The notes below the pieces were generated by a model. It was not told the DNA's origin. It saw only the letters and a program-made list of their open reading frames with translations, and searched no databases. Source: Gymnopus androsaceus JB14 (lineage: Eukaryota; Basidiomycota; Agaricomycetes; Agaricales; Omphalotaceae). From it: a stretch of 64,000 bases of DNA. Where the stretch lies: contig ML769387.1 in the NCBI GenBank assembly GCA_009733575.1, positions 660,636 through 724,635 of the forward strand, written 5' to 3'. The position numbers were made by a program, and so were the translations under genes. This document shows, in pieces, positions 1 to 64,000 of this stretch (position 1 is its first letter; each line of letters starts with the position of its first letter).

Positions 1-291
1 AATTTCTCCTCCTGCTTCTGTCCTATCGTTTTCCTTGTCTCCGCTGCGTGTCGTGTAACAGTTACGGGCAACGCCCGCCCGACAATTCATTTTTATCCCG
101 TCAGCCTGTTCTTTGTGGCCTTTTCTCTGACTCGTCTTTATATCGATTTTCAGACTCTTCGTCCAACAGATACCACAGGTACAAAGAGCTACCGTCGAGA
201 TTCTGAGAATCGACCGAGCCTGAGCTGCAATGAGACTGATTGACCGTCGCCTTCGAATATACAATGCATTTAAATCTAATTCAACTGGGGT

Positions 292-1234
292 CTAGCGTGA
301 GCTTCGGAACATCACCCGCCTTTCTGCAACACCATCTGCCCAATCTACTAAGGATATACGACAGCACTGCTGAATATCTATACTACTATCCATGATTTTT
401 CTTTGAAACGCTCTCTCATTGGTAGCGAGAGCGCTGGGAAATTGAATCCATATTCCAATCATTTCAAGAGCGAGAGTAGGATGTATACTGCATTTGTGAG
501 CTGGAACTTGCTTTGCCGCTTCCCCTATGATGTCTATGAAACACTGGCGCCATATACACTATGGATTAAAGGTCATCAAGGACCTCAAAATTAGCAAGTA
601 GCAGGTAACATACCCATTTGATAAAAAAACTGGGGCAGGACGCCAGTGTTTTTGCCATTACACTCAACGGGGTATCAAGTATAATTGGCGCCAGATGTTC
701 GAAAAGAGTTGCTATTCGGTGATCTGCAGCAAAACGCAAAACTTCTTGCGGATGGCTTTTCACGAAATCCGACCTGATATGAAAATCTTCCTGTAAATAT
801 CAGATAGTACGACGGAGAGATAGATTGAGGAACCTTAGTTTTAATTGACACACAGACTGAGCGGCATACACCTCGTACTTTTCCGCTGCCTCTGCTACCT
901 TCAGCACTGACTCAAAGTCCATTCGTTCGAGAGTTGGATGTTGTCGAGGGTAGATGAATTGAAACAGAATCTCTAGCGTCTCGGATGATTCGGCAAGGTC
1001 CACAATTTCCCCGTTAGTAGGGGTATTGGCTGAAGGAAAGCCTCCAGAGGCAAACTCCAAGTACTTTTTATGTAGATGAAACTGAACGCAGTCAGAGGAG
1101 AGCATCACCACGTCTGCGTCTGCTCCTCGAACTGAGGATCAAGTTAGTTAGATCACAAGTAAGCTCGATAGAGTCTTGAATTACTCACAAAGAGGGCTAG
1201 TAGTAGCTTGGTCACCTTGCGGTGTGATCATCAT
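292..1234 (-). CDS. BTB/POZ domain protein
   Basis: Predicted 256-aa protein from four exons: 1234-1189, 1131-834, 773-614 and 558-292. The N-terminal half is a BTB/POZ fold typical of Agaricomycete expansions: DADVVMLSSD, then FHLHKKYLEFASGGFP, then the helix ETLEILFQFIYPRQHPTLE and VLKVAEAAEKYEVYAAQ. The segment SHPQEVLRFAADH follows after intron 2. BTB domains mediate dimerisation and often recruit cullin-3 ligases; the target of this family is unknown. The chosen start (MMITPQ) needs a small first exon that restores frame into the BTB core. The donor of intron 2 (GTTCCT) is weak, so that junction is the least certain. No upstream partner gene is visible. Confidence 0.8.
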
Positions 1235-4200
1235 CGCCTAAATCTGAATGCTCGGTAATAAAGTGATAGAGAACCAAGCAGATCGCGAAGCGAGTGCGTA
1301 CCAAGTAGATGGTGGTTGGAGAAAAATTACTGGAAACCACGTTTCATTTACAAACTCCTTGCCGCATGTCAGTCCAGCATGTAGACATTTCTTCAGCCAC
1401 ATGCCTTCTGGCTCACTATGCCAACGCCACAGATTCCTGGTCAATGGGGATATGACCTATGAAGTTCGTACATGTATATCTTCTTTCCTCGTCCTCTTCA
1501 CTTTAGGACGGATCTGAGGAGCTAGTGCGAGTTACTCGAAACACAGCGGTCAATTGTAAATCCATCTTTTCGCCAAAATCTTAATTGTGCTAGATTTAGA
1601 TGACCTTAAGGGTAAATCGAAACACCTCCCAAACAGGAAAGATTAAACTCACAAAATACCCATATTCAAGGATCACCAACTCAACTGATCCTGTACTGTC
1701 CCCGACAGTCCTTAGTAGGGTCGGTCAAATTCCATTCTAAGACGGGGGGCAGAGAGAAATTTGGATTGTAAAACATGTCAGAGCTGCTTCACCTCTAGCT
1801 ATAGGCCAGATATTGCCGAGCGGCGGCGCGCGCGGCACTCATGAAATATTGAAAGGGTGATATTCCCAACATAATCTGTTCAGTGGTCGGTAAGCGTAAA
1901 CCTTTATTCATGGAACTAACGCACGAAGAATTCTTGGACCATCTACGATGAAGCACCGGTACATAAGATGGAACGGGTGCACATTAGTGTGAAGAAAAGT
2001 GAACAAATGTTCTTTGGAAAAACACACACACACACAACGCACAAATCCCCAGAACTTGATATCCGGCGTATAAACATGCAAGTCTATCGCATCCGGAATC
2101 CCCAATGTATCATTAGTATCTTGCCCAAGCATGTTCGGGGACAATCTATCGGAAGATTGGTCTCTACTTGCACTTTTCGCGAACATCATGCGTAGCTGGT
2201 CCATGACTAACTCCCAGTCATGGTCACGCAAAATTTCGTGGCGGCGACGCACTTTTCCTTGGAGGGGTCAGATGAATGCTTTCCGGGCAGGATAGAAAAA
2301 CCGAGTAGAATTCGTCGCATGTAGTGGAATTGTAAAAGTTCACATCATGGCAAACATACTCCAAAAACCATTCGAAATACGTCAAGGGATTCTGCCTTTT
2401 TAAAGAAGTAAGTGAATGGTCAAAAACGCGATTTGCAATTTACCGTGTAAGGAGCACTGACAATGACCGAGTCTATAATGACGCGGACATTTTTAGATGT
2501 AAGTCGTAAATTTCTTATTTCCTGCTTAAGCCGCTTGATTACAATAGCGATAAGCAATGGGAAGAGCGAATGCACCTCCATAAAAATCCGTTAGATTCCT
2601 ATGCAGCATGAGGCATTCATACTGTTGTTCACTCGAGCATCGTATGGATATTCAGTGTCAACGGGCTACCAAGACAGAATGAGCTAGATAAGCCATCTTC
2701 CGCCAAATGTGTTCAAGTTGAAAGGCTCTGTCCAGCGGTGCGGATTAAGTTCCAATCCTTTCGAAGTCAAAGAGCACGGTCCAAATGGCATCATAGCGAA
2801 AGTGAGCACCTCCAACGAGTACACTAAGGATTTTGTGTGATTCAAGTGACCTGCCAAGATTAGCACTGTAGGTCGAGTAATCAAGGCGTACTTGCCAGAA
2901 GAATGACTTTTTGGGTTAAGTTATATTCACCTCGCAATGGTACGTAGCCGGCATATGGCGTAATTCCCCCGTCTAAGTATCTTAGACCAAATGCTCGTTT
3001 CCTACATCGAGTTGAGGTACATCGTCAAGATTTCCAATAGAGACAGAAGTATCGGAACACTGGAAAGGGATTGTGAAAGGAACATATTGAGATGTATCGG
3101 AGTGGTATCAGGGATGAAGGAGACAATTTACGCGGGTTCCATCCTTCATATAAGTAGCCTGGAACAGAGAATATTATTTGGATTCCCATGAAGTTCCCCT
3201 ACTTGACGGTTGCTTGAAGGCGTTATCGTTTTTTGTAGGCGTTGGGTTCAATCACTAGTCATTGTATGACCTGGAGCATTGGGCATTGCAGATTTTGAGA
3301 GGTGGATCGAGTTTAGGAAGCGGCGAAGCGCCCAAGCGGAGACAGTGCGGCGTTGATGCGGAGGTTTTCTCGGTCCGTATTCTTCTTAAGCTTTGAACCA
3401 CCAACGACCGCGAAATGTTTCTTAGCTGAAGCCACTAGCTCTAGCTAGCGCTCAAGTGTTTAGATGTTCGATAGGGATATGAGAGAGTCTGAGCTCTAAG
3501 GTATTTTCTAGATTTATTCCATATCACCCCTTAACTCACTGTTCAGAGCGTCCTCTCGGAATGAGAGCTCTTTTATTCAGCATTTCCCTCAGCTTCTCTT
3601 ACGATCGCTCCTACGACTTTTTTTATCAGTATAGATCCAGAACACATAGGCTACTGAATATGCTTCTTTCAATGACATTGTTGCTCTATCGTGCACTGCC
3701 CGAGCCATTGACTGAGTCGACACGCCCGTAACTTGCACGTTGCTCAGCTGTTCCACATGATGACTGCAGGTGAGGTTGCATGCATCTAAGTTCTTGGCTT
3801 ATACCGTTTCTACGGTAATCTCAATCGAGACCAATATCTCGCTGTCGATCCTGATACGCAGCGTGCGATTCAGCTGGCGCAAAATCGGGAGCGTCTACAT
3901 CACATTGCTCTAACTTTCTGAGGCAGTGGCGACCCATAGGGCACAACCACGATGAATGTTAACATTTAACGCGTGCGCCGCGGTCTTATGTGCGCCAAGA
4001 CCGTTCAAGAAACATACCCTTCTAACTCGAGCATATGTTCGTAGTGGAGGAGGCGTACATGCTTAATTAAAACAAAGTACGACCTCCGTTATCATCTTCG
4101 TGGAGAACAATTGAATGGCGTCTCTATCTCTATTACAGAAATCAGCAATGGTAGCTGGTTCGTATGGTGACATGGCGATGCAATGATGAAGATTCGCTGA

Positions 4201-4583
4201 TGCTCGAAAAATTCTTGCCAATTTTTGACGCAAGGTGATCTTCCATATCAGTTGAGTTTTCGATTGATTTACTGACTTGGATTACTCGGATAGTGTATGT
4301 GACCCGAGAATTTTGTTATCTTCTATGTGTGATCTGCACATGGCGCATTGAACTCTCCAGTAGTCGCAGATCTAAGGACACATGCACGCTCACATGCAAC
4401 AGTATATTGATCCAGCAACACTGTTACATTTTCATGCTGTCCTTTGGAAAACTGGATTTGTTACTCCTTGTGATCTCTAAACACTGGCGAGTCGGCTTCG
4501 GATTTCAGATTCGTGGGCAAAAATCACGATATACATCCGGTAAAGAATTCGTCGTTAAGTGTGTGTCTATGCTCCTGTACTGG
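1235..4583. other. Long gene-poor stretch
   Basis: No convincing complete gene was found here. A CA microsatellite lies near 2021-2036. Minus-strand open frames at 1908-2252 and 2684-2884 exist. The latter contains NPHRWTEPFNLNTFGGRWL, loosely like the W-x-x-x-F...F-W-G-R-x-W-H signature of fungal wax-synthase-like O-acyltransferases, but it meets a stop at once and has no supporting exons, so at most it is a decayed fragment. Confidence 0.35.
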
Positions 4584-4590
4584 TATAAAA
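4584..4590 (+). promoter_or_regulatory. TATA box of the aspartic protease gene
   Basis: A TATAAAA sequence sits about 100 bp upstream of the protease start codon at 4688 and is followed by a pyrimidine-rich tract, as in strongly expressed fungal promoters. Position and sequence are the only evidence. Confidence 0.5.
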
Positions 4591-4687
4591 GTCGCTGAAC
4601 CAAGCTCAAGTCCTCATCAGGTTCTTTCCTGTTTACAGCTCCTTTCCCCTCACTTTTCACGTTCACTCGTTGAAATTCTCATCCAAG

Positions 4688-6239
4688 ATGTTCTGCAAAG
4701 CTTCTCTCATTGCCTCCGTTACGCTCGCTATGCTTGCTGCAGCGTCTCCGCTGCAACAACAACGCCGTGGATCTATCGCTTTGCCGAAACGATCTTCACT
4801 CACCAAAGCCGACGGTACCTTTGACTACGAAAAGGCCGTCTTCCAGGGTGTGGCGACCAAGAACAAGCACCGACAGAATTTGTTAAACCTGCAGAATAAC
4901 ACTGGTAGCTTACCTGAGGTATCATAATTTTGCCTCTGGTCGATTCTTTTTGCTTACGGTACTCTTAGGGCATGGAGATCATGCCTCTTGCTTCGATTCC
5001 ATCTACCATCCAAGCACGTCTTAACAAGCGTCAGGCTGAACCTTTGACGGATGAAGATTCCAATACCGAGTGGGCAGGTAAGCAGTGTTCGTTGAACATT
5101 TCTAAGAATGCATCTGACTCTCCATAGGTACGATATCGATCGGCACCCCTGCACAAAAGTTCTTGATTGACTTTGACAGTAAGCGTCAGTTACCCTCACT
5201 TTCTTATCATCGCTTAAACGTTGCTCAGCGGGATCCAGCGATCTATGGATTCCTTCGTCGACTTGCACCAGCTCAACATGTAAAAAGAAGAGCACTTACA
5301 AATCGAGCTCATCATCTACTTCCGACAAGGAATCCGGTAGCTTCTCTATTGAGTACGGTGATGGTTCCACCGTCTCTGGTCCAGTTTACGAAAGACACCG
5401 TTACTGTCGCCGGTATCAAAGTCAAGAACCAAAAATTCTCCCCGGTTACTACCCTATCATCTAGCTTCGCCGACGATCCCGCCGATGGTATTCTCGGTCT
5501 CGCCTTCCCTGCCATCTCAAACCTGAATGCAAACCCATTTTTCGTCAACGCCGACTCACAGGGAGCCGTCTCTTCCAACGAATTTGGGTTCTACCTCGCT
5601 TCGGAGGGATCAGAGCTTTACCTCGGAGGTGCCAATTCGGACTTGTACTCTGGCTCAATCGAGTTCCACGATGTCGATACATCCACTGGATTCTGGCAGA
5701 TTACTGGTGCCAGCATTGCCTCTGGAAGTACCACCGCTGTCTCCGACTTTGAGACAATTATCGACTCTGGTACCACTATCATGTATGGTCCTACCGATGC
5801 CGTGAAGGAATTTTACGCCAAGGTTTCTGGTTCGAAGTTGTTCGACTCCAGCGAGGGCTACTACTCCTTCCCTTGTGACAATGTCCCCGAAGTCTCGTTC
5901 AGCTGGGGTGGAGAATCGTTCCAAGTAACGGCTGACAAGTAAGTGTTCTTTTCGTCTTCATCTTTGTAACATATTTAATTGCCTGCCTGTAGCTTCAATC
6001 TTGGAACCACCTCTTCAGGAGCCTCTACCTGTGTTGGCGCGCTCGCTGCTCAGGACCTTGGTCTCGGAACTAACACCTGGCTCCTCGGTGACAGGTTCGT
6101 ACATTCCGTTGTTCTCTTTCATGCGACCTTTATGGCTGATAAACATTAAACCCCTCTTTTTATCTACAGCTGGATGATGAACGTTTATACAGTCTTCAGC
6201 TTTGCTAAAACTGCCGTTGGATTCGCTAAGCTGTCATGA
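4688..6239 (+). pseudogene. Secreted pepsin-like aspartic protease (family A1), frameshifted
   Basis: Six exons: 4688-4918, 4969-5077, 5128-5178, 5229-5938, 5993-6094 and 6170-6239. It encodes a signal peptide (MFCKASLIASVTLAMLAAAS), a propeptide with a KR site just before QAEPLTDEDS, and a pepsin A1 domain with both catalytic motifs, DFDTGSSDLW (split by intron 3) and IIDSGTT. The flap region YGDGST is present. The family hydrolyses proteins extracellularly at acid pH. All splice phases agree only if exon 4 is one base shorter than it reads: between the flap (around 5375) and TVTVAGIKV (from about 5398) the frame shifts, with an apparent extra A in the run at 5391-5393. Without the extra base the length would be about 423 aa. 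Either a recent inactivating insertion or an assembly error; everything else looks functional. Confidence 0.85.
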
Positions 6240-7561
6240 AAACCTGAACAGTATGTACACACCTACGAACGACGTCACGATCTTTCACTTTTTCGATTAT
6301 CGCTCATAGATTTGGTTGTTATTACGGACTCTCATTGCATTCCTTCCTTTGTCTACTGCAGTACTATGTACTACTACTCGCTCGTACTGTCTTTTATATC
6401 AGCAACATATCCTCCATTCTCCTAACATAGTCTCAAACGTTCAAAGCATACAACGGAAACAATACGGACGAGAAATGACCTGCGCAATGACTACTTACAT
6501 CGGAGTTTTGGACGCAAAAGCAAAGATCAGTAAAAAAGCGGATTCCAAACGTCGGGCGTCAACCTGGCCTGCGTCGTATGTGGTACGACTCGGACTAGCG
6601 CCCACATGAACATTCGATGCTTAATTGAGTCGGATATTCTATACGAGTTCAAACAGCTTACTTACTCAAATATACTTACCATGAGGAAACACAGGAAACA
6701 TGAAATTATCGAAGTCAACGCGTTACCAGACCTGCAAAGACGCTGGCAAATGCTGCTTACTTGGTCCAACTTGGCTCTTTGGTCGAAAAACACAAAATTA
6801 TACACGGCTACACGGTCAAAAGCAAAGGTTACAGCAGCCGTAGCATCTAGTATCCGACATGCCACCGATGAATCTAAACAGTGAGTGCATGGAATTATGG
6901 AGCCTGTGCATGAAAGTGGCAGCACATCACACTTCAAATAGTCTGAAATCATTTCCTTCTTAGTTCCATGACTTTAATTTCTACAGCTGCATTGATCCAA
7001 ATAAGGCAAATAAACGCTCAGGGATTGTGAGCGAACATCAGGCGAACACTACGAAGCAAAAATAAAAACCACAAGCCCATGACAAGATATTGGCGTCTGT
7101 GCGATTCGAGAACGGATAAGTATGTAACCAAATTGACTAATCTGTCATTGTCAAGTCAACTGTGCCAAAGAATTTTGTACATGGTCGATGCATAAAAAGT
7201 GTCAAAAGGGGAAAAGCCAGCAAGCGCTGATTGGCGCCCGTAAAGCTTCCCGTACCTACTTATGTATCTCAGTTGAGATCTAAGCTTACAGATGTTCAGG
7301 TTTGAACAACTCGTATAGAATATCTGAATCAATTTGTGGGGACCCCATTGATCATGCATCATGATATTTAGGAGCACAGCGACTCGGATGCTGGATTTAC
7401 AATTGACTAGCAACTTGAATTGAATATAGTGGCGGGAACAAAGCCAAAAAATAACCGGGACAGATGGCGGGACGAACGGAGATAGGGATATCTGTGGGCT
7501 TCACCCAACGGTCTTCCTCTCAAGTCTATCATCATTCTCAGCTCCTCCTAACTCTCGTACT
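6240..7561. other. Intergenic, nothing recognised
   Basis: Downstream region of the protease and upstream region of the first UstYa-like gene. Short open frames in both strands have no recognisable motif or splice support. No repeats stand out. Confidence 0.5.
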
Positions 7562-8559
7562 ATGTGGTTCTTAACCTCGAGGACTGCTCTTCACTGGAAA
7601 ACCACAGACTCGGAGCGATCCGCAATAGCCTACGAGCCACTGGCTGCCAGTCAGGATTCTAGTTTAAAGGACGAATTCGCTGAGCTTCCTGTGCTGAACT
7701 TGAATAAACCTTCTTCTTACAAGCAGGCAGGGATCTCTAGCCTTATTTTCTTTGCCGGCATTATATTGGGACTCGTAGCTGCAAGAATCTTCAGGAGGAA
7801 TGCAATAGCTGCTACAACGAATCTCGAGCCAACATCATTAGTTTACTGTACGCATGTATTTTATTATCTAACGCAATAGTTGCACTGACGATTTCATAGC
7901 CCCTGCACAAAGCGCTTTGCGCTATCAAGTTCGCCGGTTCAACGCCTCGTTTGGAACTCATCTCACCGAGTACGAGGGAAAACCTTCGGAAGCACTTGAC
8001 AAGAAATGGCATGATTTGTACCGATGTATGTTTTATCCCATTTTTGACGCTATTATGCTAATTCTCTATGCCTTATACAATAGACGGTATCAGTCGAATT
8101 CCAGCGAGCGAGGCAGAGAAACTGGTCGATAAGACTGTACCGATCCCTGGAGATGAGGAGCACTACATCGTTAGCCTGGATGTTTTTCATCAACTTCACT
8201 GTTTGGTAAGAGCTCTTAACCGTGTATGCATCTTGCTACTAAGTACATCTGTCTCCTTGTAGAACCTCATTCGAAAGCAACTTTATCCCGACTACTACAC
8301 ACCACTGCCCACCGTTCACCTCGAGCACTGTGTTGACATTATTCGCCAGGCCATCTCATGCAATATTGATCTCACCCCAGTGCCTTGGATGTGGTCCGAG
8401 TCAGAGCAGGCGACGTTACCCGTAATGGACGGTTCACACCAGTGCGTCAACTTTGAGAATATCCAGAAATGGGCCTACGATCACCGAATGATCACGGAGT
8501 TTGACAATACGGTGAATTTGGAACTCCTGGGGCATCATGGAGGTACCGACTCGGAGTGA
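7562..8559 (+). CDS. UstYa-like oxidase (DUF3328), copy 1
   Basis: Predicted 276 aa from four exons: 7562-7847, 7900-8025, 8084-8205 and 8263-8559, with all phases consistent. The order is a short cytosolic N-terminus, one membrane segment (SSLIFFAGIILGLVAARIF, about residues 60-78), and a lumenal domain with two HxxHC motifs, HQLHC at the end of exon 3 and HLEHC in exon 4, followed by VDIIRQAISC. These motifs define the UstYa family, copper-type oxidases that cyclise or crosslink aromatic residues in ustiloxin, asperipin and related fungal RiPPs. The repeat precursor starts 489 bp downstream in the same orientation. A close paralogue with identical intron positions lies at 29775-30761. The family call is firm; the substrate is inferred from the neighbour. 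Confidence 0.92.
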
Positions 8560-8993
8560 TGTAGGTCACACAACTTTCAAGTTGTTGAGAAATTGGACGT
8601 TCCCACCCTGCCCCTTGTGCTAGCCCTTATGCTAGATCTATGAATTTACTCGCTTTCAATTCAACAACTTGCCTTTGATGCCAGCTTCCTGATGTTACAA
8701 TCTAGCTTGAAGTCCAAGCGCTCAGGGCAAGCTCGAGTGGTTGGACTCTAGTATCAATCTTGATGAAGCACCATACAGCACCATACTTTCTGATTGAGTT
8801 GCATGCTGGGAAAGGAGCGGGATATGTGGTTTCAGGACGCGGCGATCCGCTCTGTCGATACTGTGATTGAAGAGAATATGCGCGGTAAGATAAGATTCAA
8901 TCTTTTTTTCTTAAGTATTGATATGTATGTTCAAGTTTCAATTTCAACGCTTGCGCAAGGCGGCAAGGATTATTCAATACGATGAGTTACGGG

Positions 8994-9000
8994 TATAAAG
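8994..9000 (+). promoter_or_regulatory. TATA box of precursor gene 1
   Basis: TATAAAG lies 49 bp upstream of the precursor start codon at 9049, in the 489-bp gap between the oxidase and the precursor. This suggests the precursor has its own promoter rather than being read through from the oxidase. Confidence 0.4.
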
Positions 9001-9048
9001 GATGGAAGCTAGTGGTGGTGGAGTTCATTGGTTGCCCATTCAACAGCA

Positions 9049-9837
9049 ATGAAATTCAGCACCATACTCTCCATCCTTGCTTCTGGAACCATTGTAGCAG
9101 TTTACGCTGCACCGGTCAATGAAGAGGTTAGCTATTCTCTTTCCTCATTCAGCAGCAGTTCATCAATACCAGTGAATTATTCTCTCTTCAAGGCTCGGAC
9201 CATTCCTGAGCCTGACATTCTTTTCGGTGTAAAATACTCCACTCTGGATAAAAGGGAGGAGGCGAGTCATTTTGCTGATTCAGTATCTGTTCAACTCATA
9301 ATAAATTATTCACTCTCAAAGGCTCGCACCGTTCCTGAGCCCGATAATGTTTTCGCTGCAAAGTATACCACTCTTGACAAGAGGGAAGAGGCGAGTCATT
9401 TTCTTACAATGGTGTTTGCTCAACTCATATCCCGAATTATTCTCTATCAAAGGCCCGCACCGTTCCTGAGCCCGATGTTTTCAGTGCAAATTATACCACT
9501 CTTGACAAGAGGGAAGAGGCGAGTCATTTTCTTACAATGGTGTTTGCTCAACTCATATCACGAATTATTCTTTATCAAAGGCCCGCACCGTTCCTGAGCC
9601 TGATGATGTTTTTGGTGCAAAGTATACCACTCTTGACAAGAGGGAAGAGGCGAGTCGTTTTCTTACAATGGTGTTTGCTCAACTCATATTACGAATTATT
9701 CTCTATCAAAGGCCCGCGCCGTTCCTGAGCCCGATATTCTTTTCGGTGTAAAGTACTCCACTCTTGACAGGAGAGAGGAGGTGAGCCGTTTATTAACAAC
9801 ATTTCTTTTTTTTGACTTGGACTCACAGTGGTATTAG
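9049..9837 (+). CDS. Secreted repeat precursor peptide 1 (candidate UstYa-type RiPP precursor)
   Basis: Predicted 142 aa from seven exons: 9049-9126, 9193-9261, 9322-9390, 9453-9518, 9581-9649, 9712-9780 and 9829-9837. Exon 1 is a signal peptide ending AAPVNEE. Exons 2-6 each encode one repeat of 22-23 aa of the form A-R-T/A-I/V-PEPD-x-x-F-x-x-K-Y-S/T-TLDKREE; repeat 3 lacks one residue and has N for K before Y, and repeat 5 has RR for KR. The last exon adds WY and a stop. KR/RR are Kex2 sites, so processing would release about five similar peptides. Repeats 3-5 are in frame only if the 62-nt spacers are spliced out. Four of those spacers begin with GC. The adjacent UstYa oxidase fits a dikaritin-like pathway. 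An alternative is a Kex2-processed repeat protein that is not cyclised. Signal peptide and repeats are seen; product and function are inferred. Confidence 0.75.
9193..9780 (+). repeat. Five tandem exon-plus-intron units of precursor 1
   Basis: The array has a period of about 129-131 bp: a 66-69 bp coding repeat followed by a 60-62 bp intron. The coding repeats start at 9193, 9322, 9453, 9581 and 9712. The three spacers starting at 9391, 9519 and 9650 are almost identical, pointing to recent duplication of a whole exon-intron unit; the spacer at 9262 is more diverged. The final unit is followed by a different, GT-type intron. Confidence 0.85.
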
Positions 9838-12158
9838 TGAGAGATCGCAGCTTCATCTAACGGGTCTCGTAGCCTAGTCTTTCTTGACCATGTAGAATCT
9901 TGCATTGTAGTATGTAGAATGTGGTGTAAACATACATAGGTGCTTCGTAGTTTGACTCAGACGCTGTTTAATAGTTACCGTCTAGTTGACTGGGGCCTTT
10001 TGGATCTCTTCCTACAATCTCAGATTGTGTGCATTTGACTCTTGAATCTCGCGAGCAACGCAACTCTAACTGGCATTAGAATTCACAATTCCCAATAAAT
10101 CACTAAGAAAGGAAAGGAAATCTCCCTGACTTGTAGATTTAGATACGTACTCACCACCATATCCAAAGGTCATCCGAGTTTGATTGACGAATCCATCCAT
10201 CCCTCTCAGTCTACTCCTTCTACCACGATACCGTGACATAAACGTTAACAAATTCAGAGAATCACAGTTAGAATCCCCTCCCCAAAAACACTCCTCCGAG
10301 AAAGAGAATTCCAACCCATCCGGGATCCCTTTTCGTCCCGCAAAGTAAGAAACAAGGACAAACCATGAAAGTTGAAATGAAACTGACGGACGGAAAAAGC
10401 AGCGAACCCAACGACAAAATCGCACTCAAGTCCAAAGAGTCGAAAAAAAGTGACGACTGACTTGGTGACACGGATGGAAATGATTACTGTGATGAAGGCA
10501 AGGGAACGGAGACACGCCAACTGCCAACGCAACAAATAAAAAATAAAAAGAGATAACCTCCTCTGGCCATCCACCGCCTCCAACGAAACATAACGGAAAC
10601 GGAGCGAGAGAGTCGTCAGAATTTCAACCTATTGGAGTCGTCTTCCACTCTGGCTCCTTTACCAACCAAGCAAGATTCCAAGCCATCCATCCATTCCTCC
10701 TTGCACCCCCCTCCGCCTGCTCCTGACATAATCTATTCCCACTTCACCGAGTCGCCGACCGCTTAACCCCTCCCTCCAGTAGGTGACAAAAAGGGATGAG
10801 GGATGAAAGAAGATATCAAAACAACCAAAATAAAAGCAAGCGCGAGAATGAACAAACGAGCGAACAAGTGACACATATAAGTCCCAAGAAAAGGAAAAGG
10901 AAAACATCACCTCAAATTTTAAACAACCGAAAAAAAACGAAACGTTCCCCGGCGCCTGAAACGATCATCTGTTTAATTCAAAGCCTCACTCGCATCCTCA
11001 AGAGGAGATAGAGTAGGAGCAACTGGGGATCCGGGAGGGAAGGACTTGGAGCAGGAAGTGTATGTAAGTGTGTAGGCCTGGGTGTGTGTATGCGTAGATC
11101 CGGATGAGCATGTATATATTGTGGAAGAGGAGTCCGTCCTAAGAAGGAACGAAGGGGTTACTAGTCGTGTTCACCTGTAAAGTAAATAGAATCGTCGAGT
11201 CCACAGAGCTCGAGGACTACCAGTAGCGTGGAAGTGAGAATAAAAGAATAAAAGACTCGCCTCAATATTCAACGAAACTATCCGAGACCTGATTTTGATA
11301 CGATCGTGGATCGCGATGAAAATCTCAGGAAGGATCTGATAATAGAAACCGGTAGCTACTCTGTAGATGACGTTCTAAAGACTACAGAAGGAGACTACCG
11401 TCTCGAGATGGTCGTGGTACAAGGTCAAAAGGGATGATGATATTAGCGCCTAAGTGCGGGGGTAAAGACCGTGGCGAAAGCTTATTGTTCGTTCCAAGTA
11501 GGATTCTAGGCAGATTCTAGGTGTAACCATTTCCAAGGACTGCTCCTGGGTGTATGCTTTTTTTTTAGCGGCCTCTACTTTTCTATCCTCACTTCATCAC
11601 TTCATCCTTCCAGCATCCACTTTTACCTCATTGAATCTTCCACATTCTATCGCTCCGCCGATACGTCTCGTCTAGAAATGCGATGGACCTACGGAGAAGT
11701 CTTCAATGAATTTGAACATAAGCTTAGTAGAACGAGCTCGATAAGCTGTTTCGCTCCAGGTGGGGTTGCAACTAGGGCTCATATACTTTGACCTTGGTGG
11801 TGAGGCTCGGTGAGGAGAGGAGAACGTAGATTTTAAACAGCTCTTGATACATCGGGGTTTTGTTTCGACTTTTTTCTCCTCTGATTTCGCTTACTTCCGA
11901 CGCTCGGGTCTACCTGCTTCACAATTTCTTGTATAGGTTTAAGGTTGTCAAATGACGGAACGAGCATAATGACACAAGTGGCAGTAGCAAGAACAATAAC
12001 AGTTCTGTTTCAGGATATATAACAGGAACGCCTCTTGGATCCCTCTGTTATTCGCTTCCAGTTGAGAATGCTATTGAATTGATGTTTCTCCGTTTCAATC
12101 GTGTGAGCCATTCATTTCATGAGCTTAAATAGCTGTGGAAGCAGGTTGAACGCGAGAA
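9838..12158. other. Gene-poor stretch between precursor 1 and the P450
   Basis: About 2.3 kb without a supportable gene. Open frames around 10066-10910 on the minus strand are low-complexity and lack motifs or splice support. The segment is CT/GA-rich in places (10250-10900). A TATA-like stretch (ATATATAAC) near 12014 may serve the P450 promoter. Confidence 0.45.
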
Positions 12159-14371
12159 ATGGCCGACACGTTCCCCACCTTGATAGCGACGTTTTTTGTA
12201 CTTGCGGTGCTCATCCTCTTCAGGAGAGCTTTTTCTGCTCCTAGGCTTAGCTTTCCTCCCGGTCCTCCCTCTAAACCATTGATTGGCAATATTATGCATG
12301 CACCTACATCGGGTGCAATTTGGGAAGTTTTCTCACAGTGGAAGGAAGTCTACGGTGAGTGTCACTGACTCTCCTCATGAGCCCTGTTTTTACCTCATGG
12401 TTTCCAGGTGACCTGGTCTTTCTCCATGGACTTGGGAACAATATACTTGTTGTGAACTCTTTGGAGACCACTAACGAGCTATTTGAAGGCCGTTGGAAGA
12501 CGTATTCGCATCGACCCCGTTTCACGGTTGTTGGGGAGCTCATGGGTACTGAAAAGGTGAAAATTCATGTCCTGGAATGCAATGTAATACTGAAGTATCT
12601 TTGATCTTTGTTGTATTTGGTGCAGTCTCCTGTGTTCATGCCCTATGGTGAGGAATGGAGAGAGAGCCGGAAGCTCATCAATATGGCGTTGAACCAGGGT
12701 GCAATTAAAAGGTACCATACAGTGCAGGAAGACATTGCTGCCTTGCTTAACAAGGACCTCCTTGAGAAACCGAATGATTTTATCAGTCATTTACGCTTGT
12801 ATGGGTCCTGTGTTTTATATTTAGTATTTATCTTGGCTAAGAAATTATTTAATAGGGCTGCCGGAAGGGTTGTTCTCTCTGTGACATATGGATTGTTTGC
12901 AGAGAACAGCCAAGATCAGGTAGGGTAAAGCCATTGCTACTAGAGCCTTTGTTAACCAATGTTGCAGTACATCAAAGATGCTGAAGAGGCTATGGATGTC
13001 ATTGGAAAAGGAATGGCACCTGGAACATTTCTCTGTGATTATTTCCCCATCAGTGAGTACTCAGTGTATTGATTTTCATATAAAGCTATCGCTAAACTAT
13101 CAAATGGACTATTCACAGTGAAGCACATACCAACTTGGATGCCTTTCCATTGGCGAAAGGAGGCAGAAAGGGGCCGGAAAGCAGTGAGACGCACAGTGGA
13201 GTTACCCTATTTTGCTGTCAAGAAGATGTTTTCAGAGAATTCTGCCCCACCTTCATTTACCATGGATCTTTTATCACTGGGTATAAATGATTTAAAATCT
13301 GAGGAGCAAGCAATGCTTGCAGCAAGTGCAATGTATGGTGGTAAGCTATATTTCTCTGCAGGGGAGTTTGAAAATGACATATTTTTATTCTCAGCTGGCA
13401 CGGAAACGGTCTGTATTTGGTCATGAAGTTCACAAGGTACAAGGCTAACCACTTTACTGATTAGACATTTGCCACAAGCTTGACATTTGTCTTAGCCATG
13501 GCAATGAACCAAGACATACAGAAGAAAGCACAGCTGGAGATTGACAGCATAATTGGAACAGATAGACTTCCCACTATTGCTGATGCACCACAACTTCCAT
13601 ATACAATGGCAGTTGTCAAGGAAACAATGAGGTGGCATCCTTCAGTTCCAATCTGTGGGTGGTCATCTGTCATTGACAGGCATGTTGGACTCATTGTACT
13701 TGTAGCTGTTCCGAGACAAACTTCAGAAGATGATGTCTTTAGGGGATATCATATTCCAAAGGTATGTGGATTTTTCATGTACCTTGTTGGTGACAATAAC
13801 TGAAGAGGCTGATTTTAAAATCTTGCATTAGAACACAATGGTCATCCCCAATGTTTGGTTAATAAAATTTCTCAAATACCTTGGAAATGCATTAATCAGT
13901 GTCTATCATAGGGCTATCTCACAAAACACCTCAAATCCGAACCAGTTTAATCCAGACAGGTTTCTCTATCAAAATGATTCTTTGAATATGATTGACCCCT
14001 CTAAATGGATATTTGGCATTGGAAGAAGGTGAGAGCCTGAAAGTCACTCAAACTTGTTGTGAAACTCTTTTAATTTGGGTCCAGGATCTGCCCAGGACGT
14101 TACCTTGCTGAGAATTCATTGATTGCAATTATTTGTGGTATTCTATCAGCCTTTGATATTCTACCACTGCAAAATGAGCCAATTCATCCGAAGTTCAGCC
14201 CAAAGCACATCAGGTATTCTTGTACAAATTCATAGACCCCACAATGCTGAGAGATGAAATTGTAGCTTTCCCGAAGTCTTTCCATGCCAAATACAACCTC
14301 GATCTTGTGGAAAAGTGGAATTAATACATAGTCGTTCTGCAGAGGCCAAGGTTCATTTACATGCAAAATAA
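12159..14371 (+). CDS. Cytochrome P450 monooxygenase
   Basis: Predicted 508 aa in 13 exons: 12159-12354, 12408-12556, 12626-12798, 12856-12919, 12968-13052, 13119-13340, 13395-13408, 13465-13654, 13706-13761, 13832-13857, 13912-14028, 14085-14213 and 14266-14371. It has an N-terminal membrane anchor (TLIATFFVLAVLILFRRAF), the hinge FPPGPPSKPLIGN, I-helix AGTETT, ExxR (ETMR) before WHPSVPI, FNPDRFL, and the heme loop FGIGRRICPGR split by an intron. The C-terminus FPCQIQPRS supports the last reading frame. The style matches Agaricomycete CYPs annotated as O-methylsterigmatocystin oxidoreductase-like. It would hydroxylate a lipophilic substrate at the ER with a P450 reductase. It lies 2.3 kb from precursor 1 and borders the transposon zone. 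Substrate unknown. Confidence 0.9.
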
Positions 14372-14957
14372 GTAATCATTAATTTTTGTAATTTTACATC
14401 TGTGGATCTTGCTATATTTGCTTCACGAGAATGAATACTTGCATTAGTTTCATTATCGTGTTTTTTATCATGTTGAAAGCAATCAATATCTTTAAAATGA
14501 CTGCCAGTGGCAATTATTAAGCCTATCATTGATGGCACTAGTATGGCCAGTGTATTACCTCTTGGAGATAGAGCTGTATCGGGCAATCAAGCCATACACT
14601 CTATCTGGTTCCATTTTTATTTAGTATATGTGCTTGATGCGCTGCTTGTTATTTTACACTATCTTCTTATCAGTAAATACGATGCATAGCCTAGATAATT
14701 CAACTTATCACTAGATTAGGTATATATTGTACAGTACTTCTGAATTTATTGCTTGTGCATTTGCTAAGGGCTTACTGCTATTAGACCAGAGTAAACTCAC
14801 CGTTTTGGACTTTATTCTAACACAAACACACAAAGCAACTGCCTACCATTTCTTCTCTTGCTCTTGCTGCCGCTGGTGAATCAATCGGCCACAACGATAT
14901 CCGCTGATTGCCTTTTTTGACAAACAATGATTTGACAAATGACCTCTGATCCCCGCT

Positions 14958-15798
14958 ATGTCCAACAACACATCCACTTGTTTCCCAAAGCTTAATGACA
15001 GCAACTATGCTTCCTGGTCCATCATGATGGAAGCGGAATTGATCTGTAAAAGCTTGTGGACCAGCATAGTTGAAATACTGGTTGATGTTGAGAAGAAACC
15101 TGGTGAGAAGAAGACTGACAATGAAATCAACACCAAATTTGAATTGGTGAAGTCAAAGTGTAAATCCAACAAGATGGCGCAGGCACATTCCAAGATGATC
15201 CACCATGTAGAGCCAGGACAGCTCTCACACATGACCTTGAAGGATCCAATGGAGATTTGGGAGAAGTTGAAGAATGTTCACAGGGGCCAAGGTTTTGCTA
15301 CAAGTCTGGCATTGAAACAAAAGTTTCTCACATCAAAGAAGGGAAGAAACCAGATGATGCAGGCATGGATTGGGAACATTCGGGGCCAAGATTTTGAGAT
15401 GGAGATGGCTGGAATTGATGTCAGTGAGCAGGATATAATTCTCACACTTACCCTTGGTCTTCCAAGTTCCCACGTCCTACAATGCCATCATCATTTCCTT
15501 TGATGGCATGGACCCTGACAAGCTCACTGTCAATGCTGTCATCACTTGCTTGCTTAATGAAGAAACTTGTCAATCTGGCAATTGCACAACCACTGCTGTT
15601 ACCCCTGTCACTTCTACTGAGGATGAGGCACTTGTTGCTGCTCCTGCTCCTTGCTGTCCCTGCTCCAACATCACTTGTTTCTTTTGCACCAAGAAGGGTC
15701 ACTACCATTCCAAGTGCCCTGATCACAAGGCCTGGGAGGCTGCCAGGAATTCTGGGGGTGCACAGAGCCCCAGACACAGATCTTGTATACAAAAATGA
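14958..15798 (+). pseudogene. Copia gag remnant
   Basis: The frame begins MSNNTSTCFPKLNDSNYASW, the usual start of Ty1/Copia gag proteins (substrate-binding DUF4219/UBN2 type), and continues with EIWEKLKNVHRGQG and MAGIDVSEQDIILTLTLGLPSS. Near 15465 the frame shifts by one; the second frame carries a CCHC zinc knuckle, CFFCTKKGHYHSKCP, at about 15675-15720. The body stops shortly after, at the edge of an inverted-repeat insertion. Frameshift and missing pol show it is dead. Confidence 0.75.
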
Positions 15799-16372
15799 TT
15801 ACAATTGTAGGTTTTACTTTATTCTACAAATTATTACAGTTGTAAATACCATCAATTACTATTATATCACTAGTACTGTATTCGGCGCGCAAACTTCGGG
15901 CCTGCCTCCGCTTCCCTCCCCTCCCTCGCTGCGCTCGGGGGGTCCCCCGGGCCGGGAAGTCGTCGGCAGGCACTCTAAAGCCTCATTTGCGCTTATTTCG
16001 ATAGGCGGAAACCCCTAACCCTAACCCCCCCAACCCCTAACCGCTAACCCAGCATGTTTGGCAATGCCGGACTAGCTCTCTTATGTTAGGGTTCACCCTC
16101 CGGGCGAACCCTAACGAGAGCTAGCCACGGCATTGCATAGAAAGAAAAAAAAAAAAACTTTAAATTGTACACATCAATGATTCGAACGTTCATCGACAGG
16201 TATGTAATTCATCACACATGGCTAATTTCGTAGCTGAGAATACCGCTTTACCATCAGGCGCATGTAAATTCCGTAATGTAATTTAACTACATTACATCAC
16301 TGTGGTTAGGCTGTATTAGGTGTATTACAAACTGTAGTAATTTGTAGAATAAGTTAAAACCGACAATTGTCA
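15798..16372. mobile_element. Inverted-repeat element with telomere-like core
   Basis: The segment 15801-15855 is closely similar to the reverse complement of 16312-16370 (shared core TTATTCTACAAATTA), giving terminal inverted repeats of roughly 55 bp. Between them lies a GC-rich stretch (15883-15960), a short array of CCCTAA-type repeats (16011-16050) and an imperfect hairpin (16058-16137) with arms GCAATGCC/GGCATTGC and AGCTCTC/GAGAGCT. No coding capacity was seen, so it is MITE-like. No clear target duplication was found. Confidence 0.6.
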
Positions 16373-16678
16373 TCATTTGTCAACAAGACTGGTGTCGTAG
16401 GTTGGTGCACATGCCACTGAAGAAGTTTTTTTATGCTGAATCCAATTGGCTGCCAATGGTGTGTGGTCTGACAGTGAAGATGTTGCTGTTTAGATGGATG
16501 AGGATGACAATTTGATATGTGCTCAACGATACACAATCAGATGACAATGAAATAGTTTGTTTTGACAATGACATCTCTGTACATTTTTTGATTTGACTGT
16601 TTTTATTTTCCTGTTTGTGTATGTCGTACATCTCGATTGTGGGGGTGTGTTGGAGATAGAGCTGTATTGGGCAATCAA

Positions 16679-17308
16679 TAGTGTGTGGCTCAGGTATGCC
16701 AGGTATGCCAGCTTTCCGGGTTGGGTTGGGTTGGGTCCAGCATATAACTGCGTTAAAACAGCGATTGTAAGCTCTCTGTAATGATTTGGGGACCAGGCAG
16801 GCATCTATGGTACTCAACAACATATTTTAAGATAGTGTTTATGCCTTGAAAACACTGTTTTCATTGCATTTTCAAGATTTGCAAGGTTTTTATAATAGAA
16901 ATGTTACCATCATCATGTTTGAATAACTGTTTTAAACCCTAACTAGATATCTGTATACATTTAGGGTATTTGAAGGTATTTTAACATTGGGTTTCCTTGG
17001 TTTTCAAGCATTTTTTGATATTTGCAAGGTTTTTAAATAGAAGTTTCAATGTAATTACAAGCAAACTAAAATTTTAAGTCCAATAAACACCTAATACAAT
17101 GTCTACAATGGGCCATCCATTATTTTTAATTCATGCAAATAAGTTCAGTGTAGTAAAATGAACAAAACAATCAAGATTCACCTAGAAAAAACCATAACCC
17201 AACCCGGACCTGGAGAAACCCGTACCCGGCTGACTGGGTCCAGGTGCAGTACTGGGTCCGGGTTGGGTTAACCTTTGGGGTACCCAACCCAACCCAAGCC
17301 ACACACTA
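16679..17308. mobile_element. hAT-like MITE inside the Copia LTR
   Basis: The 630-bp segment begins TAGTGTGTGGCT and ends AGCCACACACTA, a 12-bp perfect terminal inverted repeat with the T-A-G-x-G start common in hAT elements. It is flanked by GCAATCAA (16671-16678) and GCAATTGA (17309-17316), an 8-bp target duplication with two differences. The first LTR copy at 14580 reads straight through this site (GCAATCAAGCC), which supports insertion. Subterminal GGGTTGGGTTGGG and its complement add a further inverted repeat. No transposase is encoded. Confidence 0.75.
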
Positions 17309-18104
17309 GCAATTGAGCCATATGCTCTATCTGGTTCCATTTTTATTTGTATTCTTGCTGTAGTGTCAGGCCTTATCTCATTTCCAGACACTCCCTGTGC
17401 TTGATAACCACCTGCTAATGTTTCCCACACTTGTTAACTGTCTGCAGATATCTCCTGCACTCATTTATCCTGCCTGCCGGGCACTCTCTACATATGATTA
17501 CCAGTTATCCTGCCTTCCAGGTGCCTCCTGTGTTAGAAATAAAAATGGAGTTTAATGATTGTGTAGCTGTTTGACCTCGACTGGGCCCTGAGGCAAACGG
17601 GTAAGGTACATGAGTAACTACATACTGTATTTATACCTGTAAGAATGACTATGTCATAGTGCATATAACAGGAAAGTGGGCACTATGTGAATATCTGTGG
17701 CTACTATGCATACAGCAAAGTGGCTACTGTGAGTATATGCATGGATACTATGGGTGTATGCGCAAATATCTCCTGTGATATCATAAATTCATAAGTATGT
17801 TGTAATGTGGGCTAAAATAGATTTTCTGTAAATTCCAACATCCTGCACTTGATAACTATCCATCAGGCCCTCCCAACAACTTACACAGCCTCCCTACAGT
17901 ATATAAGTAGATACCCCTAGTCCATGTACCCTAGTCTGTTATTACTGCTGTTACTGTTGTTACCAAATCAATCCCATTTTGCTTCTGTCTCTGTCTCTGT
18001 CTCTCTTTTTTGTCTGTTCCAACCTGTTTGAAGGCTCACTGTCATCTGCATTGACTGTGAGGCTCCATCCACAGATCCCAAATCTACTTTGAACATCAAC
18101 ACAA

Positions 18105-18253
18105 CATCAGCAAAACCTGTATGGTTGATAAGGTATCTTAATACATTCTGGAGCAAGGGTAACAGCTCCAGAGCGCTTCAGAGCAGTTTGATGGCTTTTT
18201 GACAGCTGTCAGTGCTCTGGAGCATTCTGGAGTACATACAGGTTTTGCTGATG
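18105..18253. repeat. Small inverted-repeat element
   Basis: Perfect 19-bp inverted repeats, CATCAGCAAAACCTGTATG at 18105-18123 and its complement at 18235-18253, enclose a 111-bp segment that itself contains GCTCCAGAGCG/GTGCTCTGGAGC palindromic runs. Probably a tiny non-autonomous element. Confidence 0.5.
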
Positions 18254-18333
18254 AACCTCCTTGGGACTGGAATCTTGATGCATACTGGTCTAATTTGAAA
18301 GATATTGAAGAAGAAACCAAATTGAATCCTATT

Positions 18334-18878
18334 CCTATGGTGCAAATCACTTAGTCATCACAACTTTTGTGCAGTCACCAATTTGGTCATGGAACGGATC
18401 CTATAGTTAGCGCTCATGACTAATATACACATTTAACAATTTTTTTCTGAAGTTTAAGGCAAACATGCCTCTTGTGATGGCTTCAGTTAAAATAGAGACA
18501 ATTTGGCAATGGGAACACTGGGTATATCATTGGATTGATGCATATTGGGATGGTCTTGGGGTCAAGGAGGCTCAGCAGAGGGTGAATGATATCAGCAAAA
18601 CAGTATTACTCTCATCATCATGTTCCTGAGGGTCTTGCTCATAGTTTTGACCAGTAAACCAGTAATGTAAATTACTATATATGTACATAGCACAGCCACT
18701 CGCCAATTTGAGAAGTTCATCTTTTTTTCCTGCAACACTACAGCTTATCCCTCTGACAGAAACATACCTCCCTATAGGTGCTTTAATTCTGTCAGAGAGA
18801 TAAGTGATGTTTATACACTATCCTCAGTAGCATACCACTGCACAAAAGTTGCAGTGACTAAGTGATTTGCACCATAGG
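18334..18878. mobile_element. MITE with terminal inverted repeats of about 45 bp
   Basis: The sequence from 18334 (CCTATGGTGCAAATCACTTA onward) recurs as its reverse complement ending at 18878, with a few mismatches, over about 45 bp. The 545-bp element has no open frame of note and contains a second hairpin (TTATCCCTCTGACAGAA near 18745 and TTCTGTCAGAGAGATAA near 18787). A target duplication is not clear. Confidence 0.6.
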
Positions 18879-21800
18879 AGGAAAGGTGTCTGCAACCACC
18901 CTTTGATATTGATCAGGGTGAAATATTGAGAAATCCATGATGGAATATCCAGTCTATCAATGATGTTTTTCACAATCTGTTATTCTGTTGTTCATTGTTC
19001 ATCAAGTCACCAGTCCTTCAAGCTCAGATCTTTCTCCTCTAGCCCAGTTACAGCCTTAAGAATACTGTCTAAGTCAGATTCTATGTAGTCTATAGCAAAT
19101 CACCCCAAGCCTGACTATCGCTCAGCCACAGTCAACATCTTAACTCTGAAACCTGATGTGTTCCCGAGGGCCAACATCCATAAGTATATACCTGAACACA
19201 TTGGCATATATTCTTTAAAACAATTTTTTCTTTCCTTGCTTTGACTTTACGCTGGCCCAGGTTGATACAAATGAAAATTCTTGCCTGGCTACTCCATAAA
19301 AGTCATGTCTATGCTTTCTCTCTCGGTATTCCGCTCAATCCTGTAGCAAATATTTCATTTCCCGTGGTCTGGGAATGAGTCTCTACCGATCCTACTGGTT
19401 TTTTGCTAGATCACCAGTGGAAAAACCCTTCAACAAATGAGTTTACTGGAGGTGGTATCTTTGCAGAGATAAACGGAGCTCTGGGGCAGTCACTTAATCC
19501 CCAAACAGTAGCTCTACGGGTTACAGAGTCTGGGTATTTTCTTGTTATGGACCTTTGCGGTTCAATGTACTGACTATTTCACACAGGACATTTATTATGT
19601 TCAGACTCGTAATAAAGTTAGTCAATTTCTATTCATGTCACCTTGTACCCTCATTGCTCTCTAAAGGTCTAGCACTACAAGCATATTCTACACAAGTTCA
19701 ACCTTCACTGTCCTTCATCGGCAAAAGTGGGCCAATGTGGCACCAGAGATGTAAGCCCTATATAATGCCTTACCCTGCCGGGTAACGGGTTACACTGGGA
19801 CAAAACATGGGTTTTTTTAGGGGATTCTTGTTGTAAACTAGTTTTAGGCCAACTTTTCTGGAAAATATTGGCTTGAAATGATTTCAGGAGAATAAATCGG
19901 GAATAAATTGAAAATGGGGTGTATTTCAGTATACTACAGTGCAATCTAGACCAACTGAACTCACAGAATAGTTTTGAGTAGTTCACCCCACTTTAGCACC
20001 CAACAGCCTTCACATGTACCCAGTGAAAGGTGCCCACAGTTCAACTTTTGTTAACTTGAAGTTTCACTTCTTCCTCATGTTTCTCATCACTGTAAATCTC
20101 AGTCCTTTACCATAGCATAAAGAATTTTCTGCGAACTATGAGTGGTGTTTGATTCTCAATGTATTGTTCAGTTGCAACTTAATGCAACTTAATACCAATT
20201 TATTGTCCAGCCCACAAATTATACCAATTAAGTATTAGCAATTTATTGTCTGAAATGCAATTCAGGACAACTTAATGTCTTATACTGCATTACATCCGTA
20301 ACCAATTCCTAATGAAAGCTTGTGAGATACAAATTGAGTGAATGTTTTAGCCATTTATCATAAATCAGTACATTAAATTATGATGCGGCATTGGCTCACT
20401 TTTGCTGATGTTACTAGTCCGTTAGCTGCCAATACTGTTCTTCCAATAACTGGCACACTGTACATATGTATAGGTCAATGGACCGGATTTTCCAATAAAT
20501 TGATTCTACAATTGCAGATATCTGGGCACATCGTTTCCTGCCATCTCGGCGTCTTCAGGCACAAGTTCCCCTGTGGCAACATCACTTTAGTTAGCCTCCT
20601 CCCCTTCGGCTATCATCTCATCTTCCTCAGATGTTTTCACTTACCCCAGTGGGTTTCTGCTGCCCCCTCAAAGAGCAGCTCATCTAGGTACGTTGCTTAC
20701 TATAGGTGCCCTAGAAATGCAAATTGTAGAAAAAATCCTTTCTCCTGCCCTCAATTTTGAATCATTTCCCTTGAGAATTATACTGTGTACAGCTTGATCA
20801 TATTTTCAAAGGACTGTCTATTCAGAATTTTAAGCCATGCAGTAGAAAGAATTCAGGATTTTCAAAAGTGCTGAAAACCATGGTTGCACGCAGCGTGACT
20901 TTTGAAAATGAATTGATTTTGAGAGTAATAAAAAAAAAATTGGACAGCTTAGCAGTCTGAATGGTATCAAGATATGTTGGCTACTGGTAGATTGGATGGC
21001 TTGATGTAGTCAGAAAGCGCAAGGAAAGCCTTAGAGTTTACCGAGGTTCAGAAAGTCGAGGGTTTTGAGCATGTTTCGGCATCAATGGCACCATGACTTT
21101 ACCACTCAAGTCACCGGATGTCACGTTTGCACTTCCCTGCTATTTTGGAGGTCATTGTCGGCACCTTCTGGCACCAGCTCAACTCAAAATGTTCTGAGGA
21201 CAGTCATTAAGAGAATAGGTAGCTACTCTGAAAATCTTAGAGCTCCCGGATAAGAATTAAACAAGTTTTTCTATACCAACATTTTGATTCGCATTACTAG
21301 GTTAGGAAATTTAAACTCACCCGGACAAACCGGTTATCCGGGCCGGCGCACCACCAACCAGATTTCGAGTCGTAGCACTTATTTTAGGTGTATTACTTAT
21401 AATTATAATGATAAATACATGACCAATATTGACTATACTGAGGATGAATGTCAAAAATTAAGGTGTGTAGTGAAAGAAGCCCGCCGCAGGCGAAAAGGCA
21501 CCATGCGGTGGGGAAAGCCTGCTGCAGGCGAAAGCACCATGCAGTGGGCCCTAGCGGCGAGCGTGCCCGCTGCAACAGTTCATGTAAAAAATAGTTCAAC
21601 ATTGTGCTGCAATGATTGCATGCAAGAGCTTCAAGAATATTAGACATGTCAAGTATCTACATGCACAAGCACAGATTCAGACATCACAAAAAACTCATTT
21701 TCAGACTGAAGATGATCATTTTAATAAAATTTACTTTTAAGTAGTACTTTTAATAGTAGTTCTTGTTGTAGTAGTCAATAAGTAGTACTGAAGCCCCACC

Positions 21801-22671
21801 AACTGAATGTGCAAAACAGCGGGTGCTTATTTTTCATCCGGGTGGGTTTTGCTTCCTTAGGTTAGCTATAGTATAATTCATGCATCTCTAAAATTTAAAT
21901 CAATTGAATAATCTCAGCCACTCTGCAGATACAGTTGCAATCGTAGGAGGTATTATCGGACAACGGAGGTGTTGTCGTCAGCTCCATCATCGCAGTCGCT
22001 ACTGATATCCGGACGGCGTTCACGACGCAATGCATCAAACAATGTAGCAGTAGGCCATAGTAAATTTCACTTGGATGGAGCTTCGGATTTCTTTCCTTCC
22101 AAGTGCATACCTCCTCCTGCTCTCCTTGATGTCTCTTCAAGTTCGCAGAGGGAGTTCCAACCGATGCGAGGATCAGTTTCCCCAGTCACATGACCTCAAA
22201 GCCTGAGTTGGACAATAAGCTGGGTGCACTCTGTTCAGTGTAGAGTAGAGGTATGGGAATCATACAAGTTGTATGTTCCCATACATACATAGAATTGTGG
22301 TTTGGCTGGGGCTTGGCCCTCATGGGTGGGCAAAAAAGAACAACCACACGCTGGCTAAGTCCGGAACATCAGAGACGCTGGAAATGTTTACTAGAGCAGG
22401 ACTTTCCACAGATAGGAAAGGACAACAGGCTACACTACTGGATTGTGCCCTGACATAAACATGGGATGGGTGGGTTGGGAGACTCAAAAAACCAATGTAA
22501 AATTGGCGGCGATGAGAGTCAGGATCAAGACAACTGAGCGCCTAGATGCCGAGTCTCTCACCGTGCTCAGCTTATCCTCTGATAAGCGCGCCTTGCTAGC
22601 TTATTGCGGAACACACTTGCCAACTTGAAGGGGATATTACTCAGATTCTTCGTTTGACTTCGCTAATAATA
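18879..22671. other. Decayed repeat-rich stretch
   Basis: AT-rich DNA without a supportable gene. Degenerate inverted ends may be present: CTAGGTTAGGAAATTT...CACCCGG near 21298 resembles the reverse complement of sequence near 21835-21870. GCCGCAGGCGAAAAGGCACC and GCTGCAGGCGAAAGCACC near 21483 and 21521 are imperfect direct repeats. Most of this is likely old transposon debris. Confidence 0.4.
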
Positions 22672-25234
22672 CTATGGTTGGCAGGGAAATGGGCCGCATG
22701 GGGAATTGCAACTTTTCAAAAAGTACTTGATTAAGGTGTTTCCTGGTTTGCTATGGCTCCCATTATTTTTTTGTAGGATCTTTGGATACTATTCTTTAGA
22801 TTAGGCTACTTAAATATAGTGGATCTTGAGGAGATCGAGCATGGTGGACTGGACATCGACAATCTTACCTGTAGTTTCACCATCAAAACCTCAGGAACGC
22901 AATGAAAAGAATTAAGCAGGGGACAAACAGAGGCCTCGACATATGAAGCACACTATCAAGAACTTATATCCAAAATTTGAGAGATATTGGTGTAGTATTC
23001 GCTGAGCGATGGACAAAACAATGTACAAGTGAGGACAAGCGTGACAGAATCCAAGCGGTTGACCTTACCATTCATGCCGTGCATCAGCCAAACACTCAAT
23101 CCCTTACCAACTTTGCAAACACCTCTGTATCCTCTAAATGGCCAAATCCCATCGTTATCTCCAGCCTAAAAAAAAGTCCTCGCACCTTTAATGCTGAAAC
23201 GGAAAAGCAGCTTGAAGAGGGATACTACCAAACGGTTCCCAACAGATGCCCGAATTCTGACGTCAAGAGAGGGAAAGAAGGAAGCAGTGGCAGATGCGGT
23301 GAAAAAAGCGGCAAAAGAGAAGGCTGAAGCAGAGAGGAAGAAAAAGAAGCAGAATACTGGATGGGAGGATATTCTTCATTGTGTACTGCATTCTCCGGTA
23401 GTCTCACGTCAAAGAACAACCGTGACTTGACTGATATTGCATTCTCTCTTGACATTGAAACCGACAGCGCAAGCCTCAATGTGCTTCGTGTATGTCTCAA
23501 GGCTTATTTCAATGCTAATCCATCGTTGAAACAAACCCCTCAATACATTGGTCCATTCTCTTGGAAATGCAAGCGCAATGATTCTCCAAAGGAGAACACT
23601 GATCCAGGACCATCTTCTACTTGTCCCCGGCTATCTTCTCCACCTACTCCTGGATCTTCGCATCATTCACCATCTCCGATATTGCATTTTACACAACCTT
23701 CTAGCTACCAATTTCCTAATCCAGTACAACCTCGTCCAGTTCCGCGTCCTATTCCTCATTTATCTCATGATCCCGCTAATAAGGCAAGGGCGCGAGACCT
23801 CGTCGGGTGCATGCGTGAGATAAGAAACCTAAGATGAGAGGTATACTCATCCCTCAAGAAAATAGTGACAATCTCTTGGGTTTTGTCGGGGAAGCCAACG
23901 CTGTCACCGCCAGATCGCAGTGACCAGTCCGGGGTGGAAAAAGACCTGAGGTCTTGACCAGACTCAAACGGAACTGTACGCTGACTCCGGTACACAAGGG
24001 GAACGGGTTAAGGAAGCTCGCTGAGGGTGAGCTGATGATGACGAAGACGACCCACAGAGCGATGAGAAGTGATAAAATATATTAGTTCAGGTGTAGACCT
24101 GGGAATAACGTTAGGTGAGACGTTGGTGAACCTAGCAGATGAAGGATAGATGATAGAGATAGATGATAGGATGATAGTGATATGTGATGGGTGATAGGGC
24201 GACATGCAAAGCAATGTCAAAGTAGGATGCAAACCAAGAGGCAAGCAGAGCCGAAGATGATAGAAGATAATTACGGACAAAAACCGTCATTACACGATAA
24301 TTTCCTACCTATGGGGATTTGGGCACAGCCCACCCAGACAACACTCCAAGATGGCTATAGTGCTAGTCCTTGTGGCACTGGATATTATTCGAAGGATGAA
24401 TTGTGATATAGAATTGGAGAACCATAATGATACATGAGAGCTTGTCCTAAGGTAGGATAGAAAAGATAGTGATAGTGATGATACTGAGAAGATCCTGAGT
24501 CGTCGATGCGCAGACTCGGATGATGATCCAAAGTTTGATGAGGAAAAATCGTCTTTTCCTTGGTTGATAGCCTCGAGAATGATAATGAACCTTCGGAGAG
24601 AGGATAAGAAAGAAGACAGGATATGAAAAAAAAGAGAAGGTCCAAAAATCTCGGGCTTGGAGAGAACGAGAATGAGGAGAATGCTTTCCGCGCACACCAG
24701 ACAATGGTGGCGGGAAGCAAAAGAGATGCTGACATGCACCGCAATTCTGGTCTCAATGCGGACATCAGTCATTGTGCCTGTGTCAGCTGTATTGATACCA
24801 GACTCTCTTCTCGTCTCCGGTGCTCCCTTGCCTTATCTAACACTTACGCTAGCCGTTCTCAAGCTCACGTAGCTTCAGCTAGCACCTACTTTACTGATAT
24901 ATAATAAAAACGCTTGAATTTTTCTGTTCTTTCTGCATGCTCGCACTGCTCGATGGCAAACAAAATGGCTGATTACCAATACCTTGGCCGCTCTGCCCTG
25001 CTCTGCCGCTCAACGGCTTTCGTGTGACAGCCAAGTGACCGAACAGTTGCAATTCCCTGTTTTTGCTCGGACATTGCCCGACGCCAGTAATAAAATATTA
25101 TAAAATCTCAAAAAAGCAGAGTAAGGGTTTTTAGATGCTAAGAATCGAATGGCCTACTCAGATTTTTAAAATTCTAAGTCCTTGTAAAGTTATTGGCGAT
25201 TTATCGAAAAGTTGCAATTCCCTGCCAACCATAG
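22672..25234. mobile_element. 2.6-kb TIR element flanked by TA
   Basis: The left end CTATGGTTGGCAGGGAA, then a 15-bp insert, then TTGCAACTTTTC, is mirrored at 25204-25234. TA dinucleotides border both ends (22670-22671, 25235-25236), consistent with a TA target duplication. Inside, broken plus-strand frames at 23191-23430 and 23361-23837 include KKKKQNTGWEDILHCV and LTDIAFSLDIETD, a SAP-like stretch of the kind found in mushroom transposon-associated proteins, then a proline-rich tail. No DDE transposase was recognised. A GATAGATGATAG-type microsatellite lies at 24140-24195. Probably a non-autonomous or decayed DNA transposon. Confidence 0.6.
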
Positions 25235-25627
25235 TAAGTAGGTCGATAGTTGCATTCGGCTACGCCCGAGTCGGAAACTGGTGCTAGTATCTTCAGCACG
25301 TTCCCATTATGGTAGGCTCCTTCATCCTATGAGCAGCCGCATTTCATACTACTCAAGACTCGCACCGTAGAGCTACACTAGCACTTCATAGCCATTTTAA
25401 ATTTAGTATATTTTACTCCCACCCATAGCGCACTGTAATTCGCACCTTACTTACTATATCCCACTTCAAGGTCATTTCCCATCCCAGCTTGAGAGAGGTG
25501 AATGGCATGGAAAGAACGAAACGACACACCGGCGGCTTGGCAGGCCAAACTTCAAAGACACTTCGATGGATTTTGAGACTATCCTATGATAAACGGAGAT
25601 ACATTATTCTTGCAATCAGGGCAAAAT

Positions 25628-26835
25628 TTAAAAAGTGAATTGTTCGAACACCGAACTCCCTGTATAGGTCTCCTCATTTTCCCGGAATCCACCGCTAATA
25701 CTACCTGACCAACGCATATACGCCCCTTCTTCATTCAGCAGCACATGATCTCCTGAAGCAATAGCTTCAAACACCTTTCCGCCTCCCAAATCAATCGTGA
25801 TATTGAAGCCGTCGGGATCACTGCCCAGTCCTGGTGGGTACGTCGCATTGATGGGTCGTACTTGGACGGTGGATCCGCAGGTTGTTCCAAGGATTTTACC
25901 TTTCTCGGAGAGGTACCCGCTAGTGTATTCTGTACCGTTGGATGAAATACCGTCGAACCATACGAGTGAGTAGGGACCAACCCTCCCGTGGCCCCAATAC
26001 CAGCTCGTGACGGCGTGATCGAAAGCCACATCTCCCCAATTCTGACAACGCGAAGATGAGTAGGTGCTATGATTTATAGAAATAGACGAGTTGGCACCTT
26101 GTCGTGGTACCCAGATCCGGTAAAGCTCACACTGGTGCCGTTAATGTTGAGCTCTATGATGGTTTCCGCATCCGGAACGGCGTTAGCCCAGCCTACATGA
26201 GGAAAGAGCTCCATGTTTACACCTTCTTTAGCGGGTGAGCAAGGATAATGAGGAGGTGCAATCTGTACTAACAGTTAGAGTCGGGAAAAGGAAAGAATCC
26301 AAGAACGAACCGATGTCATGGATATAAATCCCGATATTCCAAGTTCCTCTGCAGCATCCGAGTCAAAGGTAACATTATAGCATGTCAGATCCCGCCCAAG
26401 AAATCGACTCCCAGTACCCTCCCAATCTCCTGTAATATCATTCCCATCCAAAGTCAATTTCCCTGCAGTTGCAGAGGGTGAATCAACAGCAAAAAACACA
26501 TCTTCTTCCGGAGTTTGCACGCGGATCTGTACTTCTAGAATATCTGTAGCGCTTTCCGCACCTATAAAACTAGTGCTTGGAGAAGCGTAGAAGACAGCGA
26601 CGATGGAATAGTTGGAATCAAGGGAAACTGCGTCGAAATACCACCAATCGTACGACGAGGAATTGATATTGGTTACTTTTGGTCCATCGAAAGATGAGTC
26701 GGAGATGAATTGTGCGACGCTAGTGGTGTTGGAAATGGTAGGAGGGATGGAAATGGATTTAAAGGAGCTTTGAGCGCAGGTAGCACATAGAAAGTTCGCC
26801 ACCAGGCTCAGGAGGGTGATAGAGGGCTTCTTCAT
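25628..26835 (-). CDS. Secreted AttH/CrtC-like protein (fungal Diels-Alderase-like)
   Basis: Predicted 367 aa from three exons, 26835-26311, 26262-26098 and 26041-25628, all joined in phase 0. A signal peptide (MKKPSITLLSLVANFLCATCAQ) is followed by the N-terminal sheet domain with SSYDWWYFDAVS and the C-terminal domain with NWGDVAFDHAVTSWYWGHG. These two W-rich motifs are characteristic of the AttH/hydroxyneurosporene-synthase-like family, which in fungi includes intramolecular Diels-Alderases of polyketide clusters but also many uncharacterised secreted proteins. Several N-x-S/T sites fit secretion. It lies between the two UstYa modules. Family membership is reasonably clear; a cyclase role is a guess from position. 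Confidence 0.75.
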
Positions 26836-29774
26836 GACAATGATGAGTGTTTCATCTGTCCTCAGCCTCTTATATAGGTTACGAGAGTCAAGACCGACGT
26901 CTGACTGGTTGACCTCCCACGCTCATATAAAGTGGAGACATGAAATTAGACTAGTACTAGAGATTTAGACTCGCGGGGCCAGTTCCGTTCGGTCGCCACC
27001 TATTTCAAATAAATTTGAAATGCGCTGTCAACAGCTGAGGTGGCTACCGAAGGACTGGGAACAAACCCGCGTCACTAACAGAGTCACAATTTCGTGACTT
27101 TAACTTAGTGAAATTTCGATTCAAGAAAAGCGAATTTTCATTGCGGAACTCTGTCCCCAGCTGTGACCCTTATAAAAATATCATGGCTAGACTTATAGTG
27201 TTGCATAAAGTTAGAATATCAGTATTATAGAGATATAAAATAGAAAATACGTGCATAAGATGAGATATTGCTCAAAATGACCCAAAAACATCAAAATCGG
27301 CGACGTCGATATAAGTTCTGGACAAGTGTCTCTCGGAGTAAATCCGGAAGATATTGAGGGTATTCTATAACCGAAATTAGCATCAAATCTCAGCGTTGGA
27401 GTGAGCAAAACAAAATATTGCTTCAGAAATCACCAAAAATCCAGGATGATGCAGTCGGAGCAGGTGCTGCTTGACTTAAATTGACCGTTCTATACTGCTA
27501 AAAGTTCGTGTAGGTCATAAAACGGCTTAAAGTGAGCCATAGTGACCTGTGCCCAGAATGCGAGGCAGTATTGTTCACTTGATCACTGAAAATTGCAGAT
27601 AGTGACATCAAGATGAGCGCCGTAGGCTTAAGATGAAGGGAATAGACTTACTAAAGTATAGAAATGTTATATCCAGGATTGAAACAATCCTTACATACCT
27701 TGACGTTGAATGGGAGTGAATATTGTGCTCTTCACCACCGAAAATCGCCAGTATTGGATTGGAAAGCACTCATTTACCTTGAATTTACCTGTAAGAACTT
27801 ACCATGATCATAGAAACCTTTTAGCCTACCTTGTTACAGTCGGGAGGAGCGGGGACAAGCCATTCACGCAGAGGTAGTGGTGGAGAGAAATCAAAATTTC
27901 GCTAAGTTCAACACATCAAAATGTGACTCGGTTCTTTATCGAGGTTTGGTACCAGCCGTTCTCCGAACTTGCTTCCGTAGGTCAGCAAGTATTTGTCATT
28001 TTGCAAATTCGGAGAACGGCGGGTTCACGAGCCTACTAGAGATTTAACAATTAGAGAGCGAAGGTCCGTGATCCCCGAGTCCGGTGCACGAAGCACGAAC
28101 GCTTTAATGCTCCAGCATTTCAAACCGGTGTAGCGGCCGGTTCCATCATGCTTATTGTTCAGACATGGTACATGGATGTAGGGGCTACACAGCGGAGGAG
28201 GCCAGACAACGTCAATCGCTCCATCGCCGTCGCGTCAAAAGACTGATTGATAGTACCAACATGATGATGATGATTCTGTATGTTCTAGGCTTGAAGCGAA
28301 TTGGATACCAGCTAGAAAGCCAACGATTGAAAACGTCGGGCTTTATTTAATTCCCCAGTGTTACGTTATATTGTGGAGGAGATTTACATTGCAAGAGGGA
28401 AGGGGGTTGGCAGTCGGGACTGTCAAGAGCCGTTTGGTCAGCCTTGAAAAGGTACTAGGCCGACGAACATGACACAGGCATGAAGTTGGAAGTGAGAATA
28501 TGGTGGAGAAATGAATGGAAACTCGAAGATTTAGATGATACAGTGAAGCATGTACTGAGTCGATAGACGCGACCTTGAGGTGAAAGAAAGGATAGTATTT
28601 GAGAATCGGGCTAAAAGAATGGAGCCTGAGCTTCTAGGTAATCGTAGAAAGCAACGGCTCAGATAGCGGGCGATGGCTAGTAAGACTTCAGATCAAGTCA
28701 GGACTCGGCGTACTATAGCTGTGCTCGTGATACAAGGCAGACTCACCGGCACACTGGCACCACTGGAAGATGCAGCGGAACATAGTCCTCCTCTTCATCT
28801 ACCGGACCCGGATCTCCTGGGTACGCAATGAGCGTGAGTGGATGCGCAGTGGACGCATGAATGTCGAATCCTCTTTGACCCTGTGTCTTGTTGATGCAGA
28901 TACCTCAAGAGCGCCATACTTTATGCGAGTACTAAAGCCTGTTTACTAAAGGATGTCACAGTCGAGGATTCAAGGTTTATGAATTGGCGCAGCGTACTGA
29001 CGACTCTTTAACTGTCTCCTAATCCCACACTCCACTTCCACGTTACCTCCATCGTCGGTTTCGTTTCTGTTCTCTTTAGTATATATCGTTCGCTCATTGG
29101 TTTATCCTGCTTTGTAGTTGCCTTGTCTTTGGATGTTTCGTTGTTGGATGTGTTGGAGGAGTTGAATCTCACGTGCTCGAGTTGCAGTTCTGGATAGAGC
29201 GAATTATTCGTTTTCTTTAAGTCTCCAAGTTCGCATGGGTTCCGAGCTCCGTTCACTTAGTTGGTTCATTGGAGGAGGGGTAGGCATAAGGGAGGATGCA
29301 GGAGAAGGTTTCTGTTTTGTTGGCGACCGGGTCAGTGGGAAGATGGGTTTGTTTATCGTTTGTTAGTTTTGCATTGCTAGAGATGGGTAGCTAGGTGACC
29401 TTGTGTTGACAAGATGAAATCGATGTTGTAAGGAGAAGGTTCAGGGCAGTGGGCGCTTGAACTCAAATAATTGGCGCCGCCAAATTCATGATCCAAGCCT
29501 GAACACAAATGTTGCTCTTACTCGAAGCGCGTAGTATCTATTCCTACCTGTATTCGTATTCAAAGTTTTCGAAATCATGATGCATCCAAATCGTGGTCAT
29601 CTTTGCAGTTGCACAACGACAACTTGAATGCAGGCAGCCCAATATCACTATCACTGTTGTCTACGAAATGTTATCGACACTTCGGAGGATTAAGTTATGA
29701 TAGAAACTTCCCATTTTTTCCTTCAAGACCGTTATCTCGTACGATTTTTCTATCTACGCCCCCCTCGTGCCACG
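26836..29774. other. Intergenic with hairpins
   Basis: No gene was supported over 2.9 kb. Two inverted repeats stand out. The first is near 26984-27055, where TTCGGTCGCCACCT pairs with AGGTGGCTACCGAA around the palindrome ATTTCAAATAAATTTGAAAT. The second is at 27955-28020, where GCCGTTCTCCGAA pairs with TTCGGAGAACGGC, with a small inner stem (CTTGCT/AGCAAG). Both look like small non-autonomous element remnants. Confidence 0.45.
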
Positions 29775-30761
29775 ATGTGGTTTTCGACCTCGAACTTTTC
29801 CACTTCTTTGCCCTCCCAAAGTACAGAACGATCTGCAATAGGTTACGAGCCACTCACTGCGAGCCAGGATTCTGAGCTTCGTCCGCTGAAAACGCCCTCT
29901 TACAAACGCGCGGTGATTTCTAGTCTCATTTTCTTCGCCGGTATCATCTCCGGACTCGTCATTGCAAGAGTCTCCGGGAGCAATGGAATAGTCAGTACAA
30001 GGAATCTTGACGCAACATCATTGGTGTACTGTGCGTGTATCTTTTGTTTTCCCTGTACTATTGTTTACTGACGCGAACACCGTTCAGCTCCTGCCCATAG
30101 CGCTTTGCGCTACCAAGTTCGCTGGTTTAACGCCTCATTTGGCACCCATCTTACCGAGTACGAAGGTCCACCTTCGGAAGCACTTGACGAGAAATGGCAT
30201 GATTTGTACCGATGTAGGCTTTCTCCTCTTTGCGATGCTATCAAAGCTAAATTTCGAATCTCATACTGTAGACGGTATCAGTCGAATTCCAGCCAGCGAG
30301 GCAGAAAAGCTGGTCGATAAGACTGTACCGATCCCTGAGGATGAGAAGCACTACATTATTAGCTTGGATGTCTTTCATCAACTTCACTGTTTGGTAGGAG
30401 ATTTTGATCGTGTTACGCATTCTGCTGCTACTAAGAACATACATACTTTTCCATGCAGAATCTCGTCCGAAAAGCACTCTATCCCGACTACTACCCGCCT
30501 TCCGAGCTCTCCCATCTCGAGCACTGTGTTGATATCATTCGCCAGGCCATCTCATGCACAATCGATCTCACTCCGATATCTTGGACGTGGTCCGAGCCAC
30601 AACGGGCAACGTTACCCAAGATGGACGGTGCTCATCAGTGCGTAGACTTTGAAAACATCCAGAAATGGGCCTACGATCACCGAATGGTCACGGAGTTTGA
30701 TGATAAAGTGAATCTGGAACTTCTGCATAACGGAGGAGATAGCAAGTCTTCAACACCATAA
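29775..30761 (+). CDS. UstYa-like oxidase (DUF3328), copy 2
   Basis: Predicted 268 aa from four exons: 29775-30030, 30088-30213, 30272-30393 and 30459-30761. Introns fall at exactly the same codons as in the copy at 7562-8559, and exons 2 and 3 have identical lengths. It keeps the single membrane segment (SSLIFFAGIISGLVIARV), FNASFGTHLTEYEG, HQLHC and HLEHC. It is therefore a full paralogue made by duplication, and the differences are mostly in the cytosolic tail. Precursor 2 begins 361 bp downstream in the same orientation. Function is as for copy 1: a membrane-bound oxidase expected to act on a secreted peptide in the secretory pathway. Confidence 0.92.
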
Positions 30762-31122
30762 ATTCCCCTTTGTAGATTAATGGCACAGTTTACTGAGAAG
30801 GGTTGGACGTTCCCGCTTTGATTGCATTCTAAGTATGTGTTTCTATCTAATGCGAGAGGTAACCAACATCATGATGTTGCAGAACATCTTATCTTCTTTT
30901 TCTTACTGTTTTCTTACTGTTTTCGTCGCGCAGAGCCCAAGGCTCACTTCAAGTGTATCAACCCGTCTTCGATTGCACTCTTGTGATGTGGTTGCCTGCG
31001 CTATCTACGTACCGTACAATCACAATCTGCGTTTGATTCGCTTGATAAATATAATACACTCAATTGCTTTAAAGGATGCCAGTGGAAGCTCTGGTATGTA
31101 GTTCGTCGATTCCCCAGCAGCA

Positions 31123-31631
31123 ATGAAAATCAACATATTCTCCTTACTAGCATTCGCAACCCTTGTAGCAGTGAGCGCTGCACCTGTCGAGGAGGTTAGC
31201 TGTTCTACTTCTTCATTAGGCAGGACTCCACTAACACCAGTGAATCATCCTCTCAAGGCTCGCACTGTTCCTGACCCCGATGCGAGCTTTAATGACAAGT
31301 ACGCAAAGAGGGTGGAGGTGGGTCGCCTTTTTTGTCTTCAGCGTTGTCTCCAATCACAGTGAATTGTTTTCCCTTCTAGATTCCCGACCCCGACGAGAGC
31401 TTCAATAACAAGTATGCGAAGAGGGTGGATCTATGTCGTTTTCTTTTTTCAGCGCCATCACACTGAATTGCTTTCCCTTCTAGATTCCCGACCCTGACGA
31501 GAGTTTCAATAACAAGTACGCGAAGAGGGTGGAGGTGAATCTTTTTTTCAGCGCTGGCTCGAATCACACTAAATTTCTCTCTGTTCTAGATTCCCGACCC
31601 CGACGAGAGTTTCAATAATAAGTATGCCTAG
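31123..31631 (+). CDS. Secreted repeat precursor peptide 2 (candidate UstYa-type RiPP precursor)
   Basis: Predicted 89 aa from five exons: 31123-31194, 31258-31317, 31380-31424, 31484-31534 and 31590-31631. Exon 1 is a signal peptide that ends AAPVEE, like precursor 1. Exon 2 encodes ARTVPDPDASFNDKYAKRVE; exons 3 and 4 encode IPDPDESFNNKYAKR-type units; the last exon stops after KYA without a dibasic site. Spacer 2 (31318-31379) contains an in-frame stop if retained, so splicing is required. Spacer 3 has lost the usual GAG/GT donor; using GTGGAT at 31425 restores frame. Kex2 cleavage would release three to four nearly identical peptides. The shared PDPD-x-x-F-x-x-KY motif links it to precursor 1. 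The oxidase partner lies directly upstream. Confidence 0.72.
31258..31631 (+). repeat. Four tandem exon-plus-intron units of precursor 2
   Basis: Coding units begin at 31258, 31380, 31484 and 31590 with spacers of 62, about 59 and 55 nt. Units 2-4 are nearly identical at DNA level and their spacers share the 3' end TTCTAG and a TTTTTTCAGCG block, so the exon-intron unit was duplicated as a whole. Confidence 0.8.
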
Positions 31632-32109
31632 AAGTCTTGAGCCTCAAGTGAATGTATGCATGTAGTACGCGTTTGTTTACAGCAACAAATTTATAAGGAT
31701 ATTCTGCTTGTGTCTTCTATTCCTTCCCGAGACTCCGTCATCCAACATCCAAATATTCCGATACTCGGCTTTTATTTCCGTTCCAAATTCATCGCTACCA
31801 AATCCAAATCCAACAATCGGAATACAAAATTCAGATAACTGAGACAGCATAGATGCGGTTGCAATATTGGTTCGTGTGTTTGCGGTGCATCCATTTCGTG
31901 CAGTGAGCAGAGTAGGGCATGGCTGAACTTGATGGGGCAACGGTTGCGTGTAAGAGCAATTCAGTCTCAAGCAGTACTTGGACGATGATAAGTAATTGTA
32001 AAAAGCATTGAGCTTGAGTGCGGCGCGCTAATCAGTGACGTAGAACCCTCATCATCCGAGCGTACCCCGCTCTTATAATGGCCTTGGAAAACTCTTCTGT
32101 TGAAATGTC

Positions 32110-33908
32110 ATGTCTTCTGTTTCTCATATTCTTCGCCGAAATGGTGTCCTTAATCTACCAAGAGCTTCCCCTGCGTCCAAAACGCTGACCGAAGCGCTTT
32201 TATGGAAGGACGCGCAACAAAATCACTGTTACTTCAAGCAGTCTGGGCTTCACAACCACCTCAGTCATCAGTGCGTGTCTTTGTAGCGCTCATTCCAAGG
32301 AATTTATCAATATATCTCCCTACTGGTAGCATCTTAGCGGCTTATGATTTGGGTGCATCTCCAGGCCTCCTTCAAAAGATCTACGACAATGAAGCCAGTT
32401 CTCAACGACCGATTGTACTGGAGGAAAAGGACAAAGATATCGCGATTGACGAGGACAGCTGGAGTCAGTATCTCGGCGACCAAAAGTAGGTTTTAGGGCT
32501 CCGGGGTCTTCGTTTGCTGACCGTGGCATCTCACTGCTACTTACAGTGCTTATAGCGCCTTCGTTACGTTCTTTGAGAGCCGTGTCAGTTCGTTTGGCGC
32601 AGTCAAAACTATAGAGGAGTTCATCTTCTCACCAGCTGCCAATGAGGAGGGAAAATGTATGCTCACGCGTCTCATGAGCGGAGCGTAAGTGAATCGTCTC
32701 TCGGAACATACACATCCTTACGTTTTATTCTAGTTTACATCCCTTTATTCTGCTGGGCGTAAGTGAATAGACAACCCCGTATCACCTCCGTGCTGACTGA
32801 ATGTAAAGTATGCTTTGGAGTTCGGAAACGATGCATTGGTCGCTACAGGTATCTCCTTGTCCAATCTTTACGGTGCTTTATTACAACTTTATATCTTCTA
32901 GGAATAGCCACAGCCTGCATCCACATTCCTGTCTCACCTGCCCTTTTCAAACCTGAATCCAAGACCGATTCCACCACTTATCCACCTGGCAGGTGGGTAA
33001 ATGGTGAAATTGGTCTATCTGTCCTCGAAATCCTTTCTCTCCTTCAGTCCTCTCCCGCTCTCAAACCTGTAATGCCTTACGACCCCAACGCACTCGTAAG
33101 TGCTCGCATCAAGTCGGCTCTACAAGATGGCAGGCAGGACGAGATTATTCACTTGTGCTCTCGGTTCCACGTCGACGAAACACTCAGAAAGGCCGGGATG
33201 ATGGCCAAGATTGAGGAACTCATCCGGGCTTCCGTTCTTCTTTTGTTCGCCACTGGAAAGGAGGGACGTAAACCCCGGTTGGATTTCTTCCTTATGCATC
33301 TAGTCACATCCTCGCTTTTCCTTAGGTCTTATATCAACGTGTTGGAAAACCCTGCTCACAAAGCGACAATCATCAAAGCATTCCTTCCAGGCGTGCTTCT
33401 TTTCTCACTTATTCGCGGTCGACCGACTATTAAACCCAATTTACTAATGGGAGCAACAGACAAGCCTCGTCCGCCTAACCAGTTTGAACCTCCTTATAAA
33501 CAAGGCCATGGTATAGGAAGTCCTTTGAATGATGAAGATTATAATCCTTGGCCAGCTCTGATTGAAACCTCCATTCATTTTTCCGACTCGCACGTTTTAA
33601 AGACAATGCGCACTTTGCTGCTGGCTGAAAGGGAATATGGAAATACAGAGACGGGGCGTGTTATTGGCATATTTAAGCAGTCAGAAGGTATGACCAATGC
33701 TAATGCTAATGCCAATGGCATGCCATTGTCGGAGGAGCAGGAGGAAACTTTTGAAGGGATCGCGAAACTGGATGGATCTATCTTCGTGAGGGCTGCTGGG
33801 ATGTTGATGGATTATATGGGATGGACGACGTACGGGCAGCCGGAGAGAGATGACTGGGATCGGAGTGCGCTTGGTTGGGATGATGCGTGGAATGATGAAG
33901 ATAATTAA
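32110..33908 (+). CDS. Questin oxidase-like protein (DUF4243)
   Basis: Predicted 508 aa from six exons: 32110-32270, 32330-32485, 32547-32684, 32734-32758, 32809-32848 and 32902-33908, with phases that all close. Motifs typical of the family are NHCYFKQSGLHNHLSHH near the N-terminus, LAAYDLGASPGLLQKIY, and LHPFILLGYALEFGND across two small exons. Questin oxidases perform Baeyer-Villiger-type ring cleavage of anthraquinones in fungal polyketide pathways; many basidiomycete homologues have no known substrate. A NANANAN low-complexity run lies near the C-terminus. It starts about 480 bp after precursor 2, in the same orientation, so it could belong to that module, but no ketide synthase is present in the window. 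Confidence 0.85.
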
Positions 33909-35050
33909 GTCAATTGACTTCCCTCTGGTATGTATAAATGACCTATCATCTTTGTGTAGTTGTGCTTGTATATTACTGATTCCAAACTGATTCCCTGTCG
34001 CGATTCCAAAGACAGGGGGACTTCGAACTCGGAGACTATTTGCGAAGACTTCCTAACATTGGACCGCTCACTAAGACAATTCTTTGGAAGGGAGCATTCG
34101 TAAAAGGGAACGCTTATTTTACTACTTGGATAGAAATTTCGTCTGACTAGACTCCAATGAAGTATCATAAGAAGTTCTGTGATGAACCCTTTTTCCTTTT
34201 TTTCGAAAATTCCGTGATTCGTTGTGAGTAATCAGCCGGGAGACACAATGTTCAAGTTGTGGCTTATAATTCTAGAAATATTAGAACCGCAGGAGCGCCT
34301 CTGCCCGCGAAGGTAGGAATTTTCTCTATCATCGTCTTAATAGTCTTTATTGAAAGTGAATATCCTTCCATGACTCTTTCAAATATCAAGTCCGGCACAC
34401 GAAGAATCGCTCGGGTTTTACTATAAACCAAGATTCTTGCTTTTGAGCTCATCGTAATAGATCTCATGCAAGCCAAAGACGAGGGATTGCCACTGGGGCA
34501 GATGCGCAGGAGGGTGTGAGGCCTGTGTTATCCGCTTTATTTTCCTGGTCAAAGCTGGGGTTATTGCCCACGTGTTGATGGTGACTTCATCAATTCCGTC
34601 TTGCTCTCAAACCATGATAGCTCTGGACTCCTGCGACTTACGAATTTTAATTGGCTCATTACTGTGGCGTAAACGCCGCCGAAGGAGAGCTCTTTAGCAT
34701 ATACACTTTCAGCTGCGACTCACGGAATTTACAACAATCCTGGGCCCTCCTGGGCGTTGGTCCTTGGACAAAGCTGGGTAGACTCGTACGAGCTGGGATT
34801 TTAATTTAAATGGGTCACTTTCAGATGCACGATACGGATAATCTCTTGTAGAGCATACTCAAACTTGTTCGGGACCGAACAATTTTAGACCGTATAGTAC
34901 GGGGAATGGGCAAGTATTCTTGACATTGACCACACTACTGTCGGTGACTTTTGATGTACATATGTACCTATTTTCTTGCTTCTTAGTTTACAACAGTATT
35001 GAAATCCGTTAAAGTGGCCGTCGTGAACATAAAACTCGTAGACTATCATA
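33909..35050. other. Intergenic, nothing recognised
   Basis: Roughly 1.1 kb between two convergent genes (questin-oxidase-like on plus, permease on minus). Short open frames show no motif. Probably 3' untranslated sequence and spacer. Confidence 0.5.
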
Positions 35051-38003
35051 TCATACTGAGACCACAGGGCCATCTTTAAAATCTCGAACGCCATTCCTCC
35101 TTCTCGCACTAAACCTCACCTCCACCGTCCTAAACACCATGTACAAAATCCCCGCGGCAAAGAATCCCGTAATCAGTCCGATATCGCCCGTCCCAGCATC
35201 GGCGATGGGACCAGTGTACCAAGGCTGGTCCATGCTGGGCACGATCACGGCAAATGAACATAGAAAAGCAAGGACGGCGGCGATGCCTAGGGGTAAATTG
35301 GATGGGGTGTTCCAGTCTGGAACGTGGTACCGCGAGAAATCGTTCCTCCGGAAGATGAAATGTTCGCAGAGGACGATGGAGGAGTAGGAGGTAGCCCAGT
35401 AGCCGATTAGATCTGTTGAGTAGATTGAGGAAGAGAATGAATGAAGGAAGAACGGATGCAATACTCACTCAAAACGTCCTCAAACGCAGTGAAAAAGTGA
35501 GTAGCCCCAACGATGGCAATAGGGATGACTCTAGTAAGGAGAGTCCCATGCCTTTAGCTCGGGAAGATATCAGGAATACATTCGGACTCACATTGCTGTA
35601 CAAATGAGAGAATAGATATATCTCGGGACTTTCGTAAGCACGGGAGAGATACTCATTAAACTGACGCCTAATTCAAGGTTATACAGTTTCCTTGAGATGA
35701 CAGCAAAGAAAAGAACATACCAAAAGAGTACATCGTAATCGCACAGGGTGCGGTAACTGTCAGCGCTCCCAGCACAACAAGAAACTTCCCAAATCCCCCA
35801 ATGGGTTCTAAAATCGCAACGAGGAAACGGCCAAAATCTTCCCCGTCACCCAATCCTGTTTCCCAAGAGGATACAGCGGGAGCGGCAGCAGCAAAAGCTG
35901 CACCGAGGATATGGCCTACGAACTACAAATGAAAAAGCTGTTATATAAAGTCGCAGAAAGAATGCGTGGAGTAAACGTACTGCAGACGTGAAAATACCAC
36001 CGTATGCCCACGAGAAGATCTTCCATCTATTTTGAATCTGGTAAGCAGAAAGAAACAAGTATAACGATTGGTAAACTGACGTTGGCGCCTTGGCCTCATG
36101 ATAGATCCCGTAGTCAGCTGCGAATGAACACCACGTCAAGTCCGATGCACCAGCAGTGGTTCCATACGCAATCAGCATGCCTGCAGTAGCAGCTGGGGAG
36201 GATGCGTTGAGAATCGGAATCTGTGTAACGAGCTGTTTGCCTCCTACGCCGAGGAGCGCGATAAAGAGCACGACACTAGGAACCCATATGTAGGTCTCGT
36301 ACCAGTGAAGGGCTTTGTACCCACAGAAAGAGAGCTGTATCGCAGGAAGATTTAGTACTGATTATGACACCGGAAATGGAACAAATGAGGCGGTAGCTGA
36401 CCACGAAGGAGATAATGACGATGATAACAATACCGGCGGTATCGTTCAGGTGTGTCGAGACGGCTGCAAGTACTTGGCCACCCACGATGGAATTGATGAT
36501 GAGCCATCCGATTTGCGAAAAGACATTAAGGGCAGCGGGAAGCATAGCGCCGTAATATCTATTAAAAAGAGTGTGAGGAACTTGGCCAGATGGAGGGGAG
36601 GTGAAACGCACCCGAAAGAGAAACGGCTTTGTACCATTGTACGTGTACCGAGTTTGGGACCAAAGACCACGCTGTCAATGATAGGATTGATTAGTACGGC
36701 TCTAGGGCGCGCGATTTGAGATGTTCGTACAAGTAAGCGGGGACGAGGCAACATCTATGAAACGGATATCAGCTTATTCTGGAGACGAAGATGGGAAGAA
36801 ACTTACATTATGTCCGCGATAACGAGCACGATTATAGATTCGCGAAAGTTCAAAGCGAAGAATATCGGACCCAGGGCGCCATGTTCGCCAAAAAGACCCT
36901 TGCATTTGGCGGAGCACGTGCCATCAAATCACGTCGTTCAACTTAGAGTAGGTGCTCCGTTCGTTCAATCTTTTTCAAGTTGAGCCATATGTAGCCTGAA
37001 AAAAATACTATAGTTTTCGAGTGTAAATAATAATGCACAGAATTTTTTCAACTGCTAAGCTATTAAGTCCTAAGTTTACATGCGTCTAAACATATTAGTG
37101 TGCAATTAGTGCAGCTTCTCAAGTTCGGCATTTGTCTGTCACCTTGAACCATGCCCAGTATACCTTCATAGGGTAAGTTTTTGCTGCTAGAGATTGTTAT
37201 CTGCTAACATGCAGTAGATCCGAATAGCACTCGCAAGTGCTCGCACTGTGCATACACTGGCCAAATCAAGACCTTTCCACAAAAGCGAAATCTGACCTAC
37301 AACAGAAAATGCTTCAGTTGTCAGCGACGCGACAAAAACACGGCTGACACGAAAAGAAAAGAAAAAACAGTTACAAATGAAAATGCACCCTTCCTACAGC
37401 TCCGAGCCCAGGGGCCAGCATTTCACCGTGAACGCACCCTATATAATTACTTACAGTACATACTTTGTAGCTATTGTACATATATACTTAGCTCTTAACT
37501 TTCTTGCAACAAGCTTAGACGAGAAGTTCGCAGTTGAATGAACGGAAGATTGAGCGGAGCGCCCAGATATGACGCGTTTGATGGCACGTGCTCCGCCAAA
37601 TGCAAGGGTCTTTTTGGCGAACATCAGGGCGCCTGTACTCATCCTAGATTGTCGTCAACTTTCAATAACAAGGGAGCGAGATGAAGACGCACCCCGTGAG
37701 ATTCAATATCGCGGAAAACCAGACCGTAAACATCTGCCACATTCTGGTATCTGTGCGCTCTTCGACGGTGGTAGGCGTTATTCTAAACAGGGATAAGTTT
37801 TGAGTTCGTAGTACGATAACATCGACATACCCGTGAGTCTCAATTCCCCATCGCAAAGCCCTGCTACTCAGCCCTTCAAGTTTGAAAGCTCCAAGCGCGA
37901 ATCCCCTCTGTCCACTATTCACAGTTTTATCAGCGCCAAAGGAGTCGTTGCCGAATTCGTTTGAGTTGGATGAGTGGTCAATCGATGAAGTTTTTTCTTC
38001 CAT
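35051..38003 (-). pseudogene. Purine-cytosine permease (NCS1, Fcy2-like) split by a transposon
   Basis: The N-terminus starts at 38003 (MEEKTSSIDH) and continues after an intron with ITPTTVEERTDTRMWQMFTVWFSA, then a further exon ending STGAL. The next residues, GPIFFALNFRESIIVLVIAD, appear only at about 36870, after the 744-bp element. Downstream exons give LVPAYFVVFGPKLGTRTMVQSRFSFG, YYGAMLPAALNVFSQIGWLIINS, GTTAGASDLTWCSFAADYG and DLIGYWATSYSSIVLCEHF, all hallmarks of Fcy2-type cytosine/purine:proton symporters of the plasma membrane with about 12 membrane segments. The insertion lies within an exon and brings stop codons, so the gene is inactive unless the element is removed. Apart from the insertion I saw no other lesion, suggesting a recent event. 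Confidence 0.85.
36881..37624. mobile_element. Mutator-like MITE inserted in the permease exon
   Basis: The 744-bp element has perfect 48-bp terminal inverted repeats: 36881-36928 equals the reverse complement of 37577-37624 (outer end ATGTTCGCCAAAAAGACC). It is bounded by a perfect 9-bp target duplication, CAGGGCGCC, at 36872-36880 and 37625-37633. TIR length and a 9-bp duplication suit Mutator-like elements. No transposase frame is present, so it is non-autonomous. Perfect ends and duplication imply a young insertion. Confidence 0.9.
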
Positions 38004-38608
38004 GATCGATGTTTAGCGCTCGGAGTCAACTACCTAGGACTATCTCAATGTCTGCGGAGGAGAAGGAGCTGGTGGCAAAGAAGAGGAAGAGACGTGACCA
38101 TAAGTTGGGCGGGATATTGGCAAAGCGAGCACACGATCTCAGGCTCTTGCTTCGAATTCTGGAATATCTGATCCGAATTACCTTTCCAGTCTTACAGCTT
38201 CATCAGTTCGCCTCTAAACAGTTATGTAGAAGCACATGAGAGCGGAAAGGAGCTCTTGTAATTCCTAGCCACGGCGCGTGTATCGTTAATATAAGTAAAG
38301 ACTGGGTAAGACTAGAGGGTTAACTTGAACTGCAAGCGCTCAAACCGGGTGTTGCCGCATGCATGACATCGGATGACGGCATGCTTAAAGCCGAGCCAGA
38401 GAAGCTCCCACTATCAGGATGTCCTTCCAACTCCTCAGTGGAGTACTGGCAAACCCAATGTATTTAGTATTGACTATGATACTTCAAGTATCATTTATTG
38501 TACTATATTTCATCACTGCCTAAGTTCAACATCTCAGTCAGAAGTCCAAGCTAAACATATCTGCTTAGTGGTCTTCATTAGTGCAAGCCTTACTATTCAA
38601 TTATTAAA

Positions 38609-41600
38609 CTACTTACCATTAAAACCATCCAACCACCTAAATCGGGCTCTCCCCAGGAAGTCAGTGTGATACTCCCTATCAGCAGGTCTGAAATTTGAAC
38701 CAATAATAAAATCAGCCACCCTGGCCTGAGCTAAGCTACTCAGGTTGATGTCCTTTCCATTGAATACTGTTTCTTGGAAAGGATTTCCATCAAAAAGCTT
38801 GTCAAAAAGTTCCTGATCATTTCCATTAGCTTCATTGATCACAAGGAGTTGAGAAATAGCTTCATCTCCAATGTATTCCACTGCATGGGGACACAGTAGT
38901 CGGACAATGGATGCATTTCCATTGCAAGCTGCTGCATAAAGAGAATGTCCATATGCTCCTCCAAGAGCATTCACATCAGCTCCATGGGCCAATAGAAGCT
39001 GAATAATGGATTCATTTCCTTTTGCTGCTGCTGCTTGAAGAGCATTTCCATAATAGCCTCCCTGAGCATTCACATCAGCTCCATGGGTCAAAAGGAGCTG
39101 AACAATGGCTTCATCTCCATTGTATGCTGCAGCATAAAGGGCATTTCCATAACCTCCACTCTGAATATTCACATCAGCTCCATTGGTCAAAAGGAGTTGG
39201 ACAATAGCTTCATTTCCATTGCGGGCTGCTGCATAAAGAGCATTTCCATGTGCTTCTTGCTGAGCATTCACATCAGCTCCATAGATCAAAAGGAGCTGGA
39301 CAATGGCTTCATTTCCATTGCATACTGCTGCATAGAGAGCATCTCCAAAATCACCTCCCTGAGCATTCACATCAGCTCCATGGGTTAAAAGGAGCTGAGC
39401 AATGACTTCATTTCCACTAGAAACTGCTGCACAGAGAGCATTTCCATACATACCTCCCTGAGCATTCACATCAGCTTCATGGGTCAAAAGGAGCTGAGAA
39501 ATGGCTGCATGTCCATTGGAAACTGCTGCATAGAGAGCATTTTCATCTTCATCTTCCTGAATATTCACATCAGCTCCATGGGTCAAAAGGAGCTGGACAA
39601 TGCTTTCATTTCCACTGGAAACTGCTGCATAGAGAGCATTTCCACAACAACCTTCACGAGCATTCACATCAGCTCCATGGGTCAAAAGGAGCTGGACAAT
39701 GGCTTCATGACCATTATAAACTGCTGCATAGAGAGCATTTCCATAATCCCTTCCCTGAGCATTCACATCAGCTCCATGGGTCAAAAGAAGTTGGGTAATG
39801 GCTGAGTCTCCATTGGAAACTGCTTCATAGAGAGCATTTTGGTGTGCTCCTCCCTGAGCATCCACATCGGCTCCATGAGTCAAAAGAAGCTGAACAATGG
39901 CTTCATCTCTATTGGATACTGCTGTATAGAGAGAATCTTGGTATGCTGCTCCCTGAGCATTCACATGAGCTCCATGGGTCAAAAGGAGATTGACAATGGC
40001 TTCATTTTGATTGGATACTGATGCATAGAGAGTATTTCCATATTTTCCGTGCTGAGCATTGACATCAGCTCCATGGGCTAAAAGAAGCTGAGCAATGGTT
40101 TCATTTCCATTGGAAGCTGCTGCATAGAGAGCATTTCCATATTTACCTCCCTGAGCATTCACGTCAGCTCCTTTGGCCAAAAGGAGCTGGACAATGACTT
40201 CATTACCTTGAGTAGCTGCTGCTTGGAGGGCATTTCCATATGCTCCTCCCTTTGCATTGATGTCACATTCACCACTCAGAATCAGGTTATGGACACTCCT
40301 TTCCAAGCCACCAAGAGCAGCACAATACAGTGGGTTGGGCATCTCCTCCCAATATTTTAGATGATATATCTTTGCCCAGGTTTGAAATGGTACACTTCTG
40401 TTTTGTAGAAAATCTGTGGTTAAGTCATCTAGGTCCCTGTTGGGACCTGATTCTTGCACTGATTTTGTGTGAGCTTGCCAATATTTTGCCGCATAATCAT
40501 ATGTTTGTGATATAGAAGACGTGGAATTGGTGAACACATCAGTTGATTTCAAGAGATATAAGATGCATGCCTTGGCCAATGAGGCATGAGCTAGCTGTGC
40601 ATTGATTTGAAAGAGACCCATTGTTTGATCAGAATTTAAATTGGTAATCAGAAATTCTTTCACAGACGTGTGTGCCAACTGAACAATACTATTTGTGTCA
40701 ACAGTCACAAGGTTGGAATCAATAATGAGCTCTACTTTCAGACTCATATTATCACTTGGGTATAGTTCTTGCTCTGTCATGTTGATAGCAAGAAAATCTG
40801 CAACTTGCTTTTTGTATAATGGTCTAAAAGCAAATGTAAGCCACATCAGAAGACAATGGGCATCTGTTGCATGTACACTTTGCTTGGCATTTTGTATGGC
40901 TTTCATATATGTTTCCTGCAAATCACTGGGTAGCTTCTGCAATGAGTGAATAACTGCACTCTGGGTTCCACATTGAATTAATGTTCTGACTTGACAATCT
41001 ACCCAGCGGAATCTAATAATTATCAACATAAGTACATACTTTGTAGTGTCATTGAGATACTCACTGCCACTGAGCCTTAGCCATCAATGTATTCAACACC
41101 TTAGCTTTCAATTCACCTCTGAAATGGAGCTGCATTTGATCTTCCAAATAGAGAGAAATATCTCCTTCAATTCCAGAATTTCTGCTGTCCAATGCAATTA
41201 TCAATTTAACATTGGCTGCTTGGCCCTCTGGTGAATATCGGCTTGTAACAGCAGTTTGTATTTTTTCAGCAATGTTTACCACCCACTTTGTAACATAGGC
41301 TCTTTCCTGTAAGCTGCATTCATCCAAGGCATCTAGCACAATATATCCTGAAGTACTAGATTGTTGAATGATTCTATTCAGGGTATTTTCCAACTGCAAA
41401 TTGCTAGGTTGGCCAACTTGATAACCTCTGTTGCACTGGCTATACAGCTCTTGCAATGCTGGATGAATTCCTTGCACATTAACACCCATCTGTTGCAGCA
41501 TATTTAACAAAAGTCCTCGGTAGCCACATTTATCTCCTGTGTTATCACGAAAATCAAAATAGTGATAACAAACAGTGTGTGAGGTGTCATATAAGTGATC

Positions 41601-42222
41601 TATGATTGTTGTTCTAGAAATTCATTTACTTTCACCAATTTCTTGTAGAGTATCATGATTGCACTTACGACATAACTGTTTTACCTGATCCTGCTGGAGT
41701 TTTTTTTTAAATTTATCATTTTCACACATCCATACTAATTAGGTCAACTCACCTTTTCCTTGAATCCACAGCAGTCCACCATTATTGTTCCATTCAATGT
41801 ATTTTGGATGTTTAAAAATCCATACTCCAGTTCCTGCAGTTTTCTTGTTAGTAGCTGTGTTAAAAATGGTGGAGCAATCTGGTGCTTTAAGCCATTCATT
41901 GATTTTTTGTACTTGATCATGTACTGTGTTGAATCACAGTCAAGCTACAAACTGAAAATACAACCTGGAAAATAGCTCACATTGAATAGTAACATTTGCT
42001 GAATCATTTGCAACAATGAAGTTCCCACCATTTATCCTGAAGTTGGAAGAATTTTCAAACAAACTTTAAACAAGTAAATATTGACGAAGTCACCCCTGTC
42101 AAGAAAGAGTATCCTACCGGGTGTCTCCTTGTTTATGTCTACGAAGGTCAAAAAAAATCAGTACAGGTGGCATACTAAAAACGCCTGACTTACTGGATAC
42201 TTGGACCAAAATATTCACTCAT
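38609..42222 (-). CDS. NACHT-ankyrin NLR (STAND NTPase)
   Basis: About 1,080 aa in seven exons, starting MSEYFGPSIQ at 42222. The order is a short N-terminal segment with INGGNFIVANDSANVTI, then KINEWLKAPDCS, the P-loop GKGSGKT (split by an intron near 41700), YHYFDFRD, Walker B YIVLDALDECS, the sensor region AVTSRYSP, a winged-helix-like region (FRWVDCQVRTLIQ, LPSDLQETY), and then about 14-15 ankyrin repeats of 33 aa (GNALYAAxxNGNEAIVQLLLTHGADVNAQ type). The final repeats degrade before the end. Fungal NLRs act in non-self recognition and regulated cell death. All visible splice phases close, so it appears intact. The ankyrin block is covered by highly similar 99-bp DNA repeats. Confidence 0.88.
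38820..40290 (-). repeat. 99-bp tandem repeats encoding ankyrin units
   Basis: Around 14 head-to-tail 99-bp units, each reading CATCAGCTCCATGGGTCAAA-like on the plus strand, with very high mutual identity. Differences cluster at a few codons (for example the two positions before GN and the residues after NAQ), as expected for repeats kept uniform by recombination while binding positions vary. Confidence 0.85.
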
Positions 42223-43245
42223 GGTAATGATGGTGGGGAGGAAGCAAGGTTTAGTGAAGTGTGAGTGTTTATATACCGGCTAGCCTTGTTGACTACTCTT
42301 TGCATTCTGATGGTTTGATCACCTGCTGGATTGGGGGACTTGTAACCTTTAAATGCATAAAAATAGGAAATAATGTAAATTTAGCACTGGCAATATAATG
42401 CCCCCAAACCAAGCAAGGCTAAAAAAAAAACCAAGTAAACACATACTCGGACTTGACCCTGCTTGAATATTATAGATCCCGAATACTATGAAACGATTGA
42501 CACCTCCCTGGACCCTCAGTCAAGATAAGAGGAAAAGAGTGCACCTTCCCATCCTCCTTGCTAGCTACTAGTAGCTAGCGTAGCCTGCCTCGCAATAAAG
42601 CTGTGTTTTATCAATTCAGAGGCTCCAACGATGTTGTCGCAATCAAAACCATTTACACAGGGAGGACACTCAAGTCAGAAAGGTTATTTTAGATGTACTA
42701 GAGATGCGTATTCTTTGGCAGGAGGTGTCGAGGCGAGAGAAGCCGCAGAGTTTGGAGGGAGAGAACGAAGGATCACCTTTTTAGGGCGGTTCCCCGCAGT
42801 CATACGACTTGCCCTGGATTCCCGAGTCTGTTCGAAGATGCTGCTAGCTTGAAGGTTGTCCATTGTATTGTGGTACTAGACGGTGCTATCTTCTGTTACC
42901 CGAGTCGTCGACCGATCAAGTTTGATAGTAATCTTCCCGCATCTCAAACCAGTCAAAATCCATTCATTTGCACACCTTTCTGTACCGTTCCAGCTAGTGA
43001 TGAATATATATATATATACTGCGGCGTAGCAGGCGCATTGGTGCCAGGAGGTATTGTGATTCTTGTTCAGGTTAATAAAGAATGCGCGACAGTGCAGTCG
43101 CCGCGAATTCGATTCCTGGTTCCTATTTGATAGTCTAGTACTCTGTTCTATAACTGTAAGTGTTCATGATTGCCTTTCCACTTGTCTGAAACCGAGCTCA
43201 CCAAGTTCGAATCAGCTGTGTACGCATAGATTCCGGATTCCATTT
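42223..43245. other. Intergenic, nothing recognised
   Basis: Promoter side of the NLR and of the small plus-strand gene that follows. A (TA)n run lies at 43005-43018. No gene or RNA was supported. Confidence 0.45.
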
Positions 43246-43668
43246 ATGATTATCCCCAACGCGGATACGAATCCCGACATGCAGCTAAACGAGCCCGGCA
43301 AAAAACTACCACAGTCGGATTCAAACCAGAATCCGGCGGACGGACAAGGGTTTTACTTTCATTGCTGCTGTTTTGGTTTCGGGACAGCAAGTCAAGCGAA
43401 TAGAATAACTCGGAAGGAGTTGGAGGAACGACAGCGAGAGCAGGAACGAGAGCTGAATGGAAGGGAAAGGGGACTCGACGCTGTGGATTTGGAACTTGGA
43501 CTCGGTTCCGGTTCCCCTGCGTTCAGCCCCGAACAGGAAAAAGCTGGAAAAGAGGATAGTAACGAGTTTAGTGAAGGGGGCAACAAGAGAAACGAGGCAA
43601 ACAGGGAACTTAGTGAACGCGGTAGTAGTAGCTCGACCTATATGCCGCCGCCAACGTACGAGAGATAG
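43246..43668 (+). CDS. Small Cys-rich, PPxY-tailed protein (unknown family)
   Basis: Intronless, 140 aa, starting MIIPNADTNP. I do not recognise a named domain. Visible features are HCCCFGFG near residue 40 (possible palmitoylation site), then RITRKELEERQREQERELNGRERG, a charged helix, an acidic/serine-rich middle, and the C-terminus MPPPTYER, which contains a PPxY motif that could bind WW-domain ubiquitin ligases. The CCF...R-x-TR-x-ELEER signature recurs at 49389-49931 and in a broken copy near 45300-45520, so it is a small local family. The start is the first ATG giving the complete motif set. Confidence 0.55.
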   Translation: MIIPNADTNPDMQLNEPGKKLPQSDSNQNPADGQGFYFHCCCFGFGTASQANRITRKELEERQREQERELNGRERGLDAVDLELGLGSGSPAFSPEQEKAGKEDSNEFSEGGNKRNEANRELSERGSSSSTYMPPPTYER

Positions 43669-44145
43669 TAGGAGAGTTTACATAAAGTCAGCCACAAAAT
43701 GGATGTAGACGACAAAGTAGACGACAAAGAACAGTATTCTCAGCCATAAGTAATGTAGTATTTTCCGTGTTTACAACTGTACAAGAACGGTAGCTAGAGG
43801 AAAGGACAGGACACAATACTGTACAAAGGAAGCAAGTGAGCAGCATAAGAAGGAAAAGTAAGATACATCAGAAAGCACAGGTACTTGCTATAGCGATACA
43901 CCAATACATAGCAGATCGAGGTAGGGTGATGATAAGTAGATGTGAATGGTTTAAATGTACAGGTGGCAAAAGGAAAGCGTCCGTGAGATGAGGATGAGGA
44001 CTAAAGAAGAACGTTAGCACTGTGGGATACAACGTAGAAAAAAAGAGGATAATGGTAGCGAGAAAATGAAGGGATTGGGAGAATGCGACGGGAAATGGGC
44101 GGTAGCAGATGGAAGAACAAACAGAATGTACACTTACTTCCTGAA

Positions 44146-45031
44146 CTAAGCCTTCGAATCCGAGACATGCGCCTGCGGAGGAGGTCCAAGAGGCTAGATA
44201 ATACGTCAAGAAGTTAGCCAAAATTTCAACTCTGATATGTCGAAAACGAACCGGTAGATATCCATCATATGGCGGAGAAGTGGTCTGTAGAGTATTCAAC
44301 CATTATGGGTGACGACCATTCACAGCGATCAATATTACTCACCGAGCCTTCGCCATACCCAGCTCCGTATCCCACGTGTGAAGGTGGCTACAAGTAATAC
44401 AGTAAAAGCCATTAGTACATAGCAAGATGGATAAATGAAGCGCAGCAGTCGAGTGAACGAAAATTACACTTACAGAAGCATAGCCTCCGGAAGCATAACC
44501 TTCCTTTGGCAAACCTGGAGGAAGGCCAGTGGGAGGCGAAAATATGCCAGGGGTAGCGTCGTACCCTGTGTGAGCAGGATATTGCTGTGGCGCATATCCC
44601 GGTGAATAATATGGCGTCTGATGTTCAAAGGGTGTTGGGCCACCGGGGCCTTGAGCCGAGCTCCAATATCCTGGTGGAGGGGGCGGGCGAGTAAGAGCAA
44701 TGGTCGGCGCAAGTAACCTTCGTCGTTGTCTTCGGCGGTAGGAGATGCTGAGGAGTGACAACGCGATAAGGAAGAGTACGACTATACGGGAGAGAAGTTG
44801 TGATCAGGATGGATTCGAAAGTAGAGATTTGAGGCGAATAATAAGGGATAGTCATAAAAAGAGAATAAGAGCTTGAGAAAGGTCCGAAAAATAGAGATCG
44901 TACGAACCAACGACAATCCCCGCAATTATCCTCGTGGTGGTATTATGGTTGAAATTGTTGTTATTATCATCCCCGAATTGAGCATTGGCCGAAGAAGCAA
45001 CGACAAGTACAGTGAGAAGTGGGAAGAGCAT
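44146..45031 (-). CDS. Single-pass membrane protein with Pro/Tyr-rich tail, paralogue A
   Basis: Predicted 185 aa in five exons (first 45031-44908, then 44781-44474, 44387-44343, a 33-bp exon, and a last exon ending at 44146). A signal peptide (MLFPLLTVLVVASSANA), a short Asn-rich outer segment, one membrane helix (IIAGIVVGVVLFLIALSLLSI) and a basic stop-transfer RRRQRRR are followed by a cytosolic tail rich in P, G and Y. The plan resembles fungal RCR1/MID2-like wall or trafficking proteins. A paralogue with the same exon plan is at 59503-60272. Function unknown; the tail could carry protein-binding motifs. Confidence 0.65.
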
Positions 45032-45289
45032 GATGGTTAAGCGTAAAGCGCTATTGATGGCGGCTGCCCGCTTGGAGACTGAAATGACGAAGAGAAAGCA
45101 CGTGAGATGCCGATGCCGCGGACAACCGGCCGTGGCTTTACTAAACGTCTGTCTCTCTTGAGCAAATCCCCAACTTGACTTCCTCCTTAATGATCATCAT
45201 GCTGTCGAGTAAATGAAAATGAACCCGACGAGTCTGTAGTACTAGGCCGATAAACCAACTCTTGAAAGTCAACCGTGACGGGCCGTCGC

Positions 45290-45525
45290 AGAACTTGGGG
45301 TGGTGCTGCTCATGCTGAGTCCGTCTCTTTTGAGAGTTGGGTCCAGATTGTCAGATTCACATATCTTCCTGTGGACCTTCGACCTCGTCCTCGGAGTCTA
45401 TGCGTGATTAGGCACTTAAAGGTCCGTCTCTGCTCCCGTCTTCGCTCCTCCAACAATCCGACTCTTTCCGGCTTATTCTCTTCTGGCTTCTCCTCCGAGA
45501 AAACAACTTGAACCGGGCCAGAAGA
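45290..45525 (-). pseudogene. Fragment of the CCF/ELEER small-protein family
   Basis: On the minus strand, sequence around 45430-45515 closely matches the DNA encoding the SQKRVTRQELEERRQRQ region of the gene at 49389-49931 (AGGAGAAGCCAGAAGAGA shared), but the frame is broken. Further matches near 45170-45215 (AAATCCCCAACTTGACTTCC) extend the similarity. A partial, decayed duplicate. Confidence 0.5.
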
Positions 45526-45688
45526 TCTCTCACAGCTCTAAGCCCCTATAGCTACTCCTGAAGCCGGTAAATTCAAAGTGCGTCTTCTTCACAGTGGTTA
45601 GAGTGGCCAAAGGTATTAACAGATGATATCATTTCTCAGCTGAGATACTAGGTGCCAAGGCTATGATGGACTCATGATCCAACTCGCA

Positions 45689-45837
45689 AGATTACAACTC
45701 AAACACGAACAGTGGCCGAACTACACCGTATTCAAGGATACATTGCTATCTCTATAGTACTAAGATTACAAACTCAAACACAACAGTGGCCGAACTACAC
45801 CATGTTCAAGGACATATTCCTATCTTTATAGTACTAA
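45689..45837 (+). repeat. Two 74-75 bp direct repeats upstream of the OYE gene
   Basis: AGATTACAACTCAAACAC... at 45689-45762 is repeated at 45763-45837 with a few changes; both copies contain AACAGTGGCCGAACTACACC and end TATAGTACTA. The pair ends 79 bp before the first ATG of the reductase, so it sits in its promoter or 5' leader. Confidence 0.8.
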
Positions 45838-45916
45838 ATTGATTTCATTGAATGGTATAAATTGCGGTATCGACTCGCAATGTTTGCACCCATTCTATCT
45901 TATTCCCACTACTGGT

Positions 45917-47385
<1,469 letters not shown>

Positions 47386-47801
47386 GCACCGATGTGGATT
47401 TGGAGGAAGGTATTCAATTGTGTGGCCCTCTTCACGGACCCATTACCACTGCAAGTATTATACGTTTATTCCCTACATGTACATTACCACATATTGTATA
47501 AAAAGTCTTTCAAGGACGGAAAAAATAATCGCTCGACTTCTGTAAGCGAGGGTGTAATGATAGTATACATGACCCAATGGACAGAGGGACTTCAAATTTG
47601 CTGCGCCTACGATTTGTCCATGCGATGAATCCCGACTCGGAGGCACTGGGATGGTCTGAAAGACTGAAACTGTCAGTATAATCATAAGTTGCTACTTACT
47701 TACTTTCGGTCAACTTTCGGTATACGTTATGTGGGCGCTAATTTTAGCGCCTCTTGAATGACCGTGACATAGCGCGCGCGCCTTTCTTCCTCGGATCCAC
47801 G

Positions 47802-49214
47802 ATGAAACTTTCCTTCGAAACACCTTCCCCCTCACAGCCTAATCCAAATCCAAACTGCCAAATGCCAAATCTTCCATCATGGCTTCAATCCATCTACAAT
47901 CCCACCCATATCCGCTCTGCGCTCGTTTCTCTGGCCGAGCGTGAAGATATTCGTATCGGGTTGCGACAGGTTCAATCGATACCAAACCGATCTACTGCCG
48001 ATAATCCCCAGAATCATGGTTATAATCATTCTGAATCTCAGCCAAAATCTGCTTCACCGGCACGTTCTGCAGCAGCAGAGAATGGGAATGCTTCCTCCAC
48101 GGACTCATACTACTCTGTTTACACTGGTTCATTACCTGAAAATGGACACAGGAATCGATATGTGGATATATTACCGTATGACAGGACGCGTGTACGGGTG
48201 AGAGCTGGTGAGGCAGAGGTTCAAGAGGGAGAATACCTTAACGCCAACTGGGTGCGAGAGAAATTCGGTGGAAAATGGTGGATTGCATCGCAGGCGCCGT
48301 TGCGGAATACAGCATACACGTTTCTTAGTCTCATTCTCGACAAAACAGAGCACCCTCATAACAATTACAACTCATCTTCACCCCGAACCATCGTCCAGCT
48401 AACCCAGAACATCGAAGGTGGCCGTCGGAAAGCTCATCCTTACTTTCCTGATACTGTTGGTCAAACGATAGTACTAGTTCCGGATGATATAGATACGATT
48501 CAATCGACTTCGACTCGGACAAACAAGTTCAAACTGAAAGTGACGCTGTTGAATCGGGAGAAGGTACCGGAGGCATGCTGCGTGAAGAGTACGGTCTCCG
48601 TTATACGTACTGCTTCCGACGATGAAGGCGAAGAAGACACTGCTGCATCACAGTCGTTGTCCTCTCACTCGTCCTCATCTCCTCCCAAGCCCAGAACCAC
48701 CTTCACGCATCTCCTGTTCTACGCTTGGCCAGATCACTCGGTACCCACGCCCGCCGACCGTGCTGCCCTAGTGGAGTTTATTCATCTGGTGGATAAGGTT
48801 AATCGGGATGCTTTACCCGACCTAAATCCTAATCTGAACTCTGACTCCGACCCACCGATAATCGTCAACTGCTCCGCCGGAATCGGTCGTACAGGCTCGT
48901 TTGTCGCGATGAATAGCTTGTTGAGGTATGGAGGATTTCTGGCGGGGCATGGGCCCGCGGGCAGCGCTGGTCATAATCATGGTACGGAGAATGGATCTAC
49001 CTCTTCTCCATCCCCTGAATCTGATGTATCCTCGATGATACCAGATTCAACTCCAGCTACGACGCTGATGCCACCGCTCCCCGCAAACCTCTCTAGGGAC
49101 CTCATAGCACAGGAGATCGATTCTCTTAGGGATCAGAGGCCCGGCATGGTACAGAGACCGGAGCAGGCGGTGTTGGTGTATGAGGTTGTTGCGGAGGTTT
49201 ATGGACGCAGATGA
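47802..49214 (+). CDS. Protein tyrosine phosphatase
   Basis: Intronless, 470 aa, from the first ATG (MKLSFETPSP). Motifs in order are NRYVDILPYDRTRV (pTyr loop), YLNANWV, WIASQAPL, IVQLTQN, the WPD loop YAWPDHSVPTP, the P-loop NCSAGIGRTGSF with catalytic Cys and Arg, and the Q-loop QRPGMVQRPEQ. It has the classical PTP order with Ser/Pro/Asn-rich insertions around residues 75-110 and 280-300 and after the P-loop. The usual H before the catalytic Cys is N, which may lower activity. Likely a cytosolic regulator of MAP-kinase-type signalling; the target is unknown. Confidence 0.88.
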   Translation: MKLSFETPSPSQPNPNPNCQMPNLPSWLQSIYNPTHIRSALVSLAEREDIRIGLRQVQSIPNRSTADNPQNHGYNHSESQPKSASPARSAAAENGNASSTDSYYSVYTGSLPENGHRNRYVDILPYDRTRVRVRAGEAEVQEGEYLNANWVREKFGGKWWIASQAPLRNTAYTFLSLILDKTEHPHNNYNSSSPRTIVQLTQNIEGGRRKAHPYFPDTVGQTIVLVPDDIDTIQSTSTRTNKFKLKVTLLNREKVPEACCVKSTVSVIRTASDDEGEEDTAASQSLSSHSSSSPPKPRTTFTHLLFYAWPDHSVPTPADRAALVEFIHLVDKVNRDALPDLNPNLNSDSDPPIIVNCSAGIGRTGSFVAMNSLLRYGGFLAGHGPAGSAGHNHGTENGSTSSPSPESDVSSMIPDSTPATTLMPPLPANLSRDLIAQEIDSLRDQRPGMVQRPEQAVLVYEVVAEVYGRR

Positions 49215-49388
49215 AGTTGTTGCCGGGTTTATGACTCGGGCTGATGAACTTCATGCAAGAGACTGGGTGAGGTAACCTACAGTCAGATACGATGCCTAAG
49301 TAAGTACTGTAATCACAGGTAACGTATTTTTCCAGATGCGCACGCTATTCATTTTGAGGTCAAGCTCTCTTCTGTTATCTCTCCTTCT

Positions 49389-49931
49389 CTACTTACTTGT
49401 TCCACTCTCTCTTCGAATATAATTTAGTGTGACGAAGGACCCAAACGGTACCATGCCTGGTATCACTCGTTCCCAATCTCCTGCAACTGCACTCGACGGT
49501 GGTTCCCGAGGTATCTGCAGCGTCCGAACAAATCCCCAACTCGACTTGCTATCATCATCATGTTGTCGATCAAGCGCAACCGAGTTCAAGCGCAAGTCCG
49601 TGGAAGTGAGTCCCCCAGATTGTCCGTCCTCATTCAAATCCGTATCTTCTCCAATGCACCCTTTTTCCAAATCATCCGCCCAGTATACCGATTCCTCCGA
49701 GTCTGACCAGAGATGTGATTTGCATGTATGTATTAGACTCTGTCTCTGTCTCCGCTCCTCCAACTCTTGCCGCGTTACTCTCTTCTGGCTTCTCCTGGAA
49801 AAACAACATGACCATTGGAAGGCATGGTCGCATCTGCCTCCATTAACGGGGTTGTCAAGGTTTTTCTGAGCCTCTAACGCCTTCGTTCTCGAATTATAAG
49901 TCTCAGCAAGGAGTACCATCGTCATCATCAT
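49389..49931 (-). CDS. Small Cys/ELEER-motif protein, second copy (unknown family)
   Basis: An open frame of 180 aa starting at the first ATG (MMMTMVLLAETYNSR). It contains HAFQWSCCFSRRSQKRVTRQELEERRQRQ, closely like the gene at 43246-43668, followed by an acidic stretch (DSEESVYWADDLEKG) and a C-terminus GTSK. An intron after the RQRQ segment is possible because the downstream part does not resemble the other copy. Unknown function; membrane association through the CC pair is a guess. Confidence 0.45.
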   Translation of the reverse strand: MMMTMVLLAETYNSRTKALEAQKNLDNPVNGGRCDHAFQWSCCFSRRSQKRVTRQELEERRQRQSLIHTCKSHLWSDSEESVYWADDLEKGCIGEDTDLNEDGQSGGLTSTDLRLNSVALDRQHDDDSKSSWGFVRTLQIPREPPSSAVAGDWERVIPGMVPFGSFVTLNYIRRESGTSK

Positions 49932-51558
49932 GTCGACTAGCGGTGACTGAGAAGGATAGGCTGTGGCTGGTGGGTAATATCGCTCTGTGAAAAGGTGATA
50001 GAACCTCGCAATTTGAATCAAGGGCCCAGAAGGAGTGGGAACCGAAATCCGAGGCTAGCTCAGATAGCTAGGTATGTGCTGTTTGAATTTCGGTTGTTAA
50101 TGTAGATTCCATTGGCACAACTGGACACTCACAACAACGAAATAACGAATGTTCGGTGGTCAATCTTGCTCGCCAGTACCGCGACGCCTACTAGACTCTC
50201 TGCGTTTCGAGGGGTATTAAATGCGATTCGGGACAAATACTTCGTTCTTGTACTTTATAATTTGACTGCTTTGCCTGAGTACGGATTCTCATATCCGCAG
50301 ACTCTGTTTCACTGTTTTTGGTATATTCACTCTGCTTCCCGCAGCGAATTACTGATGGCGAGGTCAGCACGAGATTTCTACCAAGCAACATGAATCAAGT
50401 TGCGCCTGCGGTCACCATGCAAGCCAATCTAGCGCAGTGATGGCCTGGAGTTAAGCGTTGAAGAGAACTGCGCGACCATTTACATGTGCAGGTTCGATAT
50501 CAATAGTTAGCAAGTCTAAACTAGCAGAAACCCGCATTTATTGTGATCATTGGGAACCCTGCGAACCGACCGGTCCCAGTTCGACGTCTCCCACTGTAGT
50601 GGCATCCTGGACCTTAGCAACCCGTACGCCCACGCCCATGCCTACATCCAGCCTTATCCCCATCCCGGACGGCCCTGTCCCTGTCCTTCAAGTGTCCTTG
50701 TTGCAATGTATCCCTTCGTGTTCACTGGCGCGCAACGTCACCCTAGCCCTAGCCCCATCTTAGATTTCTCCTCATCACTCCTCAACAACTCCTTATGCTT
50801 AATCATACCAGCACCTTAAACGCCAACACAGCCAGCAAGTATTCAGTGTAAAGATATCTTTGAAACCTTTGTTGCAGCCGTGAGTGAGGATTTAGACTGC
50901 TTGTGAGGTAGATATAGAGATGTCTTGAGCTGGTGGGTTTGAAAAAAGACTTGGAGGAGGGAAGGATGGAAGTTATTGTGCTGGAAGGGACTTCAAGGGA
51001 GAAAGAGAGACTCCATGCCAGTGGATGCGCTATATACTATATCACCATAGCCAATACCACAGCTAATTTCGACCAAATATGTCTGAATCACTAGCGTATG
51101 AATCCGAGGTATGATGGCTAAAAAATGCAGCGGGAATCCATGCTGAGATGGAGCCTGCGTTGAAGTTTGCTGCGATGGTGGAGAGAGAGAGGCGCTGACC
51201 ACGCCTTGATTGAGGGTGATAGCAAGCAGCAGGAGGAACTTTTGAGGTTTCTTGGACTTTGAATAAGTACGCAGGGAATTGAAAGGGTTTTGGGAAACAT
51301 TTATTCAGTTGATTAGATTTGCCTTGAGAGCATTTTAGCGGATTTAACCAGTAGCCGCTAGCGGTCGCCTAACGATCGCGACACAACAAGACATCAAGCA
51401 CAACTTGTACTTAGATCGTTAAGAAACACTATAAGTATCATACTTTTTAAAAATCTCTGAAAATCTCTACAAATCGATTCAGAAATAGGCGACAATCGAG
51501 TAGTTACGTGGAGATATTCTCCTGAATTAGCGAAATTCGCATACTTTGACGTGTACAG
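49932..51558. other. Intergenic, nothing firmly recognised
   Basis: No gene could be supported. A minus-strand stretch at about 51200-51280 reads KFLLLLAITLNQGVVSAS in one frame, which resembles a signal peptide, but it has no start codon in a good context and the downstream frame is short. Confidence 0.4.
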
Positions 51559-52905
51559 TCAAAATAGTTCATTGACGAGGGTAGTGTAGTCAACGTCAAG
51601 AATACCTGCCCGTTCTGATATAGGTAGCAGTGACCGTACACGGTCCAAAATCATTCGATCCACAGTTGGTCCTGATGAGTTTGAGTACCCTCTACCAGAG
51701 ATCATTCGTGTCGTGCATCTGAAAGTGAGGCATTTCAATAGTCCCAGCTCGTACCTTCTCATCAACGCCCCATCCAACTTGGTCCAATTCCTAGGATCCG
51801 CTTCTGGGTGGTCTGGTGGACCATCAGAGGCACAAGCATTGAAGTCAATGCAGATTTCCAAAATGGTGGCAGGCAGCTTAGGTATGAAATGAGCGAAATA
51901 AATGATGAGGAAATCGAGCTGGGAGCAGTAAAAGGTAAGCTGAGTGCATTTTATCCCCCGAGCAAAGGCAGCCATTTCTGCGAGATCAATAAATATTAAA
52001 TAAACTAAAGACTTCTATTGTCGCTCACCTGCCTCATAAAAAGCTGCAAAGTTGTCATCGCTCATATTTGTTCCATCAATCCTATAGTATGAACCATTAT
52101 CGACATCCAAAATAACCCTAGTATTAGCCCCAATTCCTTCCCATAATGGGCTCAGATCATCGCCAGAATGACTGAATGTTACGAAAAGAGTGTGAAGCAG
52201 TGGGGGACGTGATAATTTCATCCCTAATCCCACGATGTGAAGAATGTATTCATCTACTCCTTGGAGGTATATAACCCTCAACGACCTTGGGAGAATAAGG
52301 GCCATTCCATCTGCAGGTGTTGGCAAATCAAAGTTTAATGCAATGGAGGTGGAGATTGCTAGGAATTTCAATACGGCGAGAGATGATAGCATGTTTCGCA
52401 GAGCCAGGAAGTCACCTCGGTTAAAATTGTGGTCCTTGATCCACAGCTCTTTGAGCTGGCTGCCCAAATACTCCCCTATGGCTCTAAAATACACCTCCCC
52501 CCGATATCCGAAAGCCACTCTGAGGTCAATGAGGGAGGGCAAATTTTGTATTATGAGCAGAAAGGCATCTGAGTGCTGCTCCCAAACACCCGGCGTCACA
52601 GGGCCAGGCCAAAAGTCGAGCCTTCGAACAAATCTTCCCAAAGCCGTCGTCTGTGGATTTAATAGAATATTCAAAAACTTTGTAGTGAGTGGAAGACTGT
52701 CCGGGGCACTTCCAATACTTGGAGTGCCAGACACGAAAACATGCCGGAAGATCTGTTCTTGAGACAAGGACACAAAGTCTTTGCATACTAGCGCTGTCTT
52801 GCGAAGGGAACGAAAGTCATCACCTAGATTTTCAATGATGATAGCGGAGACTTCGTTGGGAAACCGACGCTCGTCCGAGATGGTGTGGAGGGGATGGTTG
52901 TTCAT
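51559..52905 (-). CDS. F-box/LRR-type protein
   Basis: Predicted 431 aa from two exons, 52905-52029 and 51977-51559; the 51-nt intron has GTGAGC and CGCAG ends and joins in frame. The N-terminus has an F-box-like segment (FPNEVSAIIIENL then RKTALVCKDFVSLSQEQIFRHV). The middle is leucine-rich with the spacing of mushroom F-box proteins (NLPSLIDLRVAF, LKELWIKDHNF, LKFLAIS). The C-terminus has WTKLDGALMRRYELGLLKCL, a standard ending of this expanded Agaricomycete family. F-box proteins recruit substrates to SCF ubiquitin ligases. No specific target can be read. Confidence 0.85.
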
Positions 52906-53965
52906 GATTTCGAATCGTCGCCGAATACAGGTTGCGGGGGAGCAAGATAAGCCTATACAGAATCATGGTCAATTCATTGGGCTAGCACATTAGCAGCTCT
53001 CGATCGAGATACCCACGGGGAATAGGTTTCTTTGAGATTTCTTCGAGCGCTCAGGCAAAGACGACTAACCGCTATGATGGTCGTGACGAAGAAAGAGCGC
53101 GCCGAGACCAGTGACCACGCGGCAAACTGAAAACAGGTGCTCGAGATCAGCACATCATTGACGCCAAGCCTATCTTAGTGTCCGAACTGATCCGAAGTAC
53201 TTCTCTAGTACTCAAACTAGTTAGTCTCCCCTAGGCAGACTCGAATATACACCGACGATCCATTGGATGTGTGTATATAGAGTCTGCGAGTTCCCACGCG
53301 GGTCTTCAGCCGCAGCCAAAAGTATTACCAATCATCGTTGTACAGCCACATTGACGCGCGCGCGCGCTCTTCGCTCTACATCTCCTGCACTCGTTTTCCG
53401 CGTCATTCAAATGAAACTTTTTTATTTCACTGTTGAACATCCTAATGCATCATTCTCCCTGTGAAAATCACTTATTACCGCCAGTGCCTGCAACACACCT
53501 ACTTCAGTTTGACTTCAGCTGTGCTAATCTCACTCAGATAGATGAGCAGATTCACTTCGGAATACACATCTTTACAGTAGATTGATAGTTTTCAATCCCT
53601 TTCCCTTAATTCCCTTTCCCTTGGTCAACGTGAAAGCAGCGCTGCTGCAACAGTCGATGGCAAGAACGCTCGCTACACTATACCGGCTCACGGACCGTGG
53701 TGGCTGTACCCTGGTGATTTGTAATAGATCAACCTGCGGCTCTGGTCGCGGCTACTATAGGACTACAAACTAGTCGGAAAAGAAAGCGTAACATAAGGCG
53801 CGACAGATTACTTGCCTCGACTCGATGTCAATCTCAATACATAAATTTCTTTTACCTAGTGTCTCAGCTGGAGTAAGTAACACTGGTACTTCCAGCCTCA
53901 ATTTTCATTGCCAATTCATTGCTTCAAGCCGCAAGTTTCTTAAACAAAAAAGGCTTGAAAAAAAA
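52906..53965. other. Intergenic, nothing recognised
   Basis: Contains a CG microsatellite at 53357-53367 and no supportable gene. Short open frames have no motifs. Confidence 0.45.
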
Positions 53966-55412
53966 GGCCTATGTCCCATGTCTGTTCAGACAATGGTTTT
54001 TTCAAGTTTTCAAGTTTAAGAAAAGGGGAAGAAAAAAAGGAAAAAGGGAGAGTTTATTATATATACCGTAGAGTATTGTGACAAGAGTGGTTGGCAAGAG
54101 ATACAATAACGAGTGCAGTATTTAAGTTTCGCCGTTTGATTTCAAGTTGAATTCTAGCGCCCATTTGGCTCGAGTTTGACAGCGCTTGGCTTTTTCAAGT
54201 CCATGTCCTTTCGGAGAAACGGCTCGATTTGGACTTGGGATCCAGCCAATCATTTTCAAGATGTTATAAATCTCAAAAGATAACCGTAAAGCGCCCAGGT
54301 AGCGCCTAAGATAACACAATGATTAACTCGTTTTAGAGGGGTGTCAGCCGGCGCGCCGGGAGTGGGGTGTCAGCAAAATCACTTCAAACGCAAAAGTGCG
54401 CTAACTTGCTCAATTCTCAACGGAATTGGAAGAGGTTGCATGCGTTTGAAAGCGATTTTGAATCCCTAGGCTTCCTCATGTTTAGATGCGCAAAATATAT
54501 CATTTTCATGCACCCAAATTCTGAGGCTCTAACGCCTCCGGACATAGAATAACTTGCAAAATAAGACATGTAAAATTTATTGCCTGCCCCATGTTACTTT
54601 TATAAGATGTATCTAATGCATTCCAGGTCAAAATTGGGGTTTGCGGTTGTGAGCAAGCAAGCTCCAGTGTATTATCGCCACCTCTCAAGCTTGCTTCCTC
54701 ATAGCCTCAAGGACAGATTTTGACCTGAGATGCACTAATAATATAGCAGCAACATACTGCAAGGAATGAATGTTCAGAAGGTTATTTTGCTAGTTATCTT
54801 GCTTTTGGAGGTACATAAGACAATAAGTAGAGCCTCAAGATTTAGGTTATATGTTTCTGTTAATTTATGACACGGGGGTTATCTAGAACTTCAGAATAGC
54901 TTCAAATTGCACTCAAGATCATCTAATTTCATTGAGAACTGAGCAAGTTATTGTGCTTTTGTGTTTGGAGATGTCCCACACACATGTATGATGTGCTCAA
55001 GCTCATTTGCTCATCTCCTCAAACTCAAATTCTGTCCTAGGCCACACTAAATATAAGCCATAGAAGTAACATAGAGTAAGGAATAAGTTTTCGGGAGGTT
55101 ATTTCATGAGTTACTTTGTTTTTGGAGGTATTAAAGCCTGAAGCCTCGAGATTTAGGTCTAGAAAAATTATGTATTTTTGTTGATAAATATGTAGGGATA
55201 CCTAGAGCTTCAAAATCGTTTTCAAACGCACTCAACTTCGTCCAATTCCATTGAGAATTGAGCGAGTTATCTGCTTTTGCGTTTTGAGCGATTGCCAAGT
55301 GTTTACACGTGAGGTATATATATTTACGTATCCCATCATGCCTCATGATGGACAACGTAATGTCCCATGTCTGAATTCGGACATGGGTCTGAACAGACAT
55401 GGGACATGGGCC
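53966..55412. mobile_element. 1.45-kb element with 26-bp terminal inverted repeats
   Basis: Positions 53966-53991 equal the reverse complement of 55387-55412 with one mismatch (core ATGTCCCATGTCTGTTCAGAC). The right end also forms a palindrome (TGTCCCATGTCTG / CAGACATGGGACA). Inside, three related segments occur: near 54370-54560 on plus, and near 54780-54990 and 55090-55300 on minus, sharing a CTCAATTCTCAA-GGAATTGGA stretch. No transposase was seen; poly-A/T runs flank both ends. Confidence 0.6.
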
Positions 55413-56073
55413 AAAAAAAACTGCTTCCATTCTATCCAATTGAATTCAACAGTCACATGTCACAGGCCCTCAAAAGTCGAAATTTTTTCATTATACTATT
55501 TTTGGAAAGTCAAAGCTGCATATTTCTTCCAAACTTTTTCCTTGCACCTCGCATGCCACATGAATCATTGGTACACTCCCTGACCTACTACACTGCATTC
55601 CAGAGACTCTCCTTACAATTATAATTACAATTACAACTAAGTACTAGTACCTGATATGGAATCTCAAGCTGCGTCAAGCATAGCCAAATGGAGTATTAAA
55701 TCTCGAAAAAATACCGATCCAAATTTTTTCAAGACCCTGACCGACCAACCTGATATCATAGGTTCACAGCCCCAACCACTTCTTGACTCGGTCTACTATC
55801 GGATGTCAGGCATTTGCCGGATCGGAGTGTTGGCCGGTGTTGGTTTAGAAGTGGAAGGAGGTGAGGGAAGAGATATTAGGCTCATGCAATGTCCCTAGGC
55901 ATTGTCCGATAAATGATTGCAAAAAATAAGGAATGAACGACTGAGATTCCACAGCTACTAATTTGGTACTACAACAATCCAAACAGTGCTTAAGTAAAGG
56001 CTATTCTACTATCTATGCCCCAAACACTGACAAATTGAGGCTGCCAGGCATGAAGATTGCGAGGCAGTAAGTA
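55413..56073. other. Intergenic, nothing recognised
   Basis: Short open frames only; no motif or splice support. Confidence 0.45.
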
Positions 56074-56703
56074 TTAATGGGACTGAGGTTGGATAAAAGA
56101 AACGGGCTTCTCTACACTCCCAGTGACCAAAGTTTCACCGAAACTGTCGGTTTGAATGACAAACGCAGTGGTGAGGACGACCTCGTACTGTGCATCGGGG
56201 TAGACGGTAAACCCAAAGTAGTTGGGGTCGAACTGTCGAATTGTAAATATTCTTTCAGCATGGCTAGAAGGGCAGCTCAAGTAAATAAGAACCTACAGCG
56301 ACGGTGAACGTATCAGTCGTTCCGGATGGTGCGTTGCGGCGTGCAAAGTACACAGGAAGCTGGAAGCTACAGTGCAGAAGCGTCAGCAAACTTTCACCGT
56401 CGACACGCAGTACTTACCCAGTGTTGTTGGCCGCAGGAACGACTAACGTGTAATCCGTATAGACTGGAGTAATGCCAAAATCGGACGAACAATTAAAGTC
56501 TGCTTTAATAGTCACTTCCTAAACACCAGACGATCGTCAGAAATTGAAAAGGTAGTAATTTGCTTCTCGATGTTCACCTGTCCAAGAACAATAGGCTCAG
56601 GTGAAATAGTGAGAACGCCAAAACGACCTTCGTTAGAGCAGCCCTGGGCATATGTTGATCCAGTGGCAAGGGCGGCAAAGGCAAAGAGGGTTTTGAAGAA
56701 CAT
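56074..56703 (-). CDS. Small secreted protein (unknown)
   Basis: Predicted 151 aa from four exons: 56703-56578, 56518-56418, 56366-56297 and 56232-56074. It begins with a clear signal peptide (MFFKTLFAFAALATGSTYAQ). The mature part reads GCSNEGRFGVLTISPEPI, VTIKADFNCSS, YTDYTLVVPAANNTG, then FDPNYFGFTVYPDAQYEVVL, with beta-strand spacing and two cysteines (GCS and NCSS). I do not recognise a named domain. The last intron acceptor was chosen because it alone keeps the frame into the C-terminal exon. A secreted beta-rich protein is the safest statement. Confidence 0.65.
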
Positions 56704-57479
56704 TGTTCGAGTGAGAAATGAAATCAAGCTAAAGAAGAATGAAGCTGACTGACTCTAGTCGCATTCGCAGTGGCCTTTATACGTTCTGTGCTTTGAACTG
56801 TATAGGATTCTAACTGACTACATCGGTCTACATTGCCCGTTCTTTATAAGTTGGCCTGCCCGGTGCCAGGCGTATGAATGCATATGTATAATTGTCCATG
56901 GGAAGGGCCTCAAATGTTCAATGATTCGAAACGCATAAAAACTCGCGCGCGCTGATATGACAAATTGTAAAGGGGCTGCTTCAATGGTAAAGACACCCAT
57001 CCAGTGACTTAAAGCGGTAGAAATGTTACCTTTGCGAACATCCGCTGATTCTTCTACGGCCTACACCCCCCGTAGAGCTGGACTCATTGTATGAAGAGAT
57101 ATTCATCGAGCGAAAAGATTGGCAGCCGTGGACTACATGTGACGTTCCACTTTCAGCTCCACTAATAGACTGTAGAAGCTTGGACAGTTTGTCGGCTAGA
57201 CTTTTCCAGAAGTTTGGAACAATTGGACGCTAAACCCGCTTCGGTGGGGAATGAGTAGACTTTTTGAAAGTAGACTTATTGAAATTAGTAGAGAACTACA
57301 TAGACCCATCTAATTAAGGTAGCAATATGCTCAATTAAATACCAAAATCACTTTGAAAAGTTATGTCCGTGAGTCATGAAATTTTGACTCTTTCAGATTC
57401 GACCACAAGTATCAATGTTGCACCTATAAACCAAGGTGAGAAAACGTGTCCCAAATGCACAGCGAGAGTAATACACCCA
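56704..57479. other. Intergenic, nothing recognised
   Basis: Promoter of the small secreted gene and decayed sequence 3' of the neighbouring pseudogene. No gene supported. Confidence 0.4.
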
Positions 57480-58315
57480 CTTAGATAGTTCCATTGATAG
57501 CGGTCGCGGCATTGACAGAGCTCTGGGCAGTGATGTAAGCATTCAACTGGACAGAGCTGGGAGAAATTGCAGAACTCCAATTAGTTACGGAAGGAACTAC
57601 AATCGACTGTCCAGCATCGGAACCAGAAAATCCGAGGTCATATTGCACCGTTCATTAGCGGTATAATTATCCGTCATGAGAATTGAAACCTCCACTGACA
57701 GTAGACAGGTCGCAGTTCCATCAGCATTGTAGAGATCAGAGTAGTGGCTGACAATTTACGAGTCGTATCCAGCACTGAGACCACTGGTATGCACGTCCGA
57801 GAAGAGGCTGACGGAAGAAATGCATTGCTCGGAAACTGCAAAAGAGACATTAATTACCCGATTTGGCAGGTCAAAGCTGGGTGTACTTACCAATAAGTTT
57901 GATCTTCTACCTCGCAGATCTGCTCGGTAATAATCATACGCATATTGTGAGGAGATATGAGGGATGTATACAATGAGTAAGCTTACTGCCCAGCCATATC
58001 TTGCAAAACGAGAAGTTTCTGTTGGATGAGAAATTCGCATACGACCTCGGTTTCCTCTGCGACAACTTGGGTGGATATCTCTTTGTCAGAGCCGTAGAAT
58101 TTATCGAACATCGAAAACGAGGAGATACCATCCCAGTTGTCGAAGGAGGTGTAACGACGAGCTGGGATTGATGTAAGAATGTAGCGCTTACTACTTCTAA
58201 GGTCACATACCTAAGTTCTAGGTTGGTTCTAGGTCTCAGGGCTGACAGGAGCTGCGAAGGCACTGCCGGAAAAAGCGGAGATGGAGAGAAAAGAGAGAGC
58301 GATCTTGGTAAACAT
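57480..58315 (-). pseudogene. Broken Agaricomycete secreted-protein gene
   Basis: A signal peptide starts at 58315 (MFTKIALSFLSISAFSGSAFA), but the frame stops after APVSPET. Shifted frames then give RRYTSFDNWDGISSFSMFD, VVAEETEVVCEFLIQQK, IITEQICEVEDQT, SLFSDVHTSGLSAGYDS, a stop, IVSHYSDLYNADGT, and at 57490-57590 NWSSAISPSSVQLNAYIT. These blocks follow the order of a secreted protein family common in mushrooms (unknown function). At least three lesions are visible: a frameshift near 58230, loss of the exon junction near 57980, and an in-frame TAA after AGYDS near 57762. It is not functional. Confidence 0.7.
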
Positions 58316-59502
58316 GGCTGTCAAAGATTGCGAATGAGCAATAGCTTAAGCTAGGCAAAATGACAACTTGAAAATCAGCTACAGAAAACCGTTGCAGGAA
58401 AAACAATGGGCCAACCTAAGTGGTTAGTAAAAGTACAAATTAAAGAGGATTCGAAAGAACGAAAGAGTATTGTAGGGCGACCTGGCCAAAAGAAAGAAGG
58501 ACGGAAATACTGAATAAATGAATGCGAATTGATGCTTTCCCAGATGCGTTTCGTCCATCTTACGATATAGTAGGGGACTGCGTAACCCTCTTACCCTTTG
58601 GTTCTAACCATCCAACATCTGGCAAGATACCAATGCCAAACACTCGGGATCAATGACAGCTGAGCGTCGTCGATGAACCAATGGCATAGCGATTGTTCGT
58701 TTACAATGCAGTTCAAGAACTGCCAATGATGATGAGTGGTTTTTCTATCAAGAACATTCCGCGAACTGAGAGCCTGTATTGGTTCCCGAGCTGAAGACGG
58801 GGATTGACTTGCCCGTGACGCAGAACCGGGAAGCAGCGCCTACTGGCAGCCACTGGCATACACTGGTAATAAACGGCACTGATCAGATCGTATGGGTGAT
58901 AGAGGTTGAATGCAAGTTGTGTGAATGGCAGAACCAGAGACTGACTGCCGCCTGTTTAGCTGCTATAGCCCCACGAAGGGAAGGAGCCCCTACAGCTCTA
59001 TCCTCGCTATACGCATCGTGACTTGTCATGATCCAGCAATTTAGGGCTTAACAGTATACCATAGCGTCAGAAGGTGGCCTGGTTCCAAACTCACTTGGTT
59101 GAGTCCTGAATTCAAATAGCTGGGAGAGGAAATAAGAAAGGGTGTGACAAGACACGTTCCACGTCCAGAGCCCACCAAGTTTTCTGCCGGTCACCTTTGC
59201 TTGGTCTGATAGGCCTCGTTACGATCCATTCCTACCAACTATATAAATGCTTCGATAGGACAAAAACGCTCAGAGAAAAACTAGTTCAACATAAGCAGAC
59301 GTTCGTTCAAATTGTTGGATCGTGTTTCTTACAAGAATAAGTAATGTACAAAGCAACCTAGAGATACTAATACGATACAATTAAGTCCGGGGCAAGAGAC
59401 CTGCAGAGGGTATCGTAAAACACAGAACAAGGTCCATGCGAAGGATAAAGAGAGTAGTGTACAAGAAAATGGATGCGATAAAGTGGGAGGTGTACTGTCA
59501 GA
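58316..59502. other. Intergenic, nothing recognised
   Basis: About 1.2 kb without a supportable gene; an open frame at 58779-59021 has no motif. A TATA-like ACTATATAAATG is near 59238. Confidence 0.45.
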
Positions 59503-60272
59503 TTACGACCTGAATCCACCAATGAAATTATCGTTTTTACCCTATAAAATAGTTGGTAAGTCGGTAGATGAAATGGAAGGAAGCTGAAGGCCTACCGCAG
59601 TATGTGCAGCTGGTGGTGGACCAGGGGGCTACACAACAAAGCGAGATGGTCAGCTACTTTGATGGAAGTACAGACGCTAGCAAAAAAAAAACATACCGCA
59701 GCGAACCCAGCACCATCCTTGCCATATGGAGGCGGTTGCGCCGCAGACGCGCCGAATCCTCCCCCAGTTCCGGTCTGATCGTAGTTGTTGTTGTTGTTGT
59801 TTCCGTACGGAGCTGCGCCAACCGGGGGCTGTTGTTGAGGAAGAGTCGAATCGTACTGTTGTTTCCCGAACAAGCCTCCCCCTCCTCCGAACCTGCCAAA
59901 GCCCATGCCGCCGTTAGAGTAGCCTGGGCCGCCCGTTGCGACCATGTTATTCCGCCTAGCCCGTCTTCTGCGGGCGAGGCAGCATATGGCAAGGAGTGCG
60001 ATAAGCACGAAACATCCTGGTGAAATGAAATTATATAGAAAGGACTTTGTAACAAGCCGTACAAGTACTCACCAGCGATAACTCCTGGTGAAATGAGAAA
60101 TTATGTAGAAGGGACTTTGTAACAAGTCGTACAAGTACTCACCACCTACTATTCTTCCCGTAGAGGAAGTTCGCCGACCATTCGTGACTATTACAGCGTT
60201 CACCACATCTGCTTTAAGAGCTAACGAGAATATCAAAGCTGTCGCTGCTGTTAGTCTTGTTGTGGTATGCAT
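59503..60272 (-). CDS. Single-pass membrane protein with Gly/Gln/Asn-rich tail, paralogue B
   Basis: Predicted 177 aa from five exons: 60272-60143, a 12-nt microexon 60084-60073, 60016-59697, a 33-nt exon, and a last exon ending at 59503. It has a signal peptide (MHTTTRLTAATALIFSLALKADVVNA), a membrane helix (IVGGVIAGCFVLIALLAICCL), a basic stop-transfer (ARRRRARRNN) and a long tail rich in G, Q, N and P. The gene plan, including the 33-nt penultimate exon, matches paralogue A at 44146-45031. The two introns around the microexon are near copies of each other. RCR1/MID2-like topology; function unknown. Confidence 0.7.
60017..60142 (-). repeat. Duplicated intron flanking a 12-nt microexon
   Basis: Intron 1 (60142-60085, 58 nt) and intron 2 (60072-60017, 56 nt) are almost identical from GTGAGTACTTGTACG to the CATTTCACCAG acceptor. 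Between them sits GAGTTATCGCTG, which stays in frame. One intron is evidently a copy of the other. Confidence 0.85.
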
Positions 60273-60487
60273 GATGAGGGTAGAAAAGTAAACAACCCAA
60301 CGGTTCATACACCTCTTATATATGAAAAACACATTTGCGTAGTTCCGGTGGGATGTGGAGTGGATGACGCGGTACAGCCACTGGGGTATGATCGTACAAT
60401 GATCTCACTGCGGAGATACTTCCTCGGAATCAATTCGCACATGAATTAATTCACACACTCTAATCTACTAAGCCATAAATACAACAT

Positions 60488-62034
60488 CTATAGGAGTTTA
60501 GTATAGTGCGAAGGACGGGAAGGAGAGGACACACTTAGATCCATAGGATGACCAGTTGAGAGCTGGGGTGACTGGGCGTAGTGCTCTTTCTTCAGCTGCA
60601 AATGACAACATGAACTCTCTTCGGTGATTATATGTATCAAGTTACACACTTTGGCGCGAACTGGAGGAGAAAGGATACCGTTAGATCGTCGTCTCAAATT
60701 ATGAGACAAATACACTCACTTCCATCCAAGAGCTCGAGGTACGTAGGCTCCGGATTTTCCTCTACTCGATGGACGCAAATAAGTATTATGTAGCGTCAGA
60801 AATTACGACGAGGAACGCACGTAGAGTGGTCAAGAGTCCCCAACTCAGAGCTCCGGTGGACATGCCGTTTTCAGTCGCATCCGCTGACGACTGTGTGTCT
60901 TTGCATCCAGAGATCAATACCTTGGTATTGCAGATAGCGATTAACGAATCGTACAATAAGTAAAAGTAAATACGCACTACATCCGCCAAGCTCTCATTTC
61001 GCTTCTTCATCGCTTCTACCTGCTTCACGTGCGCCTTAAGACCATCCAATCTCTCAATATCCATCAATGCTCCTTTACCGTCCCTCTCCACGAATAGCTT
61101 TCCCCCAGTTTCATGTAAAATGTCCTTTGTAGCTTCCAACATGTCCTTCACCTCGAAAAATTTCTCCCTGACCTTCCACACCTCTGTCTCCTCCAATGCT
61201 ACAAAACCTCGTGCTTTCCGCGTTATATGTGCCTCTTCAGCATCCTCCTCCGCAAGAAGATTTCCCCCTTTCAATTTTCCCGATTTTGCAGCGTACACAA
61301 ACGGAAGGACCAATACAGAGCCCGAGTGACATGAATCAAAGATTGCAGTAAGACGTGCACCTGCAGGAAGCGGAGAAACCAGGTGTTGATGTAGCTCGTC
61401 GTCAAGGATAATACTCTGATAACAGGCGTTTATCTGCTCATGGGAGGCATGAGTGAGCGGTACAGAATCGAGAGGATAGATGCAGTCGTCGTAATAGTCC
61501 ATTTTATCACCATCTTGATCTGGTCGCCGGCCACCATGTCCCGAATAGTGAAAGAACAGCGAATCGTGAGCTTGAGCATCTTTTACAAGCCAATGCGTCC
61601 AGTGAAGCTGTAAATATGACAGAATGAGAGTTCGAAAAGGGAAATAAAAGATAAACGCACAATGTTGGCTCTGGTAGGCTGGTATTCAGGCTTGAGCCTG
61701 TGGTCGTCCATCAAAAGTACAACGTTTTCGGCTTTAAAACCGTACGTTTTGGTGATAAATTTGTACATTCGCGACGCATCTGAATGGCATCCATCTAGTG
61801 GGTCTAACAACCAAAGAATTAAAGCAAAGAGAGCCTCGTAGTAACAAAAATCAACTCACTGTTGGTTCCCCGATAATTAATTCCAATCAAAAGCGCCTTC
61901 TTGTTTCCAGTGCAATTCGAGCTGACCCATTCCGTACGGGTCGTTACTTTTGTTTCGTATGTCTTTTCTACAGTGAGAAAAGGCTTCTCTGCTTCTACTG
62001 GGACCTCTTTAGAATGGCCAAGGTGGAAGTGCAT
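60488..62034 (-). CDS. Metacaspase (clan CD cysteine peptidase)
   Basis: A multi-exon gene whose first good ATG is at 62034 (MHFHLGHSKE); an upstream frame to 62236 is an alternative start. It carries NKKALLIGINYRGT, LDGCHSDASRMYKFITKTYGF, the catalytic His motif HYSGHGG and the catalytic Cys motif FDSCHSGS, then an extended basic/acidic insertion (KARGFVALEETE... DGLKAHVKQVEAM), ISGCKDTQSSADA, and the C-terminal GALSWGLLTTL and YAQSPQLSTGHPMDL. Metacaspases cleave after Arg or Lys and act in stress responses and protein quality control. The long Q/N-rich prodomain of yeast-type metacaspases is lacking, which is common in mushroom paralogues. The exact last exon is less sure. Confidence 0.87.
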
Positions 62035-62376
62035 AGCTAAGTTGGACAATAACGGAAATCAGCGAATGCTCTGGGGCACTGTCAATGAGATCTTTAATAG
62101 CTGTACAAGTTGATAAAAATAGAAGCCATTTCTTCGGCGACGAATACGCAGGAGGTTGAGGGAAAGACGCGCGAAAAAGTGGTCGCGCCGTCGCAGTGAT
62201 AGTCCTGGTTTGGTCCTGGTCCTGGTCCAAGTCCAAGTTCGTAATTACGTCAATTTCGCGCGTCTACGGCCCTCAAGCTTCAAGGCTCAAAAGGCTCACA
62301 ATCAAATAAGTATCTATATTCAGCGTAAAGGTACAACATATGGTAATATAAACATCATAATTCAAGTATAGGCGAA

Positions 62377-64000
62377 TTACTGCTTTTTCAACTCATTCTC
62401 CAGCTCGAGCGACGCAGCTTTGTCGCTCTTCTGATTTTCAGAGAATTCGCTACTACGTCTACCGAATTCCGTATCTGGGGAAGACAGTGGCCGCCAGTTT
62501 TCGTCCGGGAAGACACCTGGGAATTCCTGCTTCGCTAGGAAACCCCTAGTAACTGGTTGTTTGGCGTATTCTGGGGGATAAATGGGCACGGGGAATCTAC
62601 ACGAGTTGAAGCGGAAATCAGCTTACTTGCTACTAGAAAAAATGGGACGACTCACATAGTGCAAAGGACATAGTACACTACAAAACTGATGGCAATTGAA
62701 ATAAGCCATCCACTTTGAAACATACGGATGGCGCTTTCGTCGACCTATTGATAATTCACGGACCACCATCAGTATCCATTGGTAAGAAGTGAAGCCTTGG
62801 TAGAGCCCCTCACCAATTTCGCATTATAACTCCCAATAAGCCCCGGGAACGGAATAAACGAACCACATATCCACGCAAGGACTCCTCTCCAGTTGATTCC
62901 GCGCCAGTACCAATACGGTCCCTTGGGATCGCTCGAATACAAAGACGGGATATGAAAATTGCTCTTCCGTACGAGGAAATAATCAGACCAGATGACGGCG
63001 AGGAGGGCGCCCATGAACATGTTCTAGACGAAAAAAACATTTATATCAACATTTACTGAATCATTGAAAAAAACAAAAGGTAGTCGTCGTCCTCACATAA
63101 CTCCCCAAGAAGGTTAGGAACTGCTGTGCATTCTGCAAAAAATTCCAAGGAGTAATCGCAAGGCCTAACAAAGCGCATAACACCTGTCCGCGGCGAATGG
63201 TCATCCAGCGCGGTAAAAGACCTGTGACGTCAGCTGCGAAAGGAATAGAATTTGCGCTTATCTGGGAGAGACAAAAGGCCTATGTTAGCTATGGATCACG
63301 TTCGAAAATATGAAGCTGACATTGGTAAGAGCCGTAGCCGCTGAGAACGCAAGTGCCATGAGAAAGCAAAGCGTACGAGATCCAGCATTCCAGTTGTGGT
63401 CCAAGATAAGATTCAGCTGCGCAAAAATGACTGTAAGGTAGAGGAAATGAGCGACAAAATGAAGCGTACCTGATCCCACAAGTTCCAAGTTGGAGTTCCC
63501 TGCAGAAAACAAAGACGAAAATTTCATCACTGGTTCAAGTAAGACTCGAAAACCCCACTCACGCCATAGAGCACCTGAAGCGAAGCCGCAGTGCAGATAG
63601 CTAACTAATTATAGCATGAGAATCGAATGGCTCCAGGTACGAAGAAGACACACAAAGTAGACCAGAACTTTGACAAATAGGTTGGCAAACGCTTGGGGAT
63701 AGCTGGCGTCGAATGGACTTCGAGCATATCTAGTGATGATAGCAGGTTTGTAAACACCTGAGGGTAGCTCGCGTCGAACTGCATACCTGGTAATGTCCGG
63801 CTGAGAAACAATTAACTGCCATACACAGTAGCATGAGAATTGGTGCGGAACTCCGTTTTAAAACATACCGGTGAGATACTGCTCAAGATAGTGTTGATAC
63901 CATCCATCCAGGCCCATCCCAATCTGTGCAAAATGATACGATAAGTCATGATATCATACGTTCTCCTGAGAATCTCGCGCACTGGCTCCCGCTAACTCCG
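62377..64000 (-). CDS. NCS1 nucleobase/allantoin-type permease, 5' end beyond window
   Basis: The gene runs off the right edge, so its N-terminus is missing. From the edge inward, exons give PDITRYARSPFDASYPQAFANL, a segment near TPTWNLWDQ, LNLILDHNWNAGSRTLCFLMALAF, ISANSIPFAADVTGLLPRWMTIRRGQ, TPWNFLQNAQQFLTFLGSY, NMFMGALLAVIWSDYFLVRK, YWYWRGINWRGVLAWICGS, and a hydrophilic tail ending ENELKKQ. These are hallmarks of the Fur4/Dal4 branch of nucleobase:cation symporters in the plasma membrane. It is the second NCS1 gene in the window. The intron at 63786-63730 arises from a local duplication of coding sequence. Confidence 0.85.

Follow-up and report, generated by a model that had tools for sequence, protein, structure and literature searches.

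Dikaritins (ustiloxin, phomopsin, asperipin-2a, victorin) arise from a secreted precursor with Kex2-separated repeats, encoded beside a UstYa protein that carries two HxxHC motifs. The producers named in the portion of PMC12048977 consulted are ascomycetes (this and the other papers below are cited from parts of their text). A first-pass annotation of a 64,000-nucleotide stretch of the genome of the litter-decaying mushroom Gymnopus androsaceus JB14 (hereafter, the window; C5:660636–724635) proposed a locus of this type in a basidiomycete, raising the question of whether such a pair of genes could make a crosslinked peptide here. We found this to be the best reading of the locus (locus A) – based on the oxidase family and its motifs, an in silico precursor architecture, and four further pairs with an F-x-x-x-Y core. 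Specifically, we give a probability of roughly 60% to locus A being a dikaritin-type cassette of two genes for a ribosomal peptide, in which Kex2 and a Ste13-type peptidase process the precursor and UstYa forms a Phe-Tyr macrocycle.

The oxidase and predicted precursor of locus A

The locus A oxidase gene (7562–8559, forward strand) encodes 276 amino acids in four exons that join in frame (7562–7847, 7900–8025, 8084–8205, and 8263–8559). Consistent with its initial identification as a UstYa/DUF3328 protein with both HxxHC motifs, the product matches PF11807 in Pfam (E = 3.9e-52) and contains HQLHC and HLEHC. The two histidines and the cysteine of each motif are invariant in a 25-row alignment. 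A UstYa with two HxxHC motifs is the proposed class-defining enzyme of dikaritins (PMC12048977), and locus A encodes one. A single N-terminal hydrophobic stretch, recognized by eye, could be a membrane anchor. The public G. androsaceus JB14 protein P0002 is 99% identical to the locus A oxidase across 66% of it. The public gene models of the locus A and locus B oxidases, P0002 and P0003 (locus B is described below), are both marked partial and begin at exon 2.

The predicted precursor gene (9049–9837) begins ~490 bp downstream of the oxidase stop codon on the same strand and comprises seven exons (9049–9126, 9193–9261, 9322–9390, 9453–9518, 9581–9649, 9712–9780, and 9829–9837) that encode 142 amino acids: a secretion signal, five units, and a C-terminal WY. 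Spliced in silico with every exon border in phase 0, it reads MKFSTILSILASGTIVAVYAAPVNEE, then the five units, then WY and a stop. Exon 1 (9049–9126) encodes the predicted signal peptide, MKFSTILSILASGTIVAVYA-APVNEE, with the signal judged by eye, and a similar exon is present in the precursors of loci B, C, and E. The units are ARTIPEPDILFGVKYSTLDKREE (unit 1, 9193–9261), ARTVPEPDNVFAAKYTTLDKREE (unit 2, 9322–9390), ARTVPEPDVFSANYTTLDKREE (unit 3, 9453–9518, shorter by one codon), ARTVPEPDDVFGAKYTTLDKREE (unit 4, 9581–9649), and ARAVPEPDILFGVKYSTLDRREE (unit 5, 9712–9780). These are near-identical stretches of 22–23 residues, four of which end in KR and one in RR. The final WY exon has a counterpart in the locus C paralogue, where TGG TAT and a stop codon come after a similar intron end. 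The seven in silico exons give the product proposed to neighbor the oxidase – a signal-peptide protein with five KR/RR-ending repeats – with the signal again assigned by eye. Read without splicing, the frame holds through the first two units only. In silico, the gene combines the ER signal (by eye) and repeated cores at Kex2 sites of a dikaritin precursor with the near-identical KR/RR repeats of a KEX2-processed repeat protein (KEP).

The initial annotation also anticipated that gene finders would miss this precursor. In agreement, a profile built from three precursors (an A/B/E alignment) and searched against 4370 candidate proteins at E <= 10 recovered a single public model, P0043, which by sequence match is the public gene model of the decayed locus C. 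Precursor A alone had no match at E <= 1 among 448 candidate proteins. The protein search with the three-precursor profile returned no Lentinula precursor and none from any other genus, which may reflect absence, divergence, or missing gene models. Two similarities of precursor A were set aside: a Pfam match to YoaP (20.8 bits, under the family cut-off of 25) was taken as chance, and five weak matches to solved structures, all of eIF3 subunit C (E >= 0.72), were not considered meaningful.

Introns 1 and 6 of precursor A start with GT. The other four of the six (introns 2–5; 9262–9321, 9391–9452, 9519–9580, and 9650–9711, spanning 9262–9711 on the forward strand) start with a GCGAGT donor and, as judged from sequence, appear to be GC-AG introns. 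In-frame GT sites (GTATCT, GTGTTT) lie 21 nt inside the GC introns, and their use would leave introns of 39–41 nt. Because of these GT sites at +21, we dropped the proposal that GC donors are strictly needed for splicing; the core stays in frame with either donor choice. In the GC introns the donor falls two codons past the dibasic site; B units 1 and 3 and C unit 2 have their GT donors at this position too. Since this donor position is common to A, B, and C, we read introns 2–5 as GC-AG introns spread by exon duplication. Introns 3–5 are each 62 nt long with pairwise differences at 2–3 positions, and units 2–4 differ at 4–5 nt – a number of changes too small to support a claim of diversifying selection on the cores. 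The layout of one unit per exon with phase-0 borders would allow units to be gained or lost by duplication of an exon together with its intron. The four GC-AG introns may also explain why the locus A precursor is unannotated.

Paralogous oxidase-precursor pairs

A profile search of the 83-Mb genome (934 contigs) gave 51 UstYa matches, with each exon counted separately. Five loci (A–E) pair a UstYa of the same clade with a related precursor located downstream on the same strand, at oxidase-to-precursor distances of about 490, 360, 1040, 1500, and 610 bp for A, B, C, D, and E, respectively. In the tree, the oxidases of A, B, D, and E fall into a single clade (support 94/91) beside five Lentinula proteins; locus C, being truncated, was omitted. 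All five pairs come from the same genome as paralogues, and conservation of this sort is weaker than conservation across species.

Locus B (29775–31631, forward strand) is an intact pair within the same window that was absent from the first-pass annotation and was detected by a repeat scan. Its UstYa gene (29775–30761) has exons at 29775–30030, 30088–30213, 30272–30393, and 30459–30761. Its precursor gene (31123–31631; exons 31123–31194, 31258–31317, 31380–31424, 31484–31534, and 31590–31631) encodes 89 amino acids with four units of the form PDPD[AE]SFN[ND]KYA, one per exon.

Searches with precursor A detected loci C and D. Locus C is a decayed pair ~7 kb left of the window on the reverse strand (L037, C5:648001–658000, at about 5560–3270). 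Its oxidase is without the HQLHC region, a stop interrupts unit 1 of its precursor, and a frameshift interrupts unit 3. A lone extra unit nearby (L037 2735–2660) has a GCGAGT donor. The locus D oxidase matches P0001 over its length, and the decayed precursor (L052 2008–2064 and L044 about 1900–2400) has a shifted signal-peptide frame, EER instead of KR, and an insertion in unit 3. This insertion is rich in GTTAAAC-like words, and a stray UstYa fragment lies ahead of the precursor.

Locus E (L053) emerged from inspection of the sequence that follows the clade’s fifth oxidase and was not among the matches of genome searches with precursor A or B at E <= 10. Its precursor consists of a signal peptide and one unit, VADPDTVGFIFEYLAADRRN, with a stop soon after; the signal exon and unit align with those of A and B. 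Weak genome matches (E 0.03–0.3) were also observed on contigs C26, C12, and C22.

The visible decay of C and D and a broken second unit at E raise the possibility of a relic, in which the repeats would be a tandem duplication in decay that makes no functional product and lies near a UstYa gene by chance, and GC donors could likewise mark erosion. We regard this as very improbable. Loci A and B are intact across all of their units, and the Phe and Tyr codons of the 17 units that carry both residues vary only synonymously (TTC and TTT are mixed for Phe, TAC and TAT for Tyr). Moreover, the UstYa genes of A and B have a dN/dS of 0.26 (dN 0.167, dS 0.650), which implies that at least one of the two has been constrained since their split.

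Across the pairs, we saw only the oxidase and precursor recur. AsqO/Diels-Alderase-like (25631–26922, reverse strand) and questin-oxidase-like (about 32154–33905, forward strand) genes flank locus B and are possibly tailoring enzymes or unrelated neighbors. Neither family was found near A, C, D, or E among the best candidates scored, and these genes are thus not counted as cluster members. P450-like pieces (12605–13800, forward strand) lie ~3 kb downstream of precursor A, with a PF00067 match on 13465–13800 only. A Copia-type gag fragment (PF14223; 14943–15500, forward strand) lies between loci A and B, and NACHT-type (NPHP3_N) and ankyrin-repeat exons (38612–41621, reverse strand) likely belong to an NLR-like gene.

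Genome matches to tyrosinase, which is part of Ding’s original dikaritin list, were confined to contig C71, away from the five loci. Among the 30 window ORFs scanned, which represent part of the window’s exons, no methyltransferase or transporter from that list was matched. The same ORFs included peptidase matches to an aspartyl protease (5118–5939) and a caspase-type peptidase (60789–61685), neither of which is a known cluster member. Functional dikaritin clusters without some of the listed enzymes have been reported (PMC12048977), and the four asperipin-2a genes listed in PMC6514808 include no tyrosinase. Like locus A, the asperipin-2a cluster has a single UstYa homologue.

The F-x-x-x-Y core and its predicted processing

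We identified 18 units at the five loci (five at A, four at B, three plus the lone unit at C, three at D, and two at E), selected on the leader (P-[DE]-P-D or variants of it) with neither Phe nor Tyr required. Phe at position 0 and Tyr at +4 are present in 17 of the 18. The exception, E unit 2, lies out of frame behind the stop of E and keeps the Phe, with a stop ahead of any Tyr. Positions −2, −1, +1, +2, and +3 each accept several residues among the 17 units. The Phe and Tyr originally noted in each repeat thus hold for all five locus A units and extend to the paralogues. The lysine of the F-x-x-K-Y motif proposed alongside them does not hold throughout: unit 3 has Asn, giving F-x-x-[K/N]-Y.

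Across all six frames, the window contains nine copies of the motif P[DE]PD-x(1,3)-F-x3-Y (five at A, four at B), whereas 20 sequences simulated with the window’s dinucleotide frequencies averaged 0.0. The looser F-x3-Y-x(1,5)-[KR]R occurs 12 times, versus 1–8 in the same simulations. At 24 of 24 three-kb control loci around other UstYa genes, PxPD-x(1,3)-F-x3-Y was absent; these loci extend 1.5 kb to each side, include some genes twice, and leave 21 of the 51 UstYa matches outside the set, so that precursors lying farther out or outside the listed loci would escape. The looser motif was seen once or twice at eight of the 24, indicating that F-x3-Y alone is not rare. In a lenient KR-repeat scan of 31 loci, core-bearing repeats were found at A, B, and C only, with other repeat pairs off-frame or core-less. 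One region of contig C64 (19841–25358, reverse strand) has several UstYa matches within ~5.5 kb and no Kex2-type repeats in the flanks examined.

We propose the following route for the locus A product, presuming that the precursor is spliced and its product secreted as predicted. The signal peptide would take the precursor into the ER, and in the Golgi Kex2 would cut after KR or RR and Kex1 would strip the basic residues, as both enzymes do for dikaritin and KEP precursors (PMC9769878). A Ste13-type dipeptidyl aminopeptidase would then probably trim the paired X-P dipeptides (VP-EP or IP-DP). Kexin P-domain matches are present on two contigs (C5 and C19) and a DPPIV-type gene on C27, suggesting that general processing enzymes are available. 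The X-P dipeptides of B unit 3 directly follow a Kex2 site (KR-IPDPD). In precursor A, EEART separates KR from VPEP, so that Ste13-type trimming of the X-P pairs would need another cut.

The trimmed cores would be roughly 9–12 residues long, start with Asp, and contain F-x-x-x-Y, as in DNVFAAKYTTLD. The neighboring UstYa would close a small macrocycle by forming an oxidative bond between the side chains of Phe and Tyr, with 2 H removed. For the predicted A cores, computed [M+H]+ values in the linear and −2H forms are 1370.720 and 1368.705 (DILFGVKYSTLD), 1357.663 and 1355.648 (DNVFAAKYTTLD), 1245.563 and 1243.548 (DVFSANYTTLD), and 1344.632 and 1342.616 (DDVFGAKYTTLD). The corresponding values for the predicted B core DESFNNKYA are 1087.469 and 1085.453.

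DUF3328 proteins are needed for the cyclization of ustiloxin, phomopsin, and asperipin-2a (PMC7329392; PMC6514808). The bonds of known dikaritins include Tyr-Ile (ustiloxin, phomopsin) and Phe-Leu (victorin) and are thus not confined to aromatic pairs (PMC9233826). These precedents would fit a UstYa that forms another bond (Tyr to Lys or Leu, for example) or hydroxylates Phe or Tyr, with F-x-x-x-Y acting only as a recognition motif. We consider this alternative unlikely, as only Phe and Tyr are invariant from −2 to +5 in the 17 units. A conserved pair at fixed spacing nevertheless fits a crosslinking enzyme and a recognition motif alike, and our confidence in the Phe-Tyr macrocycle reading is moderate for this reason.

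Relation to known fungal repeat peptides

A different challenge comes from basidiomycete KEPs, in which Le Marquer 2019 described STE13 signatures (PMC6339444). The alpha-pheromone-like KEPs with these signatures resemble locus A in having paired X-P dipeptides before the core and KR after it. They differ in that the peptides detected so far are linear, whereas locus A has a UstYa partner and EEART ahead of its X-P pair. Precursor A could accordingly be a Kex2-processed, pheromone-like repeat protein that releases linear signal or fiber peptides, with UstYa having a different activity, such as hydroxylation, or acting on another substrate. Linear KEP peptides have been detected in Pleurotus, from precursors with STE13 motifs, and the KEP peptides found in four agaricomycetes were either linear or changed only minimally (PMC9769878), which counts against a macrocycle. 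In addition, DUF3328 proteins also hydroxylate and chlorinate in the cyclochlorotine pathway (PMC12048977). Five same-clade pairs and the presence of Phe and Tyr in nearly every unit fit an enzyme and its substrate, however, and we doubt the linear-peptide explanation. We continue to favor a dikaritin-type cassette. Its differences from characterized dikaritins are the F-x-x-x-Y inside 9–12 residues, the unit-per-exon layout, the lack of a tyrosinase match nearby, and the basidiomycete host.

The general kind of locus to which A belongs is already known, since DUF3328-adjoining basidiomycete KEPs have been published. In Umemura 2020, 103 of 1,680 basidiomycete KEPs had DUF3328 genes nearby, and the study suggested that the basidiomycete motif differs or that cyclization may scarcely take place there; among 76 homologues of pheromone-like KEPs from basidiomycetes, 17 had a DUF3328 neighbor (PMC7329392). 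These KEPs share with locus A the gene pairing and the phylum, but our search of the protein collection did not find precursor A. The words ‘intron’ and ‘exon’ are absent from the main text of PMC7329392 as consulted. In the literature passages searched, we found neither the F-x-x-x-Y family nor the one-unit-per-exon layout. For Pleurotus, an eLife study mentions 16 UstYa-like genes, six of which show developmental expression (PMC8893723).

Loci A–E make up a family of an already known kind, small and expanding. With two intact pairs and predicted masses, the family provides a direct test case for the cyclization of basidiomycete repeat proteins, and comparison of its five paralogues names two residues, Phe and Tyr, to look at. 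Because cores lie on separate exons of 42–69 nt, some with GC donors, and are hard for gene models to capture, current counts of such precursors in mushrooms may be too low. As to biological role, a defensive or signaling peptide is our guess.

More tentatively, and at somewhat less than even odds, these loci may represent a basidiomycete class of UstYa macrocycles with a Phe(i)-Tyr(i+4) bridge and one core per exon, in which exon-intron cassettes duplicate and the oxidase enforces only the bridged residues. If so, the peptide library of this lineage would evolve by duplication of exon-intron cassettes (here with GC-AG introns), and dedicated oxidase-precursor pairs would multiply and die inside one genome.
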